Positions 1-47,480 of a stretch of 47,480 nt of DNA are shown here, one piece after another. The notes under the pieces are model-generated. The model did not search any database, was not told the DNA's origin, and saw only the letters and a list, made by a program, of their open reading frames with translations. Position 1 is the stretch's first letter. Each line of letters opens with the position of its first letter. Source of the DNA: Sphingobacteriaceae bacterium (GTDB lineage Bacteria; Bacteroidota; Bacteroidia; B-17B0; Aurantibacillaceae); NCBI GenBank assembly GCA_023251775.1, contig JAHEYC010000018.1, positions 1 through 47,480 of the forward strand, read 5' to 3'. The translations under genes were made by a program, and so were the position numbers.

Positions 1-1362
1 AAATTCGAAAATTACAAAGACGAATTAAGTAAAAGTGTTTTGATAAAAAATACAACAGTTTGGACCAACGAAAAAGACAGCGTTATTTCTAATTGTGATG
101 TATATATTTTTGCTGGTAAAATAAATAAGATCGGTAAAAATTTAATCGTGCCAAATTCACCCGATCTCATTACTATTGATGCGAAAGGAATGCATTTAAC
201 ACCCGGCATCATTGACGAACATTCTCACATTGCCTTATGGCAAGGTGTTAACGAAGGTGCGCAAGCAAGCAGTGCCGAAGTAAAAATGGGCGATGTAATT
301 TGGCCCGAGGATATTAATATTTACCGTCAGCTTGCAGGTGGAGTTACAAGCGCGCAATTATTACATGGCTCTGCAAATCCAATTGGCGGACAAAGCGCCG
401 TTATCAAATTACGTTGGGGACAAAACGCAGAAGGTATGAAATACGCGAATGCAGATGGCTTTATTAAATTTGCCTTAGGCGAAAATGTAAAACAAAGTAA
501 TTGGGGCGATTTTAGCACTCAACGTTTTCCGCAAACACGAATGGGTGTTGAACAAGTGTACAAAGATTTCTTTACGCGTGCTAAAGAATACAATACAGCA
601 TTAACTTCGGCAACTCCAAAAAAAATTACTGTGCGCAAAGATCTTGAATTGGAAGCTTTGGCCGAGATCTTGAATAAAAAACGTTTTATCACATGCCACT
701 CTTACGTGCAAAGCGAAATTAATATGTTGATGCACTTGGCAGATTCATTCGGATTTAAAGTAAATACATTCACGCATATTTTAGAGGGTTATAAAGTAGC
801 AGATAAAATGAAAGCGCATGGCGTGAGTGCTTCAACGTTCTCTGATTGGTGGGCGTATAAAATGGAAGTGATGGAAGCAATTCCTTACAACTCCGCTCTA
901 CTCACAAAAGTGGGTGTAAACACTTCGGTAAATTCGGATGACGCTGAAATGGCGCGTCGTTTGAACCAAGAAGCTGCCAAATCAATTAAGTATGGCGGCT
1001 TAACAGAAGTGGAAGCATTGAAACTCGCTACGTTAAATCCTGCAAAGATGTTGCATATCGACGATAAAGTGGGAAGTATTAAAGTTGGCAAAGACGCTGA
1101 TATTGTTTTATGGACGGATGATCCCTTAAGCATTTACGCAAAAGTTGACAAAACATTTATTGAAGGGAAAATTTATTTTGATCGCGAGCAAGATAAAAAA
1201 TTACAAGAGTATATTAAAAATGAGCGTGCGCGACTCATTGCAAAATTAATGGCCGAAAAACAAAAAGGCGGAGCAGTTACTAAATTTAAAAGTAAACGTC
1301 GCGGTTTATACCATTGCGAAACTTTGGAAGGCGTAAGTGAAGAAGAAACCGGAACCAGATAA
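1..1362 (+). CDS. Amidohydrolase family protein, 5' truncated by the window edge
   Basis: The reading frame is open from base 1, so the true start lies upstream; a TTG at 40 is only the first start-like codon inside the window. The visible part is a metal-dependent amidohydrolase of the imidazolonepropionase-like group. Counting from that TTG, an HxH metal motif (DEHSH) lies at about 61-63, later metal or catalytic candidates are His220 (TCHS), His246 (FTHILEG) and Asp300/301 (NSDDAE), and a typical C-terminal composite domain follows (GSIKVGKDADIVLW). The substrate cannot be read from sequence; cyclic amides or peptides are possible. It lies 69 bp before a second, degenerate amidohydrolase, and the pair is probably co-transcribed with pdxA. 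The export signal, if any, is outside the window. Confidence 0.88.
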   Translation, partial: KFENYKDELSKSVLIKNTTVWTNEKDSVISNCDVYIFAGKINKIGKNLIVPNSPDLITIDAKGMHLTPGIIDEHSHIALWQGVNEGAQASSAEVKMGDVIWPEDINIYRQLAGGVTSAQLLHGSANPIGGQSAVIKLRWGQNAEGMKYANADGFIKFALGENVKQSNWGDFSTQRFPQTRMGVEQVYKDFFTRAKEYNTALTSATPKKITVRKDLELEALAEILNKKRFITCHSYVQSEINMLMHLADSFGFKVNTFTHILEGYKVADKMKAHGVSASTFSDWWAYKMEVMEAIPYNSALLTKVGVNTSVNSDDAEMARRLNQEAAKSIKYGGLTEVEALKLATLNPAKMLHIDDKVGSIKVGKDADIVLWTDDPLSIYAKVDKTFIEGKIYFDREQDKKLQEYIKNERARLIAKLMAEKQKGGAVTKFKSKRRGLYHCETLEGVSEEETGTR

Positions 1363-1390
1363 TATAAAAACGAAGCTCAAGCGATGTCAC

Positions 1391-1409
1391 GCTGAGCGTA
1401 GTCGAAGGG
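1391..1409. repeat. CTGAGC-n-GTCGAAGGG dispersed repeat, copy 1
   Basis: GCTGAGCGTAGTCGAAGGG lies in the 69-bp gap between the two amidohydrolase genes. Close variants occur at 16513-16530 and 16635-16654. It is an imperfect dyad and looks like a REP-type intergenic repeat. Confidence 0.6.
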
Positions 1410-1431
1410 CGACGATTAAGAAAATAAAAAA

Positions 1432-2712
1432 ATGAAAAAAATATACACACTAATATTAATTGCATTATGCACCATTAGCGTTGCGCAAAAGAAAAATAAA
1501 TTTGCCATGATAAATGGCATTGCACATGTTGGGAACGGCACGGTTATTCCAAGCTGTCTTATTGTTGTTGATAAGGACAAATTTGAAATGGTAGGATCTA
1601 TTATTGGAGTTAGAATGAATAATTCCGGTTATGATACTGTGATTGATCTTGGTGGAAAACATATTTACCCTGCTTTAATAAACGCCAATAATGTTTTAGG
1701 ATTACATGATGCATTTAATGTAAGAGCAACGCGCGATATTAATGATGTTGGTTATATCAATCCGCACATTCGTACCTTGATCGCTTATAATACCGATAAT
1801 AAAATTGTGCCGACCATAAAAACCAATGGCATTTTGTACACGCAAGTAACACCGCGTGGAGGTATGATCTGCGGTCAGTCGAGTATTATGGCTTTGGAAG
1901 GATGGAATTGGGAAGATGCCGAATTTAAGGCCGACGATGGTATTCATATAAATTTCCCACAATATGTAACGCGTTCCGACGATGATAAAGATGATAAGGC
2001 ATTGAAAAATTATAATGATCAATTGACTATCCTTAACACATTTATGAAAGATGCCGCAGCATATTGCGCAAGTGGAAAAGCTGAAGAAAAGAATTTACGT
2101 TTTGAAGCCATGCGTGGCGTATTTAGCGGAGATAAGCGTTTATACATTCACACCGATAAAGCTAAAGATATTTTAATGGCCATTAATTTTTGCAAGACCT
2201 ACGCTATTAGATACCCAGTGCTGATCGGCGTAAAAGAAGCTGCCAAAGTTTTAAAAGATATCAAAGCCAGTAACATTCCTGTAATGGTTGTGCGCGTGCA
2301 CGATCTTCCAGATAAAGCCGATGATGATATTGATGCAGTTTACAAATTGCCCGCCATGTTACAAAAAGAAGGAATTTTATTTTGTTTGAGCAGCGAAGGT
2401 GATACCGAAATGGAAGCGATGAATTGCCGCAACTTACCATTTTTGGCAGGAAGCGCTGTAGCTTATGGATTAACTAAGGAAGAAGCCTTAATGAGCATTA
2501 CTTTCAGCACCGCAAAGATAATGGGCATTGATAAAAAAATAGGGAGTCTGGAAGATAATAAAACTGCAAGCTTTGTTATTAGCGAAGGTGATATTTTGGA
2601 TATGAAAACAAGTATCATTACCTCAGCGTATATTGCAGGCAAACCGGTGAATTTAAAAAATCAACAAACCGAATTGTATTTGAAATATAAAGTTAAATAC
2701 GGTATAAAATAA
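1432..2712 (+). CDS. Exported amidohydrolase-like protein lacking the HxH metal motif
   Basis: This 426-residue protein has an N-terminal signal peptide (MKKIYTLILIALCTISVAQ), so it is exported. It keeps the amidohydrolase outline: an N-terminal composite beta domain, a KHIYPALI strand, and a C-terminal ALMSITFSTAKIMGIDKKIGSLEDNKTA-type region. Where active members have PGxIDxHxH it reads PALINANNV at about residues 80-88, so the aspartate and both metal histidines are replaced. From memory, such degenerate partners are commonly encoded next to an active amidohydrolase in Bacteroidota. A structural or regulatory partner role for the upstream enzyme is an inference. The start is the ATG in front of the signal peptide; pdxA follows after 5 bp. 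Confidence 0.82.
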   Translation: MKKIYTLILIALCTISVAQKKNKFAMINGIAHVGNGTVIPSCLIVVDKDKFEMVGSIIGVRMNNSGYDTVIDLGGKHIYPALINANNVLGLHDAFNVRATRDINDVGYINPHIRTLIAYNTDNKIVPTIKTNGILYTQVTPRGGMICGQSSIMALEGWNWEDAEFKADDGIHINFPQYVTRSDDDKDDKALKNYNDQLTILNTFMKDAAAYCASGKAEEKNLRFEAMRGVFSGDKRLYIHTDKAKDILMAINFCKTYAIRYPVLIGVKEAAKVLKDIKASNIPVMVVRVHDLPDKADDDIDAVYKLPAMLQKEGILFCLSSEGDTEMEAMNCRNLPFLAGSAVAYGLTKEEALMSITFSTAKIMGIDKKIGSLEDNKTASFVISEGDILDMKTSIITSAYIAGKPVNLKNQQTELYLKYKVKYGIK

Positions 2713-2717
2713 GAAGT

Positions 2718-3770
2718 ATGAGTGATCAAAAATTAGTAGTAGGCGTTTCGCAGGGAGATATAAATGGTATTGGACTTGAAGTGATATTGAAAACATTTTT
2801 AGAGCCGGGGATAAATGAGATCTGTACACCCGTTCTATTTAGTTCGCAAAAGACTGTTTCGTATTACCGAAAAGTAATGGGCATAGAGGAATTTAATTTT
2901 CATCCACTCCGTGATCTCACTCAGATCAATAATAAAAAAGTAAATGTATTTGTTTGTTACGAAGAGGAAGTGAATATAGAGATGGGGAAAGCTAGTGATG
3001 TGGGTGGAAAATATGCTGCTATCTCTTTGGAAAAAGCAACGGAGGCTTTACTTGCCAATAAAATTGATGTATTGGTTACAGCACCCATCAATAAACACAC
3101 AATTAAGAACGAGAGTTTTAATTTTATTGGCCACACCGATTATTTAGCAAAAAAATTAAATGGAACTCCATTAATGATCATGTGTACGAATACAGGTTTG
3201 CGAGTAGCTTTAGCAACTGATCATGTGCCTTTAAAAGATGTTGCTGCAAAATTAACCGTTGATTCTATTTCCGAGAAAATAACTATGTTCTACAACAGTT
3301 TGGTGCGCGATTTTAATATTCGTAAACCACGCATTGCTGTGTTGGGATTAAATCCTCATGCGAGCGATAATGGCACAATTGGTGATGAAGATCTAACCAT
3401 TGTAAAACCCGGAATTGACAAGGCACGCGGGGATCGCATGATCTACGGGCCTTACAGCGCTGATGGATTTTTTGGAAGTGCGAATTATAAACAATTTGAT
3501 GGTATTTTAGCAATGTATCACGATCAAGGACTTATTCCTTTTAAAACATTGGCGTTTAATGAAGGCGTAAATTATACAGCAGGACTTTCACACATTCGCA
3601 CATCGCCCGATCATGGAACGGCATTTGAAATTGCAGGTAAGAATATTGCCAGTGAACAATCGTTTAAAAATGCTTTGTATACAGCGATCGATATTTATAA
3701 GAATCGAAAAATGCATTCAGAAGTAACGGCGAATCCGTTACAGCATAATACGATCAAAAAAGAGAGATAG
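2718..3770 (+). CDS. pdxA: 4-hydroxythreonine-4-phosphate dehydrogenase PdxA
   Basis: PdxA oxidises 4-phosphohydroxy-L-threonine with NAD in the DXP-dependent pyridoxal phosphate pathway, in the cytoplasm; the product condenses with deoxyxylulose phosphate through PdxJ. At 350 residues it has normal length. Visible family signatures are the N-terminal GDINGIGLEVILK, VTAPINK, the metal ligands His139 (GHTDYLAKKL), His214 (LNPHASDNG) and His268 (MYHDQGLIPFK), and the C-terminal TSPDHGTAFEIAGK. The ATG lies 5 bp after the upstream stop, which suggests an operon with the two amidohydrolases. It converges on the next gene with only 2 bp between stop codons, so there is no room for a separate terminator. 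Confidence 0.95.
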   Translation: MSDQKLVVGVSQGDINGIGLEVILKTFLEPGINEICTPVLFSSQKTVSYYRKVMGIEEFNFHPLRDLTQINNKKVNVFVCYEEEVNIEMGKASDVGGKYAAISLEKATEALLANKIDVLVTAPINKHTIKNESFNFIGHTDYLAKKLNGTPLMIMCTNTGLRVALATDHVPLKDVAAKLTVDSISEKITMFYNSLVRDFNIRKPRIAVLGLNPHASDNGTIGDEDLTIVKPGIDKARGDRMIYGPYSADGFFGSANYKQFDGILAMYHDQGLIPFKTLAFNEGVNYTAGLSHIRTSPDHGTAFEIAGKNIASEQSFKNALYTAIDIYKNRKMHSEVTANPLQHNTIKKER

Positions 3771-3772
3771 AT

Positions 3773-6700
3773 CTATTCTTTTATGATCTTCTTTGTGATC
3801 GTACCTATCTTAATAAAATAAATTCCTTTAGCTTGTTGTGAAAGGTCCAGTTGGCAGTTACCAGTAGCAGTTGGCAGTTCTGAATATACTAGTTTGCCAA
3901 TAGCATTATAAACAAAAACCTTTCCGTGTACTCCACTCAATGTAACAATTCCTGAAGTTGGATTAGGATACATCTTTATTTGTTCACCAAAAGTTAATTC
4001 CGTTAGACCTGATGTTCCACAATTGACCACAACTTGGGTGATGACTGTACTGTTGCTGCAACCATTCACGTCAGTTCCATTCAATGTATAAGTTGTATTA
4101 ACAGTTGGACTAATTACAATACTTGTTGCTGCGCCGCCGGGGTTCCATGTATACGTTGATCCACCACTTGCCGTTAAGGTTGCGCTTGAACCAATACATA
4201 ATTGATTGGTGCTTGATGACGCTGCAATAGTTGGTAAAGGATTTACAGTAACATTGATCAGGGCTGTATTACTACACGAACCGCTGGAACCAATAACAGA
4301 ATAAGTTGTATTAGTTGTTGGCGTTGGTGCAATTGTTGTTGTTGTTGCACTTGTATTCCACGTATAAGTGGAAGCACCGCTCGCCGTTAATAATAACGAT
4401 TGTCCTGTGCAAATAGAATTTGATCCTGTTATAGAAACAGTAATGCTATTGGTAACAGTTACGGCAGCTGTTGCAGTATTTGAAATACAACCAGCAGTAC
4501 TTGTTCCCGTAACCGAATATGTTGTTGTAATTGTTGGCGAAACAATTGGTCCGCTTGAATATGTATACGTACTTGCTCCACTTGCATTCAATGTGAACGA
4601 ACCACCCGGACAAATTGTACCACTTGCCATAGAAACAGTTGGTGTTGCACTTACTGTAACATTGCTAATGGCTGTATTAGAACTCACACAACCTGCAGTA
4701 CTTGTTCCTGTAACAGAATAAGACGAAGTTATACTTGGCGTAACCACAGGTCCTGATGAGAACGTATATGTACTTGCTCCACTTGGAACCATTGTAAATG
4801 ACTTGCCTGAACAAATACTTCCGCTATTGACTGCAATTGTTGGAGATGCAAAAACCGTAACGGTACTTGTTGCCGAACTTGCGCTCACACAACCCGCAGT
4901 GCTTGTTCCAATAACGGTATAAGAAGTTGTAGAACCCGGACTAACAGTTGCAGAACCACCTTGTATTGTGTAGGTGTTTGCACCGCTTGGAATTATTGTA
5001 AATGTTTTTCCACTGCAAAGAGTGCCACTATTAACTGTGATCGTTGGAAGAGGATTAATTGTTACCGATAAAGTTTGCATTGGACTTGTACCGCAAGAAT
5101 TTGTAGCTACAACTGTAAATATTCCGCTGATCCCCGGAGTTGCTAAAATAGTATTTGTAGTTGATGCACCAGCCCAACCCGCAGGTAAACTCCAGGTGTA
5201 TGCAGTTGCTGTTGGAACGGCGGCAACAGAATAATTACTTGCACCGCTTCCAACACATTTTGAAATTGGTCCCGAAATTGGTCCCGGTGTTGCAGGAATA
5301 GTTCCTACAGTAACGGATTTAGTTTGTGCAGCTGAACTTCCGCAAGCATTATTAGCAGTTACCGAAACGTTTCCACTGGTTGCACTTGCTGTTGTATTAA
5401 TAGTATTTGTTGTTGATGCTCCACCCCAACCTGCAGGTAAACTCCATGTGTACGCGGTAGCGCCACCAACGGCGGTTACGCTATAAATATTTACTGAACC
5501 CGAACAAATTAAAGTATTTCCACCAATAGGTCCCGGTGTTGCAGGAGTAGAAATAACAGTGACAGATAAATTTGAAGCAGCCGAAACACCGCAAGCATTT
5601 CCTGCAATAACACTCACACTTCCACTACTTGCACCAACAGTTGCTGTGATCGTATTAGTTGTTGAGGCGCCTGCCCAACCCCCTGGTAATGTCCATGTAT
5701 AAGATGTTGCGCCTGCAACTGCAGCCACACTGTAATTTTGACTACTTCCAACACATACACTAATATTTCCAGATATCGCTCCCGGTGTTGGTGGCGGACC
5801 GGCACATGGCGCCATTTTGTGTACGAACACGTCTTCGTTAGTACCGCCAAACGAGGTCATGTTGAACGTAGCAGCACTTGGGTCAAAATCGGCTGTGCCG
5901 GCAAAATATCCTGTTGTATAAATATTGTTTGAAGCATCAACTATAATTCCATATCCTCCATCAATATTAACGCCACCCATTTGTCGCACACTTACAAAAT
6001 TTCCTGCTGCATCCAATTTCGAAACAAAAATATCTTCGTTTCCAAGTGAAACTAAATTTGAAGTTGCTGCACTCGGATCAAAATCAGTGGTACCATAAAA
6101 AAATCCGGTTGTATACACATTTCCCGCAAGGTCGAGTGCAATATCATAACTGTATGACGCCGCATTGGAATCAAAATGTTTTGCCCAAACAAAAGCTCCC
6201 GCGGAAGTTAATTTAGAAACGAATGCATCGTTAGAAACAGAAGTGGTGATGTTGAACGCGGCAGCACTTGGATCAAAATCGGCGGTAGCATCAAAATACC
6301 CTGTGGTATAAACATTGCTGGAAGCATCAATGGCGATCGACAATCCAAGATCTCCCGCAGCGCCACCCATTTGTTTTGCCCATACAAAATTACCTGAATT
6401 ATCAAGTTTCGAAACATAAATATCTTGGTTCCCAAATGAGGTAAGATTTGAAGTAGCGGCCGATGGATCAAAATCGCAGGTGCCATCAAAATCACCTGTT
6501 GTGTAAATATTACCCGCCACATCAAGAGCAATGGCTCTTCCCGTTTCATCCAACACACCTCCGCCCATTTGTTTTGCAAATACAAAAGCACCGGCCGAAG
6601 TTAATTTGCTTACGTAAATATCAATAGTTCCCCCAAAGGAAATGAGATTAGATGTAGCAGCTGAAGGATCAAAATCACCGGTACCGGAAAAATTACCGGT

Positions 6701-7243
6701 TGAATATACGTTAGTTCCGGTAGCGTCGAGTGTAACACCAAAACCAGATGATCCCGACACTCCGCCTAACATCACAGCCCACACATAAGTTCCGGCCGAA
6801 TTTAATTTTAAAATGAAGGCGTTGCCATTGGCCGAGCCAACAAGATTTGCAACTCCCGGGCCCGGATCAAAATCTACTGTCCCTCTGAAAACACCTGTCA
6901 CGTAAACATTCCCGGCAGCGTCGAGGGTAATACCATAGGCCAGATCATTGGCCGCGGCACCAATTCGTTTTGCCCAAACATAATTTCCGGCAGCATCTAA
7001 TTTAGAAATAAAAACATCAAACAAACCAGCCGAGACAAGGTTGGCAGTTGCGGCACTGGGATCAAAATCAGCCGTGGTGTAAAAATATCCGGCGGTGTGC
7101 ACGTTACCTGCAGCATCAACCGCTATTGTTCTTCCATAATCAATATTTGTTCCGCCCATTTGTTTTGCCCAGGTAAGATTTTGAGCAAATGTATTAGCAG
7201 AAATAATTACGAGTACACAAATGATCTGATAAATTTTTTTCAT
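3773..7243 (-). CDS. Giant T9SS-secreted surface protein: SBBP propeller repeats, Ig-like domains, type A sorting domain
   Basis: This 1156-residue protein is predicted to be exported through Sec and then T9SS to the cell surface. Order of parts: signal peptide (about 1-20); seven SBBP-like repeats of about 65 residues with recurring NVYTTGYF, TADFDPSAAT and FVSKLDAAGNFVWAKQMGG (about 22-475), consistent with a seven-bladed beta-propeller; three PKD/Ig-like modules with TYTWTLPGGWAGAS-type cores (about 478-725); five shorter Ig-like modules with CSGKTFT, SGASTYT and STAGC motifs (about 725-1065); and a C-terminal sorting domain (MYPNPTSG ... KGIYFIKIGT). The modules and sorting domain suit adhesion or display, but no ligand can be named. 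The repeats are diverged at the protein level. Confidence 0.9.
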   Translation of the reverse strand: MKKIYQIICVLVIISANTFAQNLTWAKQMGGTNIDYGRTIAVDAAGNVHTAGYFYTTADFDPSAATANLVSAGLFDVFISKLDAAGNYVWAKRIGAAANDLAYGITLDAAGNVYVTGVFRGTVDFDPGPGVANLVGSANGNAFILKLNSAGTYVWAVMLGGVSGSSGFGVTLDATGTNVYSTGNFSGTGDFDPSAATSNLISFGGTIDIYVSKLTSAGAFVFAKQMGGGVLDETGRAIALDVAGNIYTTGDFDGTCDFDPSAATSNLTSFGNQDIYVSKLDNSGNFVWAKQMGGAAGDLGLSIAIDASSNVYTTGYFDATADFDPSAAAFNITTSVSNDAFVSKLTSAGAFVWAKHFDSNAASYSYDIALDLAGNVYTTGFFYGTTDFDPSAATSNLVSLGNEDIFVSKLDAAGNFVSVRQMGGVNIDGGYGIIVDASNNIYTTGYFAGTADFDPSAATFNMTSFGGTNEDVFVHKMAPCAGPPPTPGAISGNISVCVGSSQNYSVAAVAGATSYTWTLPGGWAGASTTNTITATVGASSGSVSVIAGNACGVSAASNLSVTVISTPATPGPIGGNTLICSGSVNIYSVTAVGGATAYTWSLPAGWGGASTTNTINTTASATSGNVSVTANNACGSSAAQTKSVTVGTIPATPGPISGPISKCVGSGASNYSVAAVPTATAYTWSLPAGWAGASTTNTILATPGISGIFTVVATNSCGTSPMQTLSVTINPLPTITVNSGTLCSGKTFTIIPSGANTYTIQGGSATVSPGSTTSYTVIGTSTAGCVSASSATSTVTVFASPTIAVNSGSICSGKSFTMVPSGASTYTFSSGPVVTPSITSSYSVTGTSTAGCVSSNTAISNVTVSATPTVSMASGTICPGGSFTLNASGASTYTYSSGPIVSPTITTTYSVTGTSTAGCISNTATAAVTVTNSITVSITGSNSICTGQSLLLTASGASTYTWNTSATTTTIAPTPTTNTTYSVIGSSGSCSNTALINVTVNPLPTIAASSSTNQLCIGSSATLTASGGSTYTWNPGGAATSIVISPTVNTTYTLNGTDVNGCSNSTVITQVVVNCGTSGLTELTFGEQIKMYPNPTSGIVTLSGVHGKVFVYNAIGKLVYSELPTATGNCQLDLSQQAKGIYFIKIGTITKKIIKE

Positions 7244-7501
7244 CGTTAGTATTTTTAATTGAAGTTAAAAAAGAACAAAGCGAGATCAAGAAAATGGTCC
7301 GAGTGCTATTTATAAAAATAGTGATTTTATTGCTAAAAAAATAAGGTCCGGTGTAAAACTAGAACAGAAAATAAATGACCTGTTTAATACTTACGAAAGT
7401 TAAAAAACAAATTTGACGAACAAACACCGTAATTTCAATACAGAACAATAGTATCGAGATAGAAAGCTAGCTTTTGATGTAGACAATAAAAATAGAGAGT
7501 C

Positions 7502-7882
7502 CTACTCTTCCAACAAATACAATTCAATAGGGATCTTAAGCATGGTTTGGTATTCTTTACCTGCTTCTAAGATATTTTCATCCTCGGCTTGATAACCCCA
7601 ACGGATAGTAACAGCGCTTCCGTTCAAACGAAGAGCTTCAAGTTCTTTAAAAAAATCGAGTAAACATTTTGCCGAACTGGTATTAAAATATTCAAGTTCT
7701 ATGGTAACGGTAGTTATTGGTTTTGGAGCTTTTCCGTAAAATTTTAAAGCCTCATTCAACGGCTTATAAAATTCAACTGAATTCTCGGGGATCGAACGGC
7801 CTTTAATTTCTAAAGTTCCTGCATCTAGATCAAAGTTGATAGTTGGAGTTGTGTTGTTGCCTTGGTTTTTATATCTATCCAT
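7502..7882 (-). CDS. SiaC family regulatory phosphoprotein (DUF1987)
   Basis: This 126-residue cytoplasmic protein matches the DUF1987/SiaC family in length and motifs: TPTINFDLDAGTLEIKGRSIPENSVEFYKPL near the N-terminus in outline, then TVTIELEYFNTSSAKCLLDFF. In Pseudomonas, SiaC is switched by the SiaB kinase and the SiaA phosphatase and binds a diguanylate cyclase to control aggregation. The threonine/serine cluster NTSS is in the position expected for the phosphorylated residue of the family. No siaA-, siaB- or GGDEF-like gene is present nearby, so partners would have to be elsewhere. ATG start; it is transcribed toward the giant T9SS gene with a 258-bp gap, so it is probably a separate unit. 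Confidence 0.75.
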   Translation of the reverse strand: MDRYKNQGNNTTPTINFDLDAGTLEIKGRSIPENSVEFYKPLNEALKFYGKAPKPITTVTIELEYFNTSSAKCLLDFFKELEALRLNGSAVTIRWGYQAEDENILEAGKEYQTMLKIPIELYLLEE

Positions 7883-8004
7883 AAAATAGTTTATTTATTG
7901 CTTTGTTATTCGTCCGGTTCTAACGGTCTAATATACGATAAAAAAATGAATTCGCTTTTTCGTTAAAATTTTTAGGGTTTTTTATGCTACCCTGTCAAAA
8001 TTCC

Positions 8005-8039
8005 CTAAAAAAGCCGTAAGATCACTACTCCTACGGCTT
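8005..8039 (-). terminator. Intrinsic terminator after the TPP-regulated TonB receptor
   Basis: Read on the minus strand, AAGCCGTA (8039-8032) pairs with TACGGCTT (8018-8011) around a 13-nt loop and is followed by a T run. It lies about 47 bp beyond the stop of the receptor gene. Confidence 0.75.
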
Positions 8040-8085
8040 ACTTAACAAACGCCCCTCAGGCCCAGTCGGCTAAGGGATTCACTCA

Positions 8086-10503
8086 CTAGAACTTCAAACT
8101 TACCCCGCCCATAAAATGTACCGGGGCGGCCGGCGCCATATAATTATAAGTATTTAGCTGATTCCCTAGGTAATACCCATAAGTATAACCATTGGTTTCG
8201 TATACGGTATTAAAAATATTGCTCATGGTAAACATCAGCCCTAATTCTGTTGAATTTTTGAACTTATAGGTATAGTTAAAACGCAGATCATTATAATTAT
8301 ATGGATTTATACTCCGCTCTTTTTTGGCTGTATTATCTAAGAACTGGCGATCCACATATTTATTTATAAAAGCGATCTCCAATCCTTTTATCGGTTTAAG
8401 AGTTAATACTAATGATGAAATAGTATTTGGAGAAAATGAAATATCGGTATTCTTATACGTTGCTAGAACCTGTCCGCCATTATCGTAATCATCGGTGTAT
8501 TCTTTGAACTCTGCAATTTTGTTTTGCGATACTGTAAGATTACCACTCAAGGTTAAATACTTCACAGGCGCATATGCAAATTCAAATTCTGCACCGCGAC
8601 GAAAACTTTTTGCCACATTCACACGCGTATACGAACCAACATCATTTACTTTACCGCTTAATACCAATTGATTTGTATAATCCATATTGAACATGTTCAC
8701 CTGCATGCTTAACTTGTTTGTTTGGTAACGAACACCTAATTCAAGATCCTTCAAATTCTCACTTTTTGGTCTACTCTTTGGCGTTGAATTCACATAATCA
8801 TCACGGTTGGGTTCTTTGTTCCCAATAGCAAACGATCCGTAAACACTCATTTTAGAATTCAAATTGTAAGTAGCGCCAAACTTTGGATTAAAGAATGTCA
8901 TGGAAGCAGATTGTTTCTGACCCGAAGTTATCGAATCACTAAACCCTAAATAGGAATATGTGATGCGGCGTTCTTGAAGATCCATGATCAAATACAAATT
9001 GTTGATAGGGTTATAATTGAGCTTCAAATAAGTATTTGCATCCTTTTTAGCGGCGGTATTTTTCATGTACTCGTAATCGATCGTTGAATTTGAAGCATAG
9101 TTTGCCCACATCAATCTATTAAAATGACGGCCATAATAATCATTATAGCCACCACCATACACAATAGTTAGTTTGTTAGTTGCCTTCAGATTGAAATTTC
9201 CTAACACACCGGCAAAATCATTATCCAACCATAAACGACGTACAATATCGCTTGTGGTGATGGTATCTCCCTTTGGAGTAATAACATCGTTGATGCCATA
9301 TTTACTTAAGCTCTCACCTTGTCTCAATTCTTCATAATAACCTTTTCCCTTGGTATAATGCCCGGTTAAGTTAAACGCTAGCTTTTCATTTATACTTCTT
9401 GTATAATGCAATTGGTAATTATCCTGTTGGTAATTATCAGTTTCATTATCATAATATTTTGTGTTGCCATTGCTATCTGTAAACATTCCTGCCTGATTAT
9501 AAGTTCTGTTCCCTCTTCCCAGCGAATCTTTCGGTACATAATACCAAGCCTGATAGGTTCTTTCTTTTCCTGTGAATGCGATAAATTTTAAGACATCTTT
9601 CTTGCCGTAATATCCTGCCGATAAATACATAGATCCCAAATTACTTTTCGCGCGATCAATATAACCATCACTTGTAATTTTTGAAGCGCGCGCATCAATA
9701 GTAAATTTATTATTGATCAATCCTGTTCCAAAGGCCAAGGTATTTCTAAACGTGTTGTAAGAACCTACTGTGGAAATTACTTGTCCGTAAGCTTTTTCAT
9801 TTAATTGATTGGTTTGAAAATTAATACTCGCACCAAAAGCTCCTGCACCATTAGAAGATGCACCAACACCACGTTGTACTTGAATACTATTTACACTCGA
9901 CATCAGATCAGGCATATCTACAAAATAACTTCCTTGACTTTCGGCATCATTTACAGGAACGCCATTAATTGTAACGTTGATGCGCGTTCCATCCGATCCA
10001 CGAATACGCAAACCTGTATAACCAACGCCATTTCCTGCATCAGTATTCACAACCACACTTGCCATTTGATCTAAAAGCATTGGCGCATCCTTACCCAAAT
10101 TATTTTTTGAGATGTCCTCCTTACTCATTTCACTAAACGCCATTCCCGAAAATTTTCCGGCACGTGTAGATTGTATCACTACCTCATCCAATGTTTTATT
10201 ATCGATCACCAACGTGTATTCCTTATTTAGATCTCCGTTTGCTTCAACTGTATCGCTGATGGTATGATATCCAACCGAATGCACTTCAATGATCTGTTGC
10301 CCTTTTGGAAAATTATCTATGATGAATTGCCCCAGTGCATTGGTAATTGCCGAGGCATAACCTTTTTTAATTCCTAACACGGCAAACGAAATGGCCTCAC
10401 CTTTTTCATTCTTAACTATTCCCGTAAATTTACTTTGCGCATTTAACTGCATGGCAAATGCTGTACTTAAGAGTACAAACAAATACGTTCTTGTTCTTTT
10501 CAT
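8086..10503 (-). CDS. TonB-dependent outer membrane receptor, predicted thiamine importer
   Basis: This 805-residue outer membrane receptor has a signal peptide (about 1-22), a carboxypeptidase-like regulatory domain (about 23-110, GIVKNEKGEAISFAVLGI), a plug domain (about 120-230, with LRIRGSDGTRINVTINGVPVND), and a TonB-type beta-barrel ending in an aromatic-hydrophobic C-terminus (GGVSLKF). It imports a ligand across the outer membrane using TonB energy. The TPP riboswitch directly upstream on the same strand indicates thiamine or a thiamine phosphate as ligand; comparative genomics has tied TPP-controlled TonB receptors in Bacteroidota to thiamine uptake. A PnuC/PnuT-type permease gene and a TenI/ThiE-like gene lie 2-3 kb away. 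The start is the ATG at 10503, about 60 bp below the aptamer. Confidence 0.9.
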   Translation of the reverse strand: MKRTRTYLFVLLSTAFAMQLNAQSKFTGIVKNEKGEAISFAVLGIKKGYASAITNALGQFIIDNFPKGQQIIEVHSVGYHTISDTVEANGDLNKEYTLVIDNKTLDEVVIQSTRAGKFSGMAFSEMSKEDISKNNLGKDAPMLLDQMASVVVNTDAGNGVGYTGLRIRGSDGTRINVTINGVPVNDAESQGSYFVDMPDLMSSVNSIQVQRGVGASSNGAGAFGASINFQTNQLNEKAYGQVISTVGSYNTFRNTLAFGTGLINNKFTIDARASKITSDGYIDRAKSNLGSMYLSAGYYGKKDVLKFIAFTGKERTYQAWYYVPKDSLGRGNRTYNQAGMFTDSNGNTKYYDNETDNYQQDNYQLHYTRSINEKLAFNLTGHYTKGKGYYEELRQGESLSKYGINDVITPKGDTITTSDIVRRLWLDNDFAGVLGNFNLKATNKLTIVYGGGYNDYYGRHFNRLMWANYASNSTIDYEYMKNTAAKKDANTYLKLNYNPINNLYLIMDLQERRITYSYLGFSDSITSGQKQSASMTFFNPKFGATYNLNSKMSVYGSFAIGNKEPNRDDYVNSTPKSRPKSENLKDLELGVRYQTNKLSMQVNMFNMDYTNQLVLSGKVNDVGSYTRVNVAKSFRRGAEFEFAYAPVKYLTLSGNLTVSQNKIAEFKEYTDDYDNGGQVLATYKNTDISFSPNTISSLVLTLKPIKGLEIAFINKYVDRQFLDNTAKKERSINPYNYNDLRFNYTYKFKNSTELGLMFTMSNIFNTVYETNGYTYGYYLGNQLNTYNYMAPAAPVHFMGGVSLKF

Positions 10504-10563
10504 TCTAACTAATAATTTAATTAAACGGACCGTTACAAGGGGATTGCATTGGCCTTTTAACTC

Positions 10564-10742
10564 TCTCCCTACGCAGGCATTACCCTGTTCAGGTGCTTAA
10601 CAAGCGCTTTGGGAAGCTCACTCGTTAATGGGTATGATCTCAGCCTTTGAAAAGTTTCTAGTTTCTGGTTACTAGTTTCTGGTTGGCGGTGTAGAACCAG
10701 AAACCAGAAACTTCAAACTAGGAACTTTAAAAAAGCACCCCT
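10564..10742 (-). promoter_or_regulatory. TPP riboswitch (thi element) with expanded P3 arm and an extra hairpin before P4
   Basis: On the minus strand the conserved TPP aptamer parts appear in order: GGGGTGC (10739-10733), GGCTGAGATCATACCC (10643-10628), and ACCTGAACAGGGTAATGCC followed by TGCGTAGGGA (10592-10564). These are the P2/J3-2 CUGAGA and P4/P5 binding elements. Two parts are enlarged. P3 spans about 10643-10732 (about 90 nt against roughly 15-20 normally) and is built from complementary TTTCTGGTT / AACCAGAAA repeats. A 35-nt hairpin occupies 10593-10627 between the P2 3' strand and P4. The element lies about 60 nt above the TonB receptor start. It should repress the receptor when TPP is plentiful. 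Confidence 0.92.
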
Positions 10743-10820
10743 TAAGACGAGGCAATGTTACGAATTATAATTCATGTCCAAAAAATATTTAACCTTTTTG
10801 TCTAACTTTAGGATGTTAAT

Positions 10821-11825
10821 ATGAAGCCTAAGCTCCTTAAATACGTTTTTACACTTTTACTGCTTTTAGTATTAAAACCTGCCATGGCTCAAGATCAAGT
10901 AAGCGATGTTATTGTAACAAAAAAAGGAGAACATATTAGTTGTACCATTACGCGGGAGGACAGCACTAAAGTTTATTTTAAAGTGGGCGGAAATATGAGT
11001 AGCGTTGAAGTAAATATGCCTTTGAGTCAAATTTCTGAAATTATTTACGCGCCAAAACCTCCGATACAAATGCCAAGTATTGGACAACCATCAGCACAGA
11101 TCCAACGCGACGATTACGTACCGGCAAATACGGCTACTGTGAATATCGAAACCAAAAAAATGGTTACTCCACAAAAAGAAAATAGTATTTCCGTTTTTGC
11201 AGGCGGTGCATTCCCCGTTGCAGATTTTAATAGAAGAACATTAGATACAAATGAAATTGGTCCGGCAATTGCAGGCGCCGTTGCAGGTTTAAATTTTACT
11301 CACTTGAATAAAAAAGGCATATTGTACGGACTGAGTTGTTTTTTATCTAACAATGAATTGAACACGGTTCCTATCACCTCCAAATATATGTATCATAGCG
11401 ATTCTGTTTGGAAAGCTGATAAGGCAAACTGGCGAGCATTTGGAGTGAATTTATCTATTGGTTATTATAAGATCTTTAGTGAGGATCTTTCCATGTATGC
11501 AAAGTTCAACGCCGGATATCTTTCCTTAAAATATCCTGAAGTAACGTTAAGCGTGAGCTCATCGCAATATTTAAAATTCAATTCAGCAACAGCCGATGCT
11601 TTCTCATTTGGCGCAACGGCAGGAATTAATTACCGTTTGTTCCAAAGTTTAGGGGCTGCGTTAGAGATAAGTTATTTGCAAGCCAACTGTAAGTTCAACG
11701 AAATTTTGGTCATTGGTGAAACCCCTGCAATACCAACAAATAAAAAGGTCTCACAAACCATGCGTGATGTAAAACAAAAATATCAAAATGTTTTTATTTC
11801 GGTGGGAGTTAATTATTGGTTTTAA
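10821..11825 (+). CDS. Outer membrane beta-barrel protein, function unknown
   Basis: This 334-residue exported protein has a signal peptide (about 1-23, ending AMAQ). An N-terminal region of about 60 residues (SDVIVTKKGEHISCTI ... ISEIIYA) is typical of Bacteroidota proteins that start with a small beta domain. A low-complexity linker follows (about 75-115). The C-terminal part (about 120-334) alternates aromatic and small residues as a beta-barrel does (ISVFAGGAFPVADF, FGVNLSIGYYKIF, GATAGINYRLF) and ends VFISVGVNYWF, with the terminal aromatic residue expected of a BAM substrate. It is divergent from the TPP-controlled receptor and converges on the kinase gene. No specific function can be assigned. 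Confidence 0.72.
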   Translation: MKPKLLKYVFTLLLLLVLKPAMAQDQVSDVIVTKKGEHISCTITREDSTKVYFKVGGNMSSVEVNMPLSQISEIIYAPKPPIQMPSIGQPSAQIQRDDYVPANTATVNIETKKMVTPQKENSISVFAGGAFPVADFNRRTLDTNEIGPAIAGAVAGLNFTHLNKKGILYGLSCFLSNNELNTVPITSKYMYHSDSVWKADKANWRAFGVNLSIGYYKIFSEDLSMYAKFNAGYLSLKYPEVTLSVSSSQYLKFNSATADAFSFGATAGINYRLFQSLGAALEISYLQANCKFNEILVIGETPAIPTNKKVSQTMRDVKQKYQNVFISVGVNYWF

Positions 11826-11845
11826 AAACACAAAGGCTTTTATTA

Positions 11846-11919
11846 AACACCAAGACACTAAGACACGGTTAGAACCTTAGAGTTGATTTTGAAAAACCGT
11901 GTCTTGGTGCCTTGGTGTT
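11846..11919. repeat. Long imperfect inverted repeat (CCAAGACAC family), probable bidirectional terminator
   Basis: A 25-bp arm at 11846-11870 pairs with 11895-11919; the two mismatches can form G-U wobbles in one orientation. It fills the gap between the convergent barrel-protein and kinase genes. It resembles the CAC/GAG-rich hairpins at 17569, 20131 and 40305. Confidence 0.7.
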
Positions 11920-11943
11920 AAAAATAGATCTTATTCTTCGTAG

Positions 11944-12471
11944 TTAAAAATACTTCTGTATTGCAGCGATCGCATTTTTTAACCGCTCTTTATCAAAACC
12001 TTTGATCACTTCAAATTTCAATCCAAGTTTTTTTAATTCATCCACATGCATTTGCATGATCTGTTTTCGGTTGTGTTCGTTACGGCGTTGTTCATCCGCC
12101 ACCCAAGGAAGATCAATATCGCAAAGCAAATGTAATTGATGATCGGTGTGCATGATATTTTTTTGAATGAATTCAGGTACCGTTTTAAAAACAACTTCTG
12201 CCCACACTTTACCGGAAATTAAATTGGTATCACAAAATAAAAAACTATCTGCACGTTTAATGGCCTCGCGTTCCCACAAAATTTGTTTTTCATAAATAAT
12301 ATTCAGATCCTCTTTTGTATGTCCCTCAATATTTTTTGTTTGAAAATAATCTCGCGCATATTCAGGAACATACACTGTATTATAATGCAAAGCCAATTGT
12401 TCGCACAATATAGTTTTGCCGGTGCTTTCGGGACCAACAACTGCTATTTTAATGATCTTTGAGTTCTCCAT
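11944..12471 (-). CDS. NadR-like nucleoside kinase, AAA_28 P-loop ATPase
   Basis: This 175-residue P-loop protein has Walker A GPESTGKT (residues 13-20), followed by LCEQLALHYNTVYVPEYARDY and an acidic FCDTNLI segment. These match the ribosylnicotinamide kinase domain of NadR without its adenylyltransferase part. The known family reaction is phosphorylation of nicotinamide riboside. Here the gene overlaps a PnuC/PnuT-type permease gene by 28 bp and sits beside thiamine-linked genes, so a role in trapping imported thiamine (or another vitamin nucleoside) by phosphorylation is a reasonable alternative. It is the last gene of the five-gene minus-strand operon that starts at 14912. The substrate is undecided. 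Confidence 0.78.
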   Translation of the reverse strand: MENSKIIKIAVVGPESTGKTILCEQLALHYNTVYVPEYARDYFQTKNIEGHTKEDLNIIYEKQILWEREAIKRADSFLFCDTNLISGKVWAEVVFKTVPEFIQKNIMHTDHQLHLLCDIDLPWVADEQRRNEHNRKQIMQMHVDELKKLGLKFEVIKGFDKERLKNAIAAIQKYF

Positions 12472-12995
12472 GAATAAAAGCCATAAGCGGCCATAGCTGT
12501 AAAAACAAAATATAAAATGGCGAACAAGGGCATTTGTTTAATGCCATATAAAATAACGTAAGCACCATCTATCAATACCCAAAACGCCCAATTCTCGATC
12601 CATTTTTTTGTCATCATATATGTAGCAGTAATACTACACGCCGTTAAAATGGAATCAAATATTACTTGATCGCCTTTGAATTTTTTGAGAAGAAAATAAT
12701 ACAACACAGCTTGGGCTAATGTAGCAAGTAACATCACCAACCACCTATTCATTGGCGTGTTTGTTACTTTAAATTCTTTTTTCAGATTTTCGCTCCAATA
12801 CCACCAACCATAAACACCGGCCACAAAATAAAATCCTTGAAGACACATATCACCAAATAAATGTTGCTTGTAAAACTCAATGGAAGATGTAATAACGCTC
12901 AAAAGTGCAAATGGCCAACACCAAATACGCTGCATGATGGTAAAAAGAACACCCAGTACGCCTGTAATAAGTGCAATTATGCCCAGCACCGACAT
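12444..12995 (-). CDS. PnuC/PnuT family vitamin transporter
   Basis: This 183-residue inner membrane protein has about seven hydrophobic segments and the PnuC-family tryptophan-rich core (VAGVYGWWYWS at about 59-69, and WAFWVLIDGAYVILY at about 136-150). PnuC members move nicotinamide riboside by facilitated diffusion coupled to kinase trapping; PnuT members carry thiamine. The start lies immediately after the stop of the TenI/ThiE-like gene, and the 3' end overlaps the kinase gene, so the three are translationally coupled. The TPP-controlled receptor next door favours PnuT, while the NadR-like kinase favours PnuC. The specificity is therefore left open. Confidence 0.85.
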   Translation of the reverse strand: MSVLGIIALITGVLGVLFTIMQRIWCWPFALLSVITSSIEFYKQHLFGDMCLQGFYFVAGVYGWWYWSENLKKEFKVTNTPMNRWLVMLLATLAQAVLYYFLLKKFKGDQVIFDSILTACSITATYMMTKKWIENWAFWVLIDGAYVILYGIKQMPLFAILYFVFTAMAAYGFYSWRTQRSLK

Positions 12996-13628
12996 TTATT
13001 CGATCTTGATATTAAGTTCGTTGAAACGACGAATAATAAGCAGGAAGCGATCGCATGGTCTTTCGTTATCCCATATATAAGAACTGAAAGCTATTCCCGC
13101 GAATCCAAATTTTACTGTTTTTTCAATAACTTTATCTGTAACACCACCGCGTGCAATTATTTTTTTATCGGTTGTTTTTAATGCTGCAAGTAAAGCCTCT
13201 TCATAAAATCCTCCATATAATTCGCCTGTTAAATTATTGAACACAGTGCCCATTAAAAAATAATCAAAATCGTGTTCTTCCTTATTATGAATATTGGCCA
13301 AACGTTTATACGAACGAGTTTTGAAAAGTTTACCGAATTTTATACGCAAACGCAAACGTGTAAAAAAATATTTCCATTTCTTATTTAAATGTGTGGCGGT
13401 AAAATGAATTCCTTTAAGATCGTATTTAGCTGCTAAGATATGATGCGAGTGAATGATAATGCGGTTGTGGAAATATTTCGGGATCTCCTCGATGTAATCA
13501 CGCATTTCCTGGGTAGTAAGTTTTGGTTTCCGTAAATGAAGGGTCATCAAACCATCCTCAAACATTTTGGTTACCAAACTTGGTTCGTCGGGTAAGGTTT
13601 TAGATCCGGTTATGACAATAAGTTTCAT
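12996..13628 (-). CDS. Thiamine phosphate synthase / TenI-like protein
   Basis: This 210-residue TIM-barrel protein resembles the ThiE/TenI superfamily: an N-terminal LIVITGSKTLPDE strand, the LHLRKP phosphate-side motif, HHILAAKYDLKGIHFTATH, a LMGTVFNN segment in place of the usual GP-x-F/T-K, and KKIIARGGVTDKVIE. ThiE joins the thiazole and pyrimidine halves of thiamine; TenI proteins are related thiazole tautomerases. Several canonical catalytic positions differ, so enzymatic thiamine phosphate synthase activity is not certain. The ATG start gives a 14-bp gap from the GGGP synthase gene, and PnuC/PnuT begins on the next base. A cytoplasmic place in thiamine metabolism is supported by the neighbours. 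Confidence 0.78.
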   Translation of the reverse strand: MKLIVITGSKTLPDEPSLVTKMFEDGLMTLHLRKPKLTTQEMRDYIEEIPKYFHNRIIIHSHHILAAKYDLKGIHFTATHLNKKWKYFFTRLRLRIKFGKLFKTRSYKRLANIHNKEEHDFDYFLMGTVFNNLTGELYGGFYEEALLAALKTTDKKIIARGGVTDKVIEKTVKFGFAGIAFSSYIWDNERPCDRFLLIIRRFNELNIKIE

Positions 13629-13642
13629 TTAATTTAATGCTA

Positions 13643-14344
13643 TTATACAAAAACTTTTGAAAGCGCATGTATCAAAAGTTTATTTTTTTCGAGAGCGTTA
13701 CCAACAACAACCACATTAGCGCCCGATCTTTTTACTTTTTGAGCGTTAGACGCTGAACTGATGCCTCCACCAACAATTAATGGAATTGAAATTATTTTAG
13801 CCGCTTTTTTGATAAGTTCCGCATCCACTTGTTTTTCCGAACCACTGCCCGCTTCTAAATAAACAGCTTTAAACCCTAATTGTTCGGCAGCTAGAACTGT
13901 ATCTAAAATTAATTTATTGCCTTTTAATGGTTTTGTTTTACTTACTTTTTGTGTTTCGCTTTTACTTCCTGTATCCACTAAAATATATGCCACAGGAAAT
14001 GTTTTGAGTTTAAGTTCTTTTATTTTTCTTGCCGCGCGAACTTGTTTTTCAATAAGGTATTCAGGATTTCTTCCCGACAACAAACTCAAAATAAAAATGC
14101 CATCTGCCTCTTTGCATACTTGTGTTTCATCTCCCGGAAAAAGTATCACCGGGATCTTCGTTATTATTTTAATGGCTTTTACCGTTTCTTTTAAATTCTT
14201 CTTTTTCAATTTGCTACCTCCAACCAAAATGAACGAAGCCGAACTTTTATTCAAGAGTTTAATCAATCCCTTATCAAACTTATCGGGATCAACCAATACA
14301 GCAAGCGATGAATTTTTTTTATGTATCAGCTTATCAAACTTCAT
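13643..14344 (-). CDS. pcrB: Geranylgeranylglyceryl/heptaprenylglyceryl phosphate synthase (PcrB/GGGPS family)
   Basis: This 233-residue TIM-barrel prenyltransferase has the family signatures AVLVDPDKFD (about 15-24), FILVGGSKLK, PVILFPGDETQV, ILSLLSGRNPEYLIEKQV, AVYLEAGSGS and PLIVGGGIS with the phosphate-binding GNALEK near the end. The family links a polyprenyl diphosphate to sn-glycerol-1-phosphate; in Bacteroidota the physiological product is poorly defined. The length is normal. It overlaps the upstream PPTase gene by 11 bp and is followed 14 bp later by the TenI/ThiE-like gene, so it is part of the same operon. Its presence there has no obvious metabolic link to thiamine. Confidence 0.92.
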   Translation of the reverse strand: MKFDKLIHKKNSSLAVLVDPDKFDKGLIKLLNKSSASFILVGGSKLKKKNLKETVKAIKIITKIPVILFPGDETQVCKEADGIFILSLLSGRNPEYLIEKQVRAARKIKELKLKTFPVAYILVDTGSKSETQKVSKTKPLKGNKLILDTVLAAEQLGFKAVYLEAGSGSEKQVDAELIKKAAKIISIPLIVGGGISSASNAQKVKRSGANVVVVGNALEKNKLLIHALSKVFV

Positions 14345-14912
14345 GTAATACCAAAGCTAAAAAATAACCCGCAAATTTGCGATACATTAATTTATACGTG
14401 CGACGGCTATCATCAAAATGAATACAAACATTTACGTCCCCATCAACTCTCATGTCAAATTGATCGACAATTATTTTTTTAAATTCCAATTCCTTTTTGC
14501 CATGCACTTTATAAACTGCTTCTTTACACGCCCATAACAATGTCAATTTATCGATATCATTTTTCGCAAATTCAAGTTCGGCATCACAACAAAATTTATG
14601 TTTTATATTGATCACTTTTTCTCTGATCAATTCCACATCCACGCCTGTTTCGTGCGTTTTATGAATACTAATTGCCAACCATTGATGCGAATGTGAGATG
14701 CTGATATGCTCGCTGCAAGCCTTTAAGAACGGGCGTTTGAGCTCATTATATACCAATTCAACCGTATCTTTATTTAACATCTTTTTGAGTAAGAATAGGG
14801 TCGCTTTTCGCTCAATTTCGCGCTTTTCTTCCAATACATTATCGGTCTTAAACCCTTGCAGGTCAAGCATTCCAAGACTTAATTGCTCATTAATATGTTC
14901 TACTTGTTCCAA
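14334..14912 (-). CDS. 4'-phosphopantetheinyl transferase superfamily protein
   Basis: This 192-residue enzyme would transfer the phosphopantetheine arm of CoA to a carrier protein serine. The two family signatures are GVDVE (residues 90-94) and WACKEAVYK (127-135); the Mg-binding Asp and Glu of these motifs are present, and SISHSHQWLA matches the substrate-side strand. The length and the N-terminal extension suggest a Sfp/EntD-like rather than an AcpS-type enzyme. The start is TTG at 14912; the first in-frame ATG, at residue 15, would cut conserved-looking sequence. A TAAGTTTG -7 element ends about 12 bp upstream, giving a very short leader. It is the first gene of the operon running to 11944 and is divergent from ahcY. 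Confidence 0.9.
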   Translation of the reverse strand: MEQVEHINEQLSLGMLDLQGFKTDNVLEEKREIERKATLFLLKKMLNKDTVELVYNELKRPFLKACSEHISISHSHQWLAISIHKTHETGVDVELIREKVINIKHKFCCDAELEFAKNDIDKLTLLWACKEAVYKVHGKKELEFKKIIVDQFDMRVDGDVNVCIHFDDSRRTYKLMYRKFAGYFLALVLHEV

Positions 14913-14944
14913 TTTGAGAAATACAAACTTAAGGCTTATCTTTG
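14913..14944 (+). promoter_or_regulatory. Bacteroidota-type promoter of ahcY
   Basis: TTTG at 14913-14916 and TATCTTTG at 14937-14944 are separated by 20 bp, matching the TTTG / TAnnTTTG pattern of the Bacteroidota primary sigma factor. Transcription would begin near 14949, about 30 nt before the ahcY ATG. Confidence 0.75.
14924..14931 (-). promoter_or_regulatory. -7 element of the divergent PPTase operon
   Basis: On the minus strand the sequence reads TAAGTTTG, a full match to TAnnTTTG, 12 bp above the TTG start of the PPTase gene. No good -33 element is seen at the expected distance. It lies inside the ahcY promoter spacer. Confidence 0.5.
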
Positions 14945-14978
14945 TATATTATTTTAAAATCTTAAAAATCATACGAAA

Positions 14979-16295
14979 ATGAGCACCACAATGACAAAAT
15001 TTGTAAAATCAAAAGTAAAAGATATCTCGTTAGCAGAATGGGGTCGTAAAGAAATAAAATTAGCCGAAGAAGAAATGCCGGGCTTAATGTCACTTCGTAA
15101 AGAATATGGCAAAAGTCAACCTTTAAAAGGTGCACGTATTGCAGGTTGTTTACACATGACCATTCAAACTGCTGTATTGATCGAAACTTTAACTGCTTTA
15201 GGTGCCGAAGTTACCTGGAGCTCATGTAATATTTTCTCAACACAAGATCATGCTGCTGCTGCAATTGCTGCTGCAGGAATTCAAGTGTATGCCTGGAAAG
15301 GAATGAACGCTGAAGAATTTGATTGGTGCATTGAGCAAACATTATGGTTTGGCGAAGATCGCAAGCCTTTGAATATGATCTTAGATGATGGCGGCGATCT
15401 AACAAATATGGTATTTGATAAATATCCTGAGTTAGCTGCAGGCATCAAAGGTTTATCGGAAGAAACTACCACAGGTGTTCACCGTTTATATGAGCGTATG
15501 AAAAATGGTACTTTATTATTACCGGCGATCAACGTGAACGATTCAGTTACAAAATCAAAATTTGATAATAAGTATGGTTGTCGCGAAAGTTTAGTGGATG
15601 CTATCCGTCGCGCAACTGATATTATGATGGCAGGTAAAGTTGCTGTTGTTGCAGGTTATGGTGATGTTGGAAAAGGTTCGGCACAATCATTATCATCGCA
15701 AGGAGTTCGTGTAATTGTTACCGAGATCGATCCAATTTGTGCATTACAAGCGGCAATGGATGGTTACGCTGTACAAAAAATGGATAACGCAGTGAAAATT
15801 GCGGATATCATCGTAACAACTACAGGTAATAAAGATATTATTGTTGGTCGTCATTTTGAATCCATGAAACATAACGCTATCGTTTGTAACATTGGTCACT
15901 TTGATACAGAAATTGATATGGCTTGGTTAAATAAAACTTACGGTGCGTCAAAAGACACTATCAAACCACAAGTTGATAAATATACCATCAAAGGAAAAGA
16001 CATTATTGTTTTGGCCGAAGGTCGTTTAGTGAATTTAGGTTGTGCTACAGGTCACCCAAGTTTTGTGATGAGTAATTCATTTACAAATCAAACCTTAGCG
16101 CAATTAGAATTATGGACAAACACTGCAGCTTACGAAAAGAAAGTATATGTGTTACCAAAAATTCTTGACGAAAAAGTTGCTCGCTTACACTTAGGTAAAA
16201 TTGGTGTTGAGTTAGATGTTTTAAATAAAGAACAAGCAGATTACATTGGAGTAAAAGTGGAAGGTCCGTTTAAATCGGATGCTTACAGATACTAA
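14979..16295 (+). CDS. ahcY: Adenosylhomocysteinase
   Basis: AhcY reversibly hydrolyses S-adenosylhomocysteine to homocysteine and adenosine, relieving product inhibition of methyltransferases in the activated methyl cycle. This 438-residue protein is full length. It shows [17 protein letters not shown] and [17 protein letters not shown] near the N-terminus, LDDGGDLTN, the lysine-bearing VTKSKFDN(K)YGCRES region, the NAD-binding GYGDVG (226-231, in [16 protein letters not shown]), and the C-terminal [11 protein letters not shown] ... [10 protein letters not shown] tail typical of the family. It is a single-gene unit, with its own promoter at 14913-14944 and its own terminator at 16326. The 30-nt leader is too short to hold an SAH riboswitch. 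Confidence 0.97.
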
Positions 16296-16325
16296 GATGT
16301 AAAAGGTAATATAGAAAATGTAAAA

Positions 16326-16360
16326 GGGTCCTACTGAAAAGTAGGGCCCTTTTTTATTTT
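16326..16360 (+). terminator. Intrinsic terminator of ahcY
   Basis: GGGTCCTAC (16326-16334) pairs with GTAGGGCCC (16341-16349) with one wobble across a 6-nt loop, followed by seven T residues. Confidence 0.9.
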
Positions 16361-16512
16361 GCTGCGAGGCCGGGACTTATCCTCCTTTGAAAAAGGAGGT
16401 GTCGCGGAGCGACGGAGGATTCCAATCACGAGAATTTTAGTTGAATTATTTGGGCGTGCCCCCTCGCAACATTTCGAATTTCTTCGTAGCTCGGGGTCGG
16501 GCTGGATTTTAT

Positions 16513-16530
16513 CCTGAGCTTGTCGAAGGG
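16513..16530. repeat. CTGAGC-n-GTCGAAGGG dispersed repeat, copy 2
   Basis: CCTGAGCTTGTCGAAGGG, a variant of the copies at 1391 and 16635, in the same orientation and inside the repeat mosaic. Confidence 0.65.
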
Positions 16531-16582
16531 CTACAATCTTTTTGCACCAAACACGCTGGAACCAAAAAGGATTTTCGCTACT

Positions 16583-16598
16583 CCCGATAGCTATCGGG
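16583..16598. repeat. CCCGATAGCTATCGGG palindrome, copy 1
   Basis: Perfect 16-bp palindrome, identical to 21423-21438 and nearly identical to 17536-17551. It interrupts another repeat unit. Confidence 0.8.
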
Positions 16599-16634
16599 AC
16601 CCTCACGCAGCGAAGGGACACTCAGGCCTTGTCA

Positions 16635-16654
16635 CCCTGAGCGGAGTCGAAGGG
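16635..16654. repeat. CTGAGC-n-GTCGAAGGG dispersed repeat, copy 3
   Basis: CCCTGAGCGGAGTCGAAGGG, an imperfect dyad that can fold on itself. Third copy of the family in the window. Confidence 0.65.
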
Positions 16655-16762
16655 TAGCCTATAGTTATAGTGCTGTATTTCAATATATTAAACTATTATA
16701 AATTCATCTTCTTATGGAAAATCAAACATTTCTTCATCTAAATTGTAGAAACAAACAACATT

Positions 16763-17464
16763 ATGAAACATCAAACCATAAAAATAAGCATCGCCGAACC
16801 TTGTCACGAGAACTGGGAAAATATGTTGCCTGAAGAAAAAGGTAAATTTTGTTTATCGTGTCAAAAACCGGTTGTAGATTTTTCGCGCATGACCAACGAA
16901 GAGATCATTAATTATTTTAATGTGAACGAAGGAAAAAAAACATGCGGACGAATTGCCAAACATCAACACAATACACCAATTAGTAATTATAGAAAAGTAG
17001 TTACACCTTGGTTCAATCGTTATGTAGCAAGTTTTTTTATGGCCTTAGGATTTTATGATCCTTCTTCAGCACAAACAAATAATGTTCCGGTTGAACAACA
17101 CATGAAAGGTGAGATCGCGGTAAAACAACCCATCATACAATCTGATAAAAAATTGGTGATCAATGGTAGAATATTAGATCAAAAAACAAATAAAGGAATT
17201 AAAGGCGCAACTATTACCGTTGCAGGTTCGGATATTACAACGACCACTGATAAAAATGGGCATTACTCTTTATCAATTCCTACACGTTTACAAAATGATA
17301 ATTTAGTATTGAGCGTTTATCATCCAAAATATGATGGTCAGGAAATAACAGGAATAGACTACAAAAAAACTACTGTAAGTGTTATCACAAAACTTTATGT
17401 TGAAGAAAAACATATCATGGGCGATATGATCATGGGTAAAGTAATGCCAAGTAAAGAAAAATAA
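16763..17464 (+). CDS. Carboxypeptidase-like regulatory domain protein with N-terminal cysteine motif
   Basis: This 233-residue protein begins with a Bacteroidota-specific segment (CHENWENMLPEEKGKFC, LSCQKPVVDFSRMTNEEI) whose cysteines, CxxC (FCLSC) plus a later Cys (KTCGR), suggest a small metal- or redox-binding module at about 13-62. One hydrophobic segment follows (about 88-102, VASFFMALGFYDPSSAQ), compatible with a membrane anchor. The C-terminal part (about 130-215) is a carboxypeptidase regulatory-like beta-sandwich (LVINGRILDQKTNKGIKGATITV, TTDKNGHYSLSIP). Topology suggests a cytoplasmic N-terminus and an exported beta domain. Function is unknown; such proteins are frequent in the phylum. 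ATG start; a strong terminator follows. Confidence 0.72.
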   Translation: MKHQTIKISIAEPCHENWENMLPEEKGKFCLSCQKPVVDFSRMTNEEIINYFNVNEGKKTCGRIAKHQHNTPISNYRKVVTPWFNRYVASFFMALGFYDPSSAQTNNVPVEQHMKGEIAVKQPIIQSDKKLVINGRILDQKTNKGIKGATITVAGSDITTTTDKNGHYSLSIPTRLQNDNLVLSVYHPKYDGQEITGIDYKKTTVSVITKLYVEEKHIMGDMIMGKVMPSKEK

Positions 17465-17487
17465 TAATTGTTGGTTGTTATAGGTGC

Positions 17488-17520
17488 AAGGGCGTGGAGA
17501 GATCCGCGCCTTTGTTTTTA
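17488..17520 (+). terminator. Intrinsic terminator with GAGA tetraloop
   Basis: GGCGTGGA (17491-17498) pairs with TCCGCGCC (17503-17510) with one wobble, closed by a GAGA loop, then TTTGTTTTT. It ends the 16763-17464 gene. Confidence 0.85.
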
Positions 17521-17535
17521 GAGGCAGTCCTTCGT

Positions 17536-17551
17536 ACCGATAGCTATCGGT
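17536..17551. repeat. ACCGATAGCTATCGGT palindrome, copy 2, nested in another repeat
   Basis: A perfect 16-bp palindrome sharing the CCGATAGCTATCGG core with copies at 16583 and 21423. On the minus strand it separates GTCATCCTGAGCG from GAAGGA, the two halves of a CTGAGCG...GAAGGA-type repeat. Confidence 0.75.
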
Positions 17552-17568
17552 ATCGCTCAGGATGACAA

Positions 17569-17653
17569 AACCACGAAAGCCACGAAAATTTTTCACGAAA
17601 AACACAAAACCATTTCGTGATTTTCGTGTAAATATTTAGTGTCTTTCGTGGTT
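17569..17653. repeat. CACGAAA imperfect inverted repeat, probable bidirectional terminator
   Basis: AACCACGAAAG (17569-17579) is an exact reverse complement of 17643-17653. The interior carries further CACGAAAA / TTTTCGTG complementarity. It lies between the convergent genes ending at 17464 and 17659. Confidence 0.65.
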
Positions 17654-17658
17654 AAAAA

Positions 17659-19359
17659 TCAGGAAGAATATTTTTTTCTTCTAATATAAAATTGCAGGAT
17701 TCCAAAAGCAAAAATAAGTAACGCAGGAAGTGCCACATTCATCATTTGCCATTTGTTGCGTTGCATTTCTGTTTTTCTTTTGTCGAGCAAACGTAAGGTA
17801 ACAACACGCGAACGTAATTGCAATAAACCTTCATCATCCAGTAAATAATTCATGCAATTCAATAAGAATGTTTTGTTGGCAAAAGTCCGCCCCGTATACA
17901 TATCATATCCCAAAGGCATAATGTTACCCGTTTTATAATCTCTGCCATTTGTTGCCAGATCCCCATCAGCCACCACAACCATTTTTGATGGTTTAATGCC
18001 GTGATCAAGATATTTAAAAGTAGGATCGTTGAGTAATTTATCGGGCAATCGGTTTTCTACCACGCTATTAAATGTGCCTTCTAATAATACAGCCAGCGAT
18101 TGATATGGATTATTGAATTGCTTAGGGTCCGGTTTCTTCATAGCCAAAGCCAACGAAAGACGCGCCGGTGTTGGTTGAACTTTTGTATTTCTACTACTAT
18201 GCAACAAAATTGTTTTTTTGATACCCTGAGCAGTGATAGTATCTATTGAACTCACATAATCCATTTTTACGAGACCAAGATTTTTTACAATTGGATGCGA
18301 GCCATCGGGCATTGATAATACAGTGTAAAACCAAGGACGTAATTGAAATTTTGCTTCTCCTCCGGGAGCGGCCACGTTTATTGGCACTGCACCGCTTGAA
18401 AAATCCTGTACCAAAACCGGATTTAAACGCACACCGTATTTGAACAACATATCTTCGATATTATATTGTTGCGAAAATCCTAAAGAATAACCACGCATGC
18501 GCATCGTATCCATATTAATATAAACCGGATCCACTAACCACATTACCTTTCCCCCATTCATTACATACTGATCTATGATGAATTTATCTTTATCTGTAAA
18601 TACCGAATCGGGTTTTGTGATCACGATCGCATCCGCTTCTTTTAATGCTGCTAAATGTCCGTTGATCTCCACGCGATTCACCGAATAATATTCGGCCATC
18701 GAACGCATAAGATCATATTGTTGAATGGTATCTGCTTCGCTGTGTCCTTCAATAAATGAAACTTCTAACGAACGTTTTTGTCGAAGCTTACGAATAACAT
18801 TACTCAAGCCATATTCAAGATCTTGCACGCTGTTGTTAATGGCTTCCTCTTCATTGTTCATTCCCATTTGGCGCTTGTAGATCTGCCAAATTCCTTCTTT
18901 GTTCTTATAAGAAACTAAAGCTCCCGGCCAGATCCATCCTTGCGAAGTTTTTTCGTTATTTGATGAAGTTACCGCTTCCGGCTCCAGACCTTTTTCAAAT
19001 AATTGTCTTCCCGTTGCATCCTGCTCTTCTTTGGTACCATTCTCATAAATATTTATGAATTCGTATTCAATATTTCCATTGGAATACGCACGAAACTCAT
19101 CCAGAATTTCTTTTGCTTCATTCTTTAATCGCGCAAAGCTTGGTTTAAAATCGCCTTGCAAGTATACTTTCAAATAAATAACATCATCTAATTCGCCCAA
19201 TAATTTTTTGGTGGATGCGGCAATGGTATAACGTTTTTCTTTAGTAAGATCAAAGCGTTTGAAAGCGAGTGAGCCAATAAAATTAATAAGCACAACAATT
19301 ACCAGCAATACTGCCAGCATCAAAATATCTTTTCGTTTATTTCCTGTTGCTTTGTTCAT
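17659..19359 (-). CDS. gldG: Gliding motility-associated ABC transporter auxiliary protein GldG
   Basis: GldG is the extracytoplasmic, membrane-anchored partner of the GldA/GldF ABC transporter required for gliding in Flavobacterium-type bacteria. This protein of about 566 residues has an N-terminal membrane segment (about 13-33, ILMLAVLLVIVVLINFIGSL), the LTKEKRYTIA entry motif, an ABC-transporter auxiliary domain (SLEVSFIEGHSEAD, GGKVMWLVDPVYINMDTM) and a C-terminal membrane segment (about 540-560) with a basic tail (RRKKY). I chose the ATG at 19359, which overlaps the gldF stop as TAATG; an in-frame GTG lies 6 bp upstream. GldA, the ATPase, is not in this window. Confidence 0.92.
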   Translation of the reverse strand: MNKATGNKRKDILMLAVLLVIVVLINFIGSLAFKRFDLTKEKRYTIAASTKKLLGELDDVIYLKVYLQGDFKPSFARLKNEAKEILDEFRAYSNGNIEYEFINIYENGTKEEQDATGRQLFEKGLEPEAVTSSNNEKTSQGWIWPGALVSYKNKEGIWQIYKRQMGMNNEEEAINNSVQDLEYGLSNVIRKLRQKRSLEVSFIEGHSEADTIQQYDLMRSMAEYYSVNRVEINGHLAALKEADAIVITKPDSVFTDKDKFIIDQYVMNGGKVMWLVDPVYINMDTMRMRGYSLGFSQQYNIEDMLFKYGVRLNPVLVQDFSSGAVPINVAAPGGEAKFQLRPWFYTVLSMPDGSHPIVKNLGLVKMDYVSSIDTITAQGIKKTILLHSSRNTKVQPTPARLSLALAMKKPDPKQFNNPYQSLAVLLEGTFNSVVENRLPDKLLNDPTFKYLDHGIKPSKMVVVADGDLATNGRDYKTGNIMPLGYDMYTGRTFANKTFLLNCMNYLLDDEGLLQLRSRVVTLRLLDKRKTEMQRNKWQMMNVALPALLIFAFGILQFYIRRKKYSS

Positions 19360-20108
19360 TACCACTTACGGCTTTCTAAAACCAAACGAGTTAATAAATT
19401 AAAAATAGCTATCACACTTACAAAATAAATAATATCGCGCGTATCAACCACACCTCTACTCATGCTTACATAATGATCATTTATTCCTAGTGCTTTTACA
19501 AACGCTGCTGATTTGGCAAATAAACTTGCCTGCGAAATAAAATCAAAACCTATATAACAAAAAAAGCAAAGTAATAAGGCAATGATAAAAGCAATGACTT
19601 GATTTTCGGAAATGGCCGAAGCAAAAATTCCAACGCCAACAAATCCCGCGCCTAAAAATAAAAGACCAATGTACGAGCCCCACATGCCGCCTGTGTCCAC
19701 ATGCGTTCCGCCTGCACACAATTTACTTACCGAATAATAATAAATAAGTGTTGGCAATAACGAAATAACAACCAAGGTAAATCCTGCCAAATATTTTGCC
19801 ATCACAATTTGCAGATCGGTAATTGGTCGAGTTAAAAGTAATTCAATGGTCCCCGATTTTTTTTCTTCCGAAAAACTCCGCATGGTAATAGCGGGAATTA
19901 AAAATAAATATACCCAAGGAGCAATTGAAAAAAGTGGATCGATATTAGCAAAACCATTATCTAAAATATTTGCTCCTCCCGCTTCGGTAGGAATGATCCA
20001 TAAAAAAATACCAATGAGCGTAATAAAAACCCCAATAGCTACATACCCAATGAGCGAACTCAAAAAACTGCGGATCTCTTTTATGTAAAGGGTAAGCATG
20101 TGTTGCAA
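19359..20108 (-). CDS. gldF: Gliding motility-associated ABC transporter permease GldF
   Basis: This 249-residue polytopic inner membrane protein has about six hydrophobic segments. It shows the ABC-2 permease features seen in GldF: an N-terminal LYIKEIRSFLSSLIGYVAI, then ITMRSFSEEKKSGTIELLLTRPI, where the SFSEEKKSGTIE segment is the hallmark of this permease group, and DLQIVMAKYLAGF. Together with GldG and an ATPase it forms the Gld ABC complex needed for gliding in some species. Its stop overlaps the gldG ATG by one base (TAATG), indicating translational coupling. It is preceded by a long inverted repeat and the serine hydrolase gene. Confidence 0.92.
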   Translation of the reverse strand: MQHMLTLYIKEIRSFLSSLIGYVAIGVFITLIGIFLWIIPTEAGGANILDNGFANIDPLFSIAPWVYLFLIPAITMRSFSEEKKSGTIELLLTRPITDLQIVMAKYLAGFTLVVISLLPTLIYYYSVSKLCAGGTHVDTGGMWGSYIGLLFLGAGFVGVGIFASAISENQVIAFIIALLLCFFCYIGFDFISQASLFAKSAAFVKALGINDHYVSMSRGVVDTRDIIYFVSVIAIFNLLTRLVLESRKW

Positions 20109-20130
20109 AAATAAGGTTTTTAGAGGCAGA

Positions 20131-20222
20131 AACCACGAAGCCCACGATGTTTTTTCACAAAGAACACAAAGTAATAACCTCCTCCATGTACTCCGTGAAA
20201 AAACTCCGTGCGCTCCGTGGTT
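20131..20222. repeat. CACGAAG / CTCCGTG imperfect inverted repeat
   Basis: AACCACG (20131-20137) and CGTGGTT (20216-20222) end a CAC-rich hairpin, with internal TTTTTTCAC / GTGAAAAAA complementarity (20150-20158 with 20194-20202). It lies downstream of the serine hydrolase and upstream of gldF, and is preceded by the same GAGGCAGAAACCAC string found at 40306. Confidence 0.65.
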
Positions 20223-20233
20223 AAAAAGGGTAT

Positions 20234-21388
20234 TTACTCCCCATCCACCAACTGCAAAGTATCTGCTTTTAGTTTATTATTATCCAGGATCTCGTAAACC
20301 AAATAGGTATGGTAAGCATTTTTATTGAGTTGATTGCTTAAAACAATAATGGTCACTTTATCTCTCAATCGTCGGTGAAACGCAGTACGATAACCATGCC
20401 ACCAACCGTTATGAAACACTTCTTTTTTAATTGAATCTCTATGATCACGCATGCGCCAACCAAAACCGTAATTATTGTCGTGTTGCTCTTTACTGTAAGG
20501 CGTATAAGCTAAGCCTTGCGTTTCGGGAGCCAATATTTTATTTTGATACATGGCTTCGCTGAACAAGAATAGATCATAGGGCGTTGAAAAAATACTTTTA
20601 TCTCCTAAAACATAATCGCTGGCATCACCCGGTTCTGTTTTCCATCGTAAATTATAAGCTTTAGCAATTCTATTTGAATCTATTTCGTTAATGGTACAGG
20701 TATTTTTCATTCCGAGCGGTTCAAATAATTCTTTCTTCAAAAAATCCTCATAAGGTGTACCAGTTACTTTTTCTACAAGCAAGGCCAACAAAGCATAATT
20801 GGTATTGCAGTAATTAAAACGTTTGTTTGGTTTTAAATACGGCGCCGGTGCTTTAAAACACATTTGATCGTACACTTGTTGGTTGGTGAATTTTCCACCT
20901 GACGTTCCTATTTCCGAATTCAAAAAATAAATATAGTTTGGTAAGCCCGAGCGGTGACATAATAATTGTTTTACCGTAATGCCATTATAATTAAATCCCG
21001 GAAAATATGTTTCAAACGGTTGTTCAATGTCTATCAATTTACGTTCGTGCAACATTAAAATTGCCGTAGCCGTAATTACTTTTGATACCGACGCCAATTG
21101 GAACATGGTGGAGTCGTTGATGCTAGTGTTATTTTCTTTATTCGCAATACCGTAACTTTTTTGCAATAATATTTTTCCGTTGCGTCCAACTAAAACACTT
21201 CCATTAAAACTATTCAGTCTATGCCAATACGTGAACATCGAATCCAAACGTGCTTTAACGCGTGCGTCTTTATCCTCCGGAGTCGTTTTAATTTTAGGCT
21301 TATCAATTTTTTTCTCATCACTGAATGCATCGCTCCCGCAACTGATCACAGTTAAGATAAAAATGACTATCAACGATACTTTTTTCAA
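20234..21388 (-). CDS. Lipoprotein serine hydrolase, class C beta-lactamase/DD-peptidase fold
   Basis: This 384-residue protein has a signal peptide ending in a lipobox (TVISC, Cys17), so it should be a lipoprotein. The penicillin-recognising fold is shown by SxxK at Ser100-Lys103 (LASVSKVITA) with Ser100 as the likely nucleophile, YxN at Tyr193-Asn195 (FNYCNTNYALLA), and a third HNGWWHG motif in place of KTG or HxG. Family members include DD-peptidases, esterases and D-amino-acid amidases; the substrate cannot be read. It lies 52 bp after mtgA on the same strand, which may hint at a wall-related role. The gap between them contains a 16-bp palindrome. Confidence 0.88.
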   Translation of the reverse strand: MKKVSLIVIFILTVISCGSDAFSDEKKIDKPKIKTTPEDKDARVKARLDSMFTYWHRLNSFNGSVLVGRNGKILLQKSYGIANKENNTSINDSTMFQLASVSKVITATAILMLHERKLIDIEQPFETYFPGFNYNGITVKQLLCHRSGLPNYIYFLNSEIGTSGGKFTNQQVYDQMCFKAPAPYLKPNKRFNYCNTNYALLALLVEKVTGTPYEDFLKKELFEPLGMKNTCTINEIDSNRIAKAYNLRWKTEPGDASDYVLGDKSIFSTPYDLFLFSEAMYQNKILAPETQGLAYTPYSKEQHDNNYGFGWRMRDHRDSIKKEVFHNGWWHGYRTAFHRRLRDKVTIIVLSNQLNKNAYHTYLVYEILDNNKLKADTLQLVDGE

Positions 21389-21422
21389 ATTCTAATTCTA
21401 TATTCTTACTCCTTATACTTAT

Positions 21423-21438
21423 CCCGATAGCTATCGGG
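21423..21438. repeat. CCCGATAGCTATCGGG palindrome, copy 3
   Basis: Perfect 16-bp palindrome in the 52-bp gap between mtgA and the serine hydrolase gene, only 2 bp from the mtgA stop codon. Identical to 16583-16598. Confidence 0.8.
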
Positions 21439-21440
21439 AC

Positions 21441-22154
21441 TTACTTCTCCTCCTCATCCACCTTATCATAATCCAATTCATTTCCCCAAAAATCCATTTG
21501 CTTTTTTATCCATGCTTTTCTGCTTTGTATGTATGGTCCGGCAGGATTCGCCACATATTTTCTTGGGTTAGGCAAAACCGCTGCAATAGCCGCCGCTTGA
21601 TCTTTATTTAATTTGATCGCCTTCTTTTTGAACCAATGTTGTGCCGCCGCTTCTGCTCCGTAAATTCCGTCGCCCATTTCAATACTATTCAAATACACTT
21701 CCATAATTCGTTCTTTACTCCAAAATAATTCTATCAAAAATGTAAAATACGCTTCAAATCCTTTTCTAATATAACTTCTTCCCGGCCATAAAAAAACATT
21801 TTTGGCCGTTTGTTGCGAAATAGTGCTTCCTCCTCGTATGCGTTTTCCTTTTTTATTTTGCTTCATGGCTTTTTTTATCGCACCCCAATCAAAACCATCA
21901 TGTCGCAAATAATTTTGATCCTCGCTGCACACCACCGCCAATTGCAAACGCTCATTTATTTCCTCTATAGGAACCCAATCATGCTTCAATCGCATATCTT
22001 TATCATCACTTTTTTGTTCGATACACCTGATCAGCATTAAAGGCGTGAGCGGAACAGGCACAAAACGAAATAGTATTACCGAAGCAATGGACGTAATTAG
22101 GAACCACACCACACATTTCAAAAAGAACTTTCCTATTTTAGCTAAAAATAACAC
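21441..22154 (-). CDS. mtgA: Monofunctional biosynthetic peptidoglycan transglycosylase
   Basis: MtgA polymerises lipid II into glycan strands at the inner membrane. This 237-residue protein has one N-terminal membrane segment (about 9-31) followed by a GT51 domain: VVCSEDQNYLRHDGFDW with catalytic Glu78, RGGSTISQQTAKNVFLWPGR, WSKERIMEVYLNSIEMG and GIYGAEAAAQHWF. VPVPLTPLMLIRC after the anchor is typical of Bacteroidota MtgA. The start is GTG at 22154; an in-frame TAG stands directly before it, so the protein cannot extend further. A MITE-like hairpin begins 9 bp upstream, so the promoter must lie inside or beyond that element. Confidence 0.94.
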   Translation of the reverse strand: MLFLAKIGKFFLKCVVWFLITSIASVILFRFVPVPLTPLMLIRCIEQKSDDKDMRLKHDWVPIEEINERLQLAVVCSEDQNYLRHDGFDWGAIKKAMKQNKKGKRIRGGSTISQQTAKNVFLWPGRSYIRKGFEAYFTFLIELFWSKERIMEVYLNSIEMGDGIYGAEAAAQHWFKKKAIKLNKDQAAAIAAVLPNPRKYVANPAGPYIQSRKAWIKKQMDFWGNELDYDKVDEEEK

Positions 22155-22162
22155 CTAAATGA

Positions 22163-22323
22163 GAATGTGTCTGAAAAGTATCTATTAATGATTTTCTGCG
22201 TCTTTTGCATTCCTGCTTCGTTGCTTCCCTTGACCAGACTTTCTAAGTATGGCCTACGGGAAGCGCCTTGCATTAATGCAAAATACTTGAAAATCAAATA
22301 AAATCTACTTTTCAGACACATTC
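22163..22323. mobile_element. 161-bp MITE-like element with perfect 18-bp terminal inverted repeats
   Basis: GAATGTGTCTGAAAAGTA at 22163-22180 is the exact reverse complement of 22306-22323. The interior continues as a long imperfect hairpin: GATTTTC (22190-22196) with GAAAATC (22289-22295), TTTGCATT with AATGCAAA, and GCTTCCC with GGGAAGC around the centre. It contains no coding sequence and no clear target-site duplication. It fills most of the intergenic region between the divergent mtgA and tlpA-like genes. I infer a non-autonomous element or a large cis-acting hairpin; no matching transposase is in the window. Confidence 0.75.
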
Positions 22324-22339
22324 CGACAAATCTAATTCG

Positions 22340-22347
22340 TAATTTTG
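22340..22347 (+). promoter_or_regulatory. -7 element of the thiol-disulfide gene
   Basis: TAATTTTG matches TAnnTTTG, 50 bp above the ATG at 22398. The position for the -33 element falls in the right terminal repeat of the MITE-like element and has no clear TTTG. Confidence 0.45.
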
Positions 22348-22397
22348 CATTAAATAGGCAGTGAGCCAATACTAATCAACTGCCTTGTCTTAATATC

Positions 22398-22889
22398 ATG
22401 CCTAAAAAGCTCAGTTTACTTATTGTTCTTGCCCTTTTAGCCTTAGGGGTATTTTATTTCTATAATAAGTATAAAGTTGCACCAAGTATTGATGTTTCTA
22501 AGCTTCCGTTGTTTACAACATCAGGACAAAAATTCGACTTTGCAAGCTTAAAAGGTAAAAAAGTTGTGTTGAGTTTTAGCGCTTCTTGGTGTGGAAATTG
22601 TATTCGTGAAATGAACGCGTTGAAAAAAATAAAAGATACCGAAATGCAAGGGATAGAGATCGTTATTATTGATGATGAACCCATGGAAACTGTTGTTAGT
22701 TTTAAGGAGTATAGCGAATATCCCTTCACTTTTTTGAAATTGGATCAAACATTTCCATCCATAGGAATTAATTCCATTCCCGTGACCTATTTTTACAATG
22801 CTAAACAAGAACTAACAGGTAATGAACTTGGCGAAATAAATTGGCTGGATCCTTCAACAAGAGAGCATTTCAAGCAGATCCTGAATTAG
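22398..22889 (+). CDS. TlpA-like membrane-anchored thiol-disulfide oxidoreductase
   Basis: This 163-residue protein has an uncleaved-looking N-terminal membrane anchor (about 4-22) and an AhpC/TSA-Redoxin-type thioredoxin fold facing the periplasm. The active site is Cys65-Gly-Asn-Cys68 in SFSASWCGNCIREM, and the cis-proline side is GINSIPVTYF. TlpA/ResA-like proteins reduce disulfides in exported proteins or apocytochromes; no cytochrome gene is nearby, so the partner is unknown. ATG start; the upstream region is taken up by a 161-bp hairpin element. The following rsmI gene is separated by 81 bp. Confidence 0.88.
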   Translation: MPKKLSLLIVLALLALGVFYFYNKYKVAPSIDVSKLPLFTTSGQKFDFASLKGKKVVLSFSASWCGNCIREMNALKKIKDTEMQGIEIVIIDDEPMETVVSFKEYSEYPFTFLKLDQTFPSIGINSIPVTYFYNAKQELTGNELGEINWLDPSTREHFKQILN

Positions 22890-22970
22890 ATCCACTATCA
22901 ACAGGGTGTTATGCAAAACATCTAAAAGCATCTTAAAAACTAAGCCGCCCATTTTTTAACTTCATTGTTT

Positions 22971-23663
22971 ATGAGTGGAAAATTATTTGTAGTGCCAACT
23001 CCCATCGGTAATTTGGAAGACATGACCATTCGTGCCATCAATACACTAAAAGAAGTGGATCTTATTTTTGCGGAAGATACACGCAATACTCTTTTTTTAC
23101 TCAAGCATTTTAATATTGAAAAACCTGTACGATCGTATCACATGCACAACGAACATAAAATTTTAGAAGATGCGGTGAAAATGATCACGAACGGACAAAA
23201 TGTGGCTTTGGTTTCCGATGCAGGAACACCGGGCATTAGCGATCCGGGATTTTTATTGATAAGAGAAAGTATAAAACATGATATTGAAGTAACAACTTTA
23301 CCGGGACCAACTGCATTTGTGCCTGCATTGGTTAGCAGCGGATTTCCTTGCGATACATTTGTGTTCTACGGATTTTTACCGCAAAAAAAAGGAAGACAAA
23401 CCAAATTAAAACAACTTGCTAAAGAAGAGCGCACATTTATTTTATACGAATCTCCTTTTAGATTGGTAAAACTTTTAGAAGAATTAAAAGAGTATTTAGG
23501 TGATGAAAGAAGAGCTTGCGTATCTCGCGAAATAAGCAAACTGTATGAAGAAAATAAACGCGGAACATTTGCCGAATTGATAATTTACTTTTCGGCGAAA
23601 CCAGTGAAAGGTGAAATTGTATTAACTATAGAAGGCATTAACGATGGGAAAGAAAAGGCGTAA
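22971..23663 (+). CDS. rsmI: 16S rRNA (cytidine-1402-2'-O)-methyltransferase RsmI
   Basis: RsmI uses SAM to methylate the 2'-O of C1402 in the 16S rRNA decoding centre. The protein (about 230 residues) carries the family motifs LFVVPTPIGNLEDMTIRA at the N-terminus, FAEDTRNT, LVSDAGTPGISDPG, TLPGPTAFVPAL and FYGFLPQKKGRQ. It is somewhat shorter than enterobacterial RsmI because it ends soon after the methyltransferase fold. I chose the ATG at 22971 (MSGKLF); a TTG two codons upstream is in frame but less likely. It overlaps corA by 20 bp, so the two are probably co-translated. Confidence 0.95.
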   Translation: MSGKLFVVPTPIGNLEDMTIRAINTLKEVDLIFAEDTRNTLFLLKHFNIEKPVRSYHMHNEHKILEDAVKMITNGQNVALVSDAGTPGISDPGFLLIRESIKHDIEVTTLPGPTAFVPALVSSGFPCDTFVFYGFLPQKKGRQTKLKQLAKEERTFILYESPFRLVKLLEELKEYLGDERRACVSREISKLYEENKRGTFAELIIYFSAKPVKGEIVLTIEGINDGKEKA

Positions 23664-24705
23664 AGTTACAAAACCCGATATCGGTTTGCCACCCGGAACA
23701 CTGGTGTACAATGGCAAAATAACTACCGAACGGGTAAAGATCACTCTTATAGAATACAATGATACAGAATTCTTTGAGCGTGAATTTTACGATCTGTCGG
23801 AATGTATGGTGCATGTAAAACAAGGCATGGTAAAATGGATAAATGTAGAAGGGATCCATAAAATAGAATTGATTGAAGCTTTAGGAAAACATTACGACAT
23901 ACATCCCCTCACCCAAGAGGATATTGTGAACATCGATCAACGTCCCAAATTTGAAGAGTACGCCAGTTACGCCTACAGCATCATGAAAATGATCACCTTC
24001 GACGGCCATGTTCATGCGGAACAATTATCGTTAATATTGACAGGAGAAACTGTGATATCTTTTCAAGAACCACATGGCGGTGATGCATTTGATGTGATAA
24101 GAACTCGTTTGCGACAAGCAAAAGGAAGAGTACGAAAATTAGGCTCCGATTATTTATTTTATTGTTTGATAGATGCGGTTGTGGATTCCTATTTCACCAT
24201 CATCGAAAAAATTGGTGATGCTGTTGAAGAGATCGAAGAAGAGATCATGAATAATGAGAACAAGCAATCGCTTAAAAAATTGTACGAATTAAAACGCGAA
24301 CTTATTTTTTTAAGAAAACAAGTTTGGCCAATGCGCGATATGATAAGTAATATGATCCGTTCCGAATCGGATTTTATTACCAAGGACACTCAAATATTTT
24401 TACGCGATCTTTTAGATCATAGCACACGAATTATTGATACCGTTGAAACTTATCGCGATCTGTTAAGCGGTATCATGGATGTATATTTAAGTAATACTTC
24501 CAATCGGATGAATGAGGTAATGAAAGTTCTCACCATTATGTCGAGTATTTTTATTCCCGTAACATTTGTGGCCGGAGTTTACGGAATGAATTTTCCGAAC
24601 ATGCCCGAGATACAATCGCCAAGCGGTTATGCTATTGTTTGGGGAATTATGATCGTGATGATGTTGGGGCAGATCATTTATTTCCGGAAGAAAAAATGGC
24701 TGTGA
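23644..24705 (+). CDS. corA: Magnesium/cobalt transporter CorA
   Basis: CorA is a pentameric inner membrane channel for Mg2+ (also Co2+ and Ni2+). The 353-residue protein has the cytoplasmic N-terminal funnel domain (about 1-285, with WINVEGIHKIELIEALGKHY and HPLTQEDIVNIDQRPKFEEY), a long helix (about 225-285), and two C-terminal membrane segments (about 292-312 and 326-345). The universal pore signature Tyr-Gly-Met-Asn lies between them (GVYGMNFPNMPE), and the tail is basic (RKKKWL). The ATG lies within the end of rsmI. A 15-bp inverted repeat right after the stop serves as the likely terminator against the convergent T9SS gene. Confidence 0.96.
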   Translation: MGKKRRKVTKPDIGLPPGTLVYNGKITTERVKITLIEYNDTEFFEREFYDLSECMVHVKQGMVKWINVEGIHKIELIEALGKHYDIHPLTQEDIVNIDQRPKFEEYASYAYSIMKMITFDGHVHAEQLSLILTGETVISFQEPHGGDAFDVIRTRLRQAKGRVRKLGSDYLFYCLIDAVVDSYFTIIEKIGDAVEEIEEEIMNNENKQSLKKLYELKRELIFLRKQVWPMRDMISNMIRSESDFITKDTQIFLRDLLDHSTRIIDTVETYRDLLSGIMDVYLSNTSNRMNEVMKVLTIMSSIFIPVTFVAGVYGMNFPNMPEIQSPSGYAIVWGIMIVMMLGQIIYFRKKKWL

Positions 24706-24710
24706 GCATG

Positions 24711-24771
24711 AAGTTTAGAAAGTTCATCAGTTTTGAAAGTTACAAAGTTAACTTTCGAACTTTCTAAACTT
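24711..24771. repeat. GAAAGTT-type inverted repeat, probable bidirectional terminator
   Basis: A perfect 15-bp inverted repeat (24711-24725 with 24757-24771) with an inner GAAAGTT (24735-24741) / AACTTTC (24750-24756) pair. It fills the gap between convergent corA and the T9SS type B gene. The iterated short-word style recalls the TTTCTGGTT arm in the riboswitch. Confidence 0.7.
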
Positions 24772-24783
24772 TCAACTTTTAAA

Positions 24784-26793
24784 CTAGAGTAAAGTAAAAG
24801 ATCCCTTCAACTCAATATACTCGCCTCTGGAATTCTTGTAGGTTATCAAATACACATAGGTATCATTTGGAGAACCGCTACCATCCCAACCTTTTGTATC
24901 GTCGTTGGTATTGAATAATTGATTTCCCCAGCGGTTGAAGATCTTTAAATTATAATCGCTCTTATCTACAAAATGCGTTACAGGTCTCCACACTTTATTT
25001 ACACCATTAGGCGCAAATGCAGATGGAATAAACACATCCGCTTCTACATACGTAGTAGCGCGATTTGAATTTGCTGTTTCGGCAATATTGTTTGGATTTC
25101 CCAAGGCTTCAATGGCAATTACCATGTACTCTACTTTTGATCCTTCCGAAGCGGCATCTTCTACATTATCGATGTATTCGTTCACAGGACCATTTGTATA
25201 ACCTGTAGGCTGCGAAGGGATCACATCATTCACAATTCTGTAAACGCTATACCCGCCTAAACCTCCGCCAAAAGCTGTATAATTATTCCAGGTTAATTTT
25301 TTCTCGAACATGCTTTGTTTTACATCGGCAACTTGTAACCAAACCGATTTTACAATAGCACTTTGTGTACGATCATTACCGCAACTATCTTTTGCTAATG
25401 CTTTATAATAATAATTACGCTCGCGTGTTTTTAATTTTGAATCATCAAATACGTAATTTGGTCCGCCCGTAAAATTAATGAAAGCAATTTTTTTATACGA
25501 GGTGCCATCTTCGCTTCGGTAAAGATCAAATCCGCTTCCCATTTTAATAGCATCCACAATAAATTTAATGCGAATGGTCTCATCACCCGTAACAGAAACC
25601 GAACTCACATAAATAAAATCGGGTGCAACGGTTTGGTAAGAAAAGAAATTAACACGATTGGATGAAGACGAAACTGTTTTATTTGCGTTGAAAGCGCGAA
25701 CGTAATAGGTAACATTTTTTGCGGGATCAACACCGGTATGCGTATAGAATGTATTATTGGTTGATCCTAAAAATTGAAATGCTCCACCATTTACCGAATA
25801 GTAAACGCGGTATTCCGAAACCGATGACCAACCTGAATAAGCTGTCCAACTTAATTGTGTTTGATACGCGCATTTATCGTAGGTATGATCCAAATAAATT
25901 GTTTTGTGCGGGAAATTCAATAAACCCGGTTTACCACAACTATCAATTGGTGCCGTTAAAAATTCTACAGGATTATTTAGCGCGGCTGTTGGTGTAAATG
26001 TATAAAGTGTCGTGAATTTTCCCGGAACAATATCCATAAGTGTATTCGTTGCCAATACTTGATAAATATTATAACCCCAACAATCTCCTGAAACAGAAGG
26101 TTGATATCCAATTACAGTTTGTCCATTTGGTAAAACACTTACTGAATCAACCAAGCTGCGTGTTGGTCCGTTCTTATCTTGAAAAATTCCACCCGGAACA
26201 TTTGAAATAGAAGTACAACCCGAACCATCTCCAATTACAACTTGGTAATTATAGGTTTGCGGCGTACAAATTGTAATTGAATCATTATACGAAAGATTTC
26301 CCGTGTTCAATAAATTTACCCAGGTTGCGCTTGGATATTCTCTTTGAATAGAAAAACTTACGGATGTACTTGCCAACGGTGGTTGATGCAATTGATTGTA
26401 GGATAAATGTGCAACGCCATCATTTGGATTATTTAAATTCAAAAAAATACTTTTTAATGTATCAGAAGGTGCAGAAATACTTGAGCCACCCGGACCAAAT
26501 TTTGTTCTCACAAAATAAAATTGACTTTGTGTATTTGCTGCAGTGGTTGTGTGAGTGAAAGATGCATTTCCAATAGAACCCATAGTTCCAATATTTGTAA
26601 ACGGACCACTTGCTAAAACAGAATGAAAGATCTCGTAACTAAAAAATAATCCACCCGGATCGTTGGTTGGGATCCAAGTTAAAATTACATTTCCGTTAGC
26701 TTGAACGGCCAAACAACGCAACTGAGGAGCAGCTACTTGCGCTTTCAAGAGGTTGAGGAGTAAAATAAATATGGCTATATGTCGTACTTTCAA
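24784..26793 (-). CDS. T9SS type B sorting domain protein with fibronectin-like repeats
   Basis: This 669-residue protein has an N-terminal signal peptide (about 1-19) and a series of fibronectin type III-like sandwiches; FN3-like strands such as VILTWIPTNDPGGLFFSYEIF, TQLSWTAYSGWSSVSEYRVYY and KKLTWNNYTAFGGGLGGYSVY are seen in outline. The end is the gliding motility-associated C-terminal domain (about 585-669): FIPSAFAPNGVNKVWRP, YNLKIFNRWGNQLF, WDGSGSPNDTYVYLITY and GSFTLL. That domain marks it as a T9SS substrate secreted to the surface or medium. Ligand unknown. A TAACTTTG -7 element lies 17 bp above the ATG. It is divergent from another T9SS cargo gene. Confidence 0.9.
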   Translation of the reverse strand: MKVRHIAIFILLLNLLKAQVAAPQLRCLAVQANGNVILTWIPTNDPGGLFFSYEIFHSVLASGPFTNIGTMGSIGNASFTHTTTAANTQSQFYFVRTKFGPGGSSISAPSDTLKSIFLNLNNPNDGVAHLSYNQLHQPPLASTSVSFSIQREYPSATWVNLLNTGNLSYNDSITICTPQTYNYQVVIGDGSGCTSISNVPGGIFQDKNGPTRSLVDSVSVLPNGQTVIGYQPSVSGDCWGYNIYQVLATNTLMDIVPGKFTTLYTFTPTAALNNPVEFLTAPIDSCGKPGLLNFPHKTIYLDHTYDKCAYQTQLSWTAYSGWSSVSEYRVYYSVNGGAFQFLGSTNNTFYTHTGVDPAKNVTYYVRAFNANKTVSSSSNRVNFFSYQTVAPDFIYVSSVSVTGDETIRIKFIVDAIKMGSGFDLYRSEDGTSYKKIAFINFTGGPNYVFDDSKLKTRERNYYYKALAKDSCGNDRTQSAIVKSVWLQVADVKQSMFEKKLTWNNYTAFGGGLGGYSVYRIVNDVIPSQPTGYTNGPVNEYIDNVEDAASEGSKVEYMVIAIEALGNPNNIAETANSNRATTYVEADVFIPSAFAPNGVNKVWRPVTHFVDKSDYNLKIFNRWGNQLFNTNDDTKGWDGSGSPNDTYVYLITYKNSRGEYIELKGSFTLL

Positions 26794-26809
26794 TTAGTTA
26801 TATAACGTA

Positions 26810-26817
26810 CAAAGTTA
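26810..26817 (-). promoter_or_regulatory. -7 element of the T9SS type B gene
   Basis: On the minus strand the sequence is TAACTTTG, matching TAnnTTTG, 16 bp above the start codon. No convincing -33 TTTG is seen at the expected spacing. Confidence 0.5.
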
Positions 26818-26841
26818 CAAAAAATTGCCCAAATGCTGTAA

Positions 26842-26873
26842 TTTGGCTTAAAGGGCAAAATTTGGTACATTTG
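26842..26873 (+). promoter_or_regulatory. Bacteroidota-type promoter of the 26893 T9SS gene
   Basis: TTTG (26842-26845), a 20-bp spacer and TACATTTG (26866-26873) give a full match to the phylum consensus. Transcription should begin near 26878, about 15 nt before the ATG. Confidence 0.75.
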
Positions 26874-26892
26874 GCTATAAACTATACGTATT

Positions 26893-27837
26893 ATGAAACA
26901 ACTTTTACTAGTATTTGGGGCAATTTTAACATTTAATTTAAATGCCCAAAACCCTGACCCTAATTTTGACCTACCTTGGATAACTAGCTCCATAGGATAT
27001 CCCGCAAAAGAGGCAACCGGCTGGGTTTCAACAAACGTTTTAACTCATGCATTAATTAGTGCAACTAATCCAACCACTGTAACTCAATCCGCTACAAACT
27101 GCGCAGGTACTTCTTCTATGCGTGTTGAAACCCAAAATTTCAACTTAGGTCCTTTACCTCCGGGATTTGTGGATGATACTTGCGGATTTGCTTTCACAGG
27201 TGGTCTTGTATTATTTCCTTCAGCTCGTTTGGTTGACGGCTTTGCTTATAACCAACGTCCTGTACAAATAACCTATTGTTATCAAACTGCACCAATTGCA
27301 GGAGATACTTCGGGTGTTGCTGTTTCGTTGTGGAAATGGAATGGTACAACACGCACCTATATTGGAGCTGCGAAAAAAACATATACATCTACAGTAACTG
27401 CTATGACCCCTGCAACTTTGACTATTGCTTATTCGAGCACACTAACTCCTGATAGTATGTGCATCTATGTTGCTTCAAGTTATAAATTTTCGGGTACAAC
27501 AATTCGTTACGGTGCAAAAAAAGGAAGTACGATCCATGTAGATAATTTTATTTATCCTGCATCAACTGTAGGAGTAAAAGAAACTTCGGTGAATGAAATG
27601 AATGTAGTTGCTTATCCAAATCCTGCGAACACATTATTTTATGTGAACACCGAAAGTTCGGATGCCAAGAATTTAGAGATCATTGATCTTACCGGAAAAG
27701 TATTAGAGCGTTTGCCATTTAACGACGGTAAAGTAAAAGCAGATGTAAGTAAATATTATATGGGCATCTATTTATATTCTGTTACCGATTCAAATAACCA
27801 ACGTTTAAAAACAGGTAAATTTACTATTACACATTAA
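26893..27837 (+). CDS. T9SS type A sorting domain protein, function unknown
   Basis: This 314-residue exported protein has a signal peptide (about 1-18, ending LNAQ), a central beta-rich domain (about 20-225) with no recognised catalytic motif, and a C-terminal sorting domain: VVAYPNPANTLFYVNT, LEIIDLTGKVLERL, DVSKYYMGIYLYSVTD and the final KTGKFTITH. The middle contains a cysteine pair region (TNCAGTSS, DDTCGFAFTG) and many Thr/Ser residues. It should be passed through T9SS and attached to or released from the surface. It has its own promoter at 26842-26873 and an intrinsic terminator directly after. It is probably monocistronic. Confidence 0.88.
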   Translation: MKQLLLVFGAILTFNLNAQNPDPNFDLPWITSSIGYPAKEATGWVSTNVLTHALISATNPTTVTQSATNCAGTSSMRVETQNFNLGPLPPGFVDDTCGFAFTGGLVLFPSARLVDGFAYNQRPVQITYCYQTAPIAGDTSGVAVSLWKWNGTTRTYIGAAKKTYTSTVTAMTPATLTIAYSSTLTPDSMCIYVASSYKFSGTTIRYGAKKGSTIHVDNFIYPASTVGVKETSVNEMNVVAYPNPANTLFYVNTESSDAKNLEIIDLTGKVLERLPFNDGKVKADVSKYYMGIYLYSVTDSNNQRLKTGKFTITH

Positions 27838-27853
27838 TTTATTTTATTAACGT

Positions 27854-27884
27854 AAGCCACTCTTAACGGGGTGGCTTTTTTTAT
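27854..27884 (+). terminator. Intrinsic terminator after the 26893 T9SS gene
   Basis: AAGCCAC (27854-27860) pairs exactly with GTGGCTT (27871-27877) over a 10-nt loop, followed by a T run. It lies just before the YqeY start. Confidence 0.85.
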
Positions 27885-27894
27885 TACATACATC

Positions 27895-28335
27895 ATGAAT
27901 ATTGAAGAAAGAATAAACGCTGATATTAAAACGGCCATGTTGGCAAAGGATGCTAAAAAACTGGAAGCATTAAGAGCAATTAAATCTGCTATTTTATTAT
28001 TAAAAACATCGCCCGAAGGTTTTACCGAAGAAACGGCAATGAAAGCCATTCAAAAAGAAGTGAAGAAACGTAAAGAGAGCGGCGATCTTTACACACAACA
28101 AAATCGCGCTGATCTTGCAGAGGTTGAAACTTACCAAGCAGGAGTTTTAGAAGAATATTTACCAAAGCAATTAAACGAGGCTGAAATAAAAACACAATTA
28201 CAAGCTATCATCACACAAGTTGGCGCAAGCGGTGCCGGTGATATGGGAAAAGTAATGGGTGTGGCTTCAAAACAATTTGCAGGTAAGGCCGATAATAAAT
28301 TGGTTTCACAATTAGTGAAACAATTATTAGGCTAA
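27895..28335 (+). CDS. GatB/YqeY domain-containing protein
   Basis: This 146-residue cytoplasmic protein belongs to the YqeY family, related to the C-terminal tRNA-binding domain of the GatB amidotransferase subunit. Typical features are INADIKTAMLAKDAKKLEALRAIKSAI, EEYLPKQLNEAEIKTQL and the ending GDMGKVMGVASKQFAGKADNKLVSQLVKQLLG in outline. The exact role is unknown; a link to tRNA is assumed from homology. I chose the ATG at 27895 (MNIEERIN); a TTG eight codons upstream would extend it through the terminator of the previous gene and is unlikely. Its stop codon interlocks with that of the convergent membrane protein gene. Confidence 0.92.
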   Translation: MNIEERINADIKTAMLAKDAKKLEALRAIKSAILLLKTSPEGFTEETAMKAIQKEVKKRKESGDLYTQQNRADLAEVETYQAGVLEEYLPKQLNEAEIKTQLQAIITQVGASGAGDMGKVMGVASKQFAGKADNKLVSQLVKQLLG

Positions 28336-29300
28336 ACTTTAGTTTTACCTAAAGAAGATAGTTCTTTTCCTATTCCCACGAACGACGTTAAATTCAAAGG
28401 GAATTCGAGGAAAACATGAAGGAAAGAAAGGAAGAACAATACTTTCAATCCAATATTATAATCATACGCATACAAGGCAATTGATAGCAACCAAAGACCA
28501 ACGGTTGCTATTAATATTTTTTTCGGGACCTGATGCCATTTGATGACTGATGTTTTTGAGAACCAGTTCAAATAATGATAAGTGTAAGCAAAGGCAACAA
28601 AGCGCATGATCACAAATCCGGCATTACTTGTATAAACATCACTAGCGCTAGTAAGTTCTCCCATATGAAAGAATTGTATCAGGCGCACATTCAATTCGGC
28701 AAACATGCTATAACTTTTTTGTGAATACTCGCTTACCTGATAAAATAAACCTTGAGGTTGCACCATAAAGATCACAACCGCGCAAGCAATAAGCGTAAGT
28801 ATGGAAATAATTCCCGGCCATGAACGTTCCTTTAAAGTTCCGTACAACATGAACAACCAAGTGAAAATAAATACATGAATGATGGTTGGAAGAAAAATAG
28901 CGATCCACGTAAAATACGTATTGCCATTATTCAAATAACTGATGGATATAACTGCCAAAACAAGTAGAGCAGCTCTATACAACCAATCCTTCATAAAAAC
29001 AAAAGCAATAGATGATAACAAACCAAATGCAATAAGATCGGGAAGATAACCAGTGCTTTTTTTGGTTGGATTAAAATTAAAATACACCATGATGATACAT
29101 GTTGCGGTTAAAATGAGGAAATCATATTTTCCCTTTGTGAAATAGCTCTTTTTATGCAGCCAACCAATCTCAGTAAGGTAATGTAAAGGACCTAATACCC
29201 CGTATGAAAAAAGAAAAAGTTCAAAGGGTACAAAAAAAGCAATAATGCAACTAATGATGATCAAACCTGTATTTACATGATGTATGGTAGAGCTATTCAT
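28332..29300 (-). CDS. Polytopic membrane protein with conserved-looking intramembrane histidines
   Basis: I do not recognise this 322-residue protein with certainty. It has about nine or ten hydrophobic segments. Histidines sit at or in membrane segments: GPLHYLTEIGWLH, IIHVFIFTWLF, YTYHYLNWFSK with KWHQVP, and FLHVFLEFPLN. The pattern loosely recalls the Brp/Blh carotene oxygenase type of membrane metalloenzyme, but I cannot establish homology. The ATG overlaps the stop of the upstream two-domain thioredoxin gene as TAATG, so the two are translationally coupled and may act together. The 3' end shares four bases with the YqeY stop. Confidence 0.7.
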   Translation of the reverse strand: MNSSTIHHVNTGLIIISCIIAFFVPFELFLFSYGVLGPLHYLTEIGWLHKKSYFTKGKYDFLILTATCIIMVYFNFNPTKKSTGYLPDLIAFGLLSSIAFVFMKDWLYRAALLVLAVISISYLNNGNTYFTWIAIFLPTIIHVFIFTWLFMLYGTLKERSWPGIISILTLIACAVVIFMVQPQGLFYQVSEYSQKSYSMFAELNVRLIQFFHMGELTSASDVYTSNAGFVIMRFVAFAYTYHYLNWFSKTSVIKWHQVPKKILIATVGLWLLSIALYAYDYNIGLKVLFFLSFLHVFLEFPLNLTSFVGIGKELSSLGKTKV

Positions 29301-30325
29301 TATTTCTTTTTAGGGTTTGGCTTATTATACTCAGTAACGAACTCTGCCCACTTTTTTGTTTTATAATGGTTATCGCCATAAAATATCAAACCCGGTTTAA
29401 TGAGATCTGCTGAAAAATAAAAATTGAACACATCTATGGTATTTAGTTTTTCGTCCAAAACACAGGTAGCAGGTAAAGAAAAACGATTATCACATATTTT
29501 TAACGAGAGAGAATGTAATGGGAAATTATTGATCACACTTTTAATGAATTTCTCTCCTTTGAATTCAATGGTATCGTTAACCTCGGCATTGAATTCAACC
29601 AAATAATATTTTTCGTTGATGATCTTGGCAATAGCGCTATCCATGAAGGTAGTTTTACTCATCACCTTACACGAATTGCAAAAGCTCGAAGTGATGTGCA
29701 CTAGAACTTTTTTCGGTTTTTTCTTTTGCAATTTATCCAGCTCTTTGAACGTATAGATCTTCACCGGCTTTTTACGAAAATTCGTATCATAAAATGTTTT
29801 GGCAAAATTGGTGCCGAATACTTCGTAATTTGTTGTACGCCATACATTCTCAACCATAAATACTAAAATAGGTTCCATTTTCTTTTCTTCAAGATAGCCT
29901 TGAGATAATAAATTGAACTCATAATTATTAGTGATAAAAGCCGTGGTTGGATAACTCAATTGGTTTCCCATTAATTTTAGCGCGAATTCGTGCGGCGTTT
30001 TTGGTTCTTTAGATGTAGGTTTATAAACTTTACCATTATACTCTATGGTATCCTTACCTTCAGCATCGAATTTTACGGGATAAAAATTTGTGTTTATATA
30101 TTCTGCAATGGCAGCATTTGAATATGTGGTACGCATCATGTGCTTACACCAACCACACCAATCAGTATAAAAATCAATAAGAAGCGGTCGCTGAAATTGC
30201 TTGTTCTTTTCTTGTGCTTCTTTGATACTTATCCATTTAACTAAACCATTAGTTTCTACAGCCTGGGAGAAGCCATGTTGAAACATTGTGAGAAAAGCGC
30301 TAATAATTATGGATAACCTTAACAT
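29300..30325 (-). CDS. Exported protein with two thioredoxin-fold domains
   Basis: This 341-residue protein has a signal peptide (about 1-20) and two tandem thioredoxin-like domains. Domain 1 (about 25-160) has the active site Cys57-Gly-Trp-Cys60 (FYTDWCGWCKHM). Domain 2 (about 190-325) has Cys216-Asn-Ser-Cys219 (SSFCNSCKVM). The halves are alike beyond the CxxC: FDAEGKDTIEYNGKVYK matches FNAEVNDTIEFKGEKFI, and LSYPTTAFI matches FSLPATCVL. This indicates an internal duplication. A periplasmic disulfide reductase or isomerase role is likely; the client may be the product of the coupled downstream membrane gene. The ATG gives a clean signal peptide. No strong promoter is seen. Confidence 0.85.
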   Translation of the reverse strand: MLRLSIIISAFLTMFQHGFSQAVETNGLVKWISIKEAQEKNKQFQRPLLIDFYTDWCGWCKHMMRTTYSNAAIAEYINTNFYPVKFDAEGKDTIEYNGKVYKPTSKEPKTPHEFALKLMGNQLSYPTTAFITNNYEFNLLSQGYLEEKKMEPILVFMVENVWRTTNYEVFGTNFAKTFYDTNFRKKPVKIYTFKELDKLQKKKPKKVLVHITSSFCNSCKVMSKTTFMDSAIAKIINEKYYLVEFNAEVNDTIEFKGEKFIKSVINNFPLHSLSLKICDNRFSLPATCVLDEKLNTIDVFNFYFSADLIKPGLIFYGDNHYKTKKWAEFVTEYNKPNPKKK

Positions 30326-30355
30326 TTTAATAATAGAAATTCGGTGCTTTAATTG

Positions 30356-30363
30356 TAAATTTG
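30356..30363 (+). promoter_or_regulatory. -7 element of the 30386 T9SS gene
   Basis: TAAATTTG matches TAnnTTTG, 22 bp above the ATG. No -33 TTTG stands at the usual spacing. Confidence 0.45.
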
Positions 30364-30385
30364 TATAAAAATAAAACTAATTATC

Positions 30386-31363
30386 ATGGTTAAAAAATTA
30401 CTTTCATTATTTCTTGTGTGTTTTATTGTTAAATCAGGAAGTGCTCAAAATTTCTCTTTAAAATATACATTTGCATCGGTAACTAATAGTTCGGGTCCGG
30501 TAGATCCAACACCAGCGCAAACTGCTGTAGGCGTTAGTACAAATTCGTGGACAGCTGTTGGAACCGGAACAAATTCATCGGGTGCCGGCTATTTTTCGTT
30601 TACAAATTGGGGCACAGGCGCTACTAATAGCGTTAATACAACATTCACCGGTTCTATTGATCCTGCAAAATATTACGAAGTTACACTTACACCACAAACA
30701 GGTTATAGTGTAAGTTTATCAAGGATGTCGTTTGGCGCAAGTCGATCGGGAACCGGCATTCGTCACTTTGCTGTAAGAACAAATAAAGACAGTTACACAG
30801 TGAATGTTGCTGCAACATATACGCCATTAAATTCGGCAGCGAGTACAACTGTAATTCAAATTCAGGGCGGCGATACTTTTTTTTGGTTTGATGATGCAAA
30901 CAGTAGTTCAGGACCTGCAGCAGGTTCGGCTGCAAATAATAGATGCGGCGCCAATTTTTCGGGACCAAATTATACCAATCAATCGAGTCCTTATACGATC
31001 AGGATCTACGCTTGGAATTCAGAAGCATCAGGAGGTACTTTTCGTATAGATTCATTGATGATCTATGGGGTTGCAACTTTTTCTGCTGCAGGTTTTGCAA
31101 ATATCTCTCATGATCTTAACGCTACGTTTAAATTATATCCGAACCCTAACAATAGTGGAATAGTTTATGTAGAATCAAAAAATGCCGATAAAGGAAGCAT
31201 TGAGATCGTGAACGTATTGGGAAAAGTGATCGCTCGCGAGGGCATTGAAAGTAATTACTCAACGGTAAAATTAGATGTTAGTTATTTATCTGAAGGAACT
31301 TACTTTGTAAGATACCGAAGTGGCGCTAAAGTTGTGACAGAGAAACTCATCATCGCAAAATAA
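30386..31363 (+). CDS. T9SS type A sorting domain protein, function unknown
   Basis: This 325-residue exported protein has a signal peptide (about 1-20, ending SGSAQ). A single beta-sandwich-like domain (about 22-240) contains motifs common to Bacteroidota extracellular proteins: FSFTNWGTG, YYEVTLTPQTGYSVSLSRMSF, RHFAVRTNKDSYT and FRIDSLMIYG. The end is a T9SS sorting domain: FKLYPNPNNSGIVYVES, IEIVNVLGKVI and GTYFVRYRSG ... KLIIAK. The central domain resembles the jelly-roll repeats often attached to secreted nucleases and hydrolases, but no catalytic residues are evident here. A strong terminator follows the stop. Confidence 0.87.
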   Translation: MVKKLLSLFLVCFIVKSGSAQNFSLKYTFASVTNSSGPVDPTPAQTAVGVSTNSWTAVGTGTNSSGAGYFSFTNWGTGATNSVNTTFTGSIDPAKYYEVTLTPQTGYSVSLSRMSFGASRSGTGIRHFAVRTNKDSYTVNVAATYTPLNSAASTTVIQIQGGDTFFWFDDANSSSGPAAGSAANNRCGANFSGPNYTNQSSPYTIRIYAWNSEASGGTFRIDSLMIYGVATFSAAGFANISHDLNATFKLYPNPNNSGIVYVESKNADKGSIEIVNVLGKVIAREGIESNYSTVKLDVSYLSEGTYFVRYRSGAKVVTEKLIIAK

Positions 31364-31381
31364 CAGAACTAATTTTGTATT

Positions 31382-31414
31382 AGGCCCGGTTGAATATTCA
31401 GCTGGGCCTTTTTA
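31382..31414 (+). terminator. Intrinsic terminator after the 30386 T9SS gene
   Basis: A 12-bp stem with two wobbles (AGGCCCGGTTGA with TCAGCTGGGCCT) closes on an ATAT loop and is followed by TTTTTATTT. Confidence 0.88.
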
Positions 31415-31453
31415 TTTAATTGCTCTAACAAAAAATAACTATCTTTAAAGTAA

Positions 31454-33331
31454 ATGTTGACCATCGAGAACAATAAACTAAGTGACCTTGCTTTTTATTT
31501 TTTAGCAGTGATACTTGCTTTTTTTGTTGTGGCATTTCCTCCACACAATGTGTTCTCGTATGATGTATTTGGTTATTATATGTATTTGCCTTTAAAGTTC
31601 AAGTACCACGATCTTACCATTGAAAATTATCAGATCATCGAAGAAACGTTCAAAGCGTATTGGCCCAGTGAAACATTTTACCAAGGTGTAAAATGGGATA
31701 ATGGTAACTGGGTGATGCGGTATCCAATTGGTCTTTCCATCTTTTATGCCCCATTTTATTTTATTGCTGATATCATTGCTCCGCACACTGGTTATAAAGC
31801 CGATGGATTTTCTCGTCCTTATCAATTGAGCGTAATGTATGGATGTTTGCTTTATACCTTAGTTGGTTTGCATTATATTAAAAAGATCTTACTTAATTTT
31901 TTTAACGATGGGGTTTCTGCTTTTACACTTATTTGTCTTGGTTTAGGCACCAATTATTTTTTACATACGTCAGTTCACGGACAAGGTGCTATGTCGCACA
32001 ATATTTTATTTAGTTTATATGCTGTCATTATTTATCTAACTATTAAATGGCATCAAACCAATAGTGCAAAACATATTATTTTACTTGGTATTGCCATTGG
32101 ACTTGCAACACTTAGCAGAGCTTCCGAAATTCTGGCACTTTTAATACCGTTCTTTTATGGTATTACAAACCTTAAAGGTATAAAAGAAAAAATTTCATTG
32201 CTTTTAAAATACAAAATGCAGATGATACTTTTTGCAACTATTATTCTTGCCATTGGTTTTATTCAATTCGGTTATTGGAAATACGCCGCGGGTAAATTCA
32301 TAGTGAATCCATACGGTTCCAGTAATCCCGGCGAAGGTTTAGAATTAACTCAGCCACATATTTTAAATGTGCTTTTTAGTTTTAGAAAAGGATGGTTCCT
32401 TTATACTCCACTTATGCTATTTGCCATGTATGGCTTTTGGCTCATGTACAAAAAGAACAGAACACTTTTTTATGGCCTCTTTATTTATTTTATTGTCAAT
32501 CTTTATCTTGTTTCAAGCTGGTCGTGTTGGTGGTATGGAAGTTGTTTTGGAAATAGGGCTTTGATACCAAGCTACGCGGCCTTATGTATTCCTCTTGCGT
32601 TTGCGTTTGAACATATTCTTGCGCACCGACTTAAATTCCTTTTTATAAAACTTATTTTTGTTCTCATTGGATTTAATCTTTTTCAATCGTGGCAAATGAG
32701 TGAAGGTATTTTGGATACAACTAATATGTCGCGAGCGTATTATTTCTCTACTTTTTTTCAAACCAATCACCCTAACCAAGCGCAAACAGATCTTTTGTTA
32801 GTAGGGAAATTTAATAGCGGTATAGAAGTTTTTACAAAAAAAGATTCACGCACACATCAATTGGGATTTCAAAAAACCATTGACTTTGAAAAAGAGAAGA
32901 TCGATAAACGTTATTTATCGAATGTTTTGCATCATAGCGGTAAAACAAGTTTGATCCTAAGTAATAAGACCACTCCTTCCTGTTCTATTCAAGCTGTGTA
33001 CAATGAAGTAACTCAAAAGTCGTATACCTGGATAAAAGCAAGCGTGTGGGTATATTCATTTTATGCTGTAAAAAGTACCGATGCTGTTTTTGGAGTACAC
33101 ATGACGCATAAAGGTTATATTTTTAAACCAAGCGCTTACAAACTTGAATTTATTTCTATCAAACCAAAAGAGTGGACAAAATTAGAATACTATTACTTGG
33201 TGCCCGATGATCTGAGAAGTAAAAAAGATAAGATCTGTGCCTTCTTTGTAAATAAAGGGAATGATCCAATTATCATTGATGACCTAAGTATTGAATCGTA
33301 TGAACCTATTGTTGATCAATCGTATTTTTAG
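31454..33331 (+). CDS. Polytopic GT-C-like membrane protein with C-terminal beta domain
   Basis: This 625-residue protein has about ten to twelve hydrophobic segments in residues 10-430. A long first periplasmic loop holds FSYDVFGYYMYLPLKFKYHD and RYPIGLSIFYAPFYFIAD, as in GT-C fold glycosyltransferases that use polyprenyl-linked sugars (PMT/ArnT-like). The Asp in SYDVFGYY is in the position where the GT-C catalytic acid usually lies. The C-terminal part (about 445-625) is not hydrophobic and reads like a jelly-roll carbohydrate-binding sandwich (HHSGKTSLILSN, YTWIKASVWVY, EWTKLEYYYLVPDDL, PIIIDDLSIES). Glycan transfer at the envelope is likely; donor and acceptor are unknown. Its stop interlocks with that of the DUF58 gene. 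Confidence 0.72.
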   Translation: MLTIENNKLSDLAFYFLAVILAFFVVAFPPHNVFSYDVFGYYMYLPLKFKYHDLTIENYQIIEETFKAYWPSETFYQGVKWDNGNWVMRYPIGLSIFYAPFYFIADIIAPHTGYKADGFSRPYQLSVMYGCLLYTLVGLHYIKKILLNFFNDGVSAFTLICLGLGTNYFLHTSVHGQGAMSHNILFSLYAVIIYLTIKWHQTNSAKHIILLGIAIGLATLSRASEILALLIPFFYGITNLKGIKEKISLLLKYKMQMILFATIILAIGFIQFGYWKYAAGKFIVNPYGSSNPGEGLELTQPHILNVLFSFRKGWFLYTPLMLFAMYGFWLMYKKNRTLFYGLFIYFIVNLYLVSSWSCWWYGSCFGNRALIPSYAALCIPLAFAFEHILAHRLKFLFIKLIFVLIGFNLFQSWQMSEGILDTTNMSRAYYFSTFFQTNHPNQAQTDLLLVGKFNSGIEVFTKKDSRTHQLGFQKTIDFEKEKIDKRYLSNVLHHSGKTSLILSNKTTPSCSIQAVYNEVTQKSYTWIKASVWVYSFYAVKSTDAVFGVHMTHKGYIFKPSAYKLEFISIKPKEWTKLEYYYLVPDDLRSKKDKICAFFVNKGNDPIIIDDLSIESYEPIVDQSYF

Positions 33332-34677
33332 ATCAAACCACGCGTTTTAATTTCAAGATATTTATTTAACGCATTGATGGTGAGTTTTTCTGGCGTTGTA
33401 TATACACTTAAAATACCATACTGCTGAAGTTCCTTAGTGATCTGACGTTTTTCATAATCAAATTTTTGTGCAATGGTTTGTTCATAGATCTCAAATGTAG
33501 ATCGAGGTTTTGCAGCTAACAGATCTTTCAACTCTGTATTCTCAAAGAAAATAACAACCAAGACATGCTGCGTAGATATTTTCCGTAAGTATTTCATTTG
33601 TCGCCTTAGCGCATTTACAGTTTCAAAATTTGTGAAGAGCAAAAGCAAACTTCTCTGCGTTATTTTTTGTCGCACATGCGAGAAGAGTGTTTCGTAACTT
33701 GTTTCCAAAAAATTTGTCTTGGCATTATATAATGCTTCCTGAATTCGCAAAAGCTGATCGCCACTATTATCTGTTTTCACTTTAAAATCAATATGGTTTG
33801 AAAATCCGATCACACCCGGCTTATCTTGTTTTATCCAAGCTACATGATCAATAACCAAAGCAGCATTGATGGAGTAATCCAATAAACTTAATCCTTCAAA
33901 CGGCATTTTCATTACGCGACCCATATCAATAACGCAATACACATGCTGCGAACGCTCATCACGATAATGATTTACCATTAAAGCGCTTTTACGCGCTGTT
34001 GCTTTCCAATTTATCGTGCGTATATCATCGCCGGTAACATATTCCTTTATCTGTTCAAATTCGGTGCTATTCCCTACTCTTCTTATGCGTTTGATACCAA
34101 TATCCGTTAAACGATTGCTGATGGCCAATAATTCGAATTGACGAAGTCTGATGAACGAAGGATAACAAGCCATCATAAAAGGATCTTCAATTTTTACATG
34201 ACGTTCAATAAAACATAATTTGCTTCGCACAAATAAATTGATCTTCCCAAAATGATATTCGCCCCGTTCAGTTGGTTTAAGATCATAATTAAAATGACGT
34301 TCCTGCAGGGAGTTGAGATCTGTGCTAATTTTAAAATTTCGTATCTGCACTTGAAAAGGCAATTCATCAATGATGTCTATACTTATTTTGAACGCATAAA
34401 AACTTTGTACATGAAGCGTTAATGTATTCACATCTCCATTACTTAAACGTTTATATTTCGGAACACGCCAAGCATTTACAGGTTGTTTATGGCGCATTAA
34501 AAATAAAGCATCAGCTATAAAGGCTAATAGCATTAACCACAACGCCGATAAAGCAGGAATATACAGCACCGAAAAATTAAACGCCAAAATAAAAACAAGG
34601 ATCAATATAAAAATGACCCAATACAAACGTTTTGTTGGCCTTACTTGTTTAATTATATTCCAGATCTTTTTGAACAC
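33328..34677 (-). CDS. DUF58 domain-containing protein (VWA-like), last gene of the MoxR operon
   Basis: This 449-residue protein has two N-terminal membrane segments (about 19-37 and 40-62), a beta-rich region, the DUF58 signature EFEQIKEYVTGDDIRTINWKATARKSALMVN in outline (about 207-236), and a von Willebrand A-like C-terminal part. The MIDAS motif, normally DxSxS, reads DMGRVM (251-256), so metal binding at that site is doubtful. DUF58 proteins accompany MoxR AAA+ ATPases, which are thought to act as chaperones for VWA-domain partners. The ATG shares a single base with the MoxR stop. The 3' end interlocks with the convergent GT-C gene. Confidence 0.9.
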   Translation of the reverse strand: MFKKIWNIIKQVRPTKRLYWVIFILILVFILAFNFSVLYIPALSALWLMLLAFIADALFLMRHKQPVNAWRVPKYKRLSNGDVNTLTLHVQSFYAFKISIDIIDELPFQVQIRNFKISTDLNSLQERHFNYDLKPTERGEYHFGKINLFVRSKLCFIERHVKIEDPFMMACYPSFIRLRQFELLAISNRLTDIGIKRIRRVGNSTEFEQIKEYVTGDDIRTINWKATARKSALMVNHYRDERSQHVYCVIDMGRVMKMPFEGLSLLDYSINAALVIDHVAWIKQDKPGVIGFSNHIDFKVKTDNSGDQLLRIQEALYNAKTNFLETSYETLFSHVRQKITQRSLLLLFTNFETVNALRRQMKYLRKISTQHVLVVIFFENTELKDLLAAKPRSTFEIYEQTIAQKFDYEKRQITKELQQYGILSVYTTPEKLTINALNKYLEIKTRGLI

Positions 34678-35651
34678 TACCTTGGTACTTCTATCTTATC
34701 AATTAATTGTTGAATAACGGTATCCACTTGGATTCCTTCCATTTCTTTTTCCGGTGTTAATGCTACACGATGTCTTAACACAGGCGTTGTTACATATTTA
34801 ATATCATCAGGTGTAACAAAGTCCCTATTTTGAATAGCTGCTGTTGCTTTTGCTGCATTTAAAATAGCAATGGAAGCTCTTGGTGAAGCACCCAAGTACA
34901 AACTTGGATTTTTTCGAGTTGAAGCTACCAACTGAATGATATATTTTATCAAATTTTCTTCAACAACCACTTTTTGCACCAACGCTTTTAATTTGATGAT
35001 CCCTTCTTTGCTTAAGAAACTTTTTACTTTAGTAAAGTCTATCACATGCGAATTTGCCTGCATATTAGAAAGCATTTCCGTTTCGTCTTCCATAGCAGGA
35101 TAACCAACAGCAATTTTAAAAATGAATCTGTCCAATTGTGCTTCAGGCAAACGGTAGGTTCCTTCTTGTTCAATTGGATTTTGCGTTGCTAACACGATAA
35201 ATGGAAGTTCTAATTTATGCGTTGTACCATCTACAGTGATCTGTCTTTCTTCCATTGCCTCAAATAATGCGGCTTGCGTTTTTGCAGGCGAGCGATTGAT
35301 CTCATCGGCCAAAACTATATTGGCAAACAAAGGACCACGTTTAAATTCAAAATCGTGACTCTTGCTATTGAAAATGGATGTTCCGATAATATCACTTGGC
35401 ATTAGATCGGGCGTAAATTGTATGCGCTTGAAACTTGCTTCAATGGTTTTAGCAAGAAGTTTTGCCGTTAATGTTTTTGCAACCCCGGGCACACCTTCAA
35501 TTAATACATGTCCATCGGCTAATATAGCCACCAGCAAAAGATCCAGAAGCTGTGGTTGCCCCTTGATGTATTTGCCTATCTCGGTTTTTACTTCGGCAAT
35601 ATGCGTTGCCAATTCTGTCAGGTCTACCCTGTTCTCAAATTTATTTTCCAT
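34677..35651 (-). CDS. MoxR family AAA+ ATPase
   Basis: This 324-residue AAA+ protein shows Walker A GVPGVAKT (about 53-60), Walker B IVLADEIN (about 111-118), the sensor region FIVLATQNPIEQEGTYRLPEAQLDRF and the lid helices with LGASPRASIAI. MoxR ATPases are chaperone-like and remodel VWA-containing partners, here most simply the DUF58 protein encoded directly downstream. It sits in a six-gene minus-strand operon with DUF4350, DUF4129, a membrane protein and a SpoIIM-like protein; the surrounding genes are mostly membrane proteins, so the complex should work at the inner membrane. ATG start; there is a 4-bp gap from DUF4350. Confidence 0.95.
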   Translation of the reverse strand: MENKFENRVDLTELATHIAEVKTEIGKYIKGQPQLLDLLLVAILADGHVLIEGVPGVAKTLTAKLLAKTIEASFKRIQFTPDLMPSDIIGTSIFNSKSHDFEFKRGPLFANIVLADEINRSPAKTQAALFEAMEERQITVDGTTHKLELPFIVLATQNPIEQEGTYRLPEAQLDRFIFKIAVGYPAMEDETEMLSNMQANSHVIDFTKVKSFLSKEGIIKLKALVQKVVVEENLIKYIIQLVASTRKNPSLYLGASPRASIAILNAAKATAAIQNRDFVTPDDIKYVTTPVLRHRVALTPEKEMEGIQVDTVIQQLIDKIEVPR

Positions 35652-35655
35652 AGTT

Positions 35656-36855
35656 TTATCTTAAGCTTTTGTTATTAAAGTTTGTAATTTGTCGGTTCAG
35701 TTCTATAAGGTCATATTCGGATGCTGTTTCTAATTTTCGTAAACGTTCGCAATACATGAACAATTGTCGTATTAGTTTTGGATCATAACCACTCAATTCG
35801 CTGATAGTTTCAACAAACAGATCGCTTATCTCTGTTGTTGGTACATTAAAACGTTTTCGTATGGTCTCGTAAAAATATTTCACGCGCTCATCTGCAATGT
35901 ATTTGTGATTATCGCTATTAAAGTACACATGACTCACCACATTCACAAACTCCAAGGTAGTATTTGTTACAGGTTCTACAATAGGAATTGCTCGCTGACG
36001 TCGCCTTCCGTCTGAGATCATATAAATGATCAGCGACACCAACATTAAAAGATAAGCCGCATAAAGTGCATCACTATCCAATATCAATTTCAAAAAAGAA
36101 CCGGATTGTACATTATAGGTTTTATAATATTCGTCCCAAATTATTCCGTTAGTATTTTGTGTAGCATACGAAAGTACCGAATAGGCATAAGTTCTTTTGC
36201 TATCGTTCACTATAAAATAATTAGTGAATACATCGGGCATACTCATTAAGATCAATTTCCCATTGCCTATTGTTGTTTGGATCATCACTGCATCTGTATC
36301 TTGATTTACCGAACAGGAAGAGAATTTAGCGGAATCATAATTTCTAAAATATGAATCACGACATAAGTTAGGGTATTGAAAAACTTTACCATTATTCTTT
36401 GCTTGCATTTTTACTTTTACCCCGGGTTTTTTCTTTAAACTATCCAGGTTCTCAAAAAAATGGTACGACAAAGGAACAGTGCTGATATGAAATGTATCTA
36501 GTCCCCTAAAATCTTCGGCAGCAATGAACACCGTATTCCCTTGCTTCATGAACTTGAATAAGGTTAAAAGATCGGTCTTACTTAAGTTGACATCGTTATT
36601 AATAAGGATCAAGCATTTGTTTTGTCCGCTGCTTGTATCGCGTAAATTATAGAGTGTATTTTTATTCACAACCACTTGTTTACTATAAGCAGGTTTCAAT
36701 AATTGAAAAATAGCATTGGCCCCAAAAGGTGTTTTATCCTTAGAAGCGAATGTTCGCTCCCAGTTCGTAGGCTTAGGCAATAGGTATTGAATTGACACCA
36801 CCAAAATGAACATGCCAATGAATATCCAGATATATTTATTGTTCCCTTTGAACAT
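35656..36855 (-). CDS. DUF4350 domain-containing membrane protein
   Basis: This 399-residue protein has an N-terminal membrane segment (about 8-25), a periplasmic domain (about 30-255) of the DUF4350 type (RTFASKDKTPFGANAIFQLLKP, then NTVFIAAEDFRG, and GNGKLILMSMPDVFTNYFI), a second membrane segment (about 263-280), and a cytoplasmic helical tail (about 285-399) ending RQITNFNNKSLR. The periplasmic part resembles the GldG/ABC auxiliary fold, which places a ThuA/GATase-like sandwich outside the membrane. It is translated with a 20-bp overlap with the DUF4129 gene upstream and 4 bp before moxR, so it should belong to the same membrane complex. Confidence 0.85.
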   Translation of the reverse strand: MFKGNNKYIWIFIGMFILVVSIQYLLPKPTNWERTFASKDKTPFGANAIFQLLKPAYSKQVVVNKNTLYNLRDTSSGQNKCLILINNDVNLSKTDLLTLFKFMKQGNTVFIAAEDFRGLDTFHISTVPLSYHFFENLDSLKKKPGVKVKMQAKNNGKVFQYPNLCRDSYFRNYDSAKFSSCSVNQDTDAVMIQTTIGNGKLILMSMPDVFTNYFIVNDSKRTYAYSVLSYATQNTNGIIWDEYYKTYNVQSGSFLKLILDSDALYAAYLLMLVSLIIYMISDGRRRQRAIPIVEPVTNTTLEFVNVVSHVYFNSDNHKYIADERVKYFYETIRKRFNVPTTEISDLFVETISELSGYDPKLIRQLFMYCERLRKLETASEYDLIELNRQITNFNNKSLR

Positions 36856-37558
36856 TTAAATGTGTTTCAAATACTGTGAATTCTTTTTTCAGATCCGTAT
36901 ATTTTGCTTGATCAACGGTGAATTTTCCATACCATACATGATCATAAATACGGCTCACTGCTATAAACTCTTTTAAAAAACTCGATCCCTTAAGATCGTA
37001 TTGATAATCAATGTTTGTTTTGGAAGGCTGAAATACTAAATGTCCGCCCTTTTCTAAAAGGAACAAACACTTCAAATAATTCCAACGAATAGCGGTCCTA
37101 TGATCTTCGTTCTTCAATGCATCCTCTATCATTTTGTCGAAATTAATACTGCTAAGATCATCGGCGATCTCGCTAAAATTAAATGTAGTGAGTTTACTTT
37201 CGGGTCGCACCAATCTACTCAGGTCGCTTCGCCACAATAACCAAATAACTAGTACTACACAAAAAATGATAACGGCCCAAATAACTAATGTACGTGTGAA
37301 GTTTATATTCTCGTTATTATTGTTTCCGAATAAAAGTTCTGACAACCACTCCAAAAAACGTTCCAACAAACCGGGTTCGTACTTTACATCTTGATCATAT
37401 TTCATTTTTGGATCTGAGAATACTTTCTTTTCGAGTAAACTATCCGGTCTTACTAGTTTGAATTCGCTCGAATCTACCAAAGCAATTGCTGTTGTATCAG
37501 AAGCCTTGTAACTGAAACTATTCAGCAGAATTAGAAAGTATAAAAGAAAATGTTTCAG
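36836..37558 (-). CDS. DUF4129 domain-containing membrane protein, non-canonical start
   Basis: The protein has a single membrane segment in the middle (WAVIIFCVVLVIWLLW), preceded by a LLERFLEWLSELLF helix and followed by the DUF4129 domain (MIEDALKNEDHRTAIRWNYLKCLFLLEKGG). The first canonical start in frame is TTG at 37480 (214 residues). However, the frame stays open upstream and encodes a clear export signal (LKHFLLYFLILLNSFSY) that is lost with that start. No ATG, GTG or TTG reaches it before an in-frame stop; CTG at 37558 is the best candidate (240 residues), 17 bp after the upstream gene. It overlaps DUF4350 by 20 bp. Confidence 0.78.
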   Translation of the reverse strand: MKHFLLYFLILLNSFSYKASDTTAIALVDSSEFKLVRPDSLLEKKVFSDPKMKYDQDVKYEPGLLERFLEWLSELLFGNNNNENINFTRTLVIWAVIIFCVVLVIWLLWRSDLSRLVRPESKLTTFNFSEIADDLSSINFDKMIEDALKNEDHRTAIRWNYLKCLFLLEKGGHLVFQPSKTNIDYQYDLKGSSFLKEFIAVSRIYDHVWYGKFTVDQAKYTDLKKEFTVFETHLNVQREQ

Positions 37559-37575
37559 GAGCGCTTGATTAGAAT

Positions 37576-38535
37576 TTAAATACTTTCGATTTTTTCAAGG
37601 ATGGAAAGTCCTTCTCTTTTTTCTTCCAAACTGGCGCATTGTAAATTCATCATAATAAAATAAATTGCATACACGCACGCAATAAGTAAACCGCTTATCG
37701 AAAACAACACGATCACATAAATTGGAACATCAAATCCCGCCTGAGAATTCTGCAGATCGCCAAGATTATTCCCCATTCGTGTAAAAAATGAAATAATAAA
37801 TACAATATACGAAGGTAAAAATGCAATAAAACTTAAGATATAAGTGATCAAACCACCAAGAAAGGAAAGCGACCATGTTATCCAAAAATTCCCTTTAAAA
37901 TTTCTGAACACTTTTCCAATGGCCTCAAACGCGTTTATATGATGCCTTTGTGACGTGAATAAAATAGCAGTATAAAGATACATCATGATGGGCATAACAA
38001 TGAGCAGGAAAAAAATATACATCAGAATAAATAATAAAATTCCCAGCACGGCGCTTATTTTAATAAGCAAAGCCATTAAACCGATCACTAAACCAAACAC
38101 CAGAATTAATACCAAACTAAGAACGACCAATACCACAATAGTTCCTATTCCTCTTAAGAACTGAGGAAAAAAGTTCTTTAAAATGTCTTTTATCTGTGGT
38201 TTTTCATTTTCAGGTAAACTATCGTTCAACTGCATGTGCTCATTCAAAACCGTTATATAAGCTGCATAACCCAATAATGACAAAAGCATCATCAAGATCA
38301 TTGTTCCTGCCATGGAAGCATAAAAACCCATGATATTAGTTGCAGCCGATGATATGTTCGCAAACATATTCTTGAGCATGAACGTGCTCAGCACCATTGC
38401 CAACAAAAAAAATGGCGATACCAATAATAAAATTGAACCAAACAGCGACTTGAAGTTTTGTCGCATATAACTTATGGTATCTCCAAACACCTCGCCAAAA
38501 TCCCTTGCTTTTCTTACATATACTTTTGCTCTCAT
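37576..38535 (-). CDS. Polytopic membrane protein of the MoxR operon
   Basis: This 319-residue protein begins with an amphipathic RKARDFGEVFGDTISYMRQNFKSLFG segment followed by about six hydrophobic segments. The start resembles proteins annotated as glycerophosphoryl diester phosphodiesterase membrane domain or DUF4013-like, which are often found beside SpoIIM and MoxR genes. No catalytic residues are visible; a structural or scaffold role is an inference. The ATG overlaps the SpoIIM-like stop by 4 bp (ATGA type), and its own stop lies 17 bp before the probable start of DUF4129. It is the second gene in the operon. Confidence 0.78.
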   Translation of the reverse strand: MRAKVYVRKARDFGEVFGDTISYMRQNFKSLFGSILLLVSPFFLLAMVLSTFMLKNMFANISSAATNIMGFYASMAGTMILMMLLSLLGYAAYITVLNEHMQLNDSLPENEKPQIKDILKNFFPQFLRGIGTIVVLVVLSLVLILVFGLVIGLMALLIKISAVLGILLFILMYIFFLLIVMPIMMYLYTAILFTSQRHHINAFEAIGKVFRNFKGNFWITWSLSFLGGLITYILSFIAFLPSYIVFIISFFTRMGNNLGDLQNSQAGFDVPIYVIVLFSISGLLIACVYAIYFIMMNLQCASLEEKREGLSILEKIESI

Positions 38536-39491
38536 AATTGAAACTTACGTTTATAATAAAATGGTAAAACAATAAAATAGAAAATAATAAAAGCGAATGA
38601 AAGACCAATGATACTTAGCGATAAAGCAATATGCATTTCGGTATAACGCGTTACAAAACTTTCGAGAAAACCTGCCATGATAAATATGGGAATGAGTCCG
38701 ATGATGATCTTGAGTCCGTGCTTTACCGCTGTTTTAAAAGATTCCAAACGCGTGTGCGTTCCCGGAAAAATAAAACTATTTCCCAATACAATTCCTGCAC
38801 AACCCGCAAGTATGATCGCCGATATTTCAAAAGCACCGTGGATCCAAACTACTTTTAGTGCTTTATCTAAAATATTGTATTGAAAGAATAAGGTAAAAAA
38901 ACATCCAAGCATGATGCCATTGTTCACCAACATAAATCCTGTTCCAAAAGCAGTGAGCAAACCTAAAACATATGCGTAAAATGAAACTTTGATATTATTA
39001 AGCGTGATCCAAATGAACATCAGGAATTGATTCTCCTCCCCATAAATACCAAGGGCATTTCCGTTCTTTATGCGTTCAATGGTACTGTCCACATAATGAT
39101 CGCCCAAGATCAAACGCACAAAACTATCATCATACATTTGCGATGCAACGCCTAATACAACAGCTAAACCAAAAATAAGAAAGGCGTAAAATAATTGCTT
39201 GTAATATTTTGAAAAGAACATGGGCAATTCGTACACATAAAAACTCAGAAAACGATTTCCGCTTTCTTTACGATTTTTATAAACTAATTGATGAACTTTT
39301 GACGCCAGATTATTTACATAAGCCTGCGTACGTGTTTGCGGATAATTGGTATTGGAATACGAAAGATCGTCGGTTAATTCAACGAACATATTGGTGAGTT
39401 GAGAAGGATCTATTTTTTCCTTATCATTCAGTTTCTTTTCATAGTCTGTCCACTTTTTTTCATTCTGCTTCAAAAATGTGATCTCTTTCAT
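38532..39491 (-). CDS. Stage II sporulation protein M-like (SpoIIM/DUF95) membrane protein
   Basis: This 319-residue protein starts with a soluble helical region (about 1-95; FLKQNEKKWTDYEKKL and an RTQAYVNNLASKVHQLVYKNR segment), then about six hydrophobic segments. The motif HGAFEISAIILAGCAGIVLG, in outline the SpoIIM/DUF95 hallmark (HGxxE), is clear near residue 220. In sporeformers SpoIIM is part of the engulfment complex. This lineage does not sporulate, and SpoIIM-like genes in Bacteroidota travel with RDD and MoxR/DUF58 genes, as here. It is the first gene of the minus-strand operon, divergent from the RDD gene with 56 bp between the starts. Confidence 0.9.
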   Translation of the reverse strand: MKEITFLKQNEKKWTDYEKKLNDKEKIDPSQLTNMFVELTDDLSYSNTNYPQTRTQAYVNNLASKVHQLVYKNRKESGNRFLSFYVYELPMFFSKYYKQLFYAFLIFGLAVVLGVASQMYDDSFVRLILGDHYVDSTIERIKNGNALGIYGEENQFLMFIWITLNNIKVSFYAYVLGLLTAFGTGFMLVNNGIMLGCFFTLFFQYNILDKALKVVWIHGAFEISAIILAGCAGIVLGNSFIFPGTHTRLESFKTAVKHGLKIIIGLIPIFIMAGFLESFVTRYTEMHIALSLSIIGLSFAFIIFYFIVLPFYYKRKFQL

Positions 39492-39547
39492 ACCTGCTTA
39501 AGTGAATATAAATATATATATTTATACAATAAATTCAAACCTCGGGC

Positions 39548-40306
39548 TTGGATCAAATTCAAATAAATACCACCCAAAATGTAGCGCTTGGTTACGAGCC
39601 CGCAGGCGTTGGCTATCGCATACTGGCGGGACTTCTAGACCAGGTGTTTGTTGTTGTTTATGTTATTTTGGTGTATTGGTTCTTTTACAGTTTTGTGTTT
39701 AGTTATGATATTTATACGGGAAATAATCATTCCGATAGTTATAATGCGATAATGGCGGGTATCATGATCTTATTGCTTGTTCCTGCAGGATTATATCATT
39801 TGCTTTGCGAAACATTTTTGAACGGACAAAGTTTTGGGAAAAAGATCGTTGCCATTAAAGTTGTGAAGATAGATGGAACACAACCCAGTTTTGGATCTTA
39901 CCTTATACGATCGATGTTGCGATTATTTGATGTATCGCTTATTTCTCCTGCCATTGCAATTGTGTGCATTGCTGCCACCGAAAAAAGTCAGCGCTTGGGA
40001 GATATTGCCGCAGGGACTACGGTGATAAAATTGAATACTAATCTTTCTATCAGAGATACTATCTTGTACCAACAACGACCCGAATATAAAATTGTTTACG
40101 AACAAGTGGCTTTGCTAAATGATAGAGAAGCCAATCTTATTAAAGAAGTGATAGAATTTTGTGAGAAACAAGATCAACCACAACATTTAAAACAACTCAG
40201 CGATAAAATAAAAACAAAATTGGTCATTGAGAATTCAAAACAAAATGATCTGGAATTTCTTCATACTATTTTGAATGATTACAGTCATTACCGATTTGAG
40301 AATTAG
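39548..40306 (+). CDS. RDD family membrane protein
   Basis: This 252-residue protein has an RDD domain in residues 10-160 (AGVGYRILAGLLDQ at the start, FLNGQSFGKKIVAIKVV and the LGDIAAGTTVI end) with three or four membrane segments, and a cytoplasmic helical tail (about 165-252). RDD proteins have been linked to ion/Na+ transport in some bacteria, but the partner function here is not known. The start is TTG at 39548; an in-frame TAA 18 bp upstream rules out a longer form with an ATG. It is divergent from the SpoIIM-like gene, an arrangement that keeps the SpoIIM/RDD pair adjacent as in many Bacteroidota. Confidence 0.88.
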   Translation: MDQIQINTTQNVALGYEPAGVGYRILAGLLDQVFVVVYVILVYWFFYSFVFSYDIYTGNNHSDSYNAIMAGIMILLLVPAGLYHLLCETFLNGQSFGKKIVAIKVVKIDGTQPSFGSYLIRSMLRLFDVSLISPAIAIVCIAATEKSQRLGDIAAGTTVIKLNTNLSIRDTILYQQRPEYKIVYEQVALLNDREANLIKEVIEFCEKQDQPQHLKQLSDKIKTKLVIENSKQNDLEFLHTILNDYSHYRFEN

Positions 40307-40466
40307 AGGCAGAAACCACAGAGGCCTTCGGCCTCACAGAGTTTTTTCACAGAGAACACAGAGAGAAAATATGTGCATAACTAAAAAAGGAAGCGAAGCT
40401 TCCTTCTCAGTGACCTCTGTGTAAACCTCTGTGTAGCGCAAAGCGCGCTCTGTGGTTTCTGCCTCT
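40305..40466. repeat. CACAGAG-family long inverted repeat, probable bidirectional terminator
   Basis: AGAGGCAGAAACCACAGA (40305-40322) is an exact 18-bp reverse complement of 40449-40466. Internal words ACAGAGTTTTTTCACAGAGA and GTGACCTCTGTGTAAACCTC add complementarity, and a GGAAGCGAAGCTTCC hairpin sits at the centre. It fills the 166-bp gap between the convergent RDD and glycosyltransferase genes. The outer string also occurs at 20122. Confidence 0.75.
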
Positions 40467-40472
40467 AAAAGA

Positions 40473-41459
40473 TCAAAATGTATAAGTCTCTAATTTATCC
40501 TGCGGTAAATACACACTCTTAAATTTTTTACTCCAATATTCTGCAAGATACTCTTGTTCGGTTTGACCGGGAGTTGGAATAAGGATGAGATCTTTCTTTC
40601 CTAAAGCATACATATCCATTAAGGTACTGTAGCCACAGCGACAAACGATCGTACGTGAACGTGTAATTAAAGCACTTAGCTCTTCTGCATTTGGTAATTT
40701 TTTTAGATAGATGTTCTCCGGTACATCGTTGAGATCGTCGCAGATAGGAGAGCTTGAAATTATAGCAACTTTCCCTTGGTGATCTTTCAATTTTTCAATA
40801 ACGCTTTTTAAAAGATCAGTTTGAGTTGGCTCAGGACCAGACAATAAAAATAAATGATCGAATTTTATTTCGGCTTCTTTTTTAGTTAAACGACTTAATG
40901 GCCCAATGTATTTACAATTCAAACTAAATACATTCTCGCTTAAGTCTCCCGCCAATCTTTTATCTTTTGGTTTATGATCAGGGACCCAAACTTCATCAAA
41001 CTTTTTTAGTAATTCCACATGCGTACTGTTCGACCATTTCTCGAAAAAAGGTGTTTTCAAATTTAATTGATGGCAAACAATAATACTTTGTGCATTTTTT
41101 GAATAAAGTCCGTAACGATTATCAGAAATTACAACCTCTATTTTTTTTTCTTTGATCAACTTCTCTAGAAGTTCATTCTCTTCTTTTATCACCTTTAATA
41201 CTTTGGGATATTGCGTTCCTAATTTCAACCAAAGTGGTAAAACAGAACTATAAGAAATATTATACTCCGGTAATTGTATGCGTTCTAATTGAGGAAATTC
41301 TTCTTTAAAGATCTTTTCGGTCAAAGAAGTTGTTCCAAGAAGAACAGTATTTCCATTGGATAAAAGAGTTCTTATGATAGGCACACAACGAGTGGCATGA
41401 CCCAAACCCCAATCAAGCGCTGCAACAAGAACTCTTTTATTTTTTATATCAAGGTCCAG
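40473..41459 (-). CDS. MurG-like (GT28 type) glycosyltransferase, non-canonical start
   Basis: This is a GT-B fold glycosyltransferase of about 328 residues. The N-terminal strand and loop RVLVAALDWGLGHATRC matches the glycine-rich donor-side loop of MurG-like enzymes; the C-terminal half has LFLLSGPEPTQ, KVAIISSSP, CRCGYSTLMDMYALGKKDLILIP and GQTEQEYLAEYW. The first canonical start in frame, TTG at 41405 (310 residues, MGHATRC), would delete the first Rossmann strand. The upstream frame is open to a TGA within the M16 gene but has no ATG, GTG or TTG; CTG at 41459 or ATT at 41462, at the M16 stop, are the best candidates. The sugar and acceptor are unknown. Confidence 0.8.
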   Translation of the reverse strand: MDLDIKNKRVLVAALDWGLGHATRCVPIIRTLLSNGNTVLLGTTSLTEKIFKEEFPQLERIQLPEYNISYSSVLPLWLKLGTQYPKVLKVIKEENELLEKLIKEKKIEVVISDNRYGLYSKNAQSIIVCHQLNLKTPFFEKWSNSTHVELLKKFDEVWVPDHKPKDKRLAGDLSENVFSLNCKYIGPLSRLTKKEAEIKFDHLFLLSGPEPTQTDLLKSVIEKLKDHQGKVAIISSSPICDDLNDVPENIYLKKLPNAEELSALITRSRTIVCRCGYSTLMDMYALGKKDLILIPTPGQTEQEYLAEYWSKKFKSVYLPQDKLETYTF

Positions 41460-41461
41460 AA

Positions 41462-44260
41462 TTATTTCTCGGGATTTAAAACAAATTGCTTTAATTCTCC
41501 ATCAATAATGTACTTATTGGCAAATGCTTTAAAATCTTCTTTCTTCAAAGCTTTTACCCAATCATTGTACTTATCGATATCCGTTAAACTTTCACCGGCT
41601 GTTTCGCAACCCATGATATAGCTCATCCAAAAATCATTTTCCTTTAATTGCAATTCGCGCTCTTTTAAGAATCCTTCTTTTACTTTAGTCAAATTCTCAT
41701 CATTACTTCCATCCTTTTTCACTTTAGCGATCTCTTCTTTGGCCGCATTCACCAATTTCTCAACATTATCAGGCGCACATGCAAAACTACAAGTGATCTT
41801 CAATCCCGCTGTTGGGGTATAACTCATCGAAGGATAAATTCCTACACCATACACCCCACCTTTATCTTCACGTAAATTTTCGCGCAGGGTAATGTTCAAT
41901 AATTTCATCAAGGCATACACTTCAAATCTGTTCTTACGCGTGTATTCAAATGTATTTGTCCACGATAAATTAACGCGACTCCTTGGCTCATTTCCTTTTT
42001 TGTAAACTTTAGTATAGGTGCCCTTTGGAGTTTTAGCACCAATATCTGTTATCTTCTCGTGCTTTGTACTTGCAGAAATTCCTCCAATATACGTTTCTAT
42101 CAAAGGTTTTATTTCTTCTAAATTAAAACTTCCAACAAAAATGAACATGAAATCACTTGGGTCAGAAAAGCGCTCTTTAAAGATCTGGTTACAACGTTTT
42201 TGATCCAATTTGGCTAGATCTTCCATTTGTGTTGGCTTAGCGCTGTAGTGATAACTACTCATAAAATAACGTACCGAATCGCCAAACACTTGATCGGGAT
42301 CTTTTCCGGCATTTTGTAGAAATGCTTTTTGTTTTTCAATGGCCGATAAAAAAGCAATTGAGTCTTTACGAGGTTTTGTGAACACTAAATTCACTAACTG
42401 TAATAAGGTTTCAATATCCTTCTTACTTGAATTACCAAACAAACTCTCGTCGTATGTTCCAACGCCCGTATATAATCTAGCGGTTTTGTCTTGTAAATAT
42501 TTCTCAAGAGCGGTCGCATCAAATTTTCCATAGCCTGATTCATCCTGTATGGAATTTGAGAAATCAGCGTTCAATACCTCTTTTTCCGAATACTGACATG
42601 TTCCACCCGGACTATACGCTTGCATATTGATCTCATCATTTTTAAACGTGGTTGGTTTTAATAATACTTTCACGCCATTTCCAAGTGTCCACTCTGTAAT
42701 GCCATAACCTCTATCCGTTGTTTTAAATACTTTTTGCGGTGAAGGTTTTTTTGCGATCAATGGTTCGTTGATCACTTTATCTTCATAGGCCTTAATATCC
42801 TTATTAGCTTGCGCATCATTAAAGGCCGCTTTAATTTCCTCATCCAATGGTTTCTTGCTCGATTCATTTTCGGCTAACATCATAATAGAAACAGCATTAT
42901 CGCCATTGCTTATCCACTTTTTTGCTAAGGCATTAATGTCTTCCAATTTAATTTGAGGAACAAGATCTTTGTAATAACTAAATCTGTTCTCTATTCCCGG
43001 CTCAGCTTCACCAGTTAAGAAATTATAAACGTATTGCATCACCAATTGTTTCGATTCGGTTTTATCCTTCTCGTTAAATTGATTTTCCATATTGGTCATC
43101 AATTGTTTTTTCTGACGATCCAATTCGCTTTGATTAAAACCAAAACGTTTCACCCGCTCATTTTCTGTGATCAATGCTTTCAAGGCAACAACTTCTTTTC
43201 CGTTGGAAGTAACAGCAAAACTTCCATAGCTTGCTTTACTTCTTACCATAGAGAAATAGCCAGTATAACCAAACATAAATGGCGGACTTGCTTGCTTTGT
43301 TAATTCGCTCATTCGCGCGTTGATCATTCCGTTATACAATTCTTGCATAATGGTTTGCTTAAAATCAGCATACGTTTTTGTAACATTATTTTCTTTTTGC
43401 ATGTACGCTAATTGTATCATGTTATAAGGAGATTCCTTATCGCTTGCAACCGCTACACGAAAATCTTTTTGATCGGGAACTTCCCACATCTTAATTGGTT
43501 TTGGATTTACTGCTGCAGGAATATCAGAGAATACTTCAATGATCTTTTTTTCCATTTCCTCCACATTAACATCTCCAACAACAATTACTGCTTGAAGATC
43601 GGTGCGATACCAATCTTTATAGAATTGTTTTAATAAACTTTGCTTGCAACCTTTTAATATTTCCGGTTTTCCAATTGGTAAACGCTCGGCATAACGCGAA
43701 TCTTTGAACATCACCGGCCAAGTTTTACGATTCATTCTTTCCATCGCACCTTGTCCTAAACGCCATTCTTCCATTACAACACCACGTTCTTTTTCAACTT
43801 CAACGCTATCAAAACTTAAATAATGCGCCCAATCTTTTAAGATCAATAATCCCTTGTCAACAATATCTTTTTTATCGGTTGGGATCTGCAACATATACAC
43901 CGTTTCATCAAAACTGGTATAGGCATTTAGGTCGGGACCAAATTTTGTTCCAATACTTTCCAAATAATTCACAAGATCATTTTTCTTGAAATTTTTTGAT
44001 CCATTAAACGCCATATGCTCTACAAAATGCGCTAAGCCTTGTTGATCATCATTTTCCATAGTACTCCCCGCATTTACCGCCAAACGTAATTCGGCCCTAT
44101 TCTCAGGTTTTGTATTTTTTTCGATATAATACGACATTCCATTTTTGAGGACCCCCTTTTTTACTTTTGGGCTCAAAGGCAATTTATCTTCGGGTTTTAA
44201 GGGGTTTTGAGCTTGAGCAACATACACTAAACTCAATAATAGAACAACGATCTTTTTCAT
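41462..44260 (-). CDS. M16 family zinc metalloprotease (insulinase/pitrilysin type)
   Basis: This 932-residue exported protease has a signal peptide (about 1-17). The N-terminal M16 half carries the inverted zinc motif HFVEH (His78, Glu81, His82, in GLAHFVEHMAFNGSKNF) and the downstream acidic helix EKERGVVMEEWR with the third ligand. The C-terminal half (from about 520, EWTLGNGVKVLLKPT) is the inactive M16 partner domain (FIFVGSFNLEEIKPLIETYI). It should degrade peptides in the periplasm or outside the cell. Its stop is overlapped by the reading frame of the glycosyltransferase gene. The gene is 60 bp from the divergent uvrC start. No T9SS sorting domain is seen at its end. Confidence 0.93.
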   Translation of the reverse strand: MKKIVVLLLSLVYVAQAQNPLKPEDKLPLSPKVKKGVLKNGMSYYIEKNTKPENRAELRLAVNAGSTMENDDQQGLAHFVEHMAFNGSKNFKKNDLVNYLESIGTKFGPDLNAYTSFDETVYMLQIPTDKKDIVDKGLLILKDWAHYLSFDSVEVEKERGVVMEEWRLGQGAMERMNRKTWPVMFKDSRYAERLPIGKPEILKGCKQSLLKQFYKDWYRTDLQAVIVVGDVNVEEMEKKIIEVFSDIPAAVNPKPIKMWEVPDQKDFRVAVASDKESPYNMIQLAYMQKENNVTKTYADFKQTIMQELYNGMINARMSELTKQASPPFMFGYTGYFSMVRSKASYGSFAVTSNGKEVVALKALITENERVKRFGFNQSELDRQKKQLMTNMENQFNEKDKTESKQLVMQYVYNFLTGEAEPGIENRFSYYKDLVPQIKLEDINALAKKWISNGDNAVSIMMLAENESSKKPLDEEIKAAFNDAQANKDIKAYEDKVINEPLIAKKPSPQKVFKTTDRGYGITEWTLGNGVKVLLKPTTFKNDEINMQAYSPGGTCQYSEKEVLNADFSNSIQDESGYGKFDATALEKYLQDKTARLYTGVGTYDESLFGNSSKKDIETLLQLVNLVFTKPRKDSIAFLSAIEKQKAFLQNAGKDPDQVFGDSVRYFMSSYHYSAKPTQMEDLAKLDQKRCNQIFKERFSDPSDFMFIFVGSFNLEEIKPLIETYIGGISASTKHEKITDIGAKTPKGTYTKVYKKGNEPRSRVNLSWTNTFEYTRKNRFEVYALMKLLNITLRENLREDKGGVYGVGIYPSMSYTPTAGLKITCSFACAPDNVEKLVNAAKEEIAKVKKDGSNDENLTKVKEGFLKERELQLKENDFWMSYIMGCETAGESLTDIDKYNDWVKALKKEDFKAFANKYIIDGELKQFVLNPEK

Positions 44261-44320
44261 ATGAAATAATTAGATAGTAAATATATCAAAAATTGGCAAA
44301 GTATTAAGTAAATTTAACCT

Positions 44321-46123
44321 GTGATTCCTACCTTTCCTAACCATATTTTAACCACTCTTAAAGTACTGCCCGAAACGCCTGGTGTTTATCAGTATTTTGA
44401 TAAGGAAAACAACCTTTTATATGTAGGAAAAGCCAAGAACCTGAAAAAGAGGGTGAGCAGTTATTTTACCAAGGAACATGGCAATAATCGTTTAACATTA
44501 ATGGTTAAAAAGATAGCGGATATCAAGACCATTAAAGTAGAAACAGAATTGGATGCATTGCTGTTGGAGAATAATTTAATTAAGAATTTAAAGCCACGTT
44601 ACAATGTTAATTTACGTGATGATAAAACATATCCTTGGATCATTATCAAGAACGAACGTTTTCCACGCATATTTTATACACGTAAAAAAATAAAAGATGG
44701 CTCGGAATATTTTGGTCCGTATGCCAATGTAAAAGTGATGCGCAATTTATTGGATTTTGTTCGTCAAACGTTTCCATTGCGTAATTGCACATACGATCTG
44801 AAGCAAGAGAATATTGACAAAGGAAAATTCCGTCCCTGTTTAGAATATCATATTGGTCATTGCAAAGCGCCTTGTGTTGGATTTCAAAAGGAAGAGGAAT
44901 ACGACGCTAATATGAAAAAGATCCGCGAGATCATAAAAGGCGATATTCAATTTGCCATAAAAGATCTTACCGGGCAAATGAGAACAAAAGCCGAAGGATT
45001 GGAATTTGAAAAGGCTGAAGAATTAAAATTGCGTGTGGAGATGTTGGAAGCTTTTCAAAGTAAATCAACCATTGTGCATCCAACAATTACAGATACCGAT
45101 GTATTTAATATAGTAAGTGATGAAAAATCGGGATACATTACGTTTTTTAAAGTTATGAATGGCACCATTGTGCAAAGCCAAACCATTGAACTCAGAAAAA
45201 AATTGGATGAGACCGACGAAGAATTATTGGTATTTGCCATGGTGGAATTACGCGGAAGATATAATTCGAAAAGCAAAGAGATCATTTTACCTTTTGAACC
45301 TGAAATTAAATTACCCGATTGCGACTATTATATTCCAAAAATTGGAGATAAGAAAAAATTATTGGATCTGTGTTGGAGAAATAGTAAAGAATACAAACAA
45401 GAGCAAGATAAACAAATTGCCATTACAGATCCTGAACGACATGTGAGCCGCATTATGCAACAAATGATGAAGGACTTGCGATTAACAGAAGAACCAAGGA
45501 GAATTGAAGGATTTGATAACAGCAATATACAAGGAGAATATGCGGTAAGCGCGATGCCGGTTTTTATTGATGGTAAACCTGCCAAAAAAGAGTATCGACA
45601 TTTTAATATTAAAACGGTGGAAGGTCCTGATGATTTTGCAACGATGGAAGAAGTTATTTTTAGAAGATACTCAAGAGTATTAGAAGAAAACCAAGCAATG
45701 CCCCAATTAATTGTTATTGACGGAGGCAAAGGACAACTAAGCGCGGCCATGAACAGTTTGAAAAAATTAGATCTTGTGGGAAAAGTTGCGGTAATAGGAA
45801 TTGCCAAACGTTTAGAAGAAATTTATTTTCCGGAAGACCCTATTCCTTTGTATTTAGATAAACGAGGTGAAACTTTAAAAGTAATTCAGCACATCCGCGA
45901 TGAAGCCCACCGCTTTGGAATTACTCACCACCGCAATAAACGCAGCCGCGAAACATTTAGATCAGAACTAAGCGAAATAAAAGGTATAAGCGATAAAACC
46001 GCTCAAAAACTTTTAGTTGAATTACGCTCCATGCAAAACATCAAAGAAGCAACGCTGGAACAATTAACGGAAGTTATTGGAAAAGCGAAGGCGGGGTTGG
46101 TGTATGAATATTTCAGGAGTTAA
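44321..46123 (+). CDS. uvrC: Excinuclease ABC subunit C (UvrC)
   Basis: UvrC cuts DNA on both sides of a lesion in nucleotide excision repair after UvrAB loading. This 600-residue protein shows the GIY-YIG nuclease domain (about 17-95, PGVYQYFDKENNLLYVGKAK), the cysteine motif GHCKAPCVG, the UVR UvrB-binding segment (about 205-245), the RNase H-like endonuclease domain with Asp in EGFDNSNIQGEYAVSAMPV and the VIDGGKGQLSAA strand, and a C-terminal helix-hairpin-helix pair (IKGISDKTAQKLLVELRS). The start is GTG at 44321, with an in-frame TAA 6 bp upstream. The stop interlocks with that of the convergent TonB receptor in a shared TTAA. Confidence 0.97.
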   Translation: MIPTFPNHILTTLKVLPETPGVYQYFDKENNLLYVGKAKNLKKRVSSYFTKEHGNNRLTLMVKKIADIKTIKVETELDALLLENNLIKNLKPRYNVNLRDDKTYPWIIIKNERFPRIFYTRKKIKDGSEYFGPYANVKVMRNLLDFVRQTFPLRNCTYDLKQENIDKGKFRPCLEYHIGHCKAPCVGFQKEEEYDANMKKIREIIKGDIQFAIKDLTGQMRTKAEGLEFEKAEELKLRVEMLEAFQSKSTIVHPTITDTDVFNIVSDEKSGYITFFKVMNGTIVQSQTIELRKKLDETDEELLVFAMVELRGRYNSKSKEIILPFEPEIKLPDCDYYIPKIGDKKKLLDLCWRNSKEYKQEQDKQIAITDPERHVSRIMQQMMKDLRLTEEPRRIEGFDNSNIQGEYAVSAMPVFIDGKPAKKEYRHFNIKTVEGPDDFATMEEVIFRRYSRVLEENQAMPQLIVIDGGKGQLSAAMNSLKKLDLVGKVAVIGIAKRLEEIYFPEDPIPLYLDKRGETLKVIQHIRDEAHRFGITHHRNKRSRETFRSELSEIKGISDKTAQKLLVELRSMQNIKEATLEQLTEVIGKAKAGLVYEYFRS

Positions 46124-47480
46124 CCACTCTTCTTCACATAAAAAGGAATATTCACCTTAAAACTCCAATTCCTTCCCATATTGTAAATGCCTGAGCGTCC
46201 CGTGCCATTTAAGGGATAACTATCAAAATATTTTAAGCGACTCATATTCGATTGGTAGGCTGTGTTGGTTAAATTGCTCACATAAATTCCAATGGTAAAT
46301 AAGGTTCTGTCTTTTTTATTTTTTACTTCTGCTCCTATTCCGGCGTCTAATAAAACATATCCCGGCGTTTTTGTTTCGGTATTATTAAATACAAAGGCGC
46401 GATTTTGTGAGGCGTAATATTGCAAGCCGACTTTAATAAAAATATGTTCAAACGCACCAACACTCTTTAAAAACTCAGCGCTTAATTCTGAATTGGTATG
46501 TAATGGTGGAATGAATGGCAAATATTTATTACTATCATTAATGATCGCGCCATTTCCTCCCAAATTTGTAGCATACACAAACGAAACAGCATTTGAAAAA
46601 TGTAACCAATCTAATGGATGCGGATGAATATCAACTCTTGCTTCGCCACCGACTAATTGTGCTTTGGTTTGAATGAACTTAAATACGGGGTATGCATTTC
46701 CGGTTTCAATATAAATGGAATCTCCGCCAAATTTGCTATTTAATTTTTGATTGAAGATATAATTGCTAATGGTATTATTAAATACCTCAGCGCTGGCCGA
46801 AACGTGTTCGCTTTCGAAAAATAGTCCAATATCTTCTTGCAAACTGAATTCAGGTTTTAAATTCGCATCACCCAATTGCTGAAAGCCTGTGCCCGGATGA
46901 ACGCCCCTTGCCGAGATCTCCGAAATATTTGGAGCACGGTAACCCCGCGCCACATTAAATTTGACAATGAATTTTTTATTGATGTTGTAAGTTATCCCAA
47001 AACTTCCCGAAAACCCATTGAACGTATGCGAATAGTTTCCAAATTGCTTTAGTGCACCAATTGTATCATTAACCTCATGTGAAAATCCTGTCAATGTATC
47101 CGTTTTAATGTACAAGGACGAATTATTGAACATTCGTGTATCATAGCGCGCGCCTGCTGCCATATCAAATTTGCCAAAGTTCTTTTTTAAATAAAAGAAA
47201 GGTGCAAAGTCAAATAAAGAAAAAGAAGGGATAACAAATTCTGTTCCTTGAGTTGCATCATTTTTTTGTTGCATGCCATTCAATCCTATGATCGTCTCCA
47301 AATTCTTTTTCTCAGGAAAAAAATATTTTACATCATAAGTGAACGTATTCATTTTTAAAGTCAAACCGGCCACATTCGGAGCTAAAGGATGTGAATATTC
47401 TCTTCTAAAACTTTGTTGAGCGCCAAATTTTAAAGCCAACTTACTTTGTTTAATAAAAAAAATGTTGGACGAGGACAAAC
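46120..47480 (-). CDS. TonB-dependent receptor, C-terminal barrel part (truncated at the window edge)
   Basis: About 450 residues are visible; the N-terminal part with plug and signal peptide is outside the window. The visible part is beta-barrel sequence with the TonB receptor hallmark KFNVARGYRAPNISEIS (the GxRAPN motif near the middle of the barrel) and LKPEFSLQEDIGLFF. It ends in a strand with a terminal basic stretch (NWSFKVNIPFYVKKSG), which lacks the usual final aromatic residue. The ligand cannot be inferred from this part; the style is FecA/BtuB-like rather than SusC. The stop codon lies in the same TTAA as the uvrC stop. Confidence 0.88.
   Translation of the reverse strand, partial: LSSSNIFFIKQSKLALKFGAQQSFRREYSHPLAPNVAGLTLKMNTFTYDVKYFFPEKKNLETIIGLNGMQQKNDATQGTEFVIPSFSLFDFAPFFYLKKNFGKFDMAAGARYDTRMFNNSSLYIKTDTLTGFSHEVNDTIGALKQFGNYSHTFNGFSGSFGITYNINKKFIVKFNVARGYRAPNISEISARGVHPGTGFQQLGDANLKPEFSLQEDIGLFFESEHVSASAEVFNNTISNYIFNQKLNSKFGGDSIYIETGNAYPVFKFIQTKAQLVGGEARVDIHPHPLDWLHFSNAVSFVYATNLGGNGAIINDSNKYLPFIPPLHTNSELSAEFLKSVGAFEHIFIKVGLQYYASQNRAFVFNNTETKTPGYVLLDAGIGAEVKNKKDRTLFTIGIYVSNLTNTAYQSNMSRLKYFDSYPLNGTGRSGIYNMGRNWSFKVNIPFYVKKSG

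Follow-up and report, generated by a model that had tools for sequence, protein, structure and literature searches.

A TPP riboswitch variant with an extra helix in J2/4 and a long, very probably repeat-derived P3 arm ahead of a TonB-dependent receptor gene

The aptamer and its detection by covariance models

The window, i.e. the whole 47,480-nt stretch of DNA analysed here, carries on its minus strand a gene for a TonB-dependent receptor preceded by a TPP riboswitch (Table 1). The start codon of the receptor lies about 62 nt downstream of the aptamer, which itself begins a few nt 3' of a probable promoter box, called on the basis of TAnnTTTG, which we take to be the Bacteroidota -7 consensus; many relatives have a comparable box ahead of the aptamer. 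Nearby in the window, a PnuC-like transporter (PF04973) adjoins a NadR-like AAA_28 kinase (11944-12995), probably an NAD-precursor salvage pair, and we found no riboswitch match ahead of the two genes. The stretch 12996-13628 encodes a divergent thiamine phosphate synthase/TenI-like protein that falls under the NCBIfam equivalog cut-offs.

Reading the minus strand from 10741 to 10566, we located every conserved block of the TPP aptamer in order, i.e. GGGG(U/G)G, CUGAGA, ACCC, ACCUGA and GCGNAGGGA. This is in good agreement with the initial annotation, which had called the core complete on this strand and had given the element a range, 10564-10742, that is correct to within a few bases. The core columns are invariant in our 41-sequence alignment (A1), folding and covariation place all of the helices P2, P3, P4 and P5, and the aptamer stretch folds at z -3.74 relative to shuffles. 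It is the sole RF00059-like place in the assembly. That this is a TPP riboswitch with the parts listed in Table 1 is, in our judgement, almost certain. As a side observation, the P4-P5 element of two relatives (L119 in G138 and L122 in G094) is two nt below the usual 29 (ACCTGCGCAGG...).

Table 1. Features of the riboswitch locus, in the direction of transcription (window coordinates)
Feature	Coordinates	Strand	Basis
Probable Bacteroidota -7 promoter box TAACATTG, one mismatch to TAnnTTTG	10753..10760	-	sequence
P2 5' strand GGGGTGC	10735..10741	-	GGGGTG invariant in 41-sequence alignment A1
Extended P3 arm, 92 nt, words TTTCTGGTT/AACCAGAAACTAG	10644..10735	-	fold z, genome copies, orthologue P3 lengths
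CTGAGATCATACCC: pyrimidine-sensor J3/2 and P2 3' strand, without P3a between	10630..10643	-	sequence, alignment
CTGAGA block	10643-10638	-	sequence
ACCC block	10633-10630	-	sequence
Extra J2/4 helix, 35 nt, conserved and covarying	10595..10629	-	7 pairs; covariation with and without window
P4-P5 pyrophosphate sensor, ACCTGA...GCGTAGGGA	10566..10594	-	sequence, alignment, covariation
ACCTGA block	10594-10589	-	sequence
GCGTAGGGA block	10574-10566	-	sequence
Possible outer pairing of the downstream hairpin	10562-10556 with 10525-10519	-	
Downstream hairpin with C-rich loop (TCCCC, 10543-10539), candidate expression platform	10527..10554	-	stem covaries in 45 relatives
TonB-dependent receptor (carboxypeptidase-like domain, plug, barrel)	8086..10503	-	Pfam

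The element shares with the THI element of RF00059 the helices P2, P3, P4 and P5, the J3/2 UGAGA, the accompanying sequences and a place in the leader of a thiamine-related gene; it differs in that a J2/4 helix replaces 4-5 unpaired nt, in that P1 is weak or missing in the family, and in that it scores under the Rfam cut-off. At the gathering score, an Rfam search returned no match in the aptamer stretch. When aligned with E-values, RF00059 reaches 33.3 bits (E 6.8e-5), below the gathering cut-off of 54.3, which is an annotation threshold and not a biological feature, and because of the insertions the alignment picks the wrong P2 and P3 strands. Since our model R1 contained the window, we built a further covariance model, R2, from 16 short-P3 relatives with the window excluded. 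Under R2 the window scores 89.8 bits (E about 8e-21), and all 18 named insert-type examples (defined below) are recovered at 46-88 bits; the Rfam cut-off drops 17 of the 18. The initial annotation had held that a poor score under the Rfam model would speak against its reading: the score is poor when taken literally, but the insertions are the cause, and the insert-aware model recognises the window. Note that the phylum search with R1 was left out of the counting because R1 matches canonical copies too. Rfam matches of the P3 arm to mir-3914, MIR837 and other microRNAs were set aside as generic long-hairpin matches far under the cut-off.

The extra helix in J2/4

Of the 150 relatives, 142 gave a match in our receptor search, often a distant one, and RF00059 matches were found in 135 relatives, above the cut-off in just 70 genomes. 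We parsed 122 aptamers, measuring each segment, and they fall into two kinds: canonical copies, in which J2/4 is 4-5 nt long, and insert-type copies, in which it spans 16-37 nt. In the window the insert is the second hairpin that the initial annotation had placed between the P2 3' strand and P4, and in the window's family, copies ahead of the receptor orthologue carry it as well.

Several lines of evidence show that this insert is a conserved helix. Each of the seven pairs of its stem has changed on both sides in the 41-sequence alignment, with 89.9% of the cells paired. In the same alignment, the structure as a whole reaches a covariation score of 0.376, as compared to 0.119 for the shuffled and at most 0.09 for the slid versions, and the covariation of the J2/4 helix collapses upon a slide of a single column. 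With the window removed from the set, the J2/4 stem alone scores 0.849 against 0.248, a value that 0 of 500 shuffles reach. Among 131 distinct inserts the median dG is -8.9 (-2.1 when shuffled), 125 fold better than their shuffles at p<=0.05, and an outer pair lies within 3 nt of both ends in 93% of inserts and in 18% of shuffles. Finally, the helix is kept in all 30 of the closest orthologues, i.e. the 29 on the receptor tree and a thirtieth, L038.

Two identifications of the hairpin were rejected. Extending the intergenic-repeat insertion proposed in the initial annotation to this second hairpin fails, the helix being conserved, covarying and widespread in bacteria, and present in orthologues with and without a long P3 arm alike. 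The other candidate, the known P3a, sits in the P2/P3 junction, 5' of the P2 3' strand, and is excluded by position: in the window only 4 nt (TCAT) separate CTGAGA from ACCC, and the gap is equally short in the other insert-type copies. Both P3a (Barrick and Breaker 2007, PMC2258182) and the helix described here are optional extra hairpins tolerated by the aptamer; the window's helix comes after ACCC, however, and P3a itself is absent. Our literature search, the scope of which lay outside the Rfam seed and the original THI-element paper (Rodionov 2002), found no such J2/4 insert.

Two purines, A10629 and G10596, flank the helix in the window, and other relatives have G and A in their place; within the family the flanks are A..G or G..A and rarely anything else. 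On the receptor tree the two purines switch jointly in 2.9 of 3 independent changes, and since three changes are too few for significance, we consider this paired swap suggestive. Together with the loop, in which much of the family retains a G-[NYCAA]-C-like pattern although the stem beneath it changes, the swap would fit a loop that makes a specific tertiary contact or alternative pairing, either as part of the switch or as a docking site. We nevertheless think such a role unlikely, since loops outside the family differ and inspection by eye revealed no conserved complementary partner.

The P3 arm and intergenic repeats

As the initial annotation had noted, P3 is enlarged by about 90 nt of complementary units. 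The arm measures 92 nt and on its own folds at -34.1 kcal/mol (z -6.3), with 0 of 200 shuffles folding as well. It has matches elsewhere in its own genome (best E-values 2.5e-11, 3.0e-10 and 3.7e-9, plus weaker ones), and of the nine readable repeat sites six overlap no ORF of at least 100 aa, two touch the end of an ORF and one lies inside a mechanical ORF. With similar copies at unrelated, mostly intergenic sites of the same genome, the arm belongs to a dispersed family of intergenic hairpin repeats.

Comparison with orthologous loci points the same way. The length of P3 in insert-type copies is bimodal, at 15-26 or 44-95 nt with none between, and on the well-supported receptor tree of 29 orthologues the distribution of long and short P3 needs at least six changes. 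For two relatives, the arm likewise has matches among the repeats of the relative itself or of genomes close to it. The arm common to G007 and G018 has about a dozen more sites in G018 and others in G007 and G014, with no match in the window's genome or in G046; the G058 arm matches G058 and elsewhere, among the genomes tested, gives one weak match, in G052. The proposal of the initial annotation that the arm may be an inserted intergenic repeat is thus supported by the genome copies, the bimodal lengths and the repeated changes, and we think it very probable that the arm is a hairpin repeat of the host that has been turned into P3. Genomic repeats can, it would appear, become part of a regulatory RNA where the position is permissive.

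The initial annotation had also pointed to 24711-24771 as a repeat of the same style. This hairpin (region 24705-24785) lies between the ORFs 23644-24705 (plus strand) and 24784-26793 (minus strand), and recurs in at least five other places of the genome at E <= 0.0015. The likeness of style stands, in that it is an intergenic, repeated hairpin, but its words (AAGTTTAGAAAGTT) differ from those of the P3 arm: it is a member of another repeat of like style. The repeat of the P3 arm recalls REP/REPIN palindromes, which are likewise dispersed intergenic hairpin repeats, and the window's genome does contain Y1 transposase-like genes; G014 has related repeats and no PF01797 match. Y1_Tnp genes were found in six of seven genomes, G014 being the one without. 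Four Y1 transposase-like (PF01797) genes, possibly REP-associated, lie outside the window in its own genome (G000:C33, C25, C131 and C94).

Long arms are unevenly distributed: they are found in 31 of 45 insert-type leaders of the family and in 2 of 52 canonical ones. This could indicate that the long arm is functional, e.g. by stabilising the transcript or acting as a pause element, and has been selected rather than tolerated. Its repeated gain and loss among relatives and a sequence that tracks the repeats of the host argue against selection, as do eukaryotic P3 elements of 100 nt or more, reportedly without inhibiting activity (PMC4260697), and we regard a selected function as decidedly unlikely. 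In algae and fungi P3 ranges from 7 to 115 nt (PMC4260697), and lengths of up to 172 nt have been described for TPP riboswitches (PMC11683625). The algal and fungal long P3 elements resemble the one studied here in being elongated without touching the core and in the trouble RF00059 has with both; the window's case differs in being bacterial and in that its arm copies a dispersed repeat of the same genome.

A more radical alternative is that both oddities are neutral intergenic-repeat insertions in a degenerating riboswitch and that the J2/4 hairpin has no function. The inserts do vary widely in sequence and in length (15-40 nt), and the P3 arm is a repeat. However, the J2/4 helix persists throughout the closest orthologues while P3 flips, the compensatory changes in every pair largely refute neutrality, the core residues are invariant and the insertion point is identical in distant lineages. 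We therefore consider this alternative very improbable. The element is a real, conserved variant of a known riboswitch, with the J2/4 helix as its main feature and the repeat-built P3 arm as the second.

Distribution, gene context and proposed switching

An exact-pattern scan of 84,980 species found the insert pattern in at least 120 contigs. The matches listed include Sphingobacterium, Pedobacter, Algoriphagus, Chryseobacterium, Empedobacter, Mesonia, Arenibacter, Fulvivirga and Olivibacter, as well as many Treponema, other Spirochaetaceae, one Ignavibacteria genome and a few others; among these listed matches, J2/4 inserts of 15-40 nt, nearly all of them hairpins, occur across Bacteroidota, in Treponema and in others. 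Within the class, 58 of 295 genomes have the insert pattern and 88 the canonical one, and none has a reversed control pattern.

Next to 68 named insert-type loci, the following gene encodes a TonB receptor in 29 cases (with plug domains), a PnuC/PnuT-type transporter in 21, an extracellular solute-binding protein in 13, and ThiT and ThiC in one each, and ThiC lies downstream of 18 of the 27 canonical copies fetched, the two samples being unequal, of different origin and uncorrected for phylogeny. Since canonical copies before transporters exist too (three of PnuC type: L047, L048 and L050), the association of the insert with transport is a tendency. One might take this link to uptake rather than biosynthesis genes as a sign of a different ligand, such as thiamine or a precursor, which we hold to be extremely improbable, the conserved binding-site columns being those of canonical TPP aptamers. 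Most of the insert copies tested fall under the standard Rfam threshold, and the annotation of thiamine-uptake regulons is therefore probably incomplete in Treponema and much of Bacteroidota.

The receptor itself is a probable thiamine outer-membrane receptor of the omr1/OMthi type, a substrate that we infer from the RF00059 matches upstream of most of its orthologues. As judged from sequence, the riboswitch would be a TPP switch of the ordinary OFF type whose junction has been remodelled, both TPP binding and the OFF direction being inferred. Taken as a whole, a TPP riboswitch on a TonB receptor gene, with a helix in its junction and a passive, repeat-derived P3 arm, is the likely reading. 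In Bacteroides, OMthi and pnuT transcripts are barely altered by thiamine (PMC5613172), which counts against this explanation as far as the direction and level of control are concerned. Bacteroidota are described as being without Shine-Dalgarno sequences and as tuning initiation by mRNA structure (PMC6847099), and so control may be translational here; the small OMthi transcript change fits translational control, without proving it.

In canonical aptamers the P1 duplex has a median of -2.8 kcal/mol, while in insert-type leaders of the family it has a median of +0.7 kcal/mol, which does not improve on the +0.4 obtained with swapped partners, a control that is blind to conserved UUAA:UUAA pairing. 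The window itself keeps a possible P1 of 4-5 weak bp (-3.7 kcal/mol), and so the loss of P1 is a trend of the family that is not established for the window. The C-rich loop of the downstream hairpin is complementary to AAGGGG in the 5' strand of the aptamer, and the C run is present in 44 of 45 family leaders; since reversal leaves a G run unchanged, the reversed control is uninformative and the claim for AAGGGG:CCCC is limited to conservation. In the window the downstream hairpin contains a 2x2 mismatch and is weakly better than shuffles (z -1.38). The minimum-energy fold of most leaders already contains the aptamer.

No riboswitch class is more widespread than that of TPP, which also serves as a model of tertiary folding in RNA. 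A helix in the k-junction strand together with a weakened P1 in one family amounts to a natural test of how the arms are held. In the k-junction, J2/4 is on the strand opposite P1 and the junction has an architectural rather than a binding role (PMC10573300). Many copies retain the positions that correspond to G1b and A2b; the differences lie in the helix interrupting the J2/4 strand and, in one group, in an A at the G1b equivalent, which goes with a G on the far side of the helix. Given the architectural role of the junction (PMC10573300), the J2/4 helix may likewise be architectural. P2, the new helix and P4 would meet at a junction where P1 is weak or gone in the family, and the helix would set the angle of the two sensor arms, i.e. 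the kinked geometry. TPP would clamp the P2/P3 arm onto the P4/P5 arm as usual. Without TPP, the downstream C-rich loop would capture the AAGGGG strand and the structure before the start codon would shift; TPP binding would compete with this capture and would therefore turn the receptor gene down. The GGGG:CCCC pairing is a prediction, and it would have to compete with a stable P2. We offer these switching steps tentatively, as somewhat short of probable. The P3 arm would be a passive terminal extension, with the intergenic repeat as distal P3 stem, and its repeated gain and loss would follow from binding not requiring the distal end of P3. A separate subclass, in which the J2/4 helix replaces P1 and GGGG capture does the switching, serving mainly thiamine uptake in Bacteroidota and Treponema-like spirochaetes and largely unannotated, is conceivable, and we think it rather doubtful.

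Two observations concern other leaders. In canonical thiC-type leaders (L005, L008, L009, L012 and others), CATTCCTAAAGT lies downstream of the aptamer and is the complement of two stretches, the P1 strand ACTTTAGG and GGAATGG at the start codon, from which a clean translational switch is predicted. Finally, in one relative, G075:C58:172676-173280 (L152) contains three consecutive RF00059 matches about 250 nt apart, possibly a triple tandem TPP riboswitch.
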